A DNA stretch of 64,000 bases from Dryocola clanedunensis subsp. sulfonylureivorans. Its GTDB lineage: Bacteria; Pseudomonadota; Gammaproteobacteria; Enterobacterales; Enterobacteriaceae. A model generated the notes under the pieces. That model was given only the letters and a program-made list of their open reading frames with translations. It was not told the origin of the DNA and did not search any database. Position 1 is the first letter of the stretch. Every line of letters starts with the position of its first letter. The stretch lies in contig NZ_JAERMU010000018.1 of NCBI RefSeq assembly GCF_016756775.1, positions 1-64,000 on the forward strand, read 5' to 3'. Below are positions 1 through 64,000 of the stretch, one piece after another. The translations under genes and the position numbers were made by a program.

Positions 1-100
1 GGCGGCGCTGGGTGCAGTAATGCGCAAGCTGGTGCACATGTGCTTCGGGGTGCTTAAAACACGCCTGCCATGGGATGAAAATTATGCAGCTACCGCTTGA
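1..100 (+). CDS. IS110-family transposase, C-terminal end only (cut by window edge)
   Basis: An open frame enters from the left edge at base 2 and ends at TGA 98-100. It encodes 32 residues of the form A-A-L-G-A-V-M-R-K-L-V-H ending F-G-V-L-K-T-R-L-P-W-D. The GAVMRKL and FGVLK signatures are typical of the extreme C-terminus of IS110/IS1111-family (DEDD) transposases. Only the tail is visible, so integrity cannot be judged. It marks the right end of an insertion sequence beside the selC island. Confidence 0.7.
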   Translation, partial: AALGAVMRKLVHMCFGVLKTRLPWDENYAATA

Positions 101-117
101 CGTTCAAGACGGTAGCT
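88..117. repeat. Hairpin at the insertion-sequence end
   Basis: AGCTACCG-CTTGA (88-100) pairs with TTCAAG-A-CGGTAGCT (103-117), with one bulged base. It overlaps the transposase stop codon. IS1111-type elements carry subterminal inverted repeats, so this may be the IS end. It could also act as a terminator, although no T-run follows. Confidence 0.4.
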
Positions 118-124
118 ACAAAAC

Positions 125-658
125 CTAGTGAATTTCCGGGTTGGCGTCACCGCCAATCATTGCCAGCCCTGTCGAAACACGAACGAATCGCGGTGCTTTC
201 AAATCCTCGACCAGCACATCCAGCAGTTCGAACAATAAACCAGAGATATGCTCTTCCTGATCGAATGACTGGTCCCCCTGCATTAAGAGCATGGTCAGCG
301 CCGCGCAGTACGCCCGCAACGTTTCGGAATCCGTGGAAAGTGGGCAGCGATACTCATCATCGTCCGTCTTCACATCCACCGTCAGGCGCTCGATCAAATG
401 CGCTGGCAGCGGCGCTTTCAGCACAACCTTCAATACCTCCAGCCCGGCATACAGGCGGCCGTACAGCGCCATACGCCCGGTATGGTCGTGGCAATCAATC
501 AGCTCATCGATATGCCGCTGGCAGAAGTCCAGCACCTGGAATAAATCCATGTTGACGCTAAGCGGGGTTTTTAACAGCGCAATGCGAGCCGGCTCGATTT
601 GTGACGGATTGGTGGTGATTTCAGAGGCAGGGGTTGTGATATTATGTTGAATAGCCAT
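125..658 (-). CDS. Conserved protein of unknown function, paralogue of 37826-38275
   Basis: This 177-residue cytoplasmic protein was not assigned to a named family. It has no signal peptide or membrane segment. Its centre and C-terminus match the product of 37826-38275: an F-C-Q-R-H-I-D-E-L segment, P-L-P-A-H-L-I-E-R-L-T, then S-G-L-L-F-E-L-L near residue 140 and a closing L-K-A-P-R-F-V-R. The paralogue has P-I-P-E-H-L-I-E-S-L-T, T-G-L-L-F-E-L-T and L-R-T-P-R-F-V-R. ATG 658 is preceded by AGGAG at good spacing. It is divergent from the small regulator at 790. Two copies, both in accessory DNA, suggest a mobile-element gene. Confidence 0.7.
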   Translation of the reverse strand: MAIQHNITTPASEITTNPSQIEPARIALLKTPLSVNMDLFQVLDFCQRHIDELIDCHDHTGRMALYGRLYAGLEVLKVVLKAPLPAHLIERLTVDVKTDDDEYRCPLSTDSETLRAYCAALTMLLMQGDQSFDQEEHISGLLFELLDVLVEDLKAPRFVRVSTGLAMIGGDANPEIH

Positions 659-660
659 GG

Positions 661-677
661 CGTTAACTCCTTTAACG
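661..677 (-). promoter_or_regulatory. Shine-Dalgarno held in a hairpin loop
   Basis: On the minus strand CGTTAA-AGGAG-TTAACG forms a perfect 6-bp stem whose five-base loop is the ribosome-binding site of the 125-658 gene, two bases before its start codon. This could tune translation; the effect is inferred. Confidence 0.45.
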
Positions 678-733
678 TTGTGGTCAGCCCTCGTCTGGTA
701 CTCGCTATACCTTTCGGGGGCGTTTTATTTCAA

Positions 734-756
734 ATGACCCTATGGTAGGGTGTCAT
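734..756. promoter_or_regulatory. Palindromic operator candidate
   Basis: ATGACCCTA-TGG-TAGGGTGTCAT is a near-perfect dyad in the 131-bp gap between the divergent genes at 658 and 790. Because the rightward gene encodes a ribbon-helix-helix protein, autoregulation and control of both genes is likely (inference). Confidence 0.45.
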
Positions 757-789
757 CTGACAACTCGACAATAACTTTGAGGGATGGAC

Positions 790-990
790 ATGTCAACGGT
801 TAAAAGGGATGTAAGACCGCCAAAATCAGGGAAATCTCCAGCATTTCAGATGAGGATCACACCTGAACTGAAAGCCCAATTTGAAATTGCAGCGAAGGAT
901 GCTGGGATGACGCTTGGGAATTGGTTTAAAACGCTGGGAAGGAAGGAGTTGGAAAGGTTATATAAATATAATAATAAAGAGAGAATATAA
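790..990 (+). CDS. Small ribbon-helix-helix (Arc/CopG-like) DNA-binding protein
   Basis: A 66-residue basic protein. After a charged N-terminal arm, F-Q-M-R-I-T-P-E-L-K forms the expected beta strand, followed by two helices (A-Q-F-E-I-A-A-K-D-A-G and N-W-F-K-T-L-G-R-K-E-L), the layout of Arc/CopG repressors and HicB-like antitoxins. The ATG at 790 is preferred over the one at 784 because GAGGG sits just upstream at usable spacing. A dyad in its promoter supports a regulator role. It might be an antitoxin, but no toxin lies next to it; the divergent 177-residue protein is the only close partner. Confidence 0.65.
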   Translation: MSTVKRDVRPPKSGKSPAFQMRITPELKAQFEIAAKDAGMTLGNWFKTLGRKELERLYKYNNKERI

Positions 991-1022
991 TTTCAAAATT
1001 AGATTCTCTCTTAATAGTTCTT

Positions 1023-1856
1023 CTAATTAATTTTTATTTTTAACTCATTAGCTAACTCAACAGCATATACTCTTCTAATAAATGCGATAAATAAATAGAA
1101 GCAGAAAACTACAGGTATTATTGAAAGGATAAAAAAAGCATTTTGTTTTTTGATGATGGCTGATATGCTTTTTTGATCTATCTCATCGGTAAAACTCTTA
1201 CACAGCATATCAATAGTGGTTCTTTTTAAATTCGTTTTGAGTGAAAATTTATCACGGTCGAAATTTTTATTAACGCATTGTTCTAAGCTTAGCGACCAGT
1301 TATTAAATTTAAAGTTGGAAGTGTCAAGGTTTGGAATGTAATTAGAGGTTTGTTTCAAGCCAACCCATATCCAAGGTTCATCTTTTTCTATTTTTACTAA
1401 TGCCGCAGGTTTAGCTGCGACTGTCATTGTTACAAAAAAACCATATATGCAAAGTAATGCGCCAACCAATATTAATATGGTAATTATTGTTTTTGGCCGC
1501 ACAGCCTCCAGGGTGGAAAAGTTAAACCAACCTTTAGCCCTTGAGATTTTTATAATATCAATCTTGTTGTTTTTTACCCATGAGATGAATTTGTTTATTT
1601 CTTGTTTATTTTTCGCTTTTACATTAAATAACATGTTAAAATGTTCAATGTCATTCCTTTCATTCCATAATTTGTTTAATTTTTTATCAAAAAATTCTGG
1701 TGGGCCTAAAAAGAATTGCCAAAGTCTATTTACAATACTATAAGCTGAACCAGCGCGAAGGCTAATATAAAATAGAATTGATAGAAGCAAGATAAGCCAA
1801 AAAGCACTGTTTATTATGGTGTCATATTTAACGATAATAGCTGCTACACTTTCCAT
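1023..1856 (-). CDS. Membrane protein of unknown function, AT-rich accessory gene
   Basis: A 277-residue protein with three probable membrane segments: near residues 15-36, about 122-145 and about 240-260. A charged cytoplasmic-type stretch lies between the first two. No catalytic motif was recognised. Its frame also extends upstream to a GTG inside the satellite attachment repeat, but the ATG at 1856 has a GGAG ribosome site and begins just before the first hydrophobic segment. The DNA is markedly AT-rich compared with the chromosome. It lies outside the satellite's distal att copy and so belongs to the neighbouring island. A defence or stress role is possible but unsupported. Confidence 0.6.
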   Translation of the reverse strand: MESVAAIIVKYDTIINSAFWLILLLSILFYISLRAGSAYSIVNRLWQFFLGPPEFFDKKLNKLWNERNDIEHFNMLFNVKAKNKQEINKFISWVKNNKIDIIKISRAKGWFNFSTLEAVRPKTIITILILVGALLCIYGFFVTMTVAAKPAALVKIEKDEPWIWVGLKQTSNYIPNLDTSNFKFNNWSLSLEQCVNKNFDRDKFSLKTNLKRTTIDMLCKSFTDEIDQKSISAIIKKQNAFFILSIIPVVFCFYLFIAFIRRVYAVELANELKIKIN

Positions 1857-1919
1857 GAAATAAATACTCCATTTTGATACATTAAAAAAATTAATATATA
1901 AGCATATGGAGTAAAAAAC

Positions 1920-1941
1920 TTGGCGGAAGATCACAGGAGTT
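1920..1941. repeat. Distal attachment-site copy of the satellite
   Basis: Starts TTGGCGGAAGATC and ends ACAGGAGTT. It is identical over 22 bp to the 3' end of selC at 13069-13090, and the flanks differ immediately outside. It marks the satellite end opposite int. Confidence 0.9.
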
Positions 1942-2093
1942 CGATATGAATTTTAACTATATGTATTTATTGATATTTTAATATTAAACCTCTCTTTTTT
2001 ATACACATCGCTATACACATTTGCTGGACTGACAAACTATCTATTGATAAGTCACCAGTGACAGATCTCATAAAAAAACTTTTTTTTAGAAAA

Positions 2094-2186
2094 ACTGTTC
2101 ACACTGTTCACTGTGTATTTTTATTTATAAAAATCATTATTTTACGCGGTGAATGGTTGGTGAACAGTGAACACTTTACTGTTCAC
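2094..2186. promoter_or_regulatory. crr-like replication region (alpha iterons)
   Basis: Repeated decamers of the P4 type GGTGAACAGT occur in both orientations: ACTGTTCAC at 2094 and 2103, GGTGAATGGT at 2148, GGTGAACAGT at 2159 and ACTGTTCAC at 2178. In P4 the crr lies just downstream of alpha and is needed with ori1 for replication. Position and sequence match. Confidence 0.75.
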
Positions 2187-2204
2187 TTTTGCCGTTTTGC
2201 AGGT

Positions 2205-2228
2205 AAAAAAGACCGGCGATTGCCGGTC
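2205..2228 (-). terminator. Rho-independent terminator of the alpha operon
   Basis: On the minus strand GACCGGC-AATC-GCCGGTC is followed by a run of T, nine bases after the alpha stop codon. Confidence 0.8.
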
Positions 2229-2236
2229 AGGGTAGG

Positions 2237-4570
2237 TTATTTTGCTACAGGGTCATCACATTTCGGCAGCCAGTCGGCGTTGCTTTCTTCCCTTAGCGCG
2301 AGATTGGTTTGTATGCCCTGATTTTTACGGCGCTTCTCATAACTTAGCCCGTACTCTTTCAGCATCGCTGACAGTCCCTTGCCGAACATGGTCAGGCTGA
2401 GTGTATTTTTGTAGCCGTGGGCTTCCATATACGCCAGATAGGCATGATACAGATACAGGCGCGGCTGACGCGGTATGATGCTGGCATTGCCAATATACAT
2501 CCCCTCAGGCTCCGGCAGAGCTTCCAGATAGCCGCAAAAATCAAATGTCGGGTCGGCATCGCGCTTGATGCTGAGAGCCTCGTCGGAGTTCTGCTGTGAC
2601 TGGAGCAGTGTGCGCGCGGTCATCGGGTCGCTGAACTTCTGCATTAACTGGCGCACAATCACGGCCAGCTCACGGGCGATTTTGTTTTTAAGCTGCGGGT
2701 CGCGTTCCTCCGGGGCAATCTGCTCCGGGAAATGCAGGATGACCCGGCGACGGGAAACACCGCCGCTGCGGTCGGTAAAGCGCATCGGGTTATTGTTCAC
2801 GGCCAGAATCACTGCCGGAATATGGGTGGAGTACGCATCCTTGTATTTCGGGTCAACGGAGACCGCATCACCGCCGGTGATGGCCTTAAGTCCTGCCCCG
2901 TCACCGCTCCATTTCTCCTGGTCAGGCAGGCGTATTAGTGAGAATCCAATCAGCGCCGCGCGCTCACGTGGTGATTCCAGCGTTTCGATAGCGGCCGACG
3001 TGGCGTTGTCTTCCCCGGCAAGCATGGTCGCAATTTCGGCCAGAATACTTTTCCCGCTACCACCCGGCCCGGTCACTTCGAGAAAGAGCTGCCAGTCGTA
3101 ACGGTTCGCCAGCACCATAAACAAGGCGGCCAGAATCACGTCGCGTTTTTCCGGTTTGCTACCGGCCGCGCGGTCGAGCCAGCGCCAGAAATCCGGGGCG
3201 TGGGTTTCCAGCGTTTCACCCTCGACCGGCGGGGTAAAATCGACATCACAGAGCGTGCGCAGCCAGTGTGATTTATGGTGCGGGTTGAATGTGCCGGTGG
3301 CGGTATCAAGTACGCCGTTGCGAAAGCCAATCAGACGCCGTGCCGGGGCGTCCTGCTGCGGAATAATCAGTTTCAGGGTCTCCACCACTGAGGCAATTTT
3401 CCCCGACGAGAACGGGGCGCGCAGACGCTGGAACAACCCGGCCACGTCGCGGGCAAAATCCGACGGTGGAATGATTTTCCATATCCCGGCCTCATAACGG
3501 GACAGGAGCTGGCCGTTCGCATCCACGGCCAGCGCTTCGCCGTAATGCTCATGCACCCGCATTGCCTTTTCACTGGTGCTCATGGCGGTAAATTCCGCCT
3601 CGCTCATGGTAGTGAAAGGACTGTCAGCCGGTGGCCGGATGGCGTCATAAATCGCTTTCCGCGTGGCCTCCTCTCCTTTCTCTATAAACGCATCATTCCA
3701 GTCACCGAACACCGGCGGCAGGGCAACAACACCCTCACAGGCGTCTGCAGCCACAGCGGCTTTACTCTGGCCGTCGCCGTTAAGGTCACGGTCGGCGGCG
3801 AGGACAATCTGACAGGCCGGGTGTTTCTGACGGGCAAGGCTCGCCAGAGAAAGTAGGTTCACGGACGACAGCGCTACCATGACGGTTTCCCCGGTCAGGT
3901 GATGCACGGTGAATGCGGTCGCATAGCCCTCCGCTATCCACAGGCGTTTTCCGGTCTGTTTCTGCCCCTCGATGATATGACATGCCCCTTTTACGGTACC
4001 GCCTTTCAGGGTGCGTTTGAGACCGTCAGAATTGATAAGCTGAAGGTTAACCAGTGCACCGTTACCGTCATACAGCGGCACCACCACATCACCGGCGCGG
4101 AACGTCACGCCGCCGGTTTTGTGCGTGGCCGTCAGCGCCAGGCATTCCCGACCGGGGAAGCCCTTGCGGGTCAGGTAGGCGTTGCCGGTGGCCGTGCGGG
4201 TTTTCTCCACAAGCTTTACGGCCAGTGCGGCCGCCGCTTTACGGTCAGCATCGGTTTCAGCTTCTGCGGCCGCAATCACCTCCGGGGCAACCGGCGACAG
4301 GTTGCCGGTCACGGCATCCACTTTACCGGCAGCCTCCGGGGCAGACACGCCGAAGACCTTCTCAACCAGTTTCAGACCATCACCCGCGCCGCACTGGTTA
4401 CAGAACCATGTGCCGCGCCCCTCTTTATCGTCAAAGCGGAAACGGTCAGAGCCGCCGCACACCGGGCAGGCCTGATGGCGGTTTTTAATCACCTTCACAC
4501 CCAGCGCCGGGAGAATGCGCGGCCAGTGGCCGCACGCCTGTTTTACGGTTTCCGTTACGTTCATTTTCAT
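2237..4570 (-). CDS. P4-type alpha replication protein (primase, helicase, origin binding)
   Basis: This multifunctional protein primes, unwinds and recognises the origin for satellite replication. The ATG at 4570 has a GGGAG site and gives 777 residues, the length of P4 alpha; the open frame runs 17 codons further upstream without comparable support. A zinc finger (Cys35, Cys38, Cys57, Cys60) comes first, then a Toprim-like primase core with the E-G-Y-A-T-A motif and an A-A-D-R-D acidic pair, then a helicase with Walker A G-P-G-G-S-G-K-S, and a basic C-terminal region that in P4 binds iterons. Such iterons lie at 2094-2186 and 6229-6334. It is last in the leftward operon, 14 bp after cnr, with a terminator directly after it. 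Confidence 0.95.
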   Translation of the reverse strand: MKMNVTETVKQACGHWPRILPALGVKVIKNRHQACPVCGGSDRFRFDDKEGRGTWFCNQCGAGDGLKLVEKVFGVSAPEAAGKVDAVTGNLSPVAPEVIAAAEAETDADRKAAAALAVKLVEKTRTATGNAYLTRKGFPGRECLALTATHKTGGVTFRAGDVVVPLYDGNGALVNLQLINSDGLKRTLKGGTVKGACHIIEGQKQTGKRLWIAEGYATAFTVHHLTGETVMVALSSVNLLSLASLARQKHPACQIVLAADRDLNGDGQSKAAVAADACEGVVALPPVFGDWNDAFIEKGEEATRKAIYDAIRPPADSPFTTMSEAEFTAMSTSEKAMRVHEHYGEALAVDANGQLLSRYEAGIWKIIPPSDFARDVAGLFQRLRAPFSSGKIASVVETLKLIIPQQDAPARRLIGFRNGVLDTATGTFNPHHKSHWLRTLCDVDFTPPVEGETLETHAPDFWRWLDRAAGSKPEKRDVILAALFMVLANRYDWQLFLEVTGPGGSGKSILAEIATMLAGEDNATSAAIETLESPRERAALIGFSLIRLPDQEKWSGDGAGLKAITGGDAVSVDPKYKDAYSTHIPAVILAVNNNPMRFTDRSGGVSRRRVILHFPEQIAPEERDPQLKNKIARELAVIVRQLMQKFSDPMTARTLLQSQQNSDEALSIKRDADPTFDFCGYLEALPEPEGMYIGNASIIPRQPRLYLYHAYLAYMEAHGYKNTLSLTMFGKGLSAMLKEYGLSYEKRRKNQGIQTNLALREESNADWLPKCDDPVAK

Positions 4571-4584
4571 TGTTATTTTCTCCC

Positions 4585-4905
4585 TCAGTGCAGTACAGGC
4601 GGTGTGATGTGACGGGCGCAAAGTTCATCCATCACCGCGAGCCCGAGAAAAGACAGCGACGGCGCGGTTTTCAGTGGCCCGGCTTCCATTAAATCTTCGA
4701 GTAGTGCACAGGCAATCTGACGGCCTTTTTCCTCTCCGTGCTGGCGCAGGTAGAATCCCTCCAGCTCGGCGGCAATGGCGCTTTCCAGCGCGTTGAGGGT
4801 GAGGTGCGGGTAGCGGCGCTGACGTTCGCACAGGGTCAGCCAGGCACAGGCCACGGCGCGACGATACAACGCGGCGCGTAATACGGGCGGTAATGACTTT
4901 TTCAT
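4585..4905 (-). CDS. cnr: P4 ORF106/Cnr-like copy-number regulator
   Basis: A 106-residue protein directly upstream of alpha, the same length and place as the P4 open reading frame known as orf106 or cnr. In P4, Cnr restrains replication by interacting with alpha. It is helical and charged, with no cysteine cluster or membrane segment. The start overlaps the stop of the upstream gene by 4 bp, which points to coupled translation. Assignment rests on position, length and general resemblance, not on a motif. Confidence 0.7.
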
Positions 4906-5129
4906 ACGTTACCCTCCCCGGTCAGCCAGTGCTGATTGCAGCGCTCGACTACGCCGTCGAGCTGGGCGGTCATAAGGTAAATCACGGAGGTGAGCTGTAA
5001 CTGCTGCGCCGGGTCACGGTGAACGGTGGCGCAGTCCTGCACCTGCATCAGCTCATTGACGAGCTGGCCGACATTGCGCATATGCTCCAGACATTCGAGG
5101 TCACGGGCGGTAATAGTTGTGTGTCTCAT
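4902..5129 (-). CDS. Small P4-operon protein, possible derepression (epsilon-like) protein
   Basis: A 75-residue protein starting [14 protein letters not shown]. It lies between the Icd-like gene and cnr, overlapping the first at its start and the second by 4 bp. Homologues at this place in P4-like elements are often annotated as derepression proteins, by analogy with P4 epsilon, which relieves repression of the helper P2. No motif in the sequence proves this role, and it could be another small operon gene. The reading frame and tight packing make it a real gene. Confidence 0.6.
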
Positions 5130-5320
5130 GCGCGCACCTCCGCAACCGGCAGACGGCCAGCGAACGAGAGGACGTAATCGCGAACGAGAGAAAGCCGTGC
5201 AGCGTGCTCATCACCGGCAACGATGCGAAGCATACAGATACGGGGTTTACGGTCTGCGCGGCGAACGGCGGCAAACACAAAGACAAACTGTGGGTGTGAC
5301 GGGGTGAGGGTTGTAGCCAT
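5126..5320 (-). CDS. Icd-like / Ash-family protein (host cell-division inhibitor-like)
   Basis: The 64-residue product starts M-A-T-T-L-T-P-S-H at ATG 5320 behind a strong GGAGG and ends with the family signature [11 protein letters not shown]. Proteins of this type in P4-like elements are annotated as Icd-like division inhibitors after phage P1 icd, or as the Ash family. The same frame stays open upstream to 5722 across the whole immunity leader, so a longer Ash-type read-through product is formally possible, but the ribosome site and the conserved part favour the short form. Expression should depend on escape from the leader's termination control. Confidence 0.7.
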
Positions 5321-5350
5321 AAGGGCAACCTCCATAGTTAGCTGGTTACA

Positions 5351-5583
5351 GCTACCACCGAAGTTCCTACGCTTATGGGTGGTAGCCCAGACGGGGGTAG
5401 GAATACCGGTAACTATGAGAACCGGCCAGCCCGAGAGCTGCCCCGCCTGAGCCACCATTACGCGATACCCACAATGGCGAAAAGGCCACTGTGTATTGAA
5501 TGGGTGCATCAAGGCACAGACACAAAAAAAGACGCAAGGCGCGTCTGGTGTCGCCATAGTTAAACACGGGTTCCTACGCCCGG
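5351..5583 (-). ncRNA. P4-type antisense immunity region (CI-like RNA, seqA/seqB/seqC)
   Basis: In P4, immunity is set by a short RNA (CI) whose seqB pairs with seqA and seqC of the leader transcript and causes early termination. On the minus strand this leader carries the same layout: GGCGTAGGAA at about 5571-5580 (seqA), ATTCCTACCCCCG at about 5392-5404 (seqB) and GCGTAGGAACTTC at about 5360-5372 (seqC). A and C match each other and are complementary to B. The last lies in the loop of a perfect 9-bp hairpin (5351-5359 with 5378-5386). Exact CI RNA ends cannot be read from sequence. Confidence 0.75.
5522..5546 (-). terminator. Early terminator inside the immunity leader
   Basis: Minus strand AGACGC-GCCTT-GCGTCT followed by six or more T. 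It lies between seqA and seqB, as expected for the P4 leader terminator that blocks the replication operon in the immune state. Confidence 0.8.
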
Positions 5584-5608
5584 CTGCCGATTTTGCGACA
5601 GCGGGAAA

Positions 5609-5638
5609 ACTATACCTGGAAACGGCGAAAAGAAGCAA
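5609..5638 (-). promoter_or_regulatory. Leader promoter candidate (PLE-like)
   Basis: On the minus strand TTGCTT (5638-5633) and TATAGT (5614-5609) are 18 bp apart, about 25-30 bp upstream of seqA and just downstream of vis. This is the position of the constitutive P4 promoter PLE. Confidence 0.55.
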
Positions 5639-5673
5639 GCCAGAAAAAGGGGCTGTTTGCTGAACGGTCATCA

Positions 5674-5940
5674 TCATGCGTCGTAACCCCGGTTGCGCTC
5701 GGCGATACGGTCGGCCATCCATGCGGTGATTTCAGAGTGCGCCCACGCCACGTTTTTTCCGCCGAGGCTGATTTGTTTAGGGAATGACTCCCGACTGATG
5801 AGGTCATAAACAGTCGAACGAGACAGGCCGCATAAATGCATCACTTCGGGCAGACGAATAAAACGCTCATGAACAGCGTCAGAGACCGGCATCAGAGGCG
5901 CGGCAGGAGCAGAAGACGGGGAAGAAAAAGCAGTGTGCAT
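5674..5940 (-). CDS. vis: Vis: AlpA-family excisionase/regulator
   Basis: An 88-residue AlpA/MerR-like winged-helix DNA-binding protein with the length of P4 Vis. The recognition core reads [19 protein letters not shown], followed by F-P-K-Q-I-S-L-G and V-A-W-A-H-S-E-I. P4 Vis promotes excision with Int and represses the late-leftward promoter. It precedes the leader promoter and is probably read from a promoter in 5941-6400. ATG 5940 has a GAGG site. The phased GGCC decamers at 6081-6136 are a likely binding target (inference). Confidence 0.88.
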
Positions 5941-6080
5941 CGGGCTACCTCACAAAGTCCATACAGTGCCGGTCGTGTTCGTCCGGCTTCGGGTAGCTCT
6001 CTATTTTGTGAATATTTTCCCTCAGGGCAACAAGTCATTTCATGTCAGCAGACCACACATCTGTATGAATTTTATACCGT

Positions 6081-6136
6081 GGCCGCTGCTGGCCTATATT
6101 GGCCATTATTGACCTTTATTGGCCAATGTTGGCAAA
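6081..6136. repeat. Helically phased 10-bp repeat array
   Basis: Successive decamers start exactly 10 bp apart at 6081, 6091, 6101, 6111, 6121 and 6131. They read GGCCgctgct, GGCCtatatt, GGCCattatt, GACCtttatt, GGCCaatgtt and GGCaaagtcg; the middle four share a terminal TT. It lies between vis and ori1, where P4 has its leftward late promoter. The phasing suggests cooperative binding along one DNA face, probably by Vis (inference). Confidence 0.65.
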
Positions 6137-6228
6137 GTCGATAAGTCACAAATGAAATATCAAATTGTTTATATATTCAAAATAAGTCTAATAAATTAAA
6201 GACCAACCATCAGTCGATAAATGCTCAG

Positions 6229-6334
6229 GGTGAACAGTGGTGAACACTCGGTGAACACTTACACCCTCAACCGTTCACCCTTTATCTTACTGTATTACTT
6301 GTCTTTTTCTTTTCAGTGAACAGTAGTGAATAGT
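6229..6334. promoter_or_regulatory. ori1-like replication origin with alpha iterons
   Basis: GGTGAACAGT at 6229, GGTGAACACT at 6239 and 6250, an inverted GTTCACC at 6273, AGTGAACAGT at 6315 and AGTGAATAGT at 6325, around a T-rich stretch. These match P4 alpha-binding iterons. P4 needs ori1 and crr several kb apart; here they are about 4.1 kb apart. Confidence 0.8.
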
Positions 6335-6409
6335 TATAAGTAAAAAAACAAACGGTGAGTAAGGTTTTCCTGAGACCTTTCTCTGGCCAGCCGGGTTTTA
6401 AGGTCTGTT

Positions 6410-6427
6410 TGTGCCATTTTTGCCACA
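6410..6427 (+). promoter_or_regulatory. Delta/Ogr box of the sid late promoter
   Basis: TGT-GCCATTTTTGCC-ACA is an exact TGT-N12-ACA site, the recognised target of the Ogr/Delta zinc-finger activators, which bind about 55 bp upstream of late start sites. That places transcription start near 6474, just ahead of sid at 6500. Confidence 0.75.
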
Positions 6428-6499
6428 ACGGCAATGAATCGTGTTGTTGTGTCCGGCGCGGCAGAATCTCCTCAGATTGAAACGAAGAGGAGACCCGAC

Positions 6500-7237
6500 A
6501 TGACTCATACCGCTGTTATTCCCGACTACCTTAAACCCGCAATAGAACGTCTTGAGACTGCCCGGTCGGCGCATCTTGCCAGTGCCAGTCGCATGGATGA
6601 AACCACGACGGCCATCAGCCAGGTGCAAACGCAAAAAAACGAACTGGATCAGGAAAACGGCAATGATTCCGGCGCATGGCGCGCCGCCTTTCGTGCCGGT
6701 GGTGCTGTCATTACCGACGAGCTGAAACAACGCCATCTGGCGCGCGTGGCACGGCGGGAACTGGCGCAGGAATGTGACAATATGGCTGAGGTTCTGTCTT
6801 TTGAGCTGGACAGCCTTAAGGGAGCCTGTGACCGCACGGCCAGAGCATATCGTCAGGCACATCACAGCGTTCTCAGCCAGTACGCAGAGCATGAACTTGA
6901 TGCTGCCCTGCGTGATACCTGTAGCGCGCTGGTCAGGGCAATGAAACTCAACATACTGGTACTGAATAACCCGCTTGCCAATACCACAGGTCATCAGGGC
7001 TATGTCGAACCGGAGCAGGCCGTCATGCAGCAGGTGAAAGCCTGGCTTGAACAGGCCGTGAAGGGCTGCAATATCCGTCTGACCGATGAACCGGTACTGT
7101 TTAAAACAGGGCTCTCAGCCTCCACGCTGCCACATATGGAGCATGACGTTGCGGCCACGCCCGGTCAGCGAAAAGTCTGGCAGGAAAAAATGCGGGAACG
7201 TGAAGCCGACCTGAAAGCACGGGGGTTACTGTCATGA
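6500..7237 (+). CDS. sid: Sid: capsid size determination protein
   Basis: The product is 245 residues; P4 Sid is 244. Sid forms an external scaffold around helper capsids so that small heads are made which exclude the helper genome. Segments such as A-N-T-T-G-H-Q-G-Y-V and the closing A-E-L/D-L-K-A-R-G-L-L-S agree with P4 Sid. The frame is open further upstream, but ATG 6500 follows GAGGAG at good spacing. It is first in the late operon and overlaps the next gene by 4 bp. An activator box lies 90 bp upstream. Confidence 0.93.
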   Translation: MTHTAVIPDYLKPAIERLETARSAHLASASRMDETTTAISQVQTQKNELDQENGNDSGAWRAAFRAGGAVITDELKQRHLARVARRELAQECDNMAEVLSFELDSLKGACDRTARAYRQAHHSVLSQYAEHELDAALRDTCSALVRAMKLNILVLNNPLANTTGHQGYVEPEQAVMQQVKAWLEQAVKGCNIRLTDEPVLFKTGLSASTLPHMEHDVAATPGQRKVWQEKMREREADLKARGLLS

Positions 7238-7479
7238 TGCGCTGTCCTTTCTGCCGCACGGCGGCCCATGTTCGCACCAGCCGCTATATGTCTGACAGCG
7301 TCAAAGAGAGTTACCTGCAGTGCCAGAATGTGCATTGCTCGGCGACATTCAAAACGCATGAGTCCATCTTTGAGGTGATCCGCTCCCCGGTCGCCGATGA
7401 GAAACCCGCGCCGGTGCCGACAGCCCCCGTAGCACCCCGCCGGGTAAAAGGCTGCTACAGCTCGCCTTTCCGCCACTAA
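7234..7479 (+). CDS. Delta/Ogr-family zinc-finger late activator, single-domain form
   Basis: The 81-residue product starts M-M-R-C-P-F-C and continues to C-Q-N-V-H-C, giving the four-cysteine zinc site of the Ogr/Delta activators of P2 and P4 late genes. P4 Delta is a two-domain protein of about 166 residues; this one has a single domain, like P2 Ogr (72 residues), plus a Pro/Ala-rich tail. It lies between sid and psu exactly where P4 has delta, and its start overlaps the sid stop. It should activate the sid promoter and possibly helper late promoters. Confidence 0.9.
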   Translation: MMRCPFCRTAAHVRTSRYMSDSVKESYLQCQNVHCSATFKTHESIFEVIRSPVADEKPAPVPTAPVAPRRVKGCYSSPFRH

Positions 7480-7495
7480 TCAGGAGAGACAACCC

Positions 7496-8062
7496 GTGAC
7501 CACTCTGACCTTACAGCAGGCCTATGACGCCTGTCAGACGAACAAAACCGCGTGGCTGAACCGTAAAACCGAACTGGCCGCCGCAATGCAGGAATATCAG
7601 GAATTATTGCTGGATGACAATGCATCAGGCTCCCGCAGATTACAGAAGCTGCGTGACCTGATTGACGTAAAAAAATGGGAAGTTAATCAGGCCGCCGGTC
7701 GCTACATCTTCTCGCATGAGGAGGTGCAGCGCATCAGCATCCGTAACCGGCTGCATGATTTTATGCAGCAGAACGGCGCAGAGCTGGCCGCCGCTCTGGC
7801 ACCGGAGCTGATGGAGATTAAGAACCAGCCCACGATGATAAAAAACCGTGCGCTTGACCGTTCAGTAGCATACCTGCGTGAAGCTCTATCGGTCTGGCTG
7901 ACCGCAGGAAATGAAATTAATTATTCCGTACAGGACAACGACATTTTAACGGCCATCGGATACAGGCCTGACGCACCTTCGCGGGATGATAATCGTGAAA
8001 AATTCACCCCTGCACAGAGCATGATTTACACCCGTCGACGCGCCGGACTGGCCGCGCAGTAG
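7496..8062 (+). CDS. psu: Psu: polarity suppression / capsid decoration protein
   Basis: A 188-residue helical protein with GTG start and a CAGGAG site. It agrees with P4 Psu (190 residues) through much of its length, for example V-N-Q-A-A-G-R-Y-I, A-A-A-L-A-P-E-L and R-E-K-F-T-P-A-Q. Psu inhibits the transcription terminator Rho and also decorates P4 capsids. It is the last gene of the late operon; the cos region follows. Confidence 0.93.
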   Translation: MTTLTLQQAYDACQTNKTAWLNRKTELAAAMQEYQELLLDDNASGSRRLQKLRDLIDVKKWEVNQAAGRYIFSHEEVQRISIRNRLHDFMQQNGAELAAALAPELMEIKNQPTMIKNRALDRSVAYLREALSVWLTAGNEINYSVQDNDILTAIGYRPDAPSRDDNREKFTPAQSMIYTRRRAGLAAQ

Positions 8063-8235
8063 CACGTTAAAAAATCCCTGTAAATCCCGTCATTTTCCCC
8101 GAATTAAGCCATGCATCCATAAGGTGCATGGTTTTGCATGCGTTTTCCCGACCCTGCACTCCCTGCCAGCGCCAGTTGCGGCGCGGCCTGAGGCCACCTT
8201 TGCACCTGCATTAAAAGCGGTCCTTTAAGCGGGCA

Positions 8236-8254
8236 GGCGTGGCGGGGAGAGCAT
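8236..8254 (+). other. cos site (P2/P4-type cohesive end)
   Basis: GGCGTGGCGGGGAGAGCAT differs at three of 19 positions from the P2/P4 cohesive end as I recall it, and is followed by TGCGCGC as in P2. The surrounding 8063-8478 gap has GC-rich inverted repeats but no gene. In P4, cos lies between psu and the cargo genes, as here. Confidence 0.75.
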
Positions 8255-8478
8255 TGCGCGCGGTGCATGCAGGAAAATTAACCCTGGACTATACAAATCA
8301 GCATGTTGTATTCGCCCGAGTGTAGACAGACAAGTACACCTCATCTACTTTTCCTTATGATTGTAGGAAGTTACAAGAACTAGAAAAATGAGGCAGATGA
8401 TAATCAATTAAAAGAAACGGAATATTGAAAAAACAAGATAAAAACTTATAATATACAAAAAATATTAAAGGTAATAAA

Positions 8479-9057
8479 ATGAACAGTCTTGTTTTAAATG
8501 ATAAAGAGTTAAGGGGGGCGCTAAAAGATTGGCTTTTCCGTAAGTCTATGAAACCAAAAAAAATAATTGAAGAGCTTTCCGTTAATAACGGACTCGCGAT
8601 TGCAGATGTGGTGGCAATATATAAGGACTTACATTGCTTCGAAATCAAAGGTGACAATGACAAAATAGAAAGAGCCTTAAAACAAGGTGTATCATATGAT
8701 CTTTCCTTTAGAAAAATCACATTACTCACTACAGAAAAACATAAATTAAAAGCGCTGTCTCTCGCGCCTAGTCATTGGGGAATATTGATTGCTCGAATTG
8801 ATAAAGGCCAGATCAAATTAACATATGCACGAAAAACAAAAGCAAATGCAGGATTCAATCCAACGGTCGCTTTGAGTACGCTCTGGAAAAGTGAAATGCT
8901 CGAAATTTTAACTAAAGAAAACATCTCTATTCTAAGCAAAGATAAAAACAGAGATACTATTTCGCTGCGAATCTCAGGTCAACTTGACAAGCTCAGCATA
9001 AGCAGCGAAATCAGTGATCAATTGCTTCATCGCTCAAGAATCATATATGATAAATGA
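8479..9057 (+). CDS. sce7726-family protein, probable PD-(D/E)XK nuclease fold; satellite cargo
   Basis: A 192-residue protein that fits the sce7726 family. L-R-G-A-L-K-D-W-L opens the domain. A core follows with Asp43 in I-A-D-V-V and Glu55-x-Lys57 in F-E-I-K-G-D, the D...ExK pattern of PD-(D/E)XK nucleases. H-W-G-I and L-S-T-L-W-K-S-E-M-L come later, as in the family. Nuclease activity is inferred from the motif only. The gene is AT-rich and is the only rightward cargo gene. Its 3' end overlaps that of the Beta-protein gene by 31 bp in convergent orientation, which suggests the two moved together. Family members are often found beside sce7725/beta-type genes. Confidence 0.75.
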   Translation: MNSLVLNDKELRGALKDWLFRKSMKPKKIIEELSVNNGLAIADVVAIYKDLHCFEIKGDNDKIERALKQGVSYDLSFRKITLLTTEKHKLKALSLAPSHWGILIARIDKGQIKLTYARKTKANAGFNPTVALSTLWKSEMLEILTKENISILSKDKNRDTISLRISGQLDKLSISSEISDQLLHRSRIIYDK

Positions 9058-10130
9058 AGATTTACTAGAGGCTTAACTATTGAAGCAGCCGTAACCGACT
9101 TACCTTCATAATTTGCTTTCTGGAATAAATATAGATCACCCGAAGAATATTCCTTACCTCTATAGAATCCACTTCTGGTGACAATATACTCAGCAAACTC
9201 ATTGTATTGATGTTTATCACTTTTTACTCGCCCACCTCTCTTAATAAAAAGACGATCATGGTAAGGATAAATTATCTTTGCAGTAGTGACATTTTGCATG
9301 TCTTCATCAAATAATTCTATGTCAGAGTATTCAGGACTTACGCAGCCATAATCACCAAACACTAATTTATAATCTGATTTATAACTTTCAAAGACAGTCT
9401 TATAAATATTTATTTCCTCTCGGATAATGTCTAGTTCAGCCTGAGTTTCTAGCAACTCACTTATTGAGGATGGAATCATTGATCCAGTGGTAATTACTTT
9501 ATGTAATTTAATATAATTAGAATTGTATTTTAGATTTGAAACAAAATTTACTATTTGCTTTGAAAGTTTATCCGCATCACCCGCCTTGCAAACCCTGCAA
9601 TCAAATATTAAATCAAATGAGTCAACGTAAGGCTCTAATGTTTCAAGTAGTTCATCTATCTCTTCTTTAAAAAGAGAGTAATTGCAGAAATAATCTTTTG
9701 TTAATCGAAGTGCGACTTTTTTATATGTAAAAAATCCACGTTCAAAGCCATGAATAACGGATAATAAGTGATGTGGATTTCTGTCGAGAGCAACAACAGG
9801 GATCATTCCAAACTTTGAAAAATTGCTAATTATATCGTAATAGTGATATTTATTGCCTAAAGATATTTCATCTTCGACATCATAGTTATCTAGATAAAAT
9901 TCGGTTATCCATTTCAAGGAACTATTGAACTTTGCTTCAAGCCTATCTAAATCATTAGCAAATAACTGATTTTTATCACTTTTCTGCTCTCCGGAGTAAC
10001 GGCTTTTTTTCGGTTTTTTACGAGGAAAATCAAAAAAAGGAATGAAATTATTCTTTTTATTTGCACCAAGCTCTTTAAGAGCACTTATTTCACTAACTTT
10101 TAACTTCAGAAAAGGTGTGTAGTTATACAT
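9027..10130 (-). CDS. Beta-family protein (P4 beta / Pfam Beta_protein type); satellite cargo
   Basis: A 367-residue cytoplasmic protein with the family opening Y-T-P-F-L-K-L-K and E-I-S-A-L-K-E-L-G and then I-P-F-F-D-F-P, like the beta protein encoded by P4 itself between cos and int. A later segment R-R-G-G-R/K-R-G-G-R-V near residues 310-318 and G-F-Y-R-G-K match the basic C-terminal part of such proteins. The biochemical role is unknown. The ATG shares one base with the stop of the upstream peptidase gene, so translation is coupled. P4's gop-beta-cII set is connected with phage exclusion, which makes a defence role plausible here. Confidence 0.8.
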   Translation of the reverse strand: MYNYTPFLKLKVSEISALKELGANKKNNFIPFFDFPRKKPKKSRYSGEQKSDKNQLFANDLDRLEAKFNSSLKWITEFYLDNYDVEDEISLGNKYHYYDIISNFSKFGMIPVVALDRNPHHLLSVIHGFERGFFTYKKVALRLTKDYFCNYSLFKEEIDELLETLEPYVDSFDLIFDCRVCKAGDADKLSKQIVNFVSNLKYNSNYIKLHKVITTGSMIPSSISELLETQAELDIIREEINIYKTVFESYKSDYKLVFGDYGCVSPEYSDIELFDEDMQNVTTAKIIYPYHDRLFIKRGGRVKSDKHQYNEFAEYIVTRSGFYRGKEYSSGDLYLFQKANYEGKSVTAASIVKPLVNLHLSYMILER

Positions 10131-11005
10131 TAAAATACCATCTCCCTGACATTAATCTGATTAACAATCTTAGAGAAAATTTTATAGCTCCCAGTTTCCT
10201 TTCTTATTCTACCGGCAACTATTGCTGGATGTACTCCAACTTCCTTAGAAAAGGAAAAGAGATCATCTTCTCTAAGCGAGCGTTTAGCTGCACATCCTCG
10301 CCACATACTTCTTGGTATTAATAAATCTAAAGCCATTCTGTCTGCTTGAGCTTCAACTAAATCCTCAGGATCAGACTCTCTTTCTGTATCATCAATGATT
10401 GGAGAACCTAACTGATTGTAATGTAATAACACATGAGATAATTCATGCATTAAAGTAAACCAATAGTTGTCAATCCTACTAAAGCGGAGGCTCATACCTA
10501 TAACGGGGTTTCCATGATCGTTAACATAAACAACACCATCTACCTTTGCCGAAGGAATTGATTCCTCATATATTAAAATTATACCAAGCTCAAGTAGAGC
10601 TTTAGGTGCAACTAATGGAAAATTTTCATCAATACTATTTTTGGTGAACTCACTTAAAACATCGCTCGTAATCGGAGTATATTGCGGTACATTTAGCATT
10701 GAGTAAATAAATGCTTCTTTTTCATATACAAATGATAACCAAGAATTTATGAGGCTATCATCACACGAAGCTCCTCTCCTAAACAAAGTCGCGTTCTTTG
10801 CATCAGAATTGCAGAATGATGAAAAAAGGGTGGAAATGTTTTTATAATTTTTTCGTCTGCCTGTAATGTTTTTTGAGCGCTTGACTTCTGCTGGCAACGA
10901 TTCAACGTAATCACTGAATCGCAAAAAATCATCGTATTCCTGGTGAAGCGATGTAGAAGAATATTTACCAAATGAGAAATCAATATCGTCAATATTATCT
11001 TTCAC
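10130..11005 (-). CDS. ImmA/IrrE-family zinc metallopeptidase; satellite cargo
   Basis: A 291-residue protein. L-M-H-E-L-S-H-V-L-L-H gives the zinc motif His187-Glu188-x-x-His191, and E-A-Q-A-D-R-M-A near Glu218 supplies the third ligand, as in ImmA/IrrE peptidases, which cleave repressors or antitoxin-like regulators. The first 110 residues are not part of that domain and may sense or bind a partner. No helix-turn-helix is fused, unlike in many relatives. It starts with GTG, which overlaps the upstream stop as GTGA. Likely role: a proteolytic switch that activates the module, with the adjacent Beta or GNAT protein as possible substrate (inference). Confidence 0.85.
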   Translation of the reverse strand: MKDNIDDIDFSFGKYSSTSLHQEYDDFLRFSDYVESLPAEVKRSKNITGRRKNYKNISTLFSSFCNSDAKNATLFRRGASCDDSLINSWLSFVYEKEAFIYSMLNVPQYTPITSDVLSEFTKNSIDENFPLVAPKALLELGIILIYEESIPSAKVDGVVYVNDHGNPVIGMSLRFSRIDNYWFTLMHELSHVLLHYNQLGSPIIDDTERESDPEDLVEAQADRMALDLLIPRSMWRGCAAKRSLREDDLFSFSKEVGVHPAIVAGRIRKETGSYKIFSKIVNQINVREMVF

Positions 11006-11682
11006 AGAACCCCCGCAAATCTCATAGAGTTATTATCATCAATTTCATAATACTGCAATGGTTCTTTATCAAGCGCGTCGATATGAATCATACCAATATG
11101 CTCGTAAAACCCTTGCGCTTGGGGTAATGAATGTAAACAGAAACCATATTTATAGCCTAGTGTAGCTGCGGAGTATTTTATAACTGCTTGTAATAGTTTT
11201 TTCCCGACTCCATTATAACGTTTTTTTTCAAGAGGGGTTAATCTATTCCATGGAGCGACAGCAATAAACTCAACATAAAAAATATTATCGTTGTTTAATG
11301 CACTTTTTTTCGGGAAGTATATTAAACAAGCCGCTTCAACGCTGTCTCCAGTTTTCAAGAAGAACCATTTATATTCTTCTGTGTTATAGCATCTGGATTT
11401 ATTAAACCAGTTCCAATGAAAATCTTCTGTTTGAATTTTAGATAAATATTCATCCCGTTCTTCATCGGCGCATTCATCTTTAAGGTAAGCGAGCATTTTT
11501 AAACGATACTCTTTCCATGCCTGATCGCAAACAATAGCATTCGGAAGGCTCCAGCCAAATAATACTGAATAGGGATCTTCAGTATTATTGTTACTTATAA
11601 GATTGCCTTGTTCAATCACGACTTCATCATCAGGAGCTGGAATAATTCCAAGCTTAACTAGCTGATTTACATCAATATTCAT
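11002..11682 (-). CDS. GNAT-family acetyltransferase; satellite cargo
   Basis: A 226-residue protein with a C-terminal GNAT fold: F-I-A-V-A-P-W-N-R on the central strand, a Y-N-G-V-G-K-K-L-L acetyl-CoA loop near residues 160-168, and F-Y-E-H-I-G-M close to the end. The first 100 residues are of unknown type. ATG 11682 is preferred to the GTG six bases earlier because GGGG lies at proper spacing. It is first in the coupled GNAT-ImmA/IrrE-Beta operon, 46 bp after int. Substrate unknown; GNAT enzymes in such modules can act as toxins that modify tRNA or protein, but no such evidence is visible here. Confidence 0.75.
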   Translation of the reverse strand: MNIDVNQLVKLGIIPAPDDEVVIEQGNLISNNNTEDPYSVLFGWSLPNAIVCDQAWKEYRLKMLAYLKDECADEERDEYLSKIQTEDFHWNWFNKSRCYNTEEYKWFFLKTGDSVEAACLIYFPKKSALNNDNIFYVEFIAVAPWNRLTPLEKKRYNGVGKKLLQAVIKYSAATLGYKYGFCLHSLPQAQGFYEHIGMIHIDALDKEPLQYYEIDDNNSMRFAGVL

Positions 11683-11728
11683 ATCCACACCCCAGATATA
11701 CGCACTCTACATTGCGCGTAACAACCGA

Positions 11729-12907
11729 TTAACTTTTACTTATTGGATATAAGTTACAAGAGTACCATTGTAGCATTTTTTTTCGCTGCAAATAGTATTG
11801 CGCATGATTGTAGGTACCACGAATACTATTTTTATCTACATGAGCAAGCTGCAATTCAATCCATGCACTATCAAACCCTTGTTCATGTAATATTGTCGAC
11901 ATTGTATGTCTAAATCCGTGACCTGTAGCACGTCCTTTGTAACCAAGTAACTCAATTACTTGTGACAAACTTTCTTTTGAGATCGGCTTGCTACGGTTAT
12001 TCCTGCCAATAAAAATGTATGGGTAATGGCCGGTAATAGGTTTGAGTTGTTCAAAGAGGCAAACTACCTGAGTAGACAAAGGAACAATGTGTGGCCTACG
12101 CATTTTCATCCTTTCGGCTGGTATTTCCCATATACCTTTCTCAAGGTCAACTTCATCCCATGTAGCAAAGCGCATTTCCTGAGTTCTTACACCGGTTAGC
12201 ATGACTATTTTTGTAGCATTTTTTGTGATGATGCTGCCGGTATAGGCTTCAAGGTCTCTAACGAAATGAGGCAACTCTTCTGCAGATAGAAAAGGATGGT
12301 GCTTCTGCTTCGGAACGGCCAGAGCGATGGCTAAATCAGGCGCAGGGTTGTATTCAGCACGGCCAGTTATGATTGCATAGCGATAGACCTCGCCGCATCT
12401 TTGTCGCACTTTTCTGGTCTTCTCCAGCGCTCCACGCTTCTCTATTCGTCGCAGTACCTCAAGCAGTTCCAGCGGTTTGATTTCACTGATACAGCGTTTG
12501 CCAATGAACGGGAACACATCTTGCTCAAATGTCTTAATGATTTCTTCGCGATAGGCCACTGTCCAGCGGTCAGCTTTGTTGGCGTGCCATTCTCGACATA
12601 TGGCTTCGAATGAATTCTCTGTTGAGAGTTGCTGTGCCAGCTTTTGAGCTTTTCGTTCTTCAACGGGGTCAATGCCATTAGCAACTTGTTTACGGGCGGT
12701 GTCGCGCTTCTCACGTGCTTCTGCAAGGCTTACCAAATCGTAGCTACCAAATGACATTAACCGGGCTTTACCTGCAAACCGGTAGCGGAACCTCCATCCT
12801 TTGCTCCCGTCGGGATTTATGAGCAAGGATAAGCCTTGTCCGTCATTAAGGGTGTAGGGCTTGTCTTGTACCTTAGCGCGTCGGATTTGTATGTCTGTTA
12901 GTGGCAT
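11729..12907 (-). CDS. int: P4-type tyrosine integrase (selC-specific)
   Basis: A 392-residue site-specific recombinase. The N-terminal arm-binding domain opens L-T-D-I-Q-I-R-R and contains N-D-G-Q-G-L-S-L-L-I, as in P4-family integrases. The catalytic set is Arg241 (G-V-R-T-Q-E-M-R), His330-x-x-Arg333 (H-G-F-R-H), His356 and the nucleophile Tyr366. It lies 160 bp from selC and is transcribed away from it. All catalytic residues are present, so it looks active. Confidence 0.95.
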   Translation of the reverse strand: MPLTDIQIRRAKVQDKPYTLNDGQGLSLLINPDGSKGWRFRYRFAGKARLMSFGSYDLVSLAEAREKRDTARKQVANGIDPVEERKAQKLAQQLSTENSFEAICREWHANKADRWTVAYREEIIKTFEQDVFPFIGKRCISEIKPLELLEVLRRIEKRGALEKTRKVRQRCGEVYRYAIITGRAEYNPAPDLAIALAVPKQKHHPFLSAEELPHFVRDLEAYTGSIITKNATKIVMLTGVRTQEMRFATWDEVDLEKGIWEIPAERMKMRRPHIVPLSTQVVCLFEQLKPITGHYPYIFIGRNNRSKPISKESLSQVIELLGYKGRATGHGFRHTMSTILHEQGFDSAWIELQLAHVDKNSIRGTYNHAQYYLQRKKMLQWYSCNLYPISKS

Positions 12908-13068
12908 GTGTATAAGTGAAATCTGTGTATAAAAAAATTATACACAATACTATACATATTTTTCGTGGATTTAGGGAGATTCGCTCGGACTGATACGGAC
13001 GGAGTTATTAGATAACTTGCTGTAAATGTTGGTTTTAAAGGACATTTTCGGACATGGTGAGATGATAA

Positions 13069-13090
13069 TTGGCGGAAGATCACAGGAGTT
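13069..13090. repeat. Attachment-site copy at selC
   Basis: The 22-bp repeat shared with 1920-1941. It covers the CCA end, the acceptor 3' strand and part of the T-stem of tRNA-Sec, so the insertion leaves the tRNA complete. Confidence 0.9.
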
Positions 13091-13164
13091 GAACCTGCCC
13101 GGCGCCGCTGGCGGCACCAACTGGATTTGAAGTCCAGCCGCCTCACCGGAGACGACGATCTTCC
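13070..13164 (-). tRNA. selC: tRNA-Sec (UCA anticodon)
   Basis: The 95-nt gene, from GGAAGATC at 13164 to CCA at 13070, agrees closely with E. coli selC, including the long extra arm, the 8-bp acceptor stem and the UCA anticodon in G-G-A-C-TTCA-AATCC. The T-loop reads TTCAACT where E. coli has TTCGACT. It decodes UGA as selenocysteine in fdoG (25627-25629). It is also the satellite's attachment site. Confidence 0.96.
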
Positions 13165-13455
13165 CAGCCTTCATTGCTACATGGAGGCGGTGCGCATTAT
13201 ACCGGGTTTCCCGGATCCTCCAAACAATGCTTTTGTCTTTTACCGTCTCCTCCCCTCATTTTCATTACTAAAATTAAGCAGATCCGCTCACTTATCCACC
13301 AGCCCCCTACGGTTAGCTTGCTAAGAGAGCGACCCGGCTCACAGTTATCAAGAATCGTAATCTGATAACCAGAAAACAGAATTCACCGCTCGCCCTCAAT
13401 GCTTTACAACGTCAGACATAGAATTTTCGCTGCCGTAAGGACAGGGGCTGTAGAG

Positions 13456-14862
13456 ATGACAAGTCAGGTACTCTCCGCGAAGGAAAAGTTTGGCTATGGC
13501 CTGGGCGACGCCGCCAGCCATATCATTTTCGATAACGTCATGATGTACATGATGTTCTTTTACACCGACATCTTCGGCATTCCCGCCGGGTTCGTCGGCA
13601 CCATGTTCCTGCTGGCCCGCGCGCTGGACGCCATCTCCGACCCCTGCATGGGGCTGATTGCCGACCGCACCCGCAGCCGCTGGGGGAAATTCCGCCCGTG
13701 GATCTTCTTTGGCGCCATTCCGTTCGGCATCGTCTGCGTGTTCGCCTACAGCACGCCGGACTTCGGCCTGCACGGCAAAATGATTTACGCGGCCGTCACC
13801 TACACGCTGCTGACCCTGATGTACACCGTGGTCAACATCCCCTACTGCGCGTTGGGCGGCGTCATCACTAATGACCCGTCGCAGCGCATCTCCCTGCAGT
13901 CCTGGCGCTTCGTGCTGGCGACGGCGGGCGGCATGCTCTCTACGGTGCTGATGATGCCGCTGGTGAAATTCATTGGCGGGGACGATAAAGCTTTTGGTTT
14001 TCAGGGCGGGATTGCGGTGCTCTCCGTGGTGGCGTTTATCATGCTGGCGGTCTGCTTCTTTACCACCAGAGAGCGGGTGGAGGCGCCGCCGGTCAGCACC
14101 TCGGCCCGGGAAGATCTGCGCGATATCTGGCACAACGACCAGTGGCGCATCGTCGGCCTGCTCACCATCCTCAATATTATGGCGGTCTGCATCCGCGGCG
14201 GGGCGATGATGTACTACGTCACCTGGATCCTCGGCTCCCCGCTGATGTTCACCGCCTTCCTCACCACCTATTGCGTCGGCAACCTTATCGGTAGCGCCGC
14301 CGCTAAGCCGCTCACCGACTGGAAGTGCAAGGTCAGCGTCTTCTGGTGGACCAACGCTGCGCTTGCGGTGCTCAGCTTCGCGATGTTCTTCGTGCCGATG
14401 AGCTCGGTGGTCACCATGTTCGTCTTCATCTTCGTGATTGGCGTGCTGCACCAGCTGGTGACGCCAATCCAGTGGGTCATGATGTCCGACACCGTGGACT
14501 ACGGCGAGTGGACCAACGGCAAACGCCTTACCGGCATCAGCTTTGCGGGCACGCTGTTCGTGCTCAAGCTCGGCCTGGCCATCGGCGGGGCGCTGATCGG
14601 CTGGATGCTGGCAGGCGGCGGGTACGATGCCGGTGCCGTCACGCAAAACAGCGCCACGATCACCATCATCATCGCGCTGTTCACCCTCTTCCCGGCGGTC
14701 TGCTACCTGATCAGCGCCGTGGTCGCCAAACGCTTCTACACCCTTAAGACCCCGTTCCTGACGAAGATCCTCGGCGAACTGGCGGCAGGCGTGCGTCGCA
14801 ACCAGCAGGATTTTGAAAACACATCGGTTTCCCGGGAATTACAGCAGGAGAACATGAAGTAA
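13456..14862 (+). CDS. yicJ: YicJ, GPH-family sugar:cation symporter
   Basis: An inner-membrane symporter of 468 residues with 12 hydrophobic segments. [10 protein letters not shown] near residue 20 and [14 protein letters not shown] in the first cytoplasmic loop are typical of the GPH family (MelB-like) and agree with E. coli YicJ (460 residues). ATG 13456 is chosen because it aligns with the E. coli start, although the frame is open from 13399. It overlaps yicI by one base (TAATG). The pair probably imports and splits alpha-xylosides such as isoprimeverose. The 13165-13455 gap should hold its promoter; no clear operator was seen. Confidence 0.93.
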
Positions 14863-17186
14863 TGAAAATTAGTGACGGTAACTGGCTGATCCAGCCTGGG
14901 CTTGCGTTGATTCACCCGATTCAGGTGTTCGACGTGGAGCAAAACGGTAACGAGATGGTGGTCTACGCCGGGACGAAAGACGTCAGCGAACGCGGCAACC
15001 AGCTGGATACTCCGCTGTTCACCCTGCGCTTCTTCTCCCCGCAGGAGGGCATTGTCGGGGTGCGTATCGAGCACTTCCAGGGCGCGGTGAACAACGGCCC
15101 GCACTACCCGCTGAACGTGCTGCAAGGCGTAAAAGTCGAGATGCAGAACAACGAGAAGTTCGCGGAGCTGAAAAGCGGCAGCCTGACCGTGCGCGTCACC
15201 AAAGGCAGTGGGTGGGCGCTGGATTTCCTGCGCGACGGCGTGCGCATCACCGGCAGCGCGTTCAAGAACAACGGCTACGTGCAGGATGCGAATACGGGCC
15301 GCACGCACGTGTTTGAACGCCTGGACCTGGGCGTGGGCGAAGCGGTGTACGGCCTGGGCGAGCGCTTTACCGCGCTGGTGAAAAACGGCCAGACGGTGGA
15401 AACCTGGAACCGCGACGGCGGCACCAGCACCGAACAATCCTACAAAAACATCCCGTTCTACCTCACCAACCGCGGCTACGGCGTGCTGGTGAACCATCCG
15501 GAGTGCGTCTCCTTCGAGGTGGGCTCAGAAAAAGTCTCTAAGGTGCAGTTCAGCGTCGAAGGGGAATATCTCGAATATTTCGTGATCGACGGCCCGACGC
15601 CGAAAGCGGTGCTGGACCGCTACACCCGCTTCACCGGCCGTCCTGCGCTGCCGCCGGCCTGGTCGTTCGGCCTGTGGCTCACCACCTCGTTCACCACCAA
15701 CTACGACGAGGCGACGGTCAACAGCTTCATCGACGGCATGGCGGAGCGCAACCTGCCGCTGCACGTCTTCCACTTCGACAGCTTCTGGATGAAGGCCTTC
15801 CAGTGGTGCGACTTCGAGTGGGACCCGGTGACCTTCCCGGACCCGGAGGGAATGCTCAAACGCCTGAAGGCGCGCGGCCTGAAAATCTGCGTGTGGATAA
15901 ACCCCTACATCGGCCAGAAATCGCCGCTGTTCCGCGAAGGGATGGAGAAAGGCTACCTGCTGAAACGCCCGAACGGCGCGGTGTGGCAGTGGGATAAATG
16001 GCAGCCGGGGCAGGCGATTGTCGACTTCACCAACCCGCAGGCCTGCGAGTGGTATGCCGGGCACCTGAAGCGCCTGGTGCGCATGGGCGTGGACTGCTTT
16101 AAAACCGACTTCGGCGAGCGCATCCCGACGGACGTGGTGTGGCACGACGGCAGCGATCCGCAGAAAATGCACAACCATTATGCGTTCATCTACAACGAAC
16201 TGGTGTGGAACGTGCTGAAGCAGGAGCTGGGTGAAGAAGAGGCCGTATTATTTGCCCGCTCGGCCTCCGTGGGCGCGCAGCAGTTCCCGGTTCACTGGGG
16301 CGGCGACTGCTACGCCAACTATGAATCCATGGCGGAAAGCCTGCGCGGCGGGCTGTCGCTCGGCATGTCCGGCTTCGGGTTCTGGAGCCACGACATCGGC
16401 GGCTTCGAAAACACCGCCCCCGCCCACGTCTACAAGCGCTGGTGCGCGTTCGGGCTGCTGTCCAGCCACAGCCGCCTGCACGGCAGCAAATCCTACCGCG
16501 TGCCGTGGGCGTACGACGATGAAGCCTGCGACGTGGTGCGTCACTTCACGCAGTGGAAGTCCCGCATGATGCCGTATCTCTACCGCCAGGCGGCCCACGC
16601 TGCTGAAACAGGTACGCCGATGATGTGTGCGATGATGCTGGAGTTCCCGGACGATCCGGGCTGCGACTATCTGGACCGCCAGTACATGCTGGGCGAGTCG
16701 GTAATGGTCGCGCCGGTATTCAGCGAGGCGGGCGACGTGCAGTTCTACCTGCCGGAAGGACGCTGGACGCACCTGTTCAGCAACGTCGAGGCGCAGGGCA
16801 GCCGCTGGCACAGAGAGCAGCACGGCTTCCAGAGCCTGCCGGTCTACGTGCGCGACAACACGCTGCTGGCGCTGGGCAACAACGACCAGAAGCCGGACTA
16901 TGCCTGGCACGAAGGCACCGCCTTCCAGCTGTTTAGCCTGGAGGATGGCCGTGAGGCGCTGTGCGAAGTCCCGGCGGCGGACGGTAAAGTCATCTTTACG
17001 CTGCGGGTGAAACGCGAAGGAAACGCGCTGACGGTGCAGGGCGAAGGCCAGGCAAAAACGTGGACGCTGTGCCTGCGTAACATCGGCAAGGTGCAGGGCG
17101 TAGAGCAGGGCAAGAGCCAGACGGGCGAGCAGGGCGTGGTGATTACGCCGGATTCTGCCGGCTCGCGGATGGTGATCGAACTGTAG
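14862..17186 (+). CDS. yicI: YicI, alpha-xylosidase (GH31)
   Basis: A cytoplasmic glycoside hydrolase of 774 residues (E. coli YicI 772) that releases alpha-linked xylose. The catalytic nucleophile is Asp416 in F-K-T-D-F-G-E-R and the acid/base is Asp482 in G-G-D-C-Y-A-N-Y, both at the numbering of the E. coli enzyme. It follows yicJ by translational coupling. Nothing suggests inactivation. The 175 bp after it hold no recognised gene. Confidence 0.96.
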
Positions 17187-17361
17187 GTTTTAGCGGCTGG
17201 CGCTGCGCACTTCCTTCCTGCACGTCTGGTTGGAAGTGCGTGAACGTCATCCATCCTGATATTAAATGCTTTATTGTGCAGAATTCTGAAAATATATAAT
17301 TGTCTTTATTTCAGGTGGCAAAATATTGGTTAATGGAGGCTCATTTTACAAGGAGTGTGTA

Positions 17362-17922
17362 ATGTCTATTTTAAGTGGGCCAGCCTGGTGCCGGGCTTTT
17401 CCAGATAGTGATTCTTTACTTGATCTGAAATTTCCATTTGATACCGCAGTCAATAATTTTATTACCGCACTGAAAGCTGCCGGTGCGAGGGTGAGTATTT
17501 CCGCTACGCTTCATCCACCAGAAAGAGCCTGGCTGATGCATTGGGCCTGGATGATTGCAAAAGGCAAAATAGACCCAGCTCAGGTGCCCGCCAAAAAGGG
17601 TGTAGATATTCAGTGGGTGCACGAAACACCGGAAAAAAGCCGGCAGAGTGCTGTTGCGATGGTCAATGCTTATGGGATGCAGGGTCTCCCCGTTGCACCT
17701 GTGCTTCACAGCCGCTATACGGAAGGCCATGCGATAGATATTGATATTAGTTGGGTTAATAATCTTAGGATAAAAAATAAAGCAGGCGAATATGTAGAGA
17801 TTGTTTCCTTCCCGCGTAATGCCATGAATATCGAGCTTGCTCAGGTCGGAAAAAGCTACGGCGTCATGAAATGTCACGATGGTGGGCTGGATGCGCCACA
17901 TTGGTCAGTAGATGGGCGTTAG
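17362..17922 (+). CDS. M15-like peptidoglycan peptidase, possible secreted toxin
   Basis: A 186-residue protein without a signal peptide. A zinc-peptidase pattern of the M15 type is visible: His123 and Asp126/Asp128 in R-Y-T-E-G-H-A-I-D-I-D and the C-terminal D-A-P-H-W with His180. M15 enzymes cut cell-wall peptides (D-Ala-D-Ala or L-Ala-D-Glu). Start ATG 17362 follows AAGGAG. The next gene starts two bases after the stop and encodes a small exported protein, the usual layout of a type VI amidase/peptidase effector and its periplasmic immunity protein. Effector status is inferred; a phage endolysin origin is the main alternative. Confidence 0.65.
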   Translation: MSILSGPAWCRAFPDSDSLLDLKFPFDTAVNNFITALKAAGARVSISATLHPPERAWLMHWAWMIAKGKIDPAQVPAKKGVDIQWVHETPEKSRQSAVAMVNAYGMQGLPVAPVLHSRYTEGHAIDIDISWVNNLRIKNKAGEYVEIVSFPRNAMNIELAQVGKSYGVMKCHDGGLDAPHWSVDGR

Positions 17923-17923
17923 G

Positions 17924-18214
17924 ATGAATAAGCGCAGCTTATTCTGTCTGCTCTGGTTTTTTATTACTTTGAATGTTTTTGCTGGCAGTGGGGTAGCATT
18001 ACCCAGTGATGTGCAAGGCTTTATCGATAATGCTGATGCCTGTGAGCATTTTTCAGGGGAATGGGACAATAACTTACCCAAAACCCGGCAGCTCGATATA
18101 AAAGAGGCGCTCGACAAAAATTGCGGCATCGCCAGGCGTCAGCAAAGCGAATTGAAAGAAAAGTACGAAGGAAACCAGGAGATAGAAAAAATACTCGCGG
18201 ATTATAAATTTTAG
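17924..18214 (+). CDS. Small exported protein, possible immunity partner
   Basis: A 96-residue protein with an N-terminal signal sequence (basic start, hydrophobic core, V-F-A-G cleavage region near residue 20) and two cysteines in the mature part (D-A-C-E-H-F and K-N-C-G-I-A) that may form a disulfide. It follows the M15-like gene by one intervening base. Periplasmic location and pairing with a cell-wall peptidase suggest an immunity role. No family was recognised with certainty. Confidence 0.55.
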   Translation: MNKRSLFCLLWFFITLNVFAGSGVALPSDVQGFIDNADACEHFSGEWDNNLPKTRQLDIKEALDKNCGIARRQQSELKEKYEGNQEIEKILADYKF

Positions 18215-18240
18215 TTTGCTGGCCGTTTTTCTGGTACACG

Positions 18241-18424
18241 GAGAGGAGTAGCCTCTCCTCAGACTGATGACAAACCTAAAGCGAATGCGTTTCGCAAAGA
18301 TCTCACCGAATAAATAACAAGGAAAATCAATTCATTGATTTTCGCCTGCTTACCACAAAGAAGGAAAAACCACGCTTTTTCCTTCTTTGTCAGCAATCTA
18401 AGGAGAGGAGCAACCTCTCCTTTT
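18241..18424. repeat. 140-bp structured repeat between duplicated terminator-like hairpins, copy 1
   Basis: The core is 18261-18400. Apart from about three substitutions it is the reverse complement of 62502-62640. Its ends (AGACTGATGACAAA and, inverted, AGATTGCTGACAAA) are imperfect terminal inverted repeats. Inside are three hairpins, including a 13-bp stem AAAGAAGGAAAAA/TTTTTCCTTCTTT. GAGAGG...CCTCTCC hairpins flank it on both sides (18240-18259 and 18403-18420), and the right one ends in TTTT. The layout suggests a MITE-like unit that targets terminators. Confidence 0.7.
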
Positions 18425-18513
18425 CTTCGCCTGCCGTATACCCCTCGCAACACACATTAACAAACTGTCGCGCTCTGAAAGCGTATAATCCCGCCATCTT
18501 TTAAAGGGGATTT

Positions 18514-18741
18514 ATGACCATGAAAAAACTGCTTTCCATCGCGCTGCTGGCCGGCGTTGCGCTGTCCGTTACCGCCTGTTCCAGCGACTACGTGATGTCC
18601 ACCAAAACGGGCGAAATGATTGTTACCCACGGCAAGCCGGAAGTGGATAAAGACACCGGTCTGACCCGCTACACCGACCAGCAGGGCATCGAGCGCCAGA
18701 TCAACAACGACCAAATCTCGCAGATGATTAAGAAAGACTGA
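18514..18741 (+). CDS. YgdI/YgdR-family small lipoprotein
   Basis: A 75-residue lipoprotein precursor. The lipobox L-S-V-T-A-C ends at Cys22, followed by S-S-D-Y-V-M-S-T-K-T-G-E-M and G-L-T-R-Y-T-D-Q-Q-G, the pattern of the YgdI/YgdR (DUF903) family. Function in the family is poorly defined; it should sit in the inner or outer membrane facing the periplasm. ATG codons at 18514 and 18520 are both usable. It stands alone. Confidence 0.85.
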   Translation: MTMKKLLSIALLAGVALSVTACSSDYVMSTKTGEMIVTHGKPEVDKDTGLTRYTDQQGIERQINNDQISQMIKKD

Positions 18742-18902
18742 TTATCCTGACTTTCTGTCCTCAAAATTCCTGTTCTGGAATACGTCTCGCATGACCAAAA
18801 TCGCCAGTCGAAATGTGAATGGCGATTCGCTTTTGACCAGCTATAGTGCCGATATTGCTTATGCATGGAGGCACTTCTCATGGAAATTCATAAACTGCAG
18901 GC

Positions 18903-18953
18903 GGTTAAACATTGCTCAGTAGGTGGCGCATGTTACGATGAGTTTAAACATTG
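18903..18953. promoter_or_regulatory. Repeated motif upstream of the toxin-antitoxin pair
   Basis: GGTTAAACATTG (18903-18914) and GTTTAAACATTG (18942-18953) are direct repeats 39 bp apart, ending 20 bp before the antitoxin start. MazE/PemI-type antitoxins repress their own promoters, so these are candidate operators. Confidence 0.4.
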
Positions 18954-18972
18954 TTTAATCGAGGCGTCCGCA

Positions 18973-19227
18973 ATGAAAACTCTCATCCGAAAATGGGGCA
19001 ATTCTGCCGGGGCAATCATACCCGTAGCGGTTTTGGATCGGGCTGGTATGAAACTGGGCGATAAAGTAGAGATTGAAGCCGTAGAGGGTGGGATCTTGCT
19101 GCGCGCTGCAAAACCGGTATATACGCTGGAGCAGCTTCTGGCTCAATCACCGGAAGGGAGTTTTGAGCTTGATGATGAAGATCGCGAGTGGCTGAACGCT
19201 AAGCCTGTTGGAAAGGAGCGGGAATAG
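18973..19227 (+). CDS. MazE/PemI-family antitoxin (AbrB fold)
   Basis: An 84-residue protein whose first half is a swapped-hairpin AbrB domain: I-R-K-W-G-N-S-A-G and I-P-V-A-V-L then L-G-D-K-V-E-I-E. The acidic second half (F-E-L-D-D-E-D-R-E-W) is the toxin-neutralising tail. ATG 18973 is chosen because it starts the conserved domain; the frame upstream contains the promoter repeats. Its stop TAG is directly followed by the toxin ATG. Confidence 0.9.
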   Translation: MKTLIRKWGNSAGAIIPVAVLDRAGMKLGDKVEIEAVEGGILLRAAKPVYTLEQLLAQSPEGSFELDDEDREWLNAKPVGKERE

Positions 19228-19560
19228 ATGAGCATCTATCTCCCTGACAGGGGTGATATCGTCTGGCTGGATTTCGATCCCTCCGCGGGACACGAGCAGG
19301 CGAAAACACGCCCGGCTCTGGTGTTAACTCCCGTGCAGTTTAGTCGTCTTACAGGCCTTACCGTGGTTGCTCCCGTGACTTCTCGCGTTCGGGGCAATGC
19401 CCTCGAAGTACATCTGGATGCGGAAAAGACCAAAGGGGTGGTAATCTGCCACCATGTTAAATCGATAGATTTTCGTGCTCGCCGGATTCGTTTTATTGAA
19501 AGAGCCCCGGAAAGCGTAACGGAAGAAGCTTTATCAAAGGTGAAGGTTTTTTTTGATTAA
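19228..19560 (+). CDS. MazF/PemK/ChpB-family toxin (mRNA endoribonuclease)
   Basis: A 110-residue protein with the family landmarks: R-G-D-I-V-W-L-D-F-D near the start, Q-A-K-T-R-P-A-L-V-L in the RNA-binding loop, V-A-P-V-T-S, and a V-K-S-I-D segment with the catalytic region. Such toxins cut mRNA at short sequences until the antitoxin binds. The start directly abuts the antitoxin stop, so expression is coupled. It is closer in layout to PemK/ChpB than to the MazF paired with relA. Confidence 0.92.
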   Translation: MSIYLPDRGDIVWLDFDPSAGHEQAKTRPALVLTPVQFSRLTGLTVVAPVTSRVRGNALEVHLDAEKTKGVVICHHVKSIDFRARRIRFIERAPESVTEEALSKVKVFFD

Positions 19561-19600
19561 AAGACTGAGGTAGCTCTCTGACTAATGACACTCTGCTTTC

Positions 19601-19631
19601 GTAGGCCGGATAGGCGCAGCGTCATCCGGCA
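19601..19631. repeat. REP-type palindrome
   Basis: GTAGGCCGGATAGGCGCAGC...GTCATCCGGC in the gap between the convergent toxin and esterase genes. Confidence 0.6.
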
Positions 19632-19666
19632 AAACGTACGCCACTGCTGAATGACGCTATCGCTTT

Positions 19667-20587
19667 TCAGCCCTTCATCTGGTGCTTCACCCGCCACGCA
19701 ATATCCTGCATCGCGCTTCGCGCCGCCGGGCTGATCCCACCGAGCTGGAAGAAACCGTGGATCACGCCGAGATAGCGCTGACAGGTGGATTCCACGCCGT
19801 GCTCCATCAGGCATTCATGCAGCACTTCGCCTTCGTTGCGCAGCGGATCGTACTCGGCCGTAATAATATGCACCGGCGGCAGGCCGCGGAAATCTTCGCG
19901 GTACAGCGGGCTGGCTTCCGCATCCATTGGTTCGAGATCCGCCATATAGGCTTCGTAGCCCGAAAGCAGCGTATCGCGGGTGATGATGTAGTCGTAGCCA
20001 TTTTCCTGATAGCTGACGGACTCCGCCGTGGCGTCCAGCATCGGGTATATCAGCACCAGCCGCGCGGGCTGCCACTTCCCGGTACCCTTCAGCCGCAGCG
20101 CGGTGACCAGGGCGATATGGCCCCCGGCGCTGTCGCCCACAAGCGAAATGCCTTCGCGGTTCACTTCCAGAAGCGCTGCATTGTTCCAGACGGCATTCGC
20201 CGCACGCTCGGCGTCATCATGCGCTGCCGGATACCTGTGCTCCGGCGCCAGGCGATACTGCACGGCAATCACCCGGCAGCCGCTGTAATAGCAAAGCTGG
20301 CGCAGCTGGTTGTCATGGGTGGCAAAGCTGCCGCTGACGAAGCATCCGCCGTGGTAGTAGACGACGGCGGGAAGCTCGCCGGACGCGTTAAGCGGGGAGA
20401 ATACGCGTAGCGTCATGCCATCAAGCCTGATGTCTTTAACGTCTACGCGGGTTTCCGTTTCACCGGCTAAGGCCGTGCTGGCGAGATACCCGGCGCGGCG
20501 TTCGGCGATAGTTTGCTGGCGTGAAGAGGGGCGACCGGCGGCGATAAACTCATCAACCAGCGCCTCGATGGCGGGTTCTAAAGACAT
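19667..20587 (-). CDS. Alpha/beta-hydrolase esterase of the HSL/Aes type
   Basis: A 306-residue cytoplasmic esterase. The oxyanion motif H-G-G-C is at 79-82, the nucleophile Ser153 lies in G-D-S-A-G-G, and the acid and histidine are in E-Y-D-P-L-R and V-I-H-G-F-F. These are the landmarks of the hormone-sensitive-lipase family, which includes E. coli acetyl esterase Aes. Substrate unknown. It is a single gene, convergent with the toxin operon and separated from fdhE by a REP-like palindrome. Confidence 0.88.
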   Translation of the reverse strand: MSLEPAIEALVDEFIAAGRPSSRQQTIAERRAGYLASTALAGETETRVDVKDIRLDGMTLRVFSPLNASGELPAVVYYHGGCFVSGSFATHDNQLRQLCYYSGCRVIAVQYRLAPEHRYPAAHDDAERAANAVWNNAALLEVNREGISLVGDSAGGHIALVTALRLKGTGKWQPARLVLIYPMLDATAESVSYQENGYDYIITRDTLLSGYEAYMADLEPMDAEASPLYREDFRGLPPVHIITAEYDPLRNEGEVLHECLMEHGVESTCQRYLGVIHGFFQLGGISPAARSAMQDIAWRVKHQMKG

Positions 20588-20606
20588 AAGGCGATCCTGA
20601 CTGGCG

Positions 20607-20640
20607 GGTAGGGTGGATAAACGCAGGCGTCATCCACCGT
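20607..20640. repeat. REP-type palindrome
   Basis: GGTAGGGTGGATAAACGC...GTCATCCACC between the esterase and fdhE. Confidence 0.55.
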
Positions 20641-20687
20641 TTTAAACCCGATCTGGCGGATGGCACGACGCTCATCCGCCCACGAAC

Positions 20688-21617
20688 TTACTCGCCTTCC
20701 CCTGGGAACAGGAAAGGGTTGATGCTGCTGCGGGCGAAGCCTTCCTGCTCCATGCGCGCGTCCAGCACCAGCGAGGCCAGGTCGTCCGCCACGGCCTCCA
20801 CTTTGGCATCTTTTTCCTGATACAGCAGCTTCAGGTAGGTGCCGCAGTCGCCGCAGCTTTCCGCTTTGATGGCCGACTGTTCGCTGTCCAGCGACCAGTA
20901 GTTCAAATCGCGGGTCTGCTCGCAGTTGCTGCATTTTACGCGCACCACGTGCCACTCGGTTTCGCACAGGTTGCAGTGCAGGTAGCGCAGGCCGCTGGTG
21001 GTGCCGATCTGCACCACGCTCGACACCGGCATGGAGCCGCAAACCGGGCAAAACTGGCGCTGTTCGCCGTATTCCGCTTTCGCTTTGCCGGGGATGAGGG
21101 TTGCCATCTGCGCCCAGTAGAGCGACAGCGCGGCCCAGATGAACGGGGCTTTATCGCTGGAAACCTGCGCAAAGTCGGCGTTGAACAGCGACGTCGCCAT
21201 CTCTTCCAGCTCCTGCGACGAAGCCTTCTCCAGATTTTCGATCACCGCCAGCGCCTGGCCGTCCATCTCCGGCTTCAGCTCGGCGATTAACGAATTCAGC
21301 AGCAGCTGCCAGTGCGGGTCGCGCGGCAGGACGTGAATATCCAGCGGCGGCTTGCCCGTCTCGGCTGATTTTTGGATCAGCGCGGTTAAATCCATCTGCA
21401 GCGGGTGGTCGTACAGCACCACTTCCTGCGCGTGGGCGATAAGCGCGGCAAAGCGCAGGAAATCACCCAGCGGATTATTGGTCGCCAGCTCGCGCAGGCG
21501 TTCTGCGCGGCGGTTGTAGAGATTTTTCAGCCTGGGGAACAATAACGGCGGAATCACTTCCGCCGTACGTTTCTCGCTCTTATCCAGCTGATCTTGCGGG
21601 ACTATGCGAATACTCAT
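20688..21617 (-). CDS. fdhE: FdhE, formate dehydrogenase accessory protein
   Basis: A 309-residue cytoplasmic rubredoxin-like protein needed for activity of the membrane formate dehydrogenases. It holds CxxC pairs of the two zinc/iron centres: F-C-P-V-C-G, L-H-C-N-L-C, K-C-S-N-C and G-D-C-G near residues 190-265. It overlaps fdoI by 4 bp, so it is read from the fdoGHI operon. Confidence 0.95.
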
Positions 21618-22249
21618 TCCGATCGTTTTTCCTGTTTCTCGCGAACTTCACGGTACCATTTCGGATGGTGTTTTCTGGCCCAGGTCGTGGTGACCCAGCC
21701 TTCGACCATCGCGGTAATCGTGCCTTTCACCCAAAGTGCGGCGTAGATGTGCACCATAATAACCACAATTAACGCTACTGCGGCAAATGAATGCACCATC
21801 AGGGCGGCGCGAATCACCGGGATGGAGAAAGCGGGCGCGAAGTAAGGACGCCAGATAACCACGCCGCTCGCCAGCAGCAGCACCAGCAGGATAATCGCCG
21901 CCCAGAACACGCATTTCTGGCCGAAGTTATACCGCCCGGTGTCGCCCACCTCCTCGTTGACGACGATCTTACGAATATTCTTCGCCCAAAAGATATCATC
22001 CCGATTGATTAGATTGTGGTGCCAGTAGCGGAAAAACATGATGATAAACGAGGCAAACATCACCACGCCCACGAACGGGTGCAGGATGCGCGCCAGCTGC
22101 GGCGTGCCCAGAATATGCATCAGCCAGTTGAAGGAGGGGAAGAAGAACCCCAGCCCGCTCACCGCCGCCAGCACGAAGCAGAAGGCGGTGACCCAGTGGT
22201 TAATACGCTCAGGGGCGCTGTAGCGCTGGATAGTCACTTGTTTTTTCAT
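21614..22249 (-). CDS. fdoI: FdoI, cytochrome b subunit of formate dehydrogenase-O
   Basis: A 211-residue inner-membrane protein with four hydrophobic segments that binds two haems b and passes electrons to quinone. Histidines in R-I-N-H-W, I-L-H-P-F and M-V-H-S-F are haem/quinone ligand candidates. It overlaps both fdoH and fdhE by 4 bp. Confidence 0.95.
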
Positions 22250-23151
22250 GGCTTGCGCACCTCGTCATCGTCATGATGCAGGTTGTCATCATCGATTTCG
22301 GCACGGTTCGGGCCGACCCCCACATAGTGGAACACGCTGGCGGCAAAGGTCGCCGCAAAGCCGATGGCGGCCAGCGGCTTCCAGACGCCTTTCCAGAATT
22401 TCACCGTTGGGCTGATGGACGGATCCTCCGGCAGGCCGTGGTAGAGCGTCGGCTTGTCCGCATGATGCAGCACGTACATCACGTGGGTGCCGCCAACCCC
22501 TGCCGGATCGTACAGCCCGGCGTTGTCGTAGCCACGGGTTTTCAGCTCCGCGACCCGCTCGCCGGCCAGCACTTTCATGTCGTCTTTCGAACCGAAATGA
22601 ATCGCGCCGGTCGGGCAGGTTTTCACGCACGCAGGCTCCTGGCCGACGACAACGCGGTCCACGCACAGGGTGCATTTGTAGACGCGGTTGTCCTCCGGGT
22701 TCAGGCGCGGCACGTCGAACGGGCAGCCCGCAATGCAGTAGCCGCAGCCGATGCACTGCTCAGACTGGAAGTCGACGATGCCGTTGGCATACTGGATGAT
22801 CGCCCCTTCCGACGGGCACGCCTTCAGGCAGCCGGGGTCCGCGCAGTGCATGCAGCCGTCCTTGCGGATAAGCCACTCCAGCTTGTCGTTTTGCTCCACT
22901 TCCGAGAAGCGCATTACGGTCCAGGATTTAGCGGTCAGATCCGCCGGGTTGTCATAAACCCCGACGTTGTGCCCCACCTCATCGCGGATGTCGTTCCACT
23001 CCGAACACGCCACCTGGCAGGCCTTGCAGCCGATGCAGGTGGTGACGTCGATGAGCTTCGCCACCTCCTGCTGGTGATCCCGCGCCTGGGGCGCGGGCGT
23101 GAAGCCGTTGGTGGCGGAACGACGGATAATGTCCTGAGATTGATAAGCCAT
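22246..23151 (-). CDS. fdoH: FdoH, iron-sulfur subunit of formate dehydrogenase-O
   Basis: A 301-residue protein with four ferredoxin-type cysteine clusters: [11 protein letters not shown] near residue 40, then [20 protein letters not shown] and C-T-L-C-V-D-R. A C-terminal membrane anchor ([12 protein letters not shown]) fixes it to the periplasmic side. It carries electrons from FdoG to FdoI. It starts 12 bp after fdoG. Confidence 0.96.
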
Positions 23152-23163
23152 AGTTCGTCTCCG

Positions 23164-26100
23164 TTACACCTTTTCCACGTTGACCAGGAACGCCTTAAAC
23201 TCTGGCGTTTGCGTGTTGGCATCACCGACAAACGGCGTCAGCGTGTTGGCGAGGAAGCCTTTTTTCGCCACGCCTTCGTAACCCCAGTGAATTGGGATGC
23301 CGATGGTGTCCACCTTCTGTCCGTTCACATCCAGCGTGCGGATACGCTTGGTCACCACCGCTTTGGCCTTGATATAGCCGCGGTTGGAGGAGACCTTCAC
23401 CGTATCGCCCTGAACAATCCCGAGCTTGTTCGCGAGCTTCTCGCCAATCTCGATAAACTGCTCCGGCTGCGCGATGGCGTTCAGCAGCGCGTGCTTGGTC
23501 CAGTAGTGGAAGTGCTCCGTCAGGCGATAGGTGGTGCCGACGTACGGGAACTTATCATGCTTGCCCATCGTTTCCAGGTCGCCCTTGAACACGCGGGCGG
23601 CCGGGTTAGAGACGACGTTCGGGTGCAGCGGGTTGGTGCCCAGCGGCGTTTCAAACGGCTCGTAGTGCTCGGGGAACGGCCCTTCCGCCATTTTGTCGAT
23701 GGCAAACAGGCGGCCTAAGCCCTCCGGCTGCATGATAAACGGCCCGACGTCCGTGCCCGGCGCGGCGGTGCTGTAGTCGGCAATGTCCGCGCCGCCCCAC
23801 TTCGCGCCGTCCCAGGAGATCAGGCGGCGTTTTTCATCCCAGGATTTGCCCTGCGGATCTGCGGATGCGCGGTTATAAAGAATGCGGCGATTGAGCGGCC
23901 ACGCCCAGGCCCACGCCAGGGTGTTGCCCAGGCCGGACGGATCGGCGTTGTCGCGGCGCGCCATCTGGTTTCCCTCCGGCGTCCAGCTCCCGGCGAAAAT
24001 CCAGCAGCCGCTGGACGTTGTGCCGTCGTCGCGCAGCTGGGCGAACGAGCTGAGCTGCTGGCCTTTTTTCACCAGCACCGCGCCCGTTGCCGGGTCGACA
24101 ACATCCTGCAGCGCCTTGCCGTTGCTCTCCATGGCCACTTCTTCCGGTGCCGGGTTGTCCGGCGTCAGGTAGTTCCAGCTCATGTTGACGACCGGCTCCG
24201 GCAGCTTGCCGCCGTCGCGCAGGTACATGTGGCGCAGGCGGGTGAAGATCCCCGCGAGGATTTCGCCGTCGTTCAGCGCTTCCCCCGGCGCGTCCGCGCC
24301 CTTCCAGTGCCACTGCAGCCAGCGGCCGGAGTTGACGATGGAGCCGTTCTCTTCGGCGAAGCAGGTAGACGGCAGGCGGAACACTTCGGTCTGGATTTTC
24401 GACGGATCGACGTCGTTCATCTCGCCGTGGTTCTGCCAGAAGTTGGAGGTTTCGGTGTTCAGCGGGTCGATGGTGACGAGGAACTTCAGCTTCGACAGGG
24501 ACGCAATCACCTTGTTTTTGTTCGGGAAGGACGCCACCGGGTTAAAGCCCTGGCACAGATAGCCGTTGACCTTGCCCTGGTTCATCATCTCGAAGTACTG
24601 CAGCACGTCGTAGCCCTTGTCCCACTTCGGCAGCCAGTCGTAGCCCCAGCTGTTTTCCGCCGTGGCCCTGTCGCCGAAGAAGGCCTTCATCATCGAGACG
24701 AAGAATTTCGGGTAGTTGCCCCAGTAGTTCACCTGGCCTTCCAGCAGCGGTTTCGGCGTGTTGGCGGCAAGGTAGGTCTGCAGGTCGGGCTGCTTTTCGT
24801 TCGGCAGCGTCATGTAGCCCGGCAGGCTCTGTGACAGCAGGCCCAGGTCGGTCAGGCCCTGAATGTTGGAGTGGCCGCGCAGGGCGTTCACGCCGCCGCC
24901 CGCCATGCCCATGTTGCCGAGCAGCAGCTGGATCATCGCCATGGTGCGGATATTCTGCGCGCCCACGGAGTGCTGCGTCCAGCCCAGCGCATAGAGGAAC
25001 GATGCCGTTTTGTTCTTCACGCTGGTGGCGGCAATGTATTCGCACACCTTGATGAAGTCGTCTTTCGGCGTGCCGCAGATGTTCGACACCACGTCCGGCG
25101 TATAGCGGGAGACGTGCTCTTTGAGCAGGTTCCACACGCAGCGGGGATGGCTGAGCGTCAGGTCGCGCTTAGCGAAGCCTTTCTCATCCAGCTCGTAGTT
25201 CCAGCTGGTTTTGTCGTATTTGCGGTTTTCCGCGTCGTAGCCGGAGAACAGGCCGTCGTCGAAGCTGTAATCCTCACGCACAATCAGGTTGGCGTTGGTG
25301 TAGGCCTCAACGTACTCGCGGTTGAATTTATTATTGGCGATCAGGTACAGCAGCACGCCGGACAGGAAGGCAATGTCGGTACCGGAGCGAATCGGGGTAT
25401 AGAAATCCGCCACCGAAGCGGTTCGCGTGAAGCGCGGATCGATAACGAGCAGCTTCGCGCCGTTGTGAATTTTGGCTTCCATCGCCCAGCGGAACCCGAC
25501 CGGGTGCGCTTCTGCGGCGTTGCCACCCATCACAATCACGAGATCGGCGTTTTTAATATCAACCCAGTGGTTGGTCATCGCACCGCGACCAAATGTTGGA
25601 GCAAGACTTGCTACCGTTGGTCCGTGTCAGACGCGCGCCTGGTTATCCACGGCAAGCATGCCGAGGGCGCGGGAAAATTTTTGGGTTAAATAGCCGGTTT
25701 CGTTACTGGAGGCGGATGCGCACAGCATGCCGGTAGAGAGCCAGCGATTGACGGTGGCGCCCTGGTCGTTCTGCTCGATAAAGTTGGCGTCGCGGTCTTC
25801 TTTCATCAGCTTCGCGATACGGTCGAAGGCCGTTTCCCAGCTGATTTGCTGCCACTTATCCGAGCCGGGTGCGCGGTAAGACGGGAACTTGAGGCGGCTT
25901 TCGCTGTGGATGAAATCCACCAGGCCTGCGCCTTTCGGGCAGAGCGCACCGCGGTTGACCGGGTGGTCCGGGTCGCCTTCAATATGGAAGATGGATGCTT
26001 TGGCATTTTTTGCCCCGTCGCCCAGGCTGTACATTAATAGCCCACAACCAACGGAACAGTATGTGCAGGTATTACGGGTTTCGCGGGTGCGCAGCAGCTT

Positions 26101-26214
26101 GTACTGCCGGGTTTCCGCAAGCGCAACGCCCGGGGCAAAGCCCAGCGCCGCTGCCGTGGTGCCTGCCATACCGCCAGCACAGATCTTAAAGAACTGCCTT
26201 CTGCTGACCTGCAT
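23164..26214 (-). CDS. fdoG: FdoG, selenocysteine-containing formate dehydrogenase-O major subunit
   Basis: The periplasmic molybdopterin selenoenzyme that oxidises formate. The gene is 1016 codons plus stop, the E. coli length, and is interrupted only by an in-frame TGA at 25627-25629 (codon 196) in the context N-Q-A-R-V-Sec-H-G-P-T-V, where E. coli has selenocysteine. The N-terminus has a twin-arginine signal (S-R-R-Q-F-F-K), then the C-x2-C-x3-C iron-sulfur site (C-T-Y-C-S-V-G-C). The two open frames, 25627-26214 and 23164-25578, are therefore one gene. selC, whose tRNA reads this codon, is in the same window. It heads fdoGHI-fdhE. Confidence 0.97.
25585..25629 (-). promoter_or_regulatory. 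Bacterial SECIS region in the fdoG mRNA
   Basis: Directly after the UGA, GGTAGCAAGTCTTGCTCC can fold into a short stem with an apical GUC-type loop, at the distance from UGA at which SelB binds in E. coli fdh messages. Exact pairing was judged by eye. Confidence 0.55.
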
Positions 26215-26386
26215 GGATACTCCTTTTCGACATTTTTCACATGACTTATAGGTTTATTTTTGCGGTGTAAGCCGCAAAGGTTCACAATCGGAACCGCTAA
26301 ACTGGTTATTACCCTTCTTCCTGAAGGGGTAGTATGTCCAGAATACCACATTGGTATTAAGGCTGTTCTCATCCGGTTAATAGAAA

Positions 26387-27211
26387 GTGAATAAAACTGA
26401 CGTAAATCACGAAAAAAATGTGACAGAAATCGCAGGATTAAGCGCGGTGGATCTGTGGACGCGGGGCTCGCTCGAGGTTGCCAAAAGCGACTGGATTGCC
26501 GAGGAGGTGCCCGTCGCGCTGGTCTACAACGGCATTTCTCACGTGGTAATGATGGCCTCGCCGAAAGACCTGGAGCAGTTTGCGCTGGGCTTCTCCCTCT
26601 CCGAGGGCATTATTGAATCCCCTTCGGAAATTTTTGGCATCGACACCGTGCCGGGCTGCAGCGGCATCGAAGTACAAATCGAACTCTCCAGCCGCCGCTT
26701 TATGGGCCTGAAAGAGCGTCGCCGATCCCTTGCCGGCCGCACGGGCTGCGGCGTCTGCGGCGTAGAACAGCTTAATGACATAGGCCGCCCGATTACCCCA
26801 CTGCCCTTTACCCAGACGTTCAGTCTGAACCTGCTGGACGCGGCGCTGGGCAAAATGCGCGACTACCAGCCCATCGGCGAGCTGACGGGCTGCACGCACG
26901 TGGCGCTGTGGCTCAACGAGCAGGGTGAAATTCTGGATGGCAAAGAAGATATTGGCCGCCACGTGGCGCTGGATAAGCTGCTCGGCACCCGCGCCCGCCA
27001 GAACTGGCGCAGCGGCGCGGCGTTAGTCTCCAGTCGTGCAAGCTACGAGATGGTACAAAAATCCGCCCAGTGCGGAGTCGAGATCCTCTTCGCGGTTTCA
27101 GCCGCCACCACGCTCGCCGTCGAAGTGGCCCAACGCTGCAACCTGACGCTGGTGGGCTTCAGCAAGCCTGGCCGCGCGACGGTTTATACGCACCCTGAGC
27201 GGCTGCGCTAA
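26387..27211 (+). CDS. fdhD: FdhD, sulfurtransferase for formate dehydrogenase cofactor
   Basis: A 274-residue cytoplasmic protein (E. coli 277) that passes sulfur from IscS to the molybdenum cofactor. The key C-G-V-C-G motif is near residue 121 (T-G-C-G-V-C-G). It is divergent from fdoG across a 172-bp gap, which must hold both promoters. It starts with GTG. Confidence 0.95.
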
Positions 27212-27222
27212 CGTTGAGAATC

Positions 27223-27245
27223 GCCAGCATCTTTCAGATGCTGGC
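27223..27245 (+). terminator. Hairpin after fdhD
   Basis: GCCAGCATCT-TTC-AGATGCTGGC is a perfect 10-bp stem 11 bp after the stop. There is no clear T-run, so it may act as a processing site or weak terminator. Confidence 0.5.
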
Positions 27246-27450
27246 TGGATGCTTTAAGAAACCCGATTCCGGTTTTTCCTTCTCCGATTTCCCGCATAAA
27301 AATGCGTGGATAGTCACATTTTTGATATCTGCTTTTTATCCGTTATCCCCTGAATTTTGCCGTTCATAAAATCCCCTTCTGAAATCTGCTCACCTCATTG
27401 AAATATAATATTTTTTCACGATATTAGCGGCGGCCCGCTGTTTTTTACAA

Positions 27451-27466
27451 TGTGATATTCATCACA
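27451..27466. promoter_or_regulatory. CRP site of the sugar PTS operon
   Basis: TGTGATATTCATCACA matches the CRP consensus arms TGTGA-N6-TCACA perfectly. It lies about 134 bp upstream of the PFK-like gene, so the operon is probably under catabolite control. Confidence 0.8.
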
Positions 27467-27599
27467 ATAAATGACCTTTAAAACCCTCTGTCAATATTCA
27501 TGGCCGCCAGATGAATCGCATTTTTGTGACATTCATTGCAAATCGAGGGCTTGTTTAAAAGGAAAAATGATTGCAGGGAAATTAAACGGGGTAAGGGTC

Positions 27600-28580
27600 A
27601 TGAGAATCGGCATGGTAATTAGCGGCGGGGATGTAACAGGAATAAATAACTTTGTATTCCAGATCTCCAGATTAGCCCAGGCAGAAATCATTTTATTCAA
27701 TGGGGGTATTCCCGGCCTGTTGCAAAATAAACATCAGGCTATTTCCCCGCGTGATTTAGTGGACTTTTCCATTGCCGCCATTCCGATTATGTCTTCGGGA
27801 AGAACCAGCCGTAAATTGACGGCCCCGGAATATGAAACCATCGCGAAGCAGCTTAAAGCCCTGCATATTGATGTGCTTATTATGGCGGGCGGCGACGGCT
27901 CGCTACAGTTTCTGCATCACCTTAGCGAGTACGGCGTGAACTGCTTTGGCGTCGGCATGACCATCGATAATGACGTTTACGGCAGCGATTACACGATTGG
28001 TTTTTCTACCGCCTGCGAACAGATTATTAAAGAGGTCGCCAAGCTGCGTAATACCGGGCGGGCGCTGCCGGGACGTGTATTTATGGTCGAGCTTCTGGGC
28101 GGCTTCTGCGGCGAGCTGACGCTGCAGTCGGCGATTAAAAGCAACGCTGATTTCGCGCTGATCCCTGAATGCCAGCAGACGCTGAGCGAGCTGGCCGGGA
28201 AAATTACCGCCAGGCTTGAATCGCAAAACAGCGTCGTGATCCTCTGCTCTGAAGGCTACACCAAAGAGTACTCCCCCGGCTTTCAGGGGGCGATTGATAC
28301 CATGATTAAGCAGCTTGAACCGAAAATCGGCGTGCGCATCCGTAAGTCGATAATCGGCTACAGCCTGCGTAACGGTGACCCGACCTGCGAAGAGATTTAT
28401 CAGGGCACTATTATGGCCGGAGAAGTCGTGCGCTGTATCCGGTCAGGCATGAGAAATAAAGCAGTCATTATTAATTCGAGTAATAAACCGATCCCAATTG
28501 ATTTAATCAGTATGCAAAAGCGCCTCGTCGACACCGAAGGGCATCATTATAAATTAGCCAGGCAACTCGATATTATTTGA
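27600..28580 (+). CDS. 6-phosphofructokinase-family protein heading a sugar operon
   Basis: A 326-residue protein of the ATP/PPi phosphofructokinase fold: V-I-S-G-G-D-V-T-G-I-N-N at the N-terminus, A-G-G-D-G-S-L-Q in the ATP loop, M-T-I-D-N-D-V in the catalytic region (PfkA has T-I-D-N-D), and G-F-S-T-A. The usual PfkA M-D-R motif appears altered, so the substrate may not be fructose-6-phosphate. ATG 27600 aligns with the PfkA start; ATG 27567 is the alternative. With the aldolase two genes on, it probably makes a bisphosphate of the sugar imported by the PTS. Confidence 0.75.
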   Translation: MRIGMVISGGDVTGINNFVFQISRLAQAEIILFNGGIPGLLQNKHQAISPRDLVDFSIAAIPIMSSGRTSRKLTAPEYETIAKQLKALHIDVLIMAGGDGSLQFLHHLSEYGVNCFGVGMTIDNDVYGSDYTIGFSTACEQIIKEVAKLRNTGRALPGRVFMVELLGGFCGELTLQSAIKSNADFALIPECQQTLSELAGKITARLESQNSVVILCSEGYTKEYSPGFQGAIDTMIKQLEPKIGVRIRKSIIGYSLRNGDPTCEEIYQGTIMAGEVVRCIRSGMRNKAVIINSSNKPIPIDLISMQKRLVDTEGHHYKLARQLDII

Positions 28581-28591
28581 GGAGTGAATCA

Positions 28592-28906
28592 ATGCTTAAA
28601 ATTCTATGCGTATGTGGCTGCGGTTTAGGTTCCAGTTTCGCCATTGAAATGACGGCGAAGGCGGTGCTTAAAAAATTAGAAATTCCTGCCGAGATTGAAC
28701 ACACCACCGTCTCCGAAGCGGGGGCCTTTAAATCCGATATTATTCTCACGCAAAAAACCTTCGCCGATATTTTAACGGCGGACGCCAGCGAAGAGGAAAT
28801 TAAACGCGTTATCGTGCTGCACCGCTTAACGGACAAAGACGAAATCGAGCGGAAAATTGTCGCCTTTTTAAAAGAACGCAATGTAAAGGTACTCGAAAAT
28901 GAATAG
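28592..28906 (+). CDS. PTS IIB component, ascorbate/lactose-type
   Basis: A 104-residue cytoplasmic phosphocarrier. The phospho-cysteine loop C-V-C-G-C-G-L-G-S-S (Cys8 the likely acceptor) opens the protein, as in UlaB/SgcB-type IIB domains. It overlaps the IIC gene by 8 bp. A second frame start (GTG 28577) is less likely because GAGG lies between the two. Confidence 0.88.
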   Translation: MLKILCVCGCGLGSSFAIEMTAKAVLKKLEIPAEIEHTTVSEAGAFKSDIILTQKTFADILTADASEEEIKRVIVLHRLTDKDEIERKIVAFLKERNVKVLENE

Positions 28907-30266
28907 CATCATTAACTTTATTGTTAAGGACCTGCTGGGACAGGCATCGATTCTGATCGCCTTTATCGCCATGCTCGGTCTTTTGCTGCAGAAGAAATCG
29001 AAGGGCAAAGTGGCGGAAGGCACGTTTAAAACGCTGCTCGGCTTTTTAATCATGATGGCGGGCATCAATATTATCGTTGATACCCTGACCTTCCTGAACG
29101 ATATCTTCACCCACGGCTTCGGCATGAAGGGCTACATCACCGACGTGGCGGCAATTGCGGGGCTGGCAAACCGCGAACTGGGTTCCGAAGTGGCGCTCAC
29201 GCTGATGGTGATTTTCATCGTCAACATCATCATTGCCCGTATCACGCCGTTTAAATACATCTTTCTTACCGGCCAGGCGCTGCTGTGGATGGCAACCATC
29301 GGCGCGGTTATCGGCTACAAATCGGGGCTGACAGGGGCACCGCTGATCCTGACCGGCGGGATTTTCGGCGGGATTATGGCGGTGCTGATGCCCGCGCTTG
29401 CTCAACCTGTGGTTCGCCGTATCACGGGCTCTGACGACGTTGCCCTCGGCCACTTCTGCACCATTGGCTACCTGGTGCAGGCGGCGGTGGCGAAGGTGGT
29501 GGGCAAAGGGTCGAAATCCACCGAAGACCTGGTGCTGCCGGATAACTTCAAATTCCTGCAGGACACCTACCTTTCTATGGCCGTGGTGATGATCCCGATG
29601 TATCTCATTCCCGCGCTGGCGGCCGGGCCGGAGTACATCAGCCAGTATTCCAACGGCGTGAACTACCTGATGTTCGCATTTATGCAGTCGATTCAGTTTG
29701 TTGCCGGGGTGTTCGTGCTCTACAGCGGCGTGCGCCTGCTGCTTAACGAACTGGTTCCCGCGTTTCGCGGCATTGCGATGCGCATTGTACCCGACGCAAA
29801 ACCTGCGCTGGACTGCCCGGTCCTGTTCCCGTATGCCCCGAATGCGGTCATCGTCGGCTTCCTGGCCACCACGGCGGGCTCCATCATCGGCATGATTGTC
29901 TTCCCGATGTTTGGCCTGGCGATGATCCTGCCTGGTCTGTTAACCAACTTCTTTGCGGGCGGCACGGCTGGCATCTTCGGTAACGCGATGGGCGGCAGGC
30001 GCGGCGCGGTGATCGGCGGCGTGGTGCACGGCCTGTTCATCACCTTCCTGCCGGCAATTCTGGTGCCGATGCTGGAAAGCTACGGCTTTACCGGTGTGAC
30101 CTTCAGCGACTCCGACGTGATCAGCAGCGGCCTGATTCTGGGGCACGTCTTCCAGAATAACTGGACGTTTGTCGGCCTGTTTATTCTGTTCGTGGCGCTC
30201 ATCGCCTGGTTCGTGAATGGCAAATCAACCAAACCTCAAGAGGAAAAAGCACATGAGTCTGTATAA
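28899..30266 (+). CDS. PTS IIC permease, UlaA/SgaT family
   Basis: A 455-residue inner-membrane permease with about ten hydrophobic segments. The opening F-I-V-K-D-L-L-G-Q-A-S-I and A-M-L-G-L-L-L-Q-K-K fit the ascorbate-family IIC (UlaA). Its substrate here is unknown: ascorbate-pathway genes (lactonase, decarboxylase, epimerases) are missing while a kinase and aldolase are present. The last 14 bp overlap the aldolase gene. Confidence 0.88.
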   Translation: MNSIINFIVKDLLGQASILIAFIAMLGLLLQKKSKGKVAEGTFKTLLGFLIMMAGINIIVDTLTFLNDIFTHGFGMKGYITDVAAIAGLANRELGSEVALTLMVIFIVNIIIARITPFKYIFLTGQALLWMATIGAVIGYKSGLTGAPLILTGGIFGGIMAVLMPALAQPVVRRITGSDDVALGHFCTIGYLVQAAVAKVVGKGSKSTEDLVLPDNFKFLQDTYLSMAVVMIPMYLIPALAAGPEYISQYSNGVNYLMFAFMQSIQFVAGVFVLYSGVRLLLNELVPAFRGIAMRIVPDAKPALDCPVLFPYAPNAVIVGFLATTAGSIIGMIVFPMFGLAMILPGLLTNFFAGGTAGIFGNAMGGRRGAVIGGVVHGLFITFLPAILVPMLESYGFTGVTFSDSDVISSGLILGHVFQNNWTFVGLFILFVALIAWFVNGKSTKPQEEKAHESV

Positions 30267-31095
30267 CTTCCCTGATTTATTGCAGGTGGCAAAAGCACGC
30301 GGTTTTAAAGCGGTTGGTTCCTTCAATTTACATTGTCTGGAAATGCTGCCCGCCTTTTTTAAAGCGGCAAAGGCGACGAACAGCCCATTAATGATTCAGA
30401 TCTCAACCGGCACGGCGGAATATTTAGGCTATCGTTTGCTGGTCGATTCAGTTTGTTCTTTAGCGGAAAGCCAGGATATTCCGACCTGCCTGCATCTGGA
30501 TCACTGTTCGGATATTGAATCCATTAAAACGGCCATCGACGCCGGGTTCAGCTCGGTGATGTATGACGGCTCGCATCTGGAGATGGCAGAGAATATCGCT
30601 AATACGCGAAAAGTTATCGAAATTGCCCGCCCGCGCAATGTGTCTGTTGAAGCAGAATTAGGCGCAATTGGCGGTTCGGAAGACGGTAAGGCAGTGGCGG
30701 CGGAAGATATTTGTTTTACCACCACGGAAGATGCCCGGCACTTTGTTGATGAAACGAAGGTCGATATGCTGGCGGTCTCCGTGGGCACCGTGCACGGCCT
30801 GTACACCGGCAAGGCCAAAATCCAGCATCAGCGCCTGGCGGACATCAGCGAAGTCACCAGAACCCCGCTGGTACTGCACGGCGGGACGGGCGTCAGCGAT
30901 GAGGACATGCGCCGCGCCGTGGCGGGGGGAATCGACAAAGTGAACGTTGGCACAGAGATGAACGTTCAGTGGGTCGGCCACTGCCAGCAGACGTTCGGCA
31001 AAGGCAAAGTGAACGACAGCGTGCGCAAATTTTTAATTCCGGCTAACGACGCGGTGGCTGCGGTATTAATCGAAAAGATTGCATTATTTAAATAA
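30253..31095 (+). CDS. Class II bisphosphate aldolase (GatY/KbaY/Fba type)
   Basis: A 280-residue zinc aldolase. H-L-D-H-C-S-D near residue 82 provides zinc and catalytic residues, S-V-E-A-E-L-G-A-I-G-G follows, and V-L-H-G-G-T-G holds the third zinc ligand with G-I-D-K-V-N-V-G-T-E at the phosphate site. ATG 30253 is chosen because it starts the conserved M-S-L-Y-N-F-P-D segment; the frame upstream is inside IIC. Expected to split the bisphosphate made by the PFK-like kinase into dihydroxyacetone phosphate and an aldehyde. Confidence 0.85.
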   Translation: MSLYNFPDLLQVAKARGFKAVGSFNLHCLEMLPAFFKAAKATNSPLMIQISTGTAEYLGYRLLVDSVCSLAESQDIPTCLHLDHCSDIESIKTAIDAGFSSVMYDGSHLEMAENIANTRKVIEIARPRNVSVEAELGAIGGSEDGKAVAAEDICFTTTEDARHFVDETKVDMLAVSVGTVHGLYTGKAKIQHQRLADISEVTRTPLVLHGGTGVSDEDMRRAVAGGIDKVNVGTEMNVQWVGHCQQTFGKGKVNDSVRKFLIPANDAVAAVLIEKIALFK

Positions 31096-31164
31096 CGACC
31101 GCGTTAATCTTTACTCTTCACTGTAACCCTGGTTGCCCGGCAATCATCGGGGCGGGAGATAGCT

Positions 31165-31434
31165 ATGTTTGAATCATTAAAAAGACTGTTTAAGCCGGAT
31201 AATACAGATACGGAAAAATATGATATTCAGGCGGCGCAGCTTGCGGCCGAATTAACGGCTCTGGAAAATATATTATCGGCGGATCCCCTGAATAGCGAAG
31301 CGCAAAAAACATTAATGCTGCGCTATAACCAGGCGTTACAGGTCTTTGCGAAGAGTAAAACGCACCGTCAGCATATTGATCCTTTATTTGTCAAAATAGA
31401 CGAGCTGCGCAATATCATTCGCAGAACTATTTAA
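31165..31434 (+). CDS. Small helical protein of unknown function in the PTS operon
   Basis: An 89-residue, charged, helix-rich soluble protein with no recognised family. It has a GGGAG ribosome site and lies 69 bp after the aldolase and 9 bp before the IIA gene, so it is co-transcribed. It might regulate or scaffold the PTS proteins, but nothing in the sequence shows this. Confidence 0.6.
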   Translation: MFESLKRLFKPDNTDTEKYDIQAAQLAAELTALENILSADPLNSEAQKTLMLRYNQALQVFAKSKTHRQHIDPLFVKIDELRNIIRRTI

Positions 31435-31443
31435 GGAGCCACT

Positions 31444-31881
31444 ATGGCTATTAAGGAGTTATTGATCGAGGCGCAGGCAATCCAGGTCGGCGTACGTGAA
31501 AAGGACTGGCAAAAAGTTATTGAAATGGCGGCCCGGCCGCTGGTTGAGAACGGCTATATTTTGCCGTCCTATCACCAGGCGGTAATCGCTAATACGCTGG
31601 AGCACGGTGCCTATTACGTCTTTGAGGAAGGGGTCGCCATGCCCCATGCCAGGCCGGAGTGCGGGGTGCTGAAGAACTGCTTCAGCCTGCTGCTGCTGGC
31701 GGAGCCGATCGCCTTTGCCGACAGCGACAGGGCCGATATCGTCATCATGTTTGCCGCCAGGGACAGTAACGGCCATATAGAGGAAGGCATTCGCGCCATT
31801 GTGAACCTGCTGGGCGATGACGACGTGATGACGAAGCTGCGTCAGGCAAAGAACAAAGAGGAGGCGATCGCAATATTATGA
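31444..31881 (+). CDS. PTS IIA component, mannitol/fructose-type
   Basis: A 145-residue phosphocarrier. The active histidine is His68 in A-M-P-H-A-R-P, the usual IIA(Fru/Mtl/Ula) motif. With IIB and IIC it completes the transporter, fed from HPr. It overlaps the kinase gene by 4 bp. Confidence 0.9.
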   Translation: MAIKELLIEAQAIQVGVREKDWQKVIEMAARPLVENGYILPSYHQAVIANTLEHGAYYVFEEGVAMPHARPECGVLKNCFSLLLLAEPIAFADSDRADIVIMFAARDSNGHIEEGIRAIVNLLGDDDVMTKLRQAKNKEEAIAIL

Positions 31882-32435
31882 GCCAGACTACGCGAACACA
31901 GGGCAAAACGGTGGTACTTGTGAACGGCGTTCCCGCATCCGGGAAAAGCACCGTCGCGCGTCTGCTGTCAGAACACTTTGCTTTGCCGGTTTTGACCATC
32001 GACGGGATCAAAGAGCCGTTTATGGCGCAGTTTGATGAGATCGACAGGCCGTTCAATCGGCGGCTGGGCTGCGCGGCCTACGAGGTTATCTGGTCGATAG
32101 TGGCGGACAGCCCCCGGCAGTGCGTATTTCTGATTGACGCCTGGTTTGGCTTCCAGCCGAAGGCGTCGCTCGTCCGCTATCTTGAGCAGGCGGGTATTAC
32201 CCGCGTGCTGGAAGTCTGGAACAGCATTCCCGGTAATCTTGCGGCGGCGCGCTATGCGCAAAGGCTGGACGTCAGGCGTAACGGCCACCCCGGTGAAGAG
32301 TATTTGCCGGAGCTGCTGCGGCTGGCCGACAGCGCACGGCCTATGGCGCTGGGGCCAGTCTGTACCCTGGATCAGGAGAAGCCGATAGACAGCGCGGCGC
32401 TGGTTGCCTGGCTGGGAAAGGAGCTGGAGAACTAA
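31878..32435 (+). CDS. P-loop kinase (zeta-toxin/chloramphenicol phosphotransferase-like fold)
   Basis: A 185-residue protein with Walker A G-V-P-A-S-G-K-S-T at 17-25 and a lid region R-R-N-G-H-P-G-E-E-Y. It is translationally coupled to IIA. A sugar or small-molecule kinase acting in the same pathway is the simplest idea; the fold is also used by zeta toxins and antibiotic kinases. It is the last gene of the operon; a GGCCCTC/GAGGGCC hairpin at 32443-32467 follows. Confidence 0.7.
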   Translation: MSQTTRTQGKTVVLVNGVPASGKSTVARLLSEHFALPVLTIDGIKEPFMAQFDEIDRPFNRRLGCAAYEVIWSIVADSPRQCVFLIDAWFGFQPKASLVRYLEQAGITRVLEVWNSIPGNLAAARYAQRLDVRRNGHPGEEYLPELLRLADSARPMALGPVCTLDQEKPIDSAALVAWLGKELEN

Positions 32436-32524
32436 GCAAAACGGCCCTCTCATCTGCGCGGAGGGCCGCAGCGCCCGCTAATCTGTATCAATAAGCCAAT
32501 ATCGCTCCACCTTTTTTCCTTTCT

Positions 32525-32532
32525 GCCGATAA
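32525..32532 (+). promoter_or_regulatory. FliA-type (sigma-28) -10 element candidate
   Basis: GCCGATAA, the exact flagellar sigma factor -10 sequence, lies 63 bp before cheV. The -35 side is a poor match, so the call rests on the -10 and on the chemotaxis function of the gene. Confidence 0.4.
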
Positions 32533-32595
32533 CTTAACCAGGACGTTGAAACGCATTGTAATGCCCCCTCCGTCGGGCGATTGTTTGAGGTAAAA

Positions 32596-33561
32596 ATGGA
32601 TAGTTTTCAAAAAGATATAGACGAAAGGGCCAACCTTTCGTTATCCAACAAATTTGAACTGCTGCTGTTTCGTCTGGGAAAAGGTGAACATGCAGAACAC
32701 TCTGAGCTGTATGGTATCAACGTCTTTAAGCTGCGCGAAATCGTGCCGATGACCAAGGTCAATCGCGCTGCGGGTATGGAGCCGCCGCTGCTGGGGATGG
32801 CGAATATCCGTGACCAGATTATCCCGGTTATCGATCTGCCAGCGGTCACTGGCTGCGTGCCGGAAACGGGGTTGAACCTGCTGCTGATCACGGAATACGC
32901 CCGTAGCGTCCAGGCCTTTGCGGTGGAGTCCGTGGAGAATATTGTCCGTCTGGACTGGAGCCAGGTTCACGCGGCTGAGGCAGGCGTTAACAGCCGCAAT
33001 ATCACCAGCATCGCTTCGCTGGACCATGAGGATCACCAGGGCGAGCTGGCGCTGGTGCTGGATGTTGAGCAGATCCTTTATGACATTCTGCCATCAGGGC
33101 GTAACGTTGATGTCACCCGTATACAGGATAAAAGCTACACCCTGAAGCCCGGCGCGGTGGCTATTGTGGCGGAAGATTCAAAGGTTGCCCGTGAAATGCT
33201 GGAGCAGGGTCTGAAAGGCATGGGCATTCCCGCGATCATGCACGTTACCGGCCTTGCGGCCTGGGAGAAGATTAAAGAGATCGCAGCCCAGGCGAATGCG
33301 GATGGCGTGCCGATTACCGACAGAATCGGTCTGGTGTTGACCGACATCGAAATGCCGGAAATGGACGGCTTTACCCTGACGCGCAACATCAAAACCGACT
33401 CAAGTTTAAAAAGCATCCCGGTGATCATCCACTCGTCTCTCTCCGGCAGCGCCAATGAAGATCATGTCCGCAATGTCGGCGCCAACGGTTACGTGGCAAA
33501 GTTTGATGCCAATGAGCTTTCAGGTGTGATTGCCTCAGCGCTGGAGGATGCGGCGAAGTAG
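32596..33561 (+). CDS. cheV: CheV, CheW-receiver chemotaxis coupling protein
   Basis: A 321-residue protein with an N-terminal CheW domain (about 20-165: Y-G-I-N-V-F-K-L-R-E-I, then N-I-R-D-Q-I-I-P-V-I-D-L) and a C-terminal receiver domain with acid pocket A-E-D near 193-194 and phosphoacceptor Asp250 in L-T-D-I-E-M-P. It links receptors to CheA and can be phosphorylated. E. coli lacks cheV, while Salmonella and Enterobacter have it. ATG 32596 is preferred to the TTG at 32581. A hairpin follows the gene. Confidence 0.95.
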   Translation: MDSFQKDIDERANLSLSNKFELLLFRLGKGEHAEHSELYGINVFKLREIVPMTKVNRAAGMEPPLLGMANIRDQIIPVIDLPAVTGCVPETGLNLLLITEYARSVQAFAVESVENIVRLDWSQVHAAEAGVNSRNITSIASLDHEDHQGELALVLDVEQILYDILPSGRNVDVTRIQDKSYTLKPGAVAIVAEDSKVAREMLEQGLKGMGIPAIMHVTGLAAWEKIKEIAAQANADGVPITDRIGLVLTDIEMPEMDGFTLTRNIKTDSSLKSIPVIIHSSLSGSANEDHVRNVGANGYVAKFDANELSGVIASALEDAAK

Positions 33562-33570
33562 TCATTGTAA

Positions 33571-33600
33571 AGGGTGGGGAAACAAAATGTTACCCACCCT
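33571..33600 (+). terminator. Terminator-like hairpin after cheV
   Basis: AGGGTGGG ... CCCACCCT, an 8-bp stem with a 14-base loop, starts 10 bp after the cheV stop. T-run is weak. Confidence 0.5.
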
Positions 33601-33672
33601 CATTACTCCCCCCATAGATTTTTTCCCGCCGCGAGTCCATTGTTAATCATCCCTACCCATAAGAGAGACAAC

Positions 33673-34539
33673 ATGGCTTCCATCGAAAAATCAGGTTCGT
33701 TCACGCTTGGCGATCGCAAAGTTCACCGTCTCGGCTACGGCGCAATGCAGCTTGCAGGCCCCGGCGTGTTTGGCCCTGCGCGCGATCATGACGGAGCGCT
33801 GGCGGTATTAAGAGCGGCCGTTGAGGCGGGCGTGAACCACATTGATACCAGCGATTTTTACGGCCCGCACGTCACCAACAAGCTGATCCGCGAAGCGCTG
33901 GCACCTTACCCGGACAACCTGGTTATCGTGACCAAAATTGGCGCGCGCCGCAGCGACAAAGGCGACTGGCTGCCCGCTTTCTCTGCCGAAGAGCTGACCA
34001 GCGCGGTGCATGACAACCTGCGTAACCTTGGCCTTGAGCAAATCGACGTAGTGAACCTGCGCGCGATGTTCGACCCGCACAAACCGGCGGAAGGTTCAAT
34101 TGCGGAACCGCTGGAAGCGCTGGCAAAACTGCAGCAGCAGGGCCTGGTGCGCCACATCGGCCTGAGCCACGTGACGCCAACGCAGATTGCCGAAGGCCGC
34201 AAAATTTGCCCAATCGTCTGCGTGCAGAACCTCTATAACCTGGCGAACCGTAACGATGACGCGCTGATTGATGACCTTGCAAAAGACGGCATCGCCTACG
34301 TGCCGTACTTCCCGCTGGGCGGCTTCTCACCTTTGCAATCGTCGATTCTGTCGGACGTAGCCAAAGAGCTTAACATCACCCCAATGCAGCTGGCGCTGGC
34401 CTGGCTGCTGCAGCGTTCCCCTAACATTCTGCTGATCCCCGGCACCTCGTCGGTTGCCCACCTGCATGAAAACCTGGCCGTCGCGGAAATGAAACTCTCT
34501 GCGGACGTGATGGCGAAGCTCGAAGGCATTGCTGGATAG
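33673..34539 (+). CDS. pdxI: Aldo/keto reductase, YdbC/PdxI type
   Basis: A 288-residue NADPH-dependent reductase. The opening L-G-Y-G-A-M-Q-L-A-G-P-G-V-F-G-P, then N-H-I-D-T-S-D-F-Y-G-P (catalytic Asp/Tyr) and the lysine in V-T-K-I-G-A agree closely with E. coli YdbC, shown to reduce pyridoxal (PdxI). ATG 33673 follows GAGAG; the frame is open to 33574 without homology. Single gene, followed by a REP element. Substrate by similarity only. Confidence 0.8.
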   Translation: MASIEKSGSFTLGDRKVHRLGYGAMQLAGPGVFGPARDHDGALAVLRAAVEAGVNHIDTSDFYGPHVTNKLIREALAPYPDNLVIVTKIGARRSDKGDWLPAFSAEELTSAVHDNLRNLGLEQIDVVNLRAMFDPHKPAEGSIAEPLEALAKLQQQGLVRHIGLSHVTPTQIAEGRKICPIVCVQNLYNLANRNDDALIDDLAKDGIAYVPYFPLGGFSPLQSSILSDVAKELNITPMQLALAWLLQRSPNILLIPGTSSVAHLHENLAVAEMKLSADVMAKLEGIAG

Positions 34540-34550
34540 GAAAAATAAGA

Positions 34551-34622
34551 TGGGTAAGCGGCAGCGCTTTCCACCGCTTACACCTTATTTGCCGGATGGC
34601 GCCAGGGCTTATCCGGCCTACA
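34551..34622. repeat. REP/BIME palindromes after the reductase gene
   Basis: GCCGGATGGCGCCAGGGCTTATCCGGC plus a partial inverted unit GCAGCGCTTTCCACCGC. The rest of 34540-34769 shows no gene and should hold the promoter of the next one. Confidence 0.7.
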
Positions 34623-34769
34623 ACTAATTCGAGTTGTGGGGTGCGCCACCATAGTTTTATTACGGGAACATATTATTAATAACCGTAATACGTATTTTAA
34701 ATAGGTTATTTACCCACCAGCATAAATCGCTTACATTTGTCGGAAGTTAATAAATAGCAGGGAGCAGCT

Positions 34770-35462
34770 ATGTATTATAAAAACGACGTTATAAGCTATT
34801 TACAGGCTAATAATATCCTCGCCCTGAAGCTCGACCACGCTTTAACAGGCGTAGGAAAAGCGGTAGCAAATCAAATTGATATTATAGGATCGGGTGCAAA
34901 ACGCGCCCTGTATTACACCTCCTGCTTTACGGATGAATACCAGGATGTCTGCCAGCAGCAGAAGACGGAGGATATCCGATTCAGGGATGCTGTTTATCGG
35001 CTCATCGGTCAGGAAGATATTGTCTATGACATGCTCAAGATCTACTTTGAGGAATTGCTAAAGCATAAAACATCAACTCAGTTGGAATACATTAAGCAAT
35101 TGCTTATGGCCGTGAATGTCCACATAGCCGCTAGCTCCCTGACTAATGCTGGTTTTGCTATGGCGGTCGCCAGCGCTGTCTATATGGGATTAAATTTGAG
35201 CATGGAGATAAGTGCTCTCATAGGGCGAAGGGTTTTCAAAGGTGTAATGGCTGTTGGTTTTTATGGCATTGTTCAGAAAGCAGCAGATAGCGCCAATCGC
35301 CTTCACTTTACTTTCCCAGCTTACTACGCTGCATTATACGCCCAAGAGCTGGAAATGATGTACTTCTTGATCGAACCATTATTTGAACGAGCGGGTGCGA
35401 TTCAAGCGCAGTGGGTATCGGATAGCGGTGTTGCAGACATCATTACCAGGATGATTCGATAG
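34770..35462 (+). CDS. Possible type VI (Hcp-linked) effector of unknown activity
   Basis: A 230-residue protein with a GGGAG ribosome site and no recognised family. It is helical; residues about 125-175 are glycine/alanine-rich and hydrophobic (T-N-A-G-F-A-M-A-V-A, then R-V-F-K-G-V-M-A-V-G-F-Y-G-I), which could insert into membranes. It is followed three bases later by the first of five small membrane proteins and, 0.7 kb on, by hcp. Decayed copies of its last codons precede the other small genes (see 36785). This is the layout of a toxin with immunity genes. A pore-forming effector is the best guess, unproven. Confidence 0.55.
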   Translation: MYYKNDVISYLQANNILALKLDHALTGVGKAVANQIDIIGSGAKRALYYTSCFTDEYQDVCQQQKTEDIRFRDAVYRLIGQEDIVYDMLKIYFEELLKHKTSTQLEYIKQLLMAVNVHIAASSLTNAGFAMAVASAVYMGLNLSMEISALIGRRVFKGVMAVGFYGIVQKAADSANRLHFTFPAYYAALYAQELEMMYFLIEPLFERAGAIQAQWVSDSGVADIITRMIR

Positions 35463-35464
35463 CC

Positions 35465-35635
35465 ATGATGAATCTTATAAAAAGATTTTTTAATAGAGTA
35501 TTCAGATCGTTATTGTCGATGTACGCCCCGGCTGTGTTAACAATAATATTCGCATTACTACAGGCCCATTTCTTTCCAGGTAGCCCAGTCTGGCCAATCG
35601 GCGTTTTTTTTCTAATCGTAATGATTTTCTTATGA
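35465..35635 (+). CDS. Small two-segment membrane protein, paralogue 1 (immunity candidate)
   Basis: A 56-residue protein: basic amphipathic start (N-L-I-K-R-F-F-N-R-V-F), then two hydrophobic segments separated by F-F-P-G-S-P-V-W-P. It is paralogous to the genes at 35696, 35952, 36878 and 37122 but stops early and lacks their conserved C-terminal R-Y-V-K-W. It starts two bases after the presumed effector's stop, so it is its most likely immunity protein. Confidence 0.6.
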   Translation: MMNLIKRFFNRVFRSLLSMYAPAVLTIIFALLQAHFFPGSPVWPIGVFFLIVMIFL

Positions 35636-35695
35636 ATGCGTGGAGCGCTTAAATCCACGATGGACATTCAGTATCACCAGGATGATTCGATAATC

Positions 35696-35884
35696 ATGAT
35701 AAATCTTATCAAAAGATTTTTTAAGCGGATATTTAAGTCCCTCGTGGGGCTCTACGCTCCCCAGGCAATAATAATCACGTATGCATTAGTGCAGATCAAT
35801 GTATTCCCTTCAGTACCACTTTGGTTTGTGCCGTTGTTCGCGATAATTGTGATTTATATCTTTGCCCGTTACGTGAAGTGGTAA
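35696..35884 (+). CDS. Small membrane protein, paralogue 2
   Basis: A 62-residue member of the same family, ending I-F-A-R-Y-V-K-W. In the 60 bp before it the frame reads ...I-T-R-M-I-R-stop, the same last residues as the 34770 gene, so it appears to have lost its own toxin. Confidence 0.6.
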   Translation: MINLIKRFFKRIFKSLVGLYAPQAIIITYALVQINVFPSVPLWFVPLFAIIVIYIFARYVKW

Positions 35885-35951
35885 CGATTTTGTATGTAAG
35901 GCTCGCTCAAAAGATTATGGACAGCCAATATTGCAGGATGATTCGATAACT

Positions 35952-36140
35952 ATGATGAATATTATACAAAGAATTTTAAAACGAATCTTGAAATCATTAT
36001 TTTCTATGTATGCACCTGCATTGTTAACACTTTTGTTTGCAGTAACCTTGGTACAATTTTTCCCCAATGGTCCTTTATGGCCTGTACCCGTTTTCCTTGT
36101 ATTTATGCTGTTTATCTTTGGTCGTTACGTGAAGTGGTAA
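35952..36140 (+). CDS. Small membrane protein, paralogue 3
   Basis: A 62-residue member ending I-F-G-R-Y-V-K-W, with the family L-F-S-M-Y-A-P segment. It is preceded by C-R-M-I-R-stop, a relic of an effector end. It lies 52 bp before hcp. Nearly identical to 37122-37310 in protein and flanks. Confidence 0.6.
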   Translation: MMNIIQRILKRILKSLFSMYAPALLTLLFAVTLVQFFPNGPLWPVPVFLVFMLFIFGRYVKW

Positions 36141-36192
36141 TAACCCAATAGTCAAAAACCTACTCTTACACTCTCATTAATAAGGATATTAT

Positions 36193-36672
36193 ATGTCGAC
36201 TCCCGCACATTTATGGCTTGAAGATGAAAACGGTTCACCCATTGTCGGCGGATGCTTAATGCCGCTGCGTTCAGGCTCCATCGAATTAAAATCATTTTCC
36301 CATGGGGTGACCATTCCCGTTGACCCGAACTGGGGCAAACTCACCGGTACACGCGTTCACCGGCCTGTCGTGATAGTAAAAGAATTCGACCAGACCACCC
36401 CCGTGCTATATCGCGCCGTCTGTGAAGGCCGCAGGCTGAAAAAAGCCATTATTAAAATGTACCGCATCGTTGAAGCTGGCGTGGAGTCTGAATATTTCAA
36501 TATCATCCTGGAAAACGTCAAGCTGACGACGGTTTCGCCGTATCTTTCCCCCAACGGCCTGAGCAGCACTCACCTGGAAACGCTCGAGTTACGCTACGAG
36601 GCGATCTCCTGGAAGTATACGGAAGGCAACATTATTTATCGTGACACGTGGAACGATCGCTGCACCAGCTGA
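36193..36672 (+). CDS. hcp: Hcp-family type VI secretion protein
   Basis: A 159-residue Hcp-family protein: A-H-L-W-L-E-D-E-N-G-S-P-I-V-G-G near the start, then S-I-E-L-K-S-F-S-H-G and L-E-T-L-E-L-R-Y-E near the end. Hcp hexamers form the secreted tube and carry small effectors in their lumen. No other T6SS structural genes are in the window, so this is an auxiliary hcp that should work with a main cluster elsewhere. No C-terminal toxin extension. An AAGGAT ribosome site precedes ATG 36193. Confidence 0.9.
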   Translation: MSTPAHLWLEDENGSPIVGGCLMPLRSGSIELKSFSHGVTIPVDPNWGKLTGTRVHRPVVIVKEFDQTTPVLYRAVCEGRRLKKAIIKMYRIVEAGVESEYFNIILENVKLTTVSPYLSPNGLSSTHLETLELRYEAISWKYTEGNIIYRDTWNDRCTS

Positions 36673-36675
36673 CGC

Positions 36676-36783
36676 TAAGGCTTATCCGGCCTACAACTTG
36701 TCCGAATCGTAGGGTGGATAAGCGACAGCGTCATCCACCGATTACATCGATTTGCCGGATGGCGCTAAGGCTTATCCGGCCTA
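36676..36783. repeat. BIME: three REP units between hcp and the next cassette
   Basis: GCTAAGGCTTATCCGGCCTAC occurs twice on either side of GTAGGGTGGATAAGCGACAG...GTCATCCACC and TGCCGGATGGC, giving alternating inverted units. Confidence 0.75.
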
Positions 36784-36784
36784 C

Positions 36785-36862
36785 AGTTCTGATAGAGCCT
36801 GTATTCAACGTGCTGGCGCATTTGAAGCCCAGACGGCATCAGATGACAGGATGATAAGGTAG
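36785..36862 (+). pseudogene. Decayed 3' end of a second effector gene
   Basis: Translated in two frames the stretch gives L-I-E-P-V-F, then after a frameshift Q-R-A-G-A-F-E-A-Q and D-R-M-I-R-stop. The intact 34770 protein ends L-I-E-P-L-F-E-R-A-G-A-I-Q-A-Q ... T-R-M-I-R. This is a frameshifted, partly deleted tail of an effector paralogue directly before small membrane protein 4. Confidence 0.65.
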
Positions 36863-36877
36863 CCAGGGATTATATAC

Positions 36878-37054
36878 ATTAAAAAAATAGCGCTGTGGCT
36901 TTGTCAGCAATTATTTTCGCTTTATGGCCCACCGCTGTGCGTTATCCTATTCGCTGTTCTACAACAATATTTTTTCCCGGATAGTCCCATTTGGCCCGTT
37001 GGTTTGTTTTCGATATTCGTTATATATATCTTTGCCCGTTACGTGAAATGGTAA
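36878..37054 (+). CDS. Small membrane protein, paralogue 4, non-standard or lost start
   Basis: From ATT 36878 the frame encodes about 58 residues of the same family (L-F-S-L-Y-G-P-P, F-F-P-D-S-P-I-W-P, ending F-A-R-Y-V-K-W). No ATG, GTG or TTG lies where the paralogues start, so translation would need an ATT codon. It may be a dying gene. It follows the decayed effector tail by 15 bp. Confidence 0.4.
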   Translation: MKKIALWLCQQLFSLYGPPLCVILFAVLQQYFFPDSPIWPVGLFSIFVIYIFARYVKW

Positions 37055-37121
37055 CGATTTTGTATGCAAGGCTCGCTCAAAAGATTATGGACAGAAAATA
37101 TTGCAGGATGATTCGATAACT

Positions 37122-37310
37122 ATGATGAATATCATAAATAGGATTTTTAAACGTGTCTTCAAATCATTGTTTTCTATGTATGCGCCCACATTGCTAACAC
37201 TCTTGTTTGCGGTAACACTGGTACAATTTTTTCCCGGTGGCCCTATATGGCCTGTACCCGTTTTTCTTGTATTTATGCTGGTTATCTTTGTTCGTTACGT
37301 GAAGTGGTAA
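37122..37310 (+). CDS. Small membrane protein, paralogue 5
   Basis: A 62-residue copy very close to 35952-36140, ending I-F-V-R-Y-V-K-W, within a roughly 370-bp duplicated block (about 35885-36255 and 37055-37425) that also includes the start of hcp. It has the same upstream C-R-M-I-R-stop relic. Confidence 0.6.
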   Translation: MMNIINRIFKRVFKSLFSMYAPTLLTLLFAVTLVQFFPGGPIWPVPVFLVFMLVIFVRYVKW

Positions 37311-37362
37311 TAACCCAGTAGTCAAAAACCTACTCTTACTCTCTCATTAATAAGGATATTAT

Positions 37363-37482
37363 ATGTCTACTCCCGCACATTTATGGCTTGAAGATGAAAA
37401 CGGTTCTCCCATTGTCGGCGGATGCTCTTCCGGACAGGGTGACAGCATTAGCGTGGTTAAGCTTGAATTGAGCCACACTTAA
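37363..37482 (+). pseudogene. Truncated second hcp (first 21 codons, then unrelated sequence)
   Basis: The first 21 residues equal those of the intact hcp up to I-V-G-G-C; identity stops abruptly at about 37425, after which the frame runs S-S-G-Q-G-D-S and ends at TAA 37480. This is the breakpoint of the duplicated block, not a working Hcp. Confidence 0.75.
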
Positions 37483-37586
37483 CCATTTTCAGTAAGTTAC
37501 AGCCACCTTTGCGAGCCATGCCGCAGGCTGCAATTCCCGGTAATTAAACCCCTTGTCCGCCGTCATCAATCGCAGTAACGTTTCCC

Positions 37587-37825
37587 GGCACCTGCAAAAT
37601 CAGGTGCCGGGATTAGCCTCCCGGAATAGTTACAGGCGATATATGACGCGCCAGCGTCTTTGGTATATCGTACGTTCAGCCACACCTCATTATGGTGGGC
37701 TGGACGAGGGCACCGAAAGGTGCGCCGGTTTCCTGTAACACCGGTAAGGCTAACCTTGTTCAGCTCACCGCCCGGAGATTAGCCTCTCAGGCGGTGTGGA
37801 TAAACCGTTACAGGAGGCTGCCATT
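37587..37825 (+). promoter_or_regulatory. Ash/P4-like structured leader
   Basis: The 343-bp gap before the next gene holds several strong hairpins: CCCGGCACCTG/CAGGTGCCGGG at 37587-37613 and CACCGCC/GGCGGTG near 37769-37798. It then runs into a GGAGG site and the start M-A-T-T-P-T, in the same style as the satellite's Icd-like gene (M-A-T-T-L-T). Its reading frame through G-W-T-R-A-P-K-G-A-P-V-S resembles Ash-type leader frames. It may be a relic of a P4-like immunity region. Confidence 0.45.
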
Positions 37826-38275
37826 ATGGCTACGACCCCAACCCAGACTGTTTCTTCAGAAACCTCGCCGCTTACCCTTAACTTTGGTCCCGACACCGAT
37901 TTCACCGTGCTGGCGGATTATTGCGAACGCTTCGCCGATTCGCTGATTGAAAGCACAAAGCCAGGGGAAAGACGCGTGCTTTGCTACCGCCTTGCGGAAT
38001 GTCTGCAACTGCTGTCATCAACTTTGAATGACCCTATTCCAGAGCACCTGATTGAAAGCCTTACCGCGGACGATTTTCCCGCAGCGGTGCCCGCTTTCGA
38101 CCCCGAACCAGAAGATCTCTGCCGCTACTGCCTGACGCTTGCGCAAATCCTTAATGACCACAATTTTTGCGCAGCAGAAGAAAGTGCCCTCACCGGGCTG
38201 CTGTTCGAACTGACGAACTACTTTGCCGATGAGCTAAGAACGCCGCGTTTTGTACGCTCGCCGCTTACGATGTAA
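37826..38275 (+). CDS. Conserved protein of unknown function, paralogue of 125-658
   Basis: A 149-residue soluble acidic protein behind GGAGG. It shares with the 125-658 product the central C-E-R-F-A-D-S-L/C-Q-R-H-I-D-E-L region, P-E-H-L-I-E-S-L-T, an L-C-R-Y-C-L-T-L segment, and the end T-G-L-L-F-E-L-T ... T-P-R-F-V-R. Its N-terminus and leader look like those of Ash/Icd-like genes. No function known. It lies between the Hcp island and rhuM. Confidence 0.7.
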   Translation: MATTPTQTVSSETSPLTLNFGPDTDFTVLADYCERFADSLIESTKPGERRVLCYRLAECLQLLSSTLNDPIPEHLIESLTADDFPAAVPAFDPEPEDLCRYCLTLAQILNDHNFCAAEESALTGLLFELTNYFADELRTPRFVRSPLTM

Positions 38276-38413
38276 ATCAACATCCCCGGTCTGAATTGGC
38301 CGGGTTTTCCCTTTTTTGGTTCTGAGTAGCCCGGCCCATCCTGTATCATCATCCGGGACGTATTCATTAGGGCAACGTAGCTTTCTTTTGTACCCGACTA
38401 AAAGGATATTGTT

Positions 38414-39460
38414 ATGCCGAACTCATCTCTAACACCGGCCCCGGACGGGGAGTTTGTTCTTTTTCAGTCAGCGGATGGCAGGGTACGTTTAGAGTGTCGT
38501 TTTGCAGCAGATTCTCTTTGGCTGTCGCAGGCGGCGATGGCCGAACTGTATCAGGTTACGCCTCAGGCGATAACACAGCATATCCGCGCGGTGTACGGCG
38601 AAGGAGAGCTTGAACAAAGTTCAACCTGTAAGGATTACTTACAAGTTCAAACCGAAGGCGCAAGGCAGATAGAGCGCAAAATTCGGCATTACAATCTGGG
38701 GGTTATCCTCGCTGTAGGTTACCGCGTTCGTTCGACGCGCGGCACGCAGTTCCGCCAGTGGGCCACGCAGACCCTGCAAGAATACCTCGTCAAAGGCTTC
38801 GTGATGGATGACGAACGTCTGAAGAATCCGCCCGTGGGCAAATCGATGGTGCCGGATTACTTCGACGACATGCTGGAACGCATTCGCGATATTCGTTCCA
38901 GCGAGCGGCGCATCTATTTGCGGGTGTTGGATATCTTTACTATGGCGGCGGACTACCAGCCTACGAACAAAGAAACAACGCAGTTTTTTCGCATTATTCA
39001 AAATAAGCTGCATTACGCGAGCACGGGTATTACGGCCGCAGAGCTGATTGCTCAGCGGGTAAATGCCAGCAAGCCCAATATGGGGCTGACCAGTTTTAAG
39101 TATGATGAAGTGCGTCGTACCGATGTGACCATTGCCAAAAACTATCTTAATGAAAGCGAGATAGATGAGCTGAACCGTATTGTCTCAATGTGGCTGGACT
39201 TCGCTGAGGATCAGGCTAAGCGCCGCAAACAGGTCTTCTTGCGTGACTGGAAAATGAAGCTCGATCAGTTTCTGGCGTTCAATGACCGTGAAGTACTTCA
39301 GAACGCCGGTTCCGTCAGTAAAAAAGAGGCAGATGAAAAAGCGCAAAAAACGTTTGATGATTTTGCTCAACGTCGTCGCCGGCTGAAAGAAGCGGAAGGA
39401 GAGAGAATGAATATCGAAGTTTTACGCACCATCGCCAGCAAAGAGAAAAAGGACCGCTAG
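38414..39460 (+). CDS. rhuM: RhuM-family protein
   Basis: A 348-residue protein of the RhuM family, named from Salmonella pathogenicity island 3, where rhuM is also part of horizontally acquired DNA. The N-terminus (S-L-W-L-S-Q-A-A-M-A-E-L-Y-Q-V) resembles a helix-turn-helix; the middle holds Y-R-V-R-S-T-R-G-T-Q-F-R-Q-W-A and the C-terminal part is a charged coiled coil (about 265-335). DNA-binding is likely; its biological role is unclear. A separate one-gene unit with ribosome site AAGGAT. Confidence 0.85.
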   Translation: MPNSSLTPAPDGEFVLFQSADGRVRLECRFAADSLWLSQAAMAELYQVTPQAITQHIRAVYGEGELEQSSTCKDYLQVQTEGARQIERKIRHYNLGVILAVGYRVRSTRGTQFRQWATQTLQEYLVKGFVMDDERLKNPPVGKSMVPDYFDDMLERIRDIRSSERRIYLRVLDIFTMAADYQPTNKETTQFFRIIQNKLHYASTGITAAELIAQRVNASKPNMGLTSFKYDEVRRTDVTIAKNYLNESEIDELNRIVSMWLDFAEDQAKRRKQVFLRDWKMKLDQFLAFNDREVLQNAGSVSKKEADEKAQKTFDDFAQRRRRLKEAEGERMNIEVLRTIASKEKKDR

Positions 39461-39556
39461 ATGAACCAGGTGATGCCTGGTTGGGAAGAAGTAAAAACAC
39501 GGCTGGATAATATAGCTAACCGCCTTCTTGCTTCGCCTTTCTTGTCGGAAAGCTGA
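39461..39556 (+). CDS. Tiny open frame coupled to rhuM
   Basis: ATG 39461 directly abuts the rhuM stop (TAGATG) and opens a 31-residue frame, M-N-Q-V-M-P-G-W-E-E-V-K ending at TGA 39556. No family recognised; the start lies in a CCAGG/CCTGG hairpin. It may be a coupled small protein, a remnant, or chance. Confidence 0.25.
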   Translation: MNQVMPGWEEVKTRLDNIANRLLASPFLSES

Positions 39557-39566
39557 GGTGGAAGGC

Positions 39567-39736
39567 GTAGGGTGGATAAGCGACAGCGCCATCCACCGAT
39601 TACATCGATTTGCCGGATGGCGCAAAGGCTTATCCGGCCTACAACTTGTCCGAATCGTAGGGTGGATAAGCGATCAGCGTCATCCACCGGTTACACCTGA
39701 TTTGCCGGATGGCGCCAGGGCTTATCCGGCCTACAG
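39567..39736. repeat. BIME with four REP units
   Basis: Alternating GTAGGGTGGATAAGCG...CATCCACCG and TGCCGGATGGCGC...GGCTTATCCGGCCTAC units, two of each, between rhuM and rhaM. Confidence 0.8.
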
Positions 39737-39746
39737 GTTCAAATCA

Positions 39747-40061
39747 TTACTCTAAATAAAACACTTCTTTTAATTCCGCGCTCACCGGGCTGTTGTCCGC
39801 GTTGCTCGGCATAATTTCGCTCATGTGCTGCCACCAGCGCTGGCAGACTTCGGTCTGGGCGACGGCGTTCCAGCGGGCTTCCGACTCTATCTCTACCGTT
39901 GCAAAAAGCAGATGGCGCTCGGCATCAAGATAAATAGCGTAGTGATGAGCACCGTGCTGTTTAAGTACCGCCTCCAGCTCCGGCCAAATCGGCGTATGGC
40001 GGCGCTGATATTCTTCATGGGCATCGGGGTTTACCTGCATCACAAATGCTTTGCGTATCAT
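39747..40061 (-). CDS. rhaM: L-rhamnose mutarotase
   Basis: A 104-residue protein (E. coli RhaM 104) that interconverts rhamnose anomers. The opening [10 protein letters not shown] and H-E-E-Y-Q-R-R-H and W-W-Q-H-M contain the catalytic histidine and tryptophan region. It overlaps the upstream dehydrogenase by 4 bp and is the last gene of the long leftward operon from 45943. Confidence 0.95.
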
Positions 40062-41206
40062 AAAGCCTCCAGATAGAGCTCGCGCACCTCTTCTCGGGTG
40101 GCGGTGCGTGGGTTACACGGCGCGCACGGGTCGGCGAGGGCTTTATCTAACCAGCCTTCAATGTCCGACGACTTCACGCCGAGCTGGCTGAAGCCGGACG
40201 GAATGCCGACGCGGGCGGAAAGGGCGCGGATCGCCTCGATCGCTTTGTGGCTCGCCTGATCCTCATTCATCCCGTGGATGTTCACGCCCATGGCTGAGGC
40301 GACCTGCGCAAAGCGCGCAACGGCCTGCGGGCGGTTAAAGGCTTCGATAATCGGCAGCAGGATGGCGTTGCAGACGCCGTGGGGCAGGTTGTGCGTGGCG
40401 CCGGGCTGATGCGCCAGCGCGTGCACCAGGCCAAGGCCCGCGCTGTTGAACGCCATCCCCGCCAGGTACTGCCCGTAAGCCATCATCTCGCGCGCTTCAA
40501 GGTTGTGCCCGTCATCCACGGCCTTCGGCAGCCAGGTGCTGATTAATCGAATTGCCTCCAGCGCGTTGGCGTCGGTGAGCGGGTGCGCGCCGACAGAAAC
40601 ATAGGCTTCCACCGCGTGGGTCAGCGCATCCATGCCCGTTGCGGCGGTGACGCTGGCCGGAATATCCAGCATCACGCTCGCGTCGTCCACGGCGATATCG
40701 GGGATGATGTTTGAGTCGATAATGACCTCTTTCACCTGGCGCTGCGAGTCGATGATCACCGCGTTGCTGGTCATCTCCGCCGCCGTTCCTGCCGTGGTGT
40801 TAATCGCCACCAGCGGCACGCCCGCGTTAACCACTTTGCCTACGCCGGAATAGGCGGTAGACGGGCCGGGGTTGGCGGTCAGGATCTTCACCGCTTTGGC
40901 CGTGTCGATTGGGCTGCCGCCGCCGAAGGCGATGATGTAGTCACAGTCTGCCGCCCGGTACGCGGCAAACCCCTTCTGCACCAGCTCCTCGGTCGGGTTC
41001 GGAAAGACCTCGTCAAACAGCTCGTAAGAGAGCTGATGAGCGTCCAGCGCGGTGAACAGGCTGTCGAGCAGCCCCATTTTCACCAGCTGACCGTCGGTGA
41101 CGACCAGCGCTTTGCCCCAGTTTTTACCCGCAACCAGCTTAACCATATCGCCGATTGCGCCCGCGCCGTGAAGGCTGATTTTTGGTAAGGCCAACATAAA
41201 GCTCAT
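40058..41206 (-). CDS. fucO: Lactaldehyde reductase (iron-containing alcohol dehydrogenase)
   Basis: A 382-residue enzyme (FucO length) that reduces L-lactaldehyde, the RhaD product, to 1,2-propanediol when oxygen is scarce. The NAD-binding [10 protein letters not shown] and the metal histidines in [12 protein letters not shown] are intact. ATG 41206 begins the conserved M-S-F-M-L-A-L-P-K and the frame above it is unrelated. Location in the rha operon indicates a dedicated paralogue, sometimes called rhaO. Confidence 0.9.
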
Positions 41207-41265
41207 TGTTATTTTCCTTAATATTGCAGTTTTTGAATTCTTGTTCGCTCCCCTCCAGGGTAAGC

Positions 41266-41338
41266 GTAGGGCGGGTAAGCAATGCGTCACCCGCCGAAAA
41301 TTTAGTGGTGGATGACGCTGCGCTTATCCACCCTACGT
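41266..41338. repeat. REP-type palindromes inside the rha transport operon
   Basis: GTAGGGCGGGTAAGC...CACCCGCC and GGTGGATGACGCTGCGCTTATCCACC between the permease and fucO genes. Confidence 0.6.
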
Positions 41339-42327
41339 TGTATTAAGCGCCGGGCAATAATCGGCAGGGAAATCACCACGATCAGCATCAGGCCGACGAT
41401 AATCGACATCACGATGCCCGGCACGTTGAGCAGGCTCAGGCCGAAGGTCACCAGCCCCATCAGGAAGGCGGCGATAACCACCCCGGTGATGCTGCCGGAG
41501 CCGCCAAGAATATTGACGCCGCCCAGTACCGCCATGGTCACCACGGCAAGCTCCCAGCCCATGGCAATCGTTGGCCTGGTGCTGCCTAACCTTGAGGTCA
41601 GCAGCACCGCCGCAAGCCCGGCCATCACGCCGACCAGCACGAAGAGGATCATGTTGTGCCGCTTGACGTTGATGCCGGAATACCATGCGCCGGTCGGGTT
41701 ATTGCCGATGGCGTAGGTGCGGCGGCCAAAGTTGGTTTTGTGCAGCAGGAAGGCGAACGCGCCCGCCAGCACGATAAACAGCGTGAACTCAAACGACAGC
41801 GCGCCCCACACGTAGCCCTGCCCGAACCACGCGAAGCTCTCAGGCCAGGTGTTCAGCGCCTGGTCGCCGAGCAGAATGTAGGTGATGCCGCGGTACAGGC
41901 TCATGGTGCCGATGGTGATGACGATGGACGACAGGTTAAAGCGCGTCACCAGCCAGCCGTTGAACAGGCCGCAAAGCAGCCCGACGCCCAGCCCCACGCA
42001 GACCAGCAGCGGCGTATCCATGCCCGCCTGGGCGCAGAAGCCCATCGCCGTGGAGCTGAGCGCAATAGTGGAAGCGACGGACAGGTCAATCTCCCGGGCG
42101 ATAATCAGCATGGCCATCGGCAGCACGATGATCGCTTTCTCGGTGAAGTTGAAGGTGGCGTCCGACAGGTTCCAGACGTTCAGGAAATACGGAGAAGCCA
42201 GCGCGTTCGCCACAAATACCGCCAGCGTCACCGCCAGCAGGAACGTTTCCCAGCACAGCAGCTTTTTAAGGCGAGAGTCGGGAAGGGCGACGAGGGCCGC
42301 CTGCTCAGAGATCAGCGTTTTATTCAT
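41302..42327 (-). CDS. Rhamnose-type ABC transporter permease 2
   Basis: A 341-residue inner-membrane permease of the ribose/RbsC type, about nine to ten hydrophobic segments, with the E-I-D-L-S-V loop and G-G-V-N-I-L-G-G-S-G-S-I-T-G motif. It overlaps permease 1 by 4 bp. Together they form a heterodimer, as in the RhaPQ pair of rhizobia. The 3' end overlaps a REP element. Confidence 0.9.
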   Translation of the reverse strand: MNKTLISEQAALVALPDSRLKKLLCWETFLLAVTLAVFVANALASPYFLNVWNLSDATFNFTEKAIIVLPMAMLIIAREIDLSVASTIALSSTAMGFCAQAGMDTPLLVCVGLGVGLLCGLFNGWLVTRFNLSSIVITIGTMSLYRGITYILLGDQALNTWPESFAWFGQGYVWGALSFEFTLFIVLAGAFAFLLHKTNFGRRTYAIGNNPTGAWYSGINVKRHNMILFVLVGVMAGLAAVLLTSRLGSTRPTIAMGWELAVVTMAVLGGVNILGGSGSITGVVIAAFLMGLVTFGLSLLNVPGIVMSIIVGLMLIVVISLPIIARRLIQRRVDKRSVIHH

Positions 42328-43328
42328 GGTTTCACCGCCTCTTTTTGTCGGGAAAGCGCGACGTCGCGCAGAATCAGCCTGCCTTTACGCTTGTTGCCGC
42401 GCTCGTTGAGCAGCACCGCAATCACAATCACCGCCCCGGAAATCGCCATCTGCCAGAACGGCGAGACGCCGATCACCGGCAGCGCGTTGTTGATAACGCC
42501 GAGGAACAGCGCGCCGAACAGGCAGCCCAGCACGCGGCCAGTGCCGCCCATGGTGCTGATGCCGCCAATCACGCAGGCTGCTACGATTTGCAGTTCAAAA
42601 CCGTTAGCCACGTCAACATACGCAACGGCAAAGCGCGAAATCCACAGGTAGCCGCAGAATCCCGCCAGCGCGCCGCTCAGGCTGAAGCTGATGAACTGCA
42701 TTTTTCCGGCGTTGATGCCCGTGTAGTACGCGGCGGTGGCGTTGCCTCCGGCGGTGTACATCGCGCGCCCGGTGCGGCTGTAGCGCAGGACGTAACCGAC
42801 CAGCAGCAGGGCCGCCACGGCGCACCAGCTCAGCAGCGGCATCCCCAGCACGGCGGTGCGCGGCAGCGCCAGGAAACCGGCGCTCATCTGGTGGGCGTTG
42901 ATCCAGCCGCCGTTGGTCAGCAGGAAGATAATCCCCCGGAAGATGCTCATGGTGCCGAGCGTCACGACAATCGCCGGGATGCCGAGCTTCCAGACCAGCA
43001 GCCCGTTGATGATGCCCATCAGCAGGCCGAGCAGGGTGGCGATAACCAGCAGCACGGCGACGGGGATCTCAGGATGATGGAAGTTGAGCAGGGCGACGCA
43101 CATGCCGGTCAGCGCCAGGTTGGCCGCCATCGACAGGTCGATGCCCCTGGTGAGCAGCACCATCATCTGGCCGAGCGCGAGAATAATCAGAATGGACGTG
43201 TCGTTGAACATCTCCACCAGGTTGGACGGCGCGAGGAACGACGGCGCGCGGCTGCCAATTGCCAGCACCATCAGCACGATGACCCCGGCGAGCAGGGCCT
43301 CACGATGTTTAAGCAGGGTTTGCCACAT
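42324..43328 (-). CDS. Rhamnose-type ABC transporter permease 1
   Basis: A 334-residue RbsC-like permease with G-I-D-L-S-M-A-A-N-L-A-L-T-G near residue 65 and G-G-I-S-T-M-G-G-T-G-R-V near 245. ATG 43328 starts one base after the ATPase stop, and the frame above it lies inside the ATPase gene. It is co-translated with permease 2. Confidence 0.9.
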   Translation of the reverse strand: MWQTLLKHREALLAGVIVLMVLAIGSRAPSFLAPSNLVEMFNDTSILIILALGQMMVLLTRGIDLSMAANLALTGMCVALLNFHHPEIPVAVLLVIATLLGLLMGIINGLLVWKLGIPAIVVTLGTMSIFRGIIFLLTNGGWINAHQMSAGFLALPRTAVLGMPLLSWCAVAALLLVGYVLRYSRTGRAMYTAGGNATAAYYTGINAGKMQFISFSLSGALAGFCGYLWISRFAVAYVDVANGFELQIVAACVIGGISTMGGTGRVLGCLFGALFLGVINNALPVIGVSPFWQMAISGAVIVIAVLLNERGNKRKGRLILRDVALSRQKEAVKP

Positions 43329-43329
43329 G

Positions 43330-44841
43330 TTATGCCGCCTCCTCGCCCACGCCGCTGGCGGCGCTGACGATAGTCTCCGCGCTCGCCTCACCGGCCCTGT
43401 ACTCCGCCACCATCAGCCCTTCGTGCATGACGATAATCCGGTCGGCCATGCCCATCACCTCCGGCAGCTCTGACGACACCATGATCACCGCCAGCCCCTG
43501 GCCGACCAGCTCGGACATAAACTGGTGCACCGCCGCCTTCGAGCCGATATCAATGCCCTTGGTTGGCTCGTCCAGAATGATGACCGCAGGCCTGGTCGCC
43601 AGCCATTTGCCGATCACCACCTTCTGCTGGTTGCCGCCGGACAGGGTTTCGACCGGCTGCCGCCAGCTTGAGGCTTTAACCTGGAGCCGCTTCGCATATT
43701 CATCCGCCAGCGCCCATTCCCGGGCGTCGTTGAGCACGCCGTTCGGGTTGAGGCGGGAAAGCTGCGGCAGGCTGATGTTCTGGCTGATGGGCAGCCCGAT
43801 AATCGCCCCCTGCTTCTGGCGCTCTTCCGGCACGCAGACAATCCCGGCCCTGATGGCGTCCGCGGGCTGGCTGAACTGCCTCGGCTGTCCGTTGAGGCGG
43901 ATTTCGCCGTGGCTCGGACGTGACACGCCGGACAGCGCCTGCATCAGCTCCGTGCGCCCGGCGCCGACCAGGCCGTAGAAACCGAGGATTTCGCCTTTGC
44001 GCAGGGTGAAATTGATGTGCGCGAATTCCGTTGGGTGACAGAGATCTTTCACCTCCAGCACCGTTTCGCCCGGCTCGCAGGACGTTTTCGGGTACGCGTG
44101 GCTGATCTCGCGCCCGACCATCATCGTCACCATGCGCTCTTCGCTGATGTCGCTGATTTGCCCGGAGCCGATATATACGCCGTCGCGCAGGATGGTGTAG
44201 TGGTCGGCAATCGCAAAAATTTCGTCGAACTTGTGCGAGATAAACAGGATGGCTTTGCCTTCGCGCTTCAGGCGCCCGACGATCTGGTAGAACTCGACGA
44301 TTTCATGCTGCGAAAGGGCGGCGGTTGGCTCATCCAGAATCACCACCTGGGCGTCGAACGACAGCGCGCGGGCAATCGCCACCATATGGCGCTGGGCGAT
44401 GCTCAGGGTTTTCAGCGTGGCGCGGGGGTCTATCTGCACTTCAAGGCGGGCGAGAAGATCCCGCGCCTGCCGGTGCATGGCGGGCCAGTCGAGCTTCTTA
44501 AACAGGCCGCGATACAGATAGTGGCCGACAAAAATGTTTTCGGTGACCGTCAGCTCGTCGAAGAGCACGGTTTCCTGATGGATCGCGGTGATGCCGACCT
44601 TGTGCGCCGACTCCGGGTTGGGCAGCGTAATCGGGATCGCTTTATAGAGCAGCTCGCCCTCTTCGGGCTGGTAAATTCCGGTCATCACTTTGACCAGGGT
44701 TGATTTGCCCGCGCCGTTCTCACCGATAAGCGCGGTGACTTTGCCCGGCCACAGGTCGAGATGAACGTTTTCAAGGGCGCGCACGCCGGGGAACAGTTTG
44801 GTTATCCCCCTGAGTGACAGCAGCGGTGTGGTAACTGTCAT
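43330..44841 (-). CDS. Sugar ABC transporter ATPase (rhamnose import)
   Basis: A 503-residue double-domain ATPase of the RbsA/MglA type. Domain 1 has G-E-N-G-A-G-K-S-T at about 41-49 and V-I-L-D-E-P-T; domain 2 has G-L-V-G-A-G-R-T-E and L-S-G-G-N-Q-Q-K. ATG 44841 starts the conserved M-T-V-T-T-P-L-L-S-L; the frame opens at 44868. Downstream of the binding-protein gene with about 110 bp and a REP-like palindrome between them. Confidence 0.92.
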   Translation of the reverse strand: MTVTTPLLSLRGITKLFPGVRALENVHLDLWPGKVTALIGENGAGKSTLVKVMTGIYQPEEGELLYKAIPITLPNPESAHKVGITAIHQETVLFDELTVTENIFVGHYLYRGLFKKLDWPAMHRQARDLLARLEVQIDPRATLKTLSIAQRHMVAIARALSFDAQVVILDEPTAALSQHEIVEFYQIVGRLKREGKAILFISHKFDEIFAIADHYTILRDGVYIGSGQISDISEERMVTMMVGREISHAYPKTSCEPGETVLEVKDLCHPTEFAHINFTLRKGEILGFYGLVGAGRTELMQALSGVSRPSHGEIRLNGQPRQFSQPADAIRAGIVCVPEERQKQGAIIGLPISQNISLPQLSRLNPNGVLNDAREWALADEYAKRLQVKASSWRQPVETLSGGNQQKVVIGKWLATRPAVIILDEPTKGIDIGSKAAVHQFMSELVGQGLAVIMVSSELPEVMGMADRIIVMHEGLMVAEYRAGEASAETIVSAASGVGEEAA

Positions 44842-44870
44842 CGTAAATTCCCCATCCAGAATGCACAAAA

Positions 44871-44943
44871 TGGTGGATGGCGCTGGCGCTTATCCACCCT
44901 ACATTGAGCCGCGCAGGGCGGGTAAGCGAAGGGCTACCCGCCG
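44871..44943. repeat. REP-type palindromes between binding protein and ATPase genes
   Basis: GGTGGATGGCGCTGGCGCTTATCCACC and a GCGGGTAAGCG...CTACCCGC unit. Such elements between a binding-protein gene and the membrane components commonly stabilise the upstream message. Confidence 0.65.
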
Positions 44944-44950
44944 AACACAA

Positions 44951-45943
44951 TCAGAAAATTTTGGAGAATTTATCGATGTTGCTGGCGTCGTAAACAAAGG
45001 GTTCGGCCATCGCGCCGCTGCCGTCGGCGTCGAGCTTAACTTTGCCCAGCTTGCCCATGCTGGCTTCGGTTTTGGTGGCGCTGCCTTTGACTAAGTCATC
45101 CGCCAGGTAGGTCGCCGCGTAGCCCAGGTCGATAGGGTTCCAGATGGCGAAGCTTTTTGAAGCGCCGGATTTCACCGCGCCCGCCATTTCAGACGGCAGG
45201 CCGAGGCCGGTCACGTAAACCTTGCCGATTTTTCCCTGGTCTTTCACCGCCTGCGCGGCGGCAACGATGCCCACCGAGGACGGGGAAACGATGACTTTCA
45301 GATCAGGATAAGATTTCAGCAGGCCGACGGTTTCGCGGTAGCTCTTGTCAGACAGGTCGTCGCCGTAGGCCACGGTCACCAGGTTGACGGACGGATACTT
45401 CGGCAGCACCTTTTTCATCTCCGCAATCCAGATGTTCTGGTTGGTGGAGGTCGGCGTCGCGCTTAATACCGCCACGTCGCCTTTTTCAACGTTCATCGCC
45501 TTCAGCGCGTCGGCGGCGAGCCTGACGTTGGTTTCGCCAATCAGCGCGTTATTGGAGGGATTAAGGTGGATCTGACGGCCCTCTTTCGCCACCCCGGAAT
45601 CCCAGGAGACGACTTTGATGCCGCGCTGCATGGCTTTTTTCAGCACCGGGACAAGGGCGTCCGGATCGTTGGCGGAAATGGCGATGGCGTCAACGCCCTG
45701 AGCGATCAGGCCGTTGAGTACTTCAATCTGTGCTTCTGCGGTAGTGGTCGTCGGGCCGGTGTAAATGACCTTCACATCCCCCAGCTCTTTGGCGGCCTCC
45801 TGCGCCCCCACGTTCGCTGCTTCAAAGAAACCGTTGCCGAGGGATTTCGCAACCAGCGCGATCTTCACTTCGGCAAGGGCAGAACCGGACAACGCCAGTG
45901 CGGCAACGGTGAGTGTACAGCCTACTATTGCTTTAATTTTCAT
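44951..45943 (-). CDS. Periplasmic rhamnose-binding protein of the ABC importer
   Basis: A 330-residue class-I periplasmic sugar-binding protein. The signal peptide ends near residue 24 (S-A-L-A-E-V); the mature part has I-S-A-N-D-P-D-A-L-V-P and W-D-S-G-V, typical of the LacI/RbsB-like fold. It corresponds to rhizobial RhaS, a name avoided because rhaS is the regulator below. It is first in the operon for transport, lactaldehyde reduction and mutarotation. Specificity follows from location in the rha cluster. Confidence 0.9.
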   Translation of the reverse strand: MKIKAIVGCTLTVAALALSGSALAEVKIALVAKSLGNGFFEAANVGAQEAAKELGDVKVIYTGPTTTTAEAQIEVLNGLIAQGVDAIAISANDPDALVPVLKKAMQRGIKVVSWDSGVAKEGRQIHLNPSNNALIGETNVRLAADALKAMNVEKGDVAVLSATPTSTNQNIWIAEMKKVLPKYPSVNLVTVAYGDDLSDKSYRETVGLLKSYPDLKVIVSPSSVGIVAAAQAVKDQGKIGKVYVTGLGLPSEMAGAVKSGASKSFAIWNPIDLGYAATYLADDLVKGSATKTEASMGKLGKVKLDADGSGAMAEPFVYDASNIDKFSKIF

Positions 45944-46003
45944 AGCTTATACTCCACGGGTAGGGACAGTTTGCAGGTGTTTTTTATTTTTATTCACGGT
46001 ACT

Positions 46004-46121
46004 TTTTGTCGGATGACGCTGCGCTTATCCGACCTACAAAGAAAATGCAGGGTGAATAAGCGCAGCGTCATCCAGTGTTCATTTTTGTAGGGTGGATAAG
46101 CGAAGCGCCATCCACCGTTTA
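46004..46121. repeat. REP-type palindromes between rhaD and the ABC operon
   Basis: Three units: GTCGGATGACGCTGCGCTTATCCGAC, GGTGAATAAGCGCAGCGTCATCC and GTAGGGTGGATAAGCGAAGCGCCATCCACC. Confidence 0.7.
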
Positions 46122-46126
46122 CAGAC

Positions 46127-46951
46127 TTAAAGCTCTAAAGCACTTGCCAGCGGCGTGACGCCAAAACGTTTACCTAGCGCGATAAGCTCATCGCGAGAGA
46201 TGGTCTGTTTCATGCCGCCCATCGAAATCACTTTCACCAGCACCTCTGCCGACTTCTCGGCGGTGTCGATCAGCCCAAAGGCCTCGTCGAACGTCGGGCC
46301 GCTGCCGAAAACGCCGTGGAACGGCCACAGCACCAGCGAGTGTTTCTGCATCTGGCCTGCGGTGGCGTCGCCGATCTCGTCGGTGCCCGGCACCATCCAC
46401 GGCAGAATACCCACGCCGTCCGGGAAGACCACCAGACATTCGGTGCTGCCTTCCCACAGCTTACGGGTGATGACGTCGGTGTCGTTTTCCAGCACGTAGG
46501 TCAGGGCAATCAGGTTGGTGGCGTGGCAGTGCATGATCACGCGGTCTTTTCCATCGGTAACCTTCTTGCGCACGCAGTGCGACTGGAAGTGCGACGCCAG
46601 CTCCGAGGTCGGCACCGCTTCGTTTTCCAGCCCCCACAAAATGTGGTAGCCGGTGCCCTTGTTGTCCACTTTTACCACGCCGATATTTGCCGCCGGGTCG
46701 AGCTGCACGTTGCGGAAGAACTTGCCGGAGCCGGTGACGATAAACGGCGTGTTGGCAAGATCCGGCATCTGCTGGCTCAGCTTGATGTAGCGCGGTGCGG
46801 CATGGAAGTCGTCCGTGAAAGGCGCAATGTCCGCCTCGTCAAGACGCATGGTGATGTTGCCGCCGTTGCGCTCGTCCCAGCCCTTCAGCCAGGCGTCGCT
46901 GGTCGCTTTGATCATGCCTTCAACAAACCAGGCGTTAAGGATGTTCTGCAT
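46127..46951 (-). CDS. rhaD: Rhamnulose-1-phosphate aldolase
   Basis: A 274-residue zinc enzyme (E. coli 274) that splits rhamnulose-1-phosphate into dihydroxyacetone phosphate and L-lactaldehyde. The zinc-binding segment V-I-M-H-C-H-A-T-N is present and the active-site N-G-G-N-I-T is near residue 28. ATG 46951 begins the known M-Q-N-I start. Third gene of rhaBAD, about 100 bp after rhaA with a REP unit between. Confidence 0.96.
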
Positions 46952-46973
46952 AGTATTTTCCTGTCTGAACTGG

Positions 46974-47042
46974 CGGATGACGCTTACGCTTATCCGCCCT
47001 ACGATAATTAGTTGTAAGGTGGATAAGCGCAGCCCATCCACC
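46974..47042. repeat. REP-type palindromes between rhaA and rhaD
   Basis: GGATGACGCTTACGCTTATCC and GGTGGATAAGCGCAGCCCATCCACC in the 98-bp gap. Confidence 0.65.
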
Positions 47043-47049
47043 GACTCTC

Positions 47050-48309
47050 TTAAGCGCGCTTGCTCAGCGTCTCTTTTTCGTAATGGCGAACCGTGTTCAG
47101 CCACTGCGCGTCCGCTGGCGTGTCGTTGCGCTGGCAGTACATCTCCCAGACCGCCTGCCACGGCAGGCACTTCTGCTCTTCCAGCAGCGCCAGACGCGCG
47201 GTGTAGTCGCCCTCTTTTTCAAGCTGGCGCAGGGTTTCGGTTGGCTCCAGCAGCGCGCGCAGCAGGGCCTTCTTCATGTTGCGGGTGCCGATAACCCACG
47301 CCGCGATGCGGTTGATGGACGCGTCGAAGAAATCGAGGCCGATATGCACCCGGTCGAACAGGTCGTGGCGGATGATTTCGCTGGCGATGGCCTGGGTTTC
47401 GTCATCCAGCAGCACCACATGGTCGCTGTCCCAGCGTACCGGACGGCTGACGTGCAGCAGCAGGCGCGGCACGTAGAGCATGGCGCTGGAGATCTTGTCG
47501 GAGATGACCTCGGTCGGGTGAAAGTGGCCCGCGTCCAGGCACAGCGCAGTCTGGCGGCTGGTGGCGTAGCCGAAGTAAAACTCGTTGGAGCCGACGGTGT
47601 AGCTTTCCGCACCGATGCCGAACAATTTGCTCTCTACCGCGTCGATGTGGTGCGCCGGGTTCAGCTTCTCGCTGATGACTTCATCAAGGGCTTCCAGCAG
47701 GCGCTGGCGCGGGGCCAGGCGGTCAACGGTGATGTCTTTCATGCCGTCCGGGATCCAGATGTTCATCACCGACGGCGTGCCGAGCTGTTCGCCAAAGTAA
47801 GCGGAGACTTTGCGGCTGGCCTTCACGTGGTCAATCCAGAACTGGCGGATATTGTCGTCGGCGTGGGAGAGGGTGAAGCCGTCCGCGCTCAGCGGGTGGG
47901 AAAAGCAGGACGGGTTGAAATCCAGCCCCAGCCTGTTGGCTTTTGCCCATTCCACCCAGTTTTTAAAGTGTTCTGGTTTGATTTTGTCGCGGGACACCGG
48001 GGTGTCGGATTCAAGGTAGATCGCGTGCAGGTTCAGGCGCTTCGGCCCTGGGATCAGGCTCAGCGCCTGCTCCAGATCGGCACGCAGTTCAGCCGCATTG
48101 CGCGCCTTGCCCGGATAGTTACCGGTGGCCTGGATACCGCCGCTCAGCGTGCCCTCCGGGTTTTCAAATCCGGCAACGTCGTCGCCCTGCCAGCAGTGCA
48201 TTGAAACCGGCAGGCGGTCGAGCTGATGCAGCGCGGCTTCAACATCTACGCCCACGGCGGCAAAGCGCTGCTTAGCCAGTTCCCAGGCCCGATCGATAGT
48301 GGTGGTCAT
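47050..48309 (-). CDS. rhaA: L-rhamnose isomerase
   Basis: A 419-residue enzyme, the E. coli length, from ATG 48309. It opens [15 protein letters not shown] and contains M-H-C-W-Q-G-D-D-V; the metal site includes D-A-G-H-F-H-P-T. It overlaps the rhaB stop by 4 bp. Confidence 0.97.
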
Positions 48310-49778
48310 GCGCAAAACTCCTTACAGGTTTGACGGTTGTGCTGAAACTGCGCCACGTAGCGGGCAATTTCGCTGTCTGATTGAGGGGAAAAGGGGGTGA
48401 GTTCGTAGTTGGCGGCGACGACTTTGCGGAAGTCATCGACGTCGGTGATTTCGTCCAGCGCCATCAGCTGACAGCCGACGTTGCCGAGGGTGGAGGCCTC
48501 TACCGGCCCGGCGAGCACCGGCACGCCGCAGGCGTCGGCACAGAGCTGGTTGAGCAGGGCGTTCTGGCTGCCGCCGCCGACGATGTGCAGGCAGCTCACC
48601 GGGCGGCCGCGCAGATCGGCCAGCTCTTTGAGAATTTGCGCGTACAGCAGCGCCAGGCTGTCGAAAATGCAGCGCGCCAGCTCGCTGTCGTCGAGCGGCA
48701 CCGGCTGGTGGCTCTCCCGGCAGGCGGCCTGAATTTCGCGGCTCATGCTTTCCGGGTTGATGAAGCGGTCGTCGTTCGGGTTAATCACGAACTTACAGGC
48801 CGGGATAAGCTGGGCGCGGGCAATCAGGTCCGGCAGATCGGTTATTTTCAGCTCGCGGGTCACGCGCTGGAGCAGCCACAGCCCCATAATATTTTTCAGC
48901 ACGCGGTAGCGGCCTTCCGCTCCGCCTTCGTTGGTGATGTTAGCGGCCAGCGCCTTCGGCGTGGCATACGGCGTTTTGCTCTCCATGCCCATCAGCGACC
49001 AGGTGCCGGAAGAGAGATAGGCCGCGTCTTTGTCTTTCAGCGGCGCGCCGATGACCGCGCTGGCGGTATCGTGCGTGGCAACGGAGACGACCGGGATTTT
49101 ATTGCCTTCGCGGCAGATCCACTGGCCGATAACGTTGCCGGGATGGGTCGGGGTGCCGAACCATTTTTGCGGAACGCCGGCCCAGGCGAGCAGGGTTTCA
49201 TCCCAGCTGTCGCTGTTGATGTTCACCAGCTGGGTGGTGGTGGCGTTGGTGTACTCCCAGTTCAGCGCGCCGGTCAGGCGGTAGCAGAAGTAGTCGGGGA
49301 TCAGCAGCGCGTGTTCGACCTTATCGAGCAGCTCCGGCTGCCGCTCGCTAAGAGCGCGCAGCTGGTAAAGGGTATTGAAGGGCAGAAACTGGATGCCGGT
49401 GCGGCGATAGATCTCTTCGCGGCCTAATTCGCCCAGCGCCCTGTCCATCACGCCGTCGGTGCGGCTATCGCGGTAAGAGACGGGCAGGCCGACGCGGTTG
49501 CCGTCGCGGTCAATCAGCACGAAATCCACGCCCCAGGTGTCGATGCCGATGCTGTCGATGCGAATACCTTCGTCGCACGCCTTTTGCAGGCCGGTGCGGA
49601 TCTCGCCTTCCAGCGCGTCCAGATCCCAGGCGGTGGTTTCCTCTACCTGTTTCAGGCAGTTGCTGAAACGGTGAATTTCTCGCAGGCAGATGTGGCGGGT
49701 GCCGCTTTCGAAGCGGGCCAGCATGACGCGGCCGCTTGAAGCGCCCAGGTCAACCGCAACGCTATGGCGTACAGTCAT
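48306..49778 (-). CDS. rhaB: Rhamnulokinase
   Basis: A 490-residue FGGY-family kinase (E. coli 489) that phosphorylates rhamnulose. [11 protein letters not shown] at the start is the phosphate loop, D-T-W-G-V-D follows, and [12 protein letters not shown] near residue 395 is in the second domain. First gene of rhaBAD; the divergent promoter region is 49779-50081. Confidence 0.97.
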
Positions 49779-49888
49779 GGTCGGGGGTCCTTACAAAAGA
49801 GTTGCCCCCACTTTAGAAAGGAACGCCCGCGCCCACCTTCTTATTACTGACAGCGCGAATGGCCCGCTGGCAAAGATGCAAAGATGAA

Positions 49889-49904
49889 CGTGAGTGATGT
49901 CACA
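49889..49904. promoter_or_regulatory. CRP site in the rhaB-rhaS intergenic region
   Basis: CGTGAGTGATGTCACA matches TGTGA-N6-TCACA at all but one base. It is in the 303-bp divergent region that in E. coli carries RhaS and RhaR sites for rhaBAD and rhaSR; those could not be placed with certainty here. Confidence 0.7.
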
Positions 49905-50081
49905 GAATCGCGCTTGCTCCGCTCTCATGCGGCCTGTGACGCTATCCACACTTCCCGATCTTTCCCGTCGTTTCTTAAAAAACGTGCAGCTTTTAGCGGA
50001 TTTCGCGTCGAAAATTTAAGGTGCTGATGAGAAGGGTTATCTACTATCAGGCATCGGTTAATCAGCGTGGTGGGCGTGAGA

Positions 50082-50918
50082 ATGACAATACTGCATGGCT
50101 TTGACTTCTTCCCTTCAGGTGCCGCATCGGTGGCGATTGAGCCGCGTTTGCCGCAGGCGGCGTTTCCGGAACACCACCACGACTTCTGCGAAATTGTGAT
50201 TGTCGAGCACGGCACCGGGACGCACGTCTTCAACGGCCAGCCCTACACGCTGAGCGGCGGATCGGTCTGCTTCGTGCGCGATCACGACCGCCATCTTTAC
50301 GAGCACACGGAAAACCTCTGCCTGACCAACATTCTTTACCGCGCGCCGGATGCGTTTTGCTTCCTCTCCGGGCTGGATAAGCTGCTGCCGCAGGAACAGG
50401 ATGGCCTCTATCCGTCCCACTGGCGCGTGAATCAGCCCGTTTTGCAGCAGGTGCGTGGGCTTATCGAACAGTTTGAAAATATAGGGGAAAGCGCGGATAC
50501 CCACGCCGTCGCCAACCGGGAAATCCTCTTTATGCAGCTGCTGGTGCTGCTGCGTAAGGGCAGCATGGCGGAAGGTGCGACAAACTCAGAAGGGCGGCTC
50601 AATCAGCTGATGGCGTGGCTGGAAGAGCATTTTGCCGAAGAGGTATGCTGGGAGCAGCTCGCCTCGCAGTTCACCCTTTCGCTGCGCACGCTGCACCGCC
50701 AGCTGAAACAGCAAACCGGTATGACGCCGCAGCGCTACCTGAACCGTTTACGCCTGATGAAAGCGCGTCACCTGCTGCGCCACGGGGAAGAGAGCGTCAC
50801 GGATATCGCCTTCCAGTGCGGCTTCGGCGACAGCAACCACTTTTCAACCCTGTTCAAACGCGAGTTCGCCTGGTCCCCACGCGAAATTCGCCAGGGGCGG
50901 GATACTCAACTTCAGTAA
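50082..50918 (+). CDS. rhaS: RhaS, AraC-family activator of rhaBAD
   Basis: A 278-residue activator, the E. coli length. An N-terminal cupin binds rhamnose ([11 protein letters not shown]), and the C-terminus has two helix-turn-helix units ([10 protein letters not shown] and [13 protein letters not shown]). ATG 50082 begins the known M-T-I-L-H. Confidence 0.96.
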
Positions 50919-50992
50919 TCGCGAGGGCAATCACCGTTTTTTACCTCAAAAAAGCCAATACTTTCTGATTGTTCCGGCTTTGAGGGCTGAAG

Positions 50993-51823
50993 GTGACGGG
51001 TCAGTTAGTTCTAAAAAAAGCAGATTTTTTTACCTCCAGCGCCCAGCCCGTGGCGGTGGCGGATCGCTATCCGCAAAACGTTTTCGCGGAACATACCCAC
51101 GATTTTTGCGAGCTGGTTCTGGTGTGGCGCGGCAACGGGCTGCATATCCTCAACGACCGGCCATACCGCATCACCTGCGGCGATCTGTTCTATATTCGCG
51201 CCGAAGACCGCCACAGCTACGAGTCGGTGAACGACTTAGTGCTGCATAACATCATCTACTGTCCCGAGCGGTTAAAACTCAACGTTGACTGGGGCGATCT
51301 GCTGCACAGCAACAACGTGCGCTGGCGGTTGAGCAGCCACGGCATGGCTCAGGCCAGGCAGCTTATCGCCCAGCTGGAGCATGAAAGCCCGAAGCCGGAT
51401 GCGCTCTCTCTGTGCCTGGCGGAAAGCCTGTTTTTACAGCTTTGTATCATGCTGCGCAGGCACCGCTATCAGCCCCAGGATGCGGTGGGGCCGGACAGCG
51501 GGGAAACGCTGGATCTGTTGATGGGCGCGCTGGGTAAAAGTCTGGAAACTCCGTTTGATTTGCAGCTGTTCTGCCAGCAGCATCAGGTTACGGAGCGCCA
51601 TCTGCGGCAGCTTTTCCGCCAGCAAACCGGCATGTCGGTCAGCCAGTATTTGCGCCAGCAGCGGATTTGTCAGGCACAGGATCTGCTGCGCCACAGCGAG
51701 ATGTTGATAGGGGATATCGCCACGCGCTGCGGCTTTGAGGACAGTAACTATTTTTCGGTGGTGTTCACCAAAGAGACCGGTCTGACGCCACGTACGTGGC
51801 GCCAGCGTTATGCCGCCGCCTGA
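50993..51823 (+). CDS. rhaR: RhaR, AraC-family activator of rhaSR
   Basis: A 276-residue paralogue of RhaS that activates rhaSR. The cupin has [12 protein letters not shown] and the C-terminal domain [13 protein letters not shown]. It starts with GTG, 74 bp after rhaS. Its stop codon directly abuts that of rhaT on the other strand, without space for a terminator. Confidence 0.94.
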
Positions 51824-52858
51824 TCAGTTCGCCATGCCAAGGCCAACGATGTTGGCCGCAAGAATAATCACCACGCAGCCGACGCTCAGCACGCCTACCG
51901 GACGGCGACCTGCGGCCTTCCACTCCTTCATAATCAGACCAACCAGCCCGCCGCAGAGCACGTAGAAACTCATGTGCAGCATCCAGCTCATGTAGTCATA
52001 CTGCGCCGGGATTTTCGCGTGGCCCCAGGCGTAGAAGAAGAATTGCAGATACCACATTAACCCGCCGAGCGCGGCGAACAGCACGTTGGCGACGATCAGC
52101 GGTTTTGCGATAGAGAAGTCGGCTTTTATCGACAGGTTCTTCACTTTTGCCAGACGAATGAAGCAGAAGCCAAGGTTAATCACCGCTCCGCCGCCCATGA
52201 TCACGACGTAGCTTGGCAGGGCGACGTACAGCGGATCGACGCCCAGCGCCGCCGCCGCTTCATGCATCGGCTTTGCGGCGTCCATCGCAAAAGACATTCC
52301 CGCCGAGAAAATGCCGCACATGACGGCCAGCACCAGCCCTTTTTTGAGGTTAAATTCTTCGGCTTTAATACCCATCTGGCGCTCTTTTAGCTGGCCTGCG
52401 CGGGTGACAATCGCCACGCCGATAACCGCAACCAGCACGCCCAGCAGCGTCATACGTCCACCCGGTGTGCCAATCAGCACGTCGAATTTTCCGGCAATAA
52501 TTGGCGTCATCAGGGTACCGACGATAAGCGTAATGCCAATCGCAATGCCAATGCCCATCGACATGCCCAGGTAGCGCATCGTCAGGCCATAGTTGATGTT
52601 GCCGATGCCCCACATCGCGCCGAACAGAAAGACCGGCAGCAGCGTAGAGGCGCTAAAAGTGCTGTAGTAAGCCCAGAAGTCCGGCAGCAGAGTGGCGCTG
52701 ACGGCCCAGGGTAGAACAATCCATGACACGAAGCCGCCGACTGCCCACATGGTTTCCCAGGACCAGCGCTGTACTTTCTTAAAAGGGGCATAAAAACAGG
52801 CCGCGCTTGCCGCGCCGACCAGATGCCAAAGAATCCCCATGGTGATCGCGTTACTCAT
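51824..52858 (-). CDS. rhaT: RhaT, L-rhamnose:H+ symporter
   Basis: A 344-residue inner-membrane protein with ten hydrophobic segments, the E. coli length. The opening [17 protein letters not shown] and [13 protein letters not shown] are characteristic. It is convergent with rhaR and divergent from sodA. With the ABC importer this locus encodes two rhamnose uptake systems. Confidence 0.96.
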
Positions 52859-53113
52859 TATTATCCCTCTGTTTTAACTGGAAAACGCAGGGTGACCGCT
52901 GACTACCCTATTTCACTTAAGTCTAAAGAGGGAGCGGTTGGCTAACCTTCTGAAGGCTGCCGCGGCGGGAATAAAGCTGGCAAAAATCACGGGATGCGGG
53001 GGATGAAGGTCACAGTTTTTAACCTCAGGGAAAGCGATGGCCGCTATCAGTCTGACCAGGCTCAACTTTTCCGCCTCATCGCGAAAAGTTATAACCTTAT
53101 TAAAAATGCGGCA

Positions 53114-53151
53114 TTGATAAACATTTTCAATATCATTTAATTAACTATAAT
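53114..53151 (+). promoter_or_regulatory. sodA promoter with Fur-like box
   Basis: TATAAT at 53146-53151, followed by GAACCAACTG as in E. coli sodA. The overlapping TGATAAACATTTTCAATATCA (53114-53134) resembles the Fur site that represses E. coli sodA. SoxS/ArcA sites were not assigned. Confidence 0.65.
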
Positions 53152-53215
53152 GAACCAACTGATTACGCGGCGTTAACAGCTTCTGCGCCGCCAAACACTA
53201 GTGGAGAAGATGAAC

Positions 53216-53836
53216 ATGAGTTATACACTGCCATCCCTGCCTTACGCCTACGACGCCCTGGAACCACACTTCGACAAAGAAACGATGGAAATCCATCACA
53301 GCAAACACCACCAGGCGTACGTGAACAACGCTAACGCAGCGCTGGAGTCCCTGCCAGAATTCGCAAGCCTGCCGGTTGAAGAGCTGATCGCTAAGCTTGA
53401 CCAGCTGCCAGCCGACAAGAAAACCCCGCTGCGTAACAACGCGGGCGGCCACGCTAACCACAGCTTCTTCTGGAAAGGCCTGAAAACCGGTACCACCCTG
53501 CAGGGCGACCTGAAAGCGGCTATCGAGCGCGATTTCGGCAGCGTGGACAAATTCAAAGAAGAGTTTGAGAAAGCCGCTGCTACCCGTTTCGGCTCCGGCT
53601 GGGCGTGGCTGGTACTGAAAGGCGACAAACTGGCGGTGGTTTCTACCGCAAACCAGGACAGCCCGCTGATGGGCGAAGCCGTTTCCGGCGCATCCGGCTT
53701 CCCAATCGTGGGTCTGGACGTGTGGGAACACGCTTACTACCTGAAGTATCAGAACAAACGTCCTGACTACATCAAAGCGTTCTGGAACGTTGTGAACTGG
53801 GACGAAGCAGCAGCGCGTTTCGCCGCTAAAAAATAA
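53216..53836 (+). CDS. sodA: Manganese superoxide dismutase
   Basis: A 206-residue cytoplasmic enzyme, the E. coli length, that converts superoxide to peroxide and oxygen. Metal ligands are in H-H-S-K-H-H-Q-A-Y (His27), N-H-S-F-F-W (His82 region) and L-D-V-W-E-H-A-Y (Asp168, His172). ATG 53216 begins M-S-Y-T-L. A terminator follows. Confidence 0.97.
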
Positions 53837-53859
53837 TTCTGCTGTAAGTTGATTATTAA

Positions 53860-53890
53860 GCCTTCACGTAATGTCGTGAAGGCTTTTTTT
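53860..53890 (+). terminator. sodA rho-independent terminator
   Basis: GCCTTCACG-TAATGT-CGTGAAGGC followed by eight T. Confidence 0.92.
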
Positions 53891-54212
53891 TGCTGAATAA
53901 ATAAATACCTTAATGTCAAAGACAGAGACAAGCGATCAATGGCAGTATCACAAAGAAGCATGTATTTTATTTAACGGAATAATGAAAAATATTGTTAGTT
54001 AAACATATTGCCTTATTGGCTAATAATAGAGAGTATGTGAAAGAGATTGAATAAAACCCTTTTTATTCAATTTATTATAATTGTATTATTTATTTTTATA
54101 TGTGAATATTTTATTCGATGAATGTTGATATTTGTTTGAGGAATATTAACTGATGAATTTTTTAACATCTTTATGACCGACATTCAAATTTTGATTTAAG
54201 TCCTGTGTCTAT

Positions 54213-54231
54213 ATTGAAATGGCGTTTCTGT
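54213..54231. promoter_or_regulatory. KdgR-like operator upstream of the porin
   Basis: ATTGAAATGGCGTTTCTGT fits the KdgR pattern (GAAA, then Y-R-N-Y-R, then TTTC at the centre). KdgR represses pectin and uronate genes in enterics. It lies about 70 bp before the porin start. The rest of the 408-bp AT-rich gap from sodA (53892-54299) shows no gene. Confidence 0.6.
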
Positions 54232-54299
54232 ACGGATATTTTAGCGGTGAGGGACCTCATTTCTTGCTCACTGCTAATTTATTTTATATGGAAATTCTT

Positions 54300-54977
54300 A
54301 TGAAAAAATGTCTTTTCCTTTTATTACCTCTTGCGGTAACAAGCGCTCACGCGGTGTATGTCGACGTGCGTCATGAATATCTCGATGACAGCAAAGCGAA
54401 CTATGACCGTGCTTATATTTCACACCGTTTTGCCAGCGGCTTTGGCTTTGCAATTGAAGCCATTTCGAAGTCCGGCGGTGACGATACCAATAAAGCCTTT
54501 AATGATATGGAAACTCAGGGCAACGAATATACGGCCAGCTATCAGTTTAAGGTGGGGAACGTCGCCTGGCAGCCGGGGGCCGTGCTGGAAACAGGTAATG
54601 GCTACTCGGTTTATAAGCCCTACCTGCGAGCGCACTGGACGCTGAATGATGCATGGTGGGTAGGAGCGCGCTATCGCTTCGAGTACATCCGCCGCTCGTC
54701 AGAAACGGACACCCGCGACGATGACACCATTAACCGTATGGATGTCTGGGCGGGATATAAATGGCGCAATTTTGACTGGTCGATTGAAGGGATTTACAAG
54801 AAGGCTGATAAATATAATCTCTATGACGGTGGTAAAGATAATTATGAGTATAACTTCAGAACTGCTTATTTGATTGATGCCTGGTCGCCGTTTATCGAAG
54901 TTGGCAACGTCGCCGTCAGCAGCAGCAGTGACGATCGCCAGACTCGTTTCCGCGTTGGGCTTGGCTATACGTTTTAA
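54300..54977 (+). CDS. KdgM/NanC-family oligosaccharide porin
   Basis: A 225-residue outer-membrane beta-barrel precursor. Signal peptide of about 19 residues (A-V-T-S-A-H-A-V-Y); the mature part starts V-D-V-R-H-E-Y, has alternating aromatic and basic strands (R-Y-R-F-E-Y-I-R-R), and ends in an outer-membrane F (L-G-Y-T-F). KdgM porins pass acidic oligosaccharides such as oligogalacturonides; NanC passes sialic acid. The KdgR-like box favours uronates. ATG 54300 is chosen since the earlier ATG 54219 lies in the operator. A hairpin with T-run near 55035-55065 ends it. Confidence 0.88.
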   Translation: MKKCLFLLLPLAVTSAHAVYVDVRHEYLDDSKANYDRAYISHRFASGFGFAIEAISKSGGDDTNKAFNDMETQGNEYTASYQFKVGNVAWQPGAVLETGNGYSVYKPYLRAHWTLNDAWWVGARYRFEYIRRSSETDTRDDDTINRMDVWAGYKWRNFDWSIEGIYKKADKYNLYDGGKDNYEYNFRTAYLIDAWSPFIEVGNVAVSSSSDDRQTRFRVGLGYTF

Positions 54978-55068
54978 TCCCACACGGTAAACAGAGCTGT
55001 CACCCCAAGTAATATTCGAAGTCCTGAAAAATTATCCGGCTGTTGTAAAACAACCGGATTTTTTTTGC

Positions 55069-56376
55069 TTACATCACACCTAACAGGCGTGGCAGGAAAA
55101 GAGGAATGTCAGGAACAAAGGTGATCAGCAGTAATACGCCAATGATCGCCGCATAAAATGGCATTAATGGTTTGATCACGTCTTCAACTTTTACTTTCCC
55201 CACGCTGGCACCAACATATAACCCGCTGCCTACCGGCGGGGTAATGGTGCCGATTGCCAGGTTGTAAACCATAATAATGCCGAAGTGCACGGGATCGACA
55301 CCCAGCTTTGTCATGATAGGCAATAATATCGGCGTGAAGATGAGGATGGCCGGGCCAATATCCATAAACGCGCCGATGATTAACAGGAAGGCGGTAATGA
55401 CCAGCAGGATCACCATTTTATTCTCCGATATGCCGAGAATCATATTGCTCAGTGCGCCGGGAATATTGGTGATCGCCATCGAAAATGACATGGCGGAGGA
55501 GGTAGCCAGCAGAAACATAATAATGCCGGTCATGATCACCGTCTGGATAAGAATGGCTGGCATATCCTTTATTTTCAGAGTCTTGTAGAACACCATGGTG
55601 AGAAAAAGTGTATAAACCACCGCAATGGCCGAGGCTTCTATCGCGGTGAAAATCCCCTGCACTATACCGCCGACAATAATCACGATTAGCAGCAGGCTGG
55701 GTACTGCTTCAACCGTCACTTTTAACGCCACGCCTTTTTGCAGCGCAAAAAAGACCCGATAATTATGACGTTTTGCTACCACCCAGGTTACCGCCATGCA
55801 GCCCAGGCCCCAGAGCGTACCGGCCACCATGCCACCGGCAAAAAGCGCGGCGATAGAGGTGCCACCGCTGGCTAGGGCATAGAGGATAAAGGCGGTGGTC
55901 GGTGGGATGAGCATCCCGGTCGGCGCGGAGGCGATATTGACCGCAGAGGCAAAGCTGCGGCTGTAGCCCTCTTTGGCGCTCATCGGCACCATCACGCCGC
56001 CAATGGAAGTGGATGCCGCAATGGCCGAGCCGGAAATCGCCCCAAACATCATATTGCCGATGATATTGGTGTAAGAAAGCGAGCCCGGCAGGCGCCCGGT
56101 AAACAGTTTCGCGAAGTTGACCAGCCGGCCAGCAATGCCGCCGCTGTTCATCATCACCCCGGAGAGCACGAAGAACGGCACCGCCAGCAGGGCGAAGCTG
56201 TCCAGGCTTGAGAACATTTTCTGGGCGGTGGCAAACATTGAAATTTCAAAGGGCAGCACCAGCATCATGGTGCTGCATGAGGCGATAACAATACACAGGC
56301 CAATCGGGGCGCTCATCGCCAGCAGGATGACAAAAACCGCAATCAGCATGCAGGAAGCTAAGACTGGATCAATCAT
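55069..56376 (-). CDS. TRAP transporter large permease (DctM/YiaN type)
   Basis: A 435-residue inner-membrane protein with about 12 hydrophobic segments, the translocation subunit of a tripartite ATP-independent periplasmic transporter. G-S-G-L-Y-V-G-A and P-P-V-G near the C-terminus are typical of the family. It overlaps the small permease by 8 bp. Confidence 0.92.
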   Translation of the reverse strand: MIDPVLASCMLIAVFVILLAMSAPIGLCIVIASCSTMMLVLPFEISMFATAQKMFSSLDSFALLAVPFFVLSGVMMNSGGIAGRLVNFAKLFTGRLPGSLSYTNIIGNMMFGAISGSAIAASTSIGGVMVPMSAKEGYSRSFASAVNIASAPTGMLIPPTTAFILYALASGGTSIAALFAGGMVAGTLWGLGCMAVTWVVAKRHNYRVFFALQKGVALKVTVEAVPSLLLIVIIVGGIVQGIFTAIEASAIAVVYTLFLTMVFYKTLKIKDMPAILIQTVIMTGIIMFLLATSSAMSFSMAITNIPGALSNMILGISENKMVILLVITAFLLIIGAFMDIGPAILIFTPILLPIMTKLGVDPVHFGIIMVYNLAIGTITPPVGSGLYVGASVGKVKVEDVIKPLMPFYAAIIGVLLLITFVPDIPLFLPRLLGVM

Positions 56377-56875
56377 GGTGATTCTCCACTGGCAGCGCCG
56401 CCGGGGATGAGAGGGAACGCAGAGTTTGCATAATGTTGAGCGCGCTATAGACGATAATCAACACGCCTGAGACGGGCAGGGCGTAATAGATTTTCCCCAT
56501 CGGAATGCCCAGCGCGGGGGAGATTTGCAGCATAGATATCGAGGATATTTTCAGGCCGCCGATGATAAGCACCCACGCGGAGAAGGCGATAAACACCAGC
56601 TGCAGGCAAACTGTCCACCACGCCCGCACGGTGGGTGGAACTTTGTCGACCAGAATCGTCAGGCTGATATGCTGCTGTTTTCCGGCGACATAGGCCATGC
56701 CCAGCATGGAAAGCCAGACCAGCGAAAAGCGCAGCAGCTCTTCGGTAACGGTGCTGGGAACGCCCACCACATAACGGCTGATGACCTGCCAGCAGGAGAC
56801 GACCACCATCATCGTCAGTACAAAACAGCAGACGCCTTCGAGCAGCCTGTCGAGTCCCTTTCTAATTGTTTCCAT
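56369..56875 (-). CDS. TRAP transporter small permease (DctQ/YiaM type)
   Basis: A 168-residue protein with four hydrophobic segments; S-R-Y-V-V-G near residue 32 and E-E-L-L-R-F-S-L-V-W-L are the standard DctQ landmarks. Middle gene of the dctP-Q-M order, 19 bp after dctP. Confidence 0.92.
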   Translation of the reverse strand: METIRKGLDRLLEGVCCFVLTMMVVVSCWQVISRYVVGVPSTVTEELLRFSLVWLSMLGMAYVAGKQQHISLTILVDKVPPTVRAWWTVCLQLVFIAFSAWVLIIGGLKISSISMLQISPALGIPMGKIYYALPVSGVLIIVYSALNIMQTLRSLSSPAALPVENHHD

Positions 56876-56894
56876 AAATTTTTCCCGTATCCGT

Positions 56895-57872
56895 TTATTT
56901 TGCGGCCTGAATGGTTTGATACAGCGCGTCCAGCTGCGGCGAGTTTTTCAGTTCTGCGTAAATAGGCTGCACGGCCTGCTGGAACGGCCTTTTGTCGATG
57001 TCGAAAAACTCGACGTTAAATTTGTCGACCGCCTCCCGCTTCGTTTTTTCTATTTCGGCATCCCAGGCGGCCTTTTCAAATTCGATGGAGGCTTTGACCG
57101 CCTCGCCGACTGCTTTTTGCTGGCCGGACGTGAGCTTTTCGAGGGCCAGCGAGCTCATCAGGAGAATGTCAGGGATGCGGGTGTGCATATCGTAGGTGTA
57201 AAAGTGGGCGACCTCGCCGTGGCGGGCGATGGTCAGTGCAAATTCGTTATTCTCTGCGCCGTCAAGGATGCCCTGCTGCAGAGAGGTGTAAACCTCGGCC
57301 TGGCTCATGGCGATGGGAGAAGCGCCGAGCAGCTTCAGCGTGCGGATTGCCGTCTCGCTTTGCATCACGCGGATTTTCTTGCCCTGCAGATCCTCAATGC
57401 GGCGAATGGGGGCTTTGCTCATATAAAAGCTGCGTGCGCCAGAATCGTACCAGCCGACGCCGATAAACCCCTGCGCGGCGGTAGAGTGATAAACCGGCCC
57501 CATGACCTTCTCGTTATCCATCACCCGGTAGTATTCATCTTTATCCGCAAAGAGATAGGGCAGCGAAAACACGCCGTACAGCGGTGAGAAGCTTTCCATT
57601 AAGCCTGACGAGACTTTGGTGATGTCTACCACCCCGGCTTGCGTCAGTTCAACCAGCTCGCGCTCACCGCCAAGCTGGCCGTCCGGGAAATAGACAACCT
57701 TAACCTCGCCGGCAGTCTTTTCTTCTATCTGGCGGCCCAAAAAGCGCAGCGCATCTTTAACCGGTTGGCTATTTTCAGCATAGGCGAGACGTAAAACGGT
57801 GGCAGCGGAGGTAGTCAAAGGAATAAAGGTAAGACAAAGCAAAAAAAGTAAGACTGTCCTTATTATTTTCAT
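56895..57872 (-). CDS. TRAP transporter periplasmic binding protein (DctP/YiaO type)
   Basis: A 325-residue protein with signal peptide (L-T-T-S-A-A-T) and the DctP signature G-K-K-I-R-V-M-Q-S, whose arginine binds a carboxylate, and D-G-A-E-N-N. The substrate is therefore an organic or sugar acid. Given the neighbouring KdgM-type porin and KdgR-like box, a uronate such as ketodeoxygluconate or galacturonate is likely (inference). ATG 57872 begins the signal peptide. A perfect palindrome lies 19 bp upstream. Confidence 0.9.
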   Translation of the reverse strand: MKIIRTVLLFLLCLTFIPLTTSAATVLRLAYAENSQPVKDALRFLGRQIEEKTAGEVKVVYFPDGQLGGERELVELTQAGVVDITKVSSGLMESFSPLYGVFSLPYLFADKDEYYRVMDNEKVMGPVYHSTAAQGFIGVGWYDSGARSFYMSKAPIRRIEDLQGKKIRVMQSETAIRTLKLLGASPIAMSQAEVYTSLQQGILDGAENNEFALTIARHGEVAHFYTYDMHTRIPDILLMSSLALEKLTSGQQKAVGEAVKASIEFEKAAWDAEIEKTKREAVDKFNVEFFDIDKRPFQQAVQPIYAELKNSPQLDALYQTIQAAK

Positions 57873-57890
57873 ACGAGCCTCATCATGAGT

Positions 57891-57909
57891 TAGTTTCACG
57901 AGGAAACTA
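57891..57909. promoter_or_regulatory. 19-bp perfect palindrome before the TRAP operon
   Basis: TAGTTTC-ACGAG-GAAACTA lies 19 bp upstream of the dctP start. It is a candidate operator. A second dyad, ATTCAG-N8-CTGAAT, is at about 58000-58019. The remaining 57910-58182 holds no gene. Confidence 0.45.
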
Positions 57910-58182
57910 CGGGAGATGGGCCTGATAAACCTTTGAGCTTTTGCCACCGGAAAGGCAAACGTGGCAGTGGGAAGAACATATCAAAAGGCCGGCTCACAAA
58001 TTCAGTACTCTTTCTGAATGGGCTACATTTGTTCAATAATTATGCAGGCAGTGGTTTCAGGCAGGATTAATTAGAAATGAATTATCGCTTGATGGTCCGA
58101 AAGAGGTTGCATAATCCCCGGCTGGAGGCGAGCCTGAGCTATCACACTGCTATGACCGCTATCGGCAATCAAGGAGGGGCAG

Positions 58183-58857
58183 ATGCACTATCCGCTACAG
58201 GTTTATATCGGCAAAATTCGTGAATATGAAGGCAGCAGGCCGAGCGCTATCGGCAAATATCAGGTCGACGGCGAGCTAAAACTGACCGAGCTGGGGCTGG
58301 AAGGCGATCAGCAGGCCGAAAAGGTCATTCACGGCGGCCCTGACCGTGCCCTGTGCCACTATCCTCGCGAACATTATGCCCACTGGGTACAAGAGTTCCC
58401 CGAGCAGGCAGAGCTGTTTACAGCGCCAGCGTTTGGCGAGAATTTTTCAACGGTTGGGCTGACGGAACAAAATGTATTTATCGGCGATATCTTTCGCTGG
58501 GGCGACACGCTGATTCAGGTCACACAGCCTCGCTCACCCTGCTTTAAGCTAAATTATCATTTTGGTGTTAGCGATATGGCATCGCAGATGCAGGCGTCAG
58601 GCTATTGTGGTTGGCTGTATCGCGTGGTCATGGCGGGTAAGGCATCGACGGAAACGCCGCTTGAGCTGGTTTCCCGTGTCAGTGACGTCAGCGTAGCGGA
58701 GGCTATCGGCATCGCCTGGCACATGCCGTTTGATGATGAGCAGTTTCACCGCCTGCTGTCGGCGGCAGGGCTTTCAACAAGCTGGACGCGCACCATGCAG
58801 AAACGACGACTTTCCGGAAGGATTGAGGATAATTCGCGGCGGCTGGTGGGCAAGTAG
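58183..58857 (+). CDS. yiiM: YiiM, MOSC-domain N-hydroxylated-compound reductase
   Basis: A 224-residue protein, the E. coli length, of the MOSC family, which binds molybdenum cofactor and reduces compounds such as 6-hydroxylaminopurine. The cofactor cysteine is in Q-P-R-S-P-C-F-K-L, and E-K-V-I-H-G-G-P-D-R-A lies in the core. AAGGAGG precedes ATG. Confidence 0.93.
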   Translation: MHYPLQVYIGKIREYEGSRPSAIGKYQVDGELKLTELGLEGDQQAEKVIHGGPDRALCHYPREHYAHWVQEFPEQAELFTAPAFGENFSTVGLTEQNVFIGDIFRWGDTLIQVTQPRSPCFKLNYHFGVSDMASQMQASGYCGWLYRVVMAGKASTETPLELVSRVSDVSVAEAIGIAWHMPFDDEQFHRLLSAAGLSTSWTRTMQKRRLSGRIEDNSRRLVGK

Positions 58858-58886
58858 CGCTTAGCGAAAACGCCAGTCCCAGAAAC

Positions 58887-58912
58887 GAAAAAACCCGCCA
58901 GAAGGCGGGTTT
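58887..58912. terminator. Bidirectional terminator between yiiM and cspA
   Basis: AAAAAACCCGCC-AGAA-GGCGGGTTTT serves the convergent genes on both sides. Confidence 0.88.
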
Positions 58913-58938
58913 TAGAATTTTTATTGCTTAAGTAGCAA

Positions 58939-59151
58939 TTACAGGCTGGTTACGTTACCAGCTGCTGGACCTTTAGCACCACTTTCGATGGTGAAAGATA
59001 CTTTCTGACCTTCGTCCAGGGACTTGTAGCCATCGTTCTGGATAGCAGAGAAGTGTACGAACACATCTTTAGAGCCATCGTCAGGAGTGATGAAGCCGAA
59101 GCCTTTGTCAGAGTTGAACCACTTAACCAGACCAGTCATTTTAGCAGACAT
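58939..59151 (-). CDS. cspA: Major cold shock protein CspA
   Basis: A 70-residue RNA chaperone that differs from E. coli CspA at only a few residues. RNP1 (K-G-F-G-F-I) and RNP2 (V-F-V-H-F) are intact. The long leader with a cold box (59286-59296) distinguishes it from cspC/E-type paralogues. Confidence 0.95.
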
Positions 59152-59301
59152 TGATATTACCTTTTAAATAGAGTTTGCCTTACGGCGTATTGGTATGCTT
59201 TACAGATTTTTGAAGCGGTAAGGAGAAACTCACTTTGAAAGGTATCTACGATAACTTCGGATGGAGGACTGCTTTGCTTGAAAGGTCTGTACGTCAAACC
59301 G
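59152..59301 (-). promoter_or_regulatory. cspA thermosensing leader with cold box
   Basis: The roughly 150-nt leader has the exact cold box TGACGTACAGA at 59296-59286, preceded by CGGTTTG as at the E. coli cspA start. Segments such as AAAATCTGTAAAGCA and CGCCGTAAGGC also match. In E. coli this RNA refolds on cooling to favour translation. Confidence 0.85.
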
Positions 59302-59384
59302 ATGAAGGCATTAACGCACATTTAACCAGCCACTGACAAGTACTATTTCAGCCATCCACATGGCCAGAGGTCAGGAGGGCTGAA

Positions 59385-59409
59385 AATTCCCCGCCGGGAG
59401 GCGGGGAAA
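59385..59409 (-). terminator. yiaF terminator
   Basis: Minus strand TTCCCCGCC-TCCC-GGCGGGGAA followed by TTTTC, just after the yiaF stop. Confidence 0.75.
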
Positions 59410-59414
59410 TCACA

Positions 59415-60125
59415 TCATTGCATGCTGTTTTGCGCGCTTGAATAAGCCTGCATAAACGCCTGATGCTGTGATGCCAGAGGGCCGATCAGCGAGTTGTACT
59501 GGCTGGCCTGCTGGGAGGTCGGGAACTGGATGCCGCCGGCGGTGAAGCCCACCTGAGTACCCTGCTGCTGAATGAAATCGCCTACCTGAACCAGCTGCTG
59601 GGTAAAGGTCTGAGCTGCCGGTATCAGCGGAGCCATAGCGTTTGCCGGTGTGGTCACCACTTTCTGGAAGACCTGGTCATAAACGGTTTTCAGATCGTCC
59701 GGCTGCTTCAGCGCAGAATGCGCACCATCGGCCTGCATTTTTGCGTTCTGCACCTGCTGGCCCAGCACGTTAAGAGACCCGTTCGCCTGACGCAGCGGAT
59801 CGCGCTGGGTCAGGTAATCCTGCGGCACACGAATGCTGTTCACGCTGTCGACAACAGGCTTCATGCCTTCGTCCATCGCCTGGCTAATCTGCTGCGAGAA
59901 GCCGTAGAGAATCGCATAGTCAGACACCAGTGGACCAAACTGTTTTTTCTGATCGGTCGTCAGCGTCGGCAGACGTTCACCGCTGCGCATCACCGTGTTC
60001 TGCAGAAAATCGATAAATGCCTTACGCTGATCGCCTTCTTTATCGAAGCAACCGCTCAGACTGACCACCATCAATAACGCCGCGAACGACGCAATCCAGC
60101 GAGAGCAGGACTTACCTGTCGCCAT
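59415..60125 (-). CDS. yiaF: YiaF, DUF3053 lipoprotein
   Basis: A 236-residue protein, the E. coli YiaF length. The lipobox S-L-S-G-C ends at Cys26, followed by F-D-K-E-G-D-Q-R-K-A-F-I. The rest is helical and glutamine-rich. Function unknown; it should be membrane-anchored. Confidence 0.92.
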   Translation of the reverse strand: MATGKSCSRWIASFAALLMVVSLSGCFDKEGDQRKAFIDFLQNTVMRSGERLPTLTTDQKKQFGPLVSDYAILYGFSQQISQAMDEGMKPVVDSVNSIRVPQDYLTQRDPLRQANGSLNVLGQQVQNAKMQADGAHSALKQPDDLKTVYDQVFQKVVTTPANAMAPLIPAAQTFTQQLVQVGDFIQQQGTQVGFTAGGIQFPTSQQASQYNSLIGPLASQHQAFMQAYSSAQNSMQ

Positions 60126-60398
60126 CTTTCTACTCCTTCAACCAAACAATACAAATGCGCAAATGCGTACCCGATAATGCTGCTAAGGATAGTCCAAGCC
60201 GTGCCCGCAAGATACCCTTTAACAACAATCTCTTCAGACAAAGCCCCTGCTGATTATCAGCCATCGTGATAGCGGATGTTAAGCATTTGTTATCCCCCTC
60301 ACAAATCCGATGGCTGTTTGTCACCCGCAAACTCTCTCCAGTCTATTAATATTTAAGAACTAATTTTGGACAGGCACGGCGTCTCTCTGTGTGCCGTA

Positions 60399-60498
60399 CG
60401 ATAATCGCACACATACACCTGACGGATGATTGCCGTAACGGTCGTGGAGTGGTTTGCTTTAACGAACGATTAACGAATTTTCGTTCGATAATCGCACA
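60399..60498. promoter_or_regulatory. Repeated operator candidates upstream of the MFS gene
   Basis: CGATAATCGCAC occurs at 60399-60410 and 60487-60498. Near the second copy AACGAACG and TAACGAA...TTCGTTCG form inverted repeats. The 400-bp gap 60126-60525 has no gene; the repeats suggest a transcription-factor site for the transporter. Confidence 0.4.
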
Positions 60499-60525
60499 TT
60501 TCCGTTATCCGCCAGGGCATGTCTT

Positions 60526-61905
60526 ATGACACAAACAACGACTGATATTCAGACATTTATTAATGAAAGCCGCTTCTCCAGGTTCCAGTGGCTGATTCTT
60601 GTCCTTTGTTTTATCACCGTCGCGCTGGACGGTTTCGACACGGCCATCATTGGCTTTATCGCCTCCGATCTGGTGCAGGAGTGGGGCGTGCAGAAATCCG
60701 ATCTCGGCCCGGTGATGAGCGCTGCCCTCGTCGGACTTGCGTTTGGCGCATTGACCGCAGGCCCGATGGCCGACCGCATCGGCCGCAAAAAAGTGCTGGT
60801 GCTGTCCATTCTGGTCTTTGGCGGCTTCAGCCTGCTGACGGCATTCGCCAACAGCCTGACGACGCTCGCGCTGCTGCGTTTTCTTACCGGGCTTGGCCTT
60901 GGCGCAGCCATGCCAAACGCGGCGACGCTGATGTCCGAGTACGCGCCGGAGCGCAAACGCGCGCTGCTGGTGAACCTGATGTTTGTCGGCTTCCCGATTG
61001 GCTCGTCGATGGGCGGATTTATCTCCGCCTGGATGATCCCGCATCTGGGCTGGCAGAGCGTATTGGTGCTGGGGGGCGTGATGCCTTTAATTCTCAGCGT
61101 TGTGCTGATGATCTGGCTGCCTGAATCCGCTCGTTACATGGTGGTGAAGAAGAAACCGCAACAAGAGATCGCTGATATCCTCAAACGCATAGCACCCTTG
61201 CCGGCAGGGGAAAACGTTCGCTTTGTGCTTAACGAAGCAGGCGGCCACATCAAAGACAAAACGGCGCTGGGCGTGATTTTCTCTCCGCGTTATCTGGTCG
61301 GCACGCTGATGCTGTGCCTGACCTATTTCATGGGCCTGCTTATTTTCTATCTCCTGACAAGTTGGCTGCCGCTGCTGATCCGTGAAACGGGTGCGACGCT
61401 TAGCCAGGCGTCAATCGTTACCGCGCTGTTCCCGCTGGGGGGCGGCATTGGGGTACTGGTTATCGGTGCGCTGATGGACAAGCTGAATCCGAACAAGGTT
61501 GTGGCGGTGGGCTATCTGCTGACGGGGCTGTTCGTCTGTCTGGTGGGCTTCTCGACATCAAGCCTGGTCTTGATGGGGGTGATGGTGTTTATCGCCGGCA
61601 CCATCATGAACGGCGCGCAATCTTCCATGCCGGCGCTGGCGGCAGGCTTTTATCCGACGCAGGGACGGGCGACAGGCGTGGCGTGGATGCTTGGGCTTGG
61701 GCGCTTCGGCGGTATTCTCGGTGCCTTCAGCGGGGCATTTTTGATGCAGGCGGAGCTCTCTTTTAAAACCATCTTTATGCTGCTCGCCATTCCAGCCGTG
61801 CTGTCCGCAATCGCTCTGCTGGTAAAATCCTGGGTCGGTTTACGCGCGCCGCACGTGAACGAAGCGGCTAATCACGATCTGGATAAAGCTACGCAGAAAG
61901 CATGA
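60526..61905 (+). CDS. MFS transporter of the aromatic acid:H+ symporter family
   Basis: A 459-residue, 12-segment permease. The D-G-F-D-T-A-I-I-G-F motif in the first segment and G-P-M-A-D-R-I-G-R-K-K in the loop between segments 2 and 3 are features of the PcaK/MhpT-like AAHS family, which imports benzoate-type acids. P-E-S-A-R-Y follows segment 6. Substrate unknown; no catabolic genes adjoin. Confidence 0.85.
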   Translation: MTQTTTDIQTFINESRFSRFQWLILVLCFITVALDGFDTAIIGFIASDLVQEWGVQKSDLGPVMSAALVGLAFGALTAGPMADRIGRKKVLVLSILVFGGFSLLTAFANSLTTLALLRFLTGLGLGAAMPNAATLMSEYAPERKRALLVNLMFVGFPIGSSMGGFISAWMIPHLGWQSVLVLGGVMPLILSVVLMIWLPESARYMVVKKKPQQEIADILKRIAPLPAGENVRFVLNEAGGHIKDKTALGVIFSPRYLVGTLMLCLTYFMGLLIFYLLTSWLPLLIRETGATLSQASIVTALFPLGGGIGVLVIGALMDKLNPNKVVAVGYLLTGLFVCLVGFSTSSLVLMGVMVFIAGTIMNGAQSSMPALAAGFYPTQGRATGVAWMLGLGRFGGILGAFSGAFLMQAELSFKTIFMLLAIPAVLSAIALLVKSWVGLRAPHVNEAANHDLDKATQKA

Positions 61906-62154
61906 TGGCAAAACCCGCGACCAGCGCCGGGCGTTGGTCGCGAATTGCATAACCATTTACAAATTTATACTAAGTACCCCGGCTTGCCTGCTTTTCAATC
62001 TCTTACACCGCTTAATCTTTCAGCTGAAACGCATAAGCAGCGTGCCGCGCAAAAATAGTTTTTCCCTCAATCATCAGCACGCTTTTTTTCGGGCTACTCT
62101 TAAAAGGCTTCTTACCCTTCACGAGGTCAATGTGTGATTTATGAGGAGTTCTCA

Positions 62155-62442
62155 ATGGAATATAAAGATCCAATGTTTGAACTGCTGAGTAACCTTGAGC
62201 AGATAGTTTTTAAGAACGAACAGACAGTATCAACACGGCAAAAACCTAACGCCTTTTCCGAATTCGAGCAGCTCCGCAAGAGTACGGGTCTAAAAATAGA
62301 CGATTTTGCTCGCGTGATGGGGGTTAGCGTGACGATGGTACAGGAGTGGGAATCAAAACGAATCAGACCCTCCAGTACCGAGCTGAAGCTGATGCGCCTG
62401 ATTCAGGCGAATCCAATGCTTAGCAAACAGCTGATGGAATAA
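62155..62442 (+). CDS. yiaG: YiaG, helix-turn-helix regulator
   Basis: A 95-residue protein matching E. coli YiaG: M-E-Y-K-D-P-M at the start, L-R-K-S-T-G-L-K-I-D-D-F-A-R-V-M-G-V-S in the XRE-type helix-turn-helix, and L-M-R-L-I-Q-A-N-P at the end. In E. coli it neighbours cspA too. ATG 62155 follows GAGGAG. Target genes unknown. A terminator hairpin at 62476-62501 follows. Confidence 0.93.
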   Translation: MEYKDPMFELLSNLEQIVFKNEQTVSTRQKPNAFSEFEQLRKSTGLKIDDFARVMGVSVTMVQEWESKRIRPSSTELKLMRLIQANPMLSKQLME

Positions 62443-62475
62443 TTTTGTACGTTTTAGTCCGACCGCTTGACTCAA

Positions 62476-62668
62476 AACCCCGCTAAGTGATGCGGGGTTT
62501 TAGATTGCTGACAAAGAAGGAAAAAGCGTGGTTTTTCCTTCTTTGTGATAAGCAGGCGAAAACCAATGAATTGATTTTCCTTGTTATTTATTCGGTGAGA
62601 TCTTTGCGAAACGCATTCGCTTCAGGTTTGTCATCCGTCTGAAACCCGCTTAAGGATGCGGGTTTGTT
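62476..62668. repeat. 140-bp structured repeat between duplicated terminator-like hairpins, copy 2
   Basis: The core 62502-62640 is the inverse of 18261-18400 with about three changes. The left hairpin AACCCCGC-TAAGTGAT-GCGGGGTTTT (62476-62501) is the yiaG terminator; the right one, AACCCGCTTAAGGATGCGGGTTT (62643-62665), has the same loop style and the same GC core. As in copy 1, the flanking hairpins resemble each other but not those of the other locus. Confidence 0.7.
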
Positions 62669-62982
62669 GTTTTTAGCCCCTGCAATTTTCCCGCCATGTG
62701 ACGGGAAACCCTGATCCAGATCAATTTTATAAGCATTTAATTTACAAATGAACAACATATATTTACAAAGCTAATTTTAAATTTAAATATTTAAAATCAA
62801 TTGGATGGTGTGCTTTTGTTGCTGTAATGTTACCGATAACGCCAAAAACCTCGCGATCTTATCCGCACTTTTCTGCATTGCATTCAGCTCAAAAAAGGTT
62901 AGTTTCTTTTGTATAACAAAAGAACCCTTAGCAGGGTAACTAATTTGAGTTACCCCTTTGGTACAAGCTGACAGGAAGCGTT

Positions 62983-63708
62983 ATGAGCAACAATGGAAAC
63001 GAGGATGTCCCCTCAAGACGTCGTTTTTTACAACAAACCCTCTCACTGATCCCACTGGCTGCGGCTGGTAGCGGTCTGGTGTCACTGAGCAGCGCGGCTG
63101 CGCCTGGTAAAACAGAAGGCGTGAGCGCGCACTATGTGCCGACCTTCTTCAACAATGACGAATGGGCGTTCGTGCTTGCGGTAACTGACCGTTTGATCCC
63201 TGAAGATGAAAATGGGCCCGGTGCGGTCAGTGAAGGCGTGCCGGTATTTATCGATAAGCAGATGGAACTCCCTTACGGCTACGGTCATCTGTGGTACATG
63301 CAGGGGCCGTTTGCCACTGCGGAACCCGAGCTTGGCTATCAGTCCAGCCTGGTGCCACGCGAAACATGGCGACGCGGCATCAAGGCGGTGAACGCCTGGT
63401 GCAAAAAAGAGTTTCAGAAAAGCTTTGCTGAACTCAGCCATCAGCAGCAGGAAGATGTCCTGCATCAGCTCGAAGGCGGCAAACTGACCTTTGAAGAGGT
63501 GCCGGGTGGCCTGTTCTTCACGCAGATGCTGGAGAACACCAAAGAAGGCTATCTGGCCGATCCGCTCCACGGCGGCAACCAGACGCTGGCATCGTGGAAA
63601 ATGATTGGTTTCCCGGGCGCTCGCGCCGATTACCAGCAGGTGATGGATAACCCTAATAAACCGTATCCGCTCGGGCCGGTCAGTATTTCAGGGAAGAGGA
63701 GCGTATAA
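62983..63708 (+). CDS. Gluconate 2-dehydrogenase subunit 3-family protein, Tat-exported
   Basis: A 241-residue small subunit of a membrane-linked sugar dehydrogenase. The twin-arginine signal S-R-R-R-F-L-Q at 11-17 is followed by a hydrophobic stretch and A-A-A-P. D-R-L-I-P-E-D near residue 70 and the V-P-G-G-L-F-F motif are family features. In such complexes it carries the GMC flavoprotein to the periplasm. The next gene starts two bases after its stop. The 540-bp gap before it also holds the copy-2 repeat and its promoter. Confidence 0.9.
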   Translation: MSNNGNEDVPSRRRFLQQTLSLIPLAAAGSGLVSLSSAAAPGKTEGVSAHYVPTFFNNDEWAFVLAVTDRLIPEDENGPGAVSEGVPVFIDKQMELPYGYGHLWYMQGPFATAEPELGYQSSLVPRETWRRGIKAVNAWCKKEFQKSFAELSHQQQEDVLHQLEGGKLTFEEVPGGLFFTQMLENTKEGYLADPLHGGNQTLASWKMIGFPGARADYQQVMDNPNKPYPLGPVSISGKRSV

Positions 63709-63710
63709 CC

Positions 63711-64000
63711 GTGGCGATTAAAAAAGAACCCGTAGATGTGGTGATCGTTGGCTTCGGCTGGACCGGATCGCTGATGGCGATGGAGCTGGCCGATACAGGG
63801 CTTAAAATTCTGGCACTGGAGCGCGGAGAAGCGCGCGACACCTACCCTGACTTCGCTTACCCTCGTATTGCTGATGAGCTGACCTACGGCATTCGTCTGA
63901 AGCTATTCCAGAATGCTTCTAAAGAGACGGTCACCGTGCGTCACAAACAATCCGACACCGCGATGCCGTACCGTCGTTTTGGCTCTTTCCTGCCAGGCGA
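63711..64000 (+). CDS. GMC-family FAD dehydrogenase large subunit (cut by window edge)
   Basis: GTG 63711 with a GAGGAG site opens a frame to the window end. V-D-V-V-I-V-G-F-G-W-T-G-S is the FAD-binding G-x-G-x-x-G loop, followed by L-A-L-E-R-G-E at the ribose end, as in gluconate/2-keto-gluconate dehydrogenase flavoproteins. Only 96 residues are visible. A cytochrome c subunit gene would be expected next. Confidence 0.9.
   Translation, partial: MAIKKEPVDVVIVGFGWTGSLMAMELADTGLKILALERGEARDTYPDFAYPRIADELTYGIRLKLFQNASKETVTVRHKQSDTAMPYRRFGSFLPG

Follow-up and report, generated by a model that had tools for sequence, protein, structure and literature searches.

A 143-bp enterobacterial MITE with IS1182-type ends that lies between duplicated terminator-type hairpins

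The repeat unit and its two sites

The window analysed here, a stretch of 64,000 nucleotides from Dryocola clanedunensis subsp. sulfonylureivorans (contig NZ_JAERMU010000018.1, positions 1 to 64,000), holds two copies of a 143-bp unit, each in the neighborhood of genes that may belong to toxin-antitoxin systems. Directly downstream of copy 1 is a two-gene pair (18865-19560) whose products, from the translations of the open reading frames, we take to resemble a MazE/ChpBI-type antitoxin and a MazF/ChpBK-type toxin. Upstream of copy 2, the open reading frame at 62200-62442 may encode the end of a helix-turn-helix antitoxin similar to MqsA/HigA. No promoter-like sites were found in the two window regions with unit copies. 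The features at the two sites are:

18240-18258, + strand: left copy of the duplicated hairpin (target site duplication) of MITE copy 1
18259-18401, + strand: MITE copy 1, 143 bp (sequence comparison and 78 pattern matches genome-wide)
18261-18274, + strand: left terminal inverted repeat of copy 1, AGACTGATGACAAA (same motif at IS1182 ends)
18281-18295, + strand: internal hairpin 1 of copy 1 (RNA fold)
18322-18343, + strand: internal hairpin 2 of copy 1 (RNA fold, both strands)
18355-18390, + strand: internal hairpin 3 of copy 1, a long near-palindrome, ACAAAGAAGGAAAAA-N6-TTTTTCCTTCTTTGT (RNA fold, both strands)
18386-18399, - strand: right terminal inverted repeat of copy 1, reading TTTGTCAGCAATCT on the + strand and AGATTGCTGACAAA on the - strand
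18402-18420, + strand: right copy of the duplicated hairpin of MITE copy 1, followed by TTTTCTT (no flag in the terminator scan)
62476-62499, + strand: hairpin to the left of MITE copy 2, with a CCCCGC stem
62500-62642, - strand: MITE copy 2, 143 bp, inverted relative to copy 1 (sequence comparison)
62642-62665, + strand: hairpin to the right of MITE copy 2, with an ACCCGC stem, followed by GTTGTTTTT (the sole terminator-like match at this site)

An earlier note, made from the letters of the window, had described an inverted, nearly identical repeat at these two sites, and the repeat is real, with its identity revised from about 98% over 140 bp to 97% (BLAST) over 143 bp. The imperfect 14-bp terminal inverted repeats (TIRs) of that description agree at 12 of 14 positions in copy 1, and the three internal hairpins that it listed are all present in the RNA fold of this copy. 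The same holds for its claim that each site has its own pair of matching hairpins, one on either side of the unit. Those flanking copy 1 have an identical stem and a loop with two base differences (a repeat of 18/20), those flanking copy 2 form a repeat of 19/24, and the pairs differ between the 18.3-kb and 62.5-kb sites. A consensus terminator scan flagged the right hairpin of copy 2 and neither of the hairpins flanking copy 1; the name of terminator for the latter rests on our reading of the sequence, with its T-tract TTTTCTT.

The unit is highly structured on both strands (folding z of -6.8 and -5.7, RNA fold of 18241-18424). Membership in a known structured RNA family was rejected, as the gathering score was never reached in an Rfam scan of window positions 17900-18700, where the sub-threshold hits look like hairpin look-alikes. 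A comparison of the unit with phage records gave no matches.

Copies and duplicated flanks in the host genome

An internal 29-bp pattern, with up to three mismatches allowed, has 78 matches in the host genome (39 forward and 39 reverse) versus 0 for a reversed-pattern control, and the window repeat is therefore not a product of chance. The census, compiled from separate searches (30 + 56), comprises 86 loci, one of which (L113) is without a profile match, and the distinct copies of near-full length number 73. Direct repeats with a score of at least 10 flank 60 of these 73 copies, compared to 3 among 1,439 mispairings of left with right flanks, and 30 of the 60 duplicates are perfect. The best mispaired control reached a score of 23, level with real copies, and is probably the pair L008/L012, in which two MITE copies lie in tandem with one hairpin between them. 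Thirteen copies fall under the threshold, including copy 2 of the window (L017). Five of these (L002, L017, L060, L063 and L064) are still flanked by hairpins on both sides, with substitutions or loop indels, while L107 has a 9-bp repeat and the remaining seven have no shared repeat. Being short, free of a transposase gene, bounded by TIRs, present in many copies and flanked by target duplications, the unit has the features by which MITEs are recognized.

A count of copies in related genomes, suggested in the earlier note, located the unit in all five congeners and, among 295 genomes of the family, in 36, which belong to 17 of 154 genera. Exact core matches, among the matches listed, occur in records of Cedecea, Buttiauxella, Dryocola, Serratia grimesii and others. 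One exact core match (L261) is within a record titled Chryseobacterium sp. 18061, possibly an assembly contaminated by an enterobacterium.

Geometry of the duplicate

The duplicates in the host genome are 16-33 bp long and are centered on a hairpin, with the two centers no more than 2 nt apart in 60 of 60 cases and no more than 1 nt apart in 53. Their length follows that of the GC-core hairpin (r = 0.66, p = 9e-9, n = 60, with the hairpin center constrained to within 2.5 nt of the duplicate center), and this is also seen with the perfect duplicates alone (r = 0.58, n = 30). The correlation with the length of the whole palindrome is weaker (r = 0.44), because A/T tails lengthen palindromes. The duplications made by DDE transposons are usually of fixed length, and a duplicate of 16-33 bp that follows the hairpin thus suggests an enzyme that reads structure.

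The paired hairpin copies differ at 24 of 232 loop positions versus 26 of 1,122 other positions, and this loop divergence fits selection on the stems after insertion. Compensatory change was considered as proof of stem selection and found weak: the 30 non-identical duplicates contain one stem pair changed on both sides versus 26 changed on one side, plus one inverted loop. The contrast between loop and stem is the better evidence for such selection. At one MITE copy (L076), the loop of one flanking hairpin is exactly inverted relative to that of the other, as expected for a product of recombination between hairpin arms.

Orthologous sites without the unit

The joined flanks of 13 sites were used as the query against five congeners and gave 46 matches. 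One match at a contig edge, one other and four weak matches of L014 (67-78%) were set aside, so that 40 regions, covering 10 of the 13 sites, were analyzed. The sites L001 (copy 1 of the window) and L009 had no matches, and L017 (copy 2 of the window) was absent from the query; the empty-site result thus concerns sites other than those in the window. The unit is missing from 36 of the 40 orthologous regions, and such site polymorphism between relatives is a further mark of MITEs. The other four regions (L270, L287, L297 and L302) have a copy. In L297 and L302 the unit is in the orientation opposite to that of the host-genome copy, and these are therefore independent insertions into the same terminators. 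Those in L270 and L287, with the host-genome orientation, may be independent or shared by descent.

Among the 36 unoccupied regions, 34 have one hairpin, two have none that was found, and none has two. The script itself counted one terminator hairpin in 33 regions and none in three, with the rule missing a single hairpin in L305. The unoccupied class includes L271, where a 22-bp match to one end of the unit lies at 345-366 of the locus, far downstream of the hairpin. With one hairpin at 34 of the 36 empty regions and two at none, it follows that insertion makes the duplicate.

Position next to genes

A crude open-frame rule puts 66 of the 73 copies past the 3' end of one or both neighboring open frames and five between divergent frames, with two left unassigned. 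Relative to co-directional neighboring frames, the two orientations of the unit were counted 17 versus 23 times, and the idea of a fixed orientation relative to transcription was dropped for want of any such sign. In the 60 copies with duplicates, at least five T residues are present within the eight bases after the right hairpin in 32, at least five A residues precede the left hairpin in 43, both tracts are present in 25, and neither in 10. We infer that the outer terminators would usually survive insertion, with the unit being carried in the 3' ends of mRNAs.

IS1182-family insertion sequences as probable partners

The ends of the unit (CAGACTGMTGACAAA) match the ends of IS1182-family insertion sequences (ISs) in Salinivibrio, Klebsiella, Salmonella, Providencia, Rhizobium and others. 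A search with PF13751 through 148 genomes of the order led to a genome (G119) with 20 IS1182-family transposase matches. The IS in this genome is 1,593 bp long, with ends CAGACTGCTGACAAA and TTCGTCAGCAATCTG, and is flanked by a perfect duplicate at 19 of 19 end pairs, the right end of the twentieth copy not having been found. The protein of this IS is NF033551 transpos_IS1182 (493 bits, NCBIfam), with Pfam domains PF13751 and PF05598. A relative is present in 2,785 records of the plasmid collection, and 15 records were taken for end analysis; the left end CAGAYTGnTGAC was found in 9 of the first 9 plasmid ISs, along with a right end within one mismatch. In family genomes, similar ends occur at most of 11 IS1182 loci.

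The duplicates were analyzed in a non-random sample of 42 IS end pairs, 19 from G119 and 23 from Gammaproteobacteria, Alphaproteobacteria and Bacillota (43 loci entered the count, L170 and L311 were without an end pair, and L313 and L317 stood outside the count). Perfect direct repeats of 16-30 bp are present at 33 of the 42 pairs, and 32 of these 33 duplicates are palindromic about their center, the exception (L180) reflecting an alignment shift in a tandem pair. The duplicate begins with A and ends with T in 30 of the 33, and the palindrome continues beyond the duplicate in 21. The nine end pairs that share no duplicate mostly have a different hairpin at each end, as would be expected if two copies had recombined. 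Different hairpins are found at the two ends of the IS1182 copies L183, L184, L185, L308, L310, L333, L334 and L378, as if ends had been exchanged between two copies. At L180 in G119, tandem IS copies have a common hairpin between them; tandems that share a middle hairpin, this one and the MITE pair L008/L012, could have arisen by a second insertion into a duplicated hairpin or by recombination.

The ISs with CAGACTG ends (from G119, Salinivibrio, Klebsiella, Rhizobium, Aminobacter and others) thus have the terminal 14-15 bp and the duplication of a hairpin in common with the unit, but they are about 1.5-1.6 kb long and carry a transposase gene, which the unit does not. Points that weigh against the IS1182 explanation include the short TIR, only about 14 bp long, and the fact that hairpin duplication is not general in the family (IS1272, ISPse1). 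Of 30 loci in the order sample that hold IS1182 members with other ends, most lacked a convincing direct repeat.

The host genome, a draft of 88 contigs, yielded no IS1182 transposase, and neither did the congeners G003-G005; the case for a donor enzyme therefore draws on other genera. An autonomous partner in the same genome is not strictly required of a relic MITE. An association between unit and IS across genomes found no support: the unit is present in 36 and IS1182 relatives in 27 of the 295 family genomes, and both are present in 6 listed genomes versus 3.3 expected on the assumption of identical draws, with no clear excess over chance. The IS matches in these six genomes are all distant or fragmentary.

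Relation to known repeats and transposons

The left end of the Yersinia palindromic sequence YPAL (also RU-2) differs from that of the unit by 1 base in 15 (PMC2759123, Table 1b), although YPAL is 168 bp long and the unit 143 bp. The duplications reported for YPAL are 3-26 bp long and lie on or beside dyad symmetry (PMC2229807). A YPAL query matched 13 of 198 family genomes. Of 30 YPAL-like loci, 21 were examined by eye, and about 7 of these have duplicated-hairpin flanks (L345, L347, L349, L362, L370, L371 and L372); in many of the rest of the 21, the ends could not be placed. The same query had no match in the host genome (4 of 11 candidates scored). The two elements are thus alike in their ends and in their dyad-symmetry targets but unlike in the interior. 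The earlier note had considered that the unit might turn out to be a known repeat class, and this is borne out for ends and targets of the YPAL/RU-2 type but not for a match to YPAL itself. We infer that a single IS1182 subgroup serves both YPAL and the 143-bp unit, each of them a non-autonomous line. No transposase is named for YPAL in the cited passages.

The staphylococcal element IS1272/TnSha1, of the IS1182 family, is described as targeting hairpins, among them several terminators, with no preference for sequence; the hairpin is deleted in whole or in part and is not duplicated, in contrast to the unit, which duplicates the hairpin (PMC4923244, PMC5678879). PMC5678879 draws duplication of the whole stem-loop as its hypothetical "pathway b", although the relative in question actually deletes its target. 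The duplication tabulated for ISPse1, another member of the family, is 4 bp (PMC3281130). A 142-bp Yersinia repeat called Kristensenii39 is close to the unit in length and is listed with tens of copies in several genomes (PMC2847712), reaching up to 100 copies per genome in Table 3 of that paper. Going by its description, Kristensenii39 might belong to the same family as the unit.

Proposed mechanism and alternatives

The explanation that we favor, with a probability of roughly 0.87, is that the unit is a non-autonomous MITE of the IS1182 family which duplicates a whole terminator-type hairpin, an IS1182-type transposase acting in trans with a stagger equal to the hairpin. As read from the sequences, the unit inserts into terminator-type hairpins, its flanks are the whole stem-loop in duplicate, centered and with a length that follows the hairpin, its ends match those of full IS1182-family ISs with the same type of duplication, and empty sites have a single hairpin. 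These sequences also point to movement of the MITE, past or present, by IS1182-type transposases with a stagger that follows the hairpin. The transposase would act on the ends of the unit and attack both target strands, each immediately beyond the 5' foot of the hairpin, recognizing either a cruciform or two inverted half-sites. The stagger would then equal the hairpin, and gap repair would copy it. Outer hairpins would often retain the outer A- or T-tract, allowing termination to survive, and the unit would join the structured 3' end of the neighboring mRNA, a place to land at low cost. The simplest account is that the strands are attacked at both 5' feet of the hairpin, whether the target is read as a cruciform, a single-strand hairpin or flexible half-sites. 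The last of these choices deserves serious consideration, at somewhat less than even odds: a transposase dimer could read two inverted half-sites in ordinary duplex, such as A-tract/GC junctions with flexible spacing, and extrude no cruciform or single-strand hairpin. The A-first, T-last form of 30 of the 33 IS duplicates argues in this direction, as does the palindrome that outlasts the duplicate in 21 of the 33, showing that cleavage does not invariably fall at the outermost pair available. However, the spacing of 16-30 bp has no constant distance, the stems have no evident common sequence, and A/T ends are also natural to terminators.

The earlier note had left a choice between insertion that duplicates a terminator stem and evolution of the unit within tandem terminators. 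Under the second reading, as we take it, the terminators were there beforehand and the two hairpins are old paralogues. Loops that often differ between the paired hairpins while stems are kept would suit old paralogues, but the same divergence fits stem selection after insertion, and perfect duplicates flank 33 of the 42 IS end pairs. The comparison of empty sites that the note had called for, carried out in the five congeners, produced single hairpins at 34 of 36 regions and double hairpins at none, refuting the tandem origin at the sites examined, which are other than the two in the window. Insertion is the half of the choice that stands, with the IS1182 ISs behaving alike, and an origin in tandem terminators is very improbable. 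We also consider it unlikely that the unit owes its maintenance and spread to its own function, as a 3'-end stabilizer, an RNase III site or a small RNA, its mobility being purely historical. The strong structure of both strands favors such a function, and YPAL-positive transcripts, in work by De Gregorio in 2006, are said to accumulate more. On the other hand, both orientations of the unit occur next to co-directional frames, most of the orthologous congener regions are unoccupied, and the Rfam scan gave no gathering score. A classical enterobacterial repeat such as ERIC or REP/REPIN would likewise be short, intergenic, palindromic and present in many copies. E. coli genomes carry ERIC and REP, but the unit has no match in 5,426 E. 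coli genomes searched in distant mode, and the target duplications differ (TA for ERIC). Membership in ERIC or REP was rejected on the former result, in agreement with the earlier note, and there is scarcely any chance that the unit is a classical repeat of this kind.

Implications

Hairpin targeting by the IS1182 family is already described (PMC4923244, PMC5678879), as are YPAL duplications at dyad symmetry (PMC2229807). In the open literature searched (titles and the beginnings of abstracts), nothing was found that connects IS1182 with YPAL or with MITEs that duplicate terminators, and there was no account of this 143-bp family, of a connection of YPAL-type ends with IS1182 or of the rule for duplicate length. 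A 2007 review presents the movement of such elements by transposases as a hypothesis so far without experimental support (PMC2229807). The present analysis proposes a transposase family for an enterobacterial MITE class that may include YPAL. It also contributes many sequence cases of whole-hairpin duplication, a pathway drawn as possible in PMC5678879 beside the hairpin deletion of IS1272, and it suggests how such elements come to occupy the 3' ends of genes at little cost.

We lean toward a broader interpretation, in which a widespread IS1182 subgroup (Pseudomonadota and Bacillota), along with its MITEs (the 143-bp family and YPAL), would have a stagger set by target structure and no fixed ruler, cutting at both feet of any terminator-like hairpin and thereby copying a whole terminator. 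If this is true, the subgroup would be a class of transposon that brings the host a replacement terminator with every jump.
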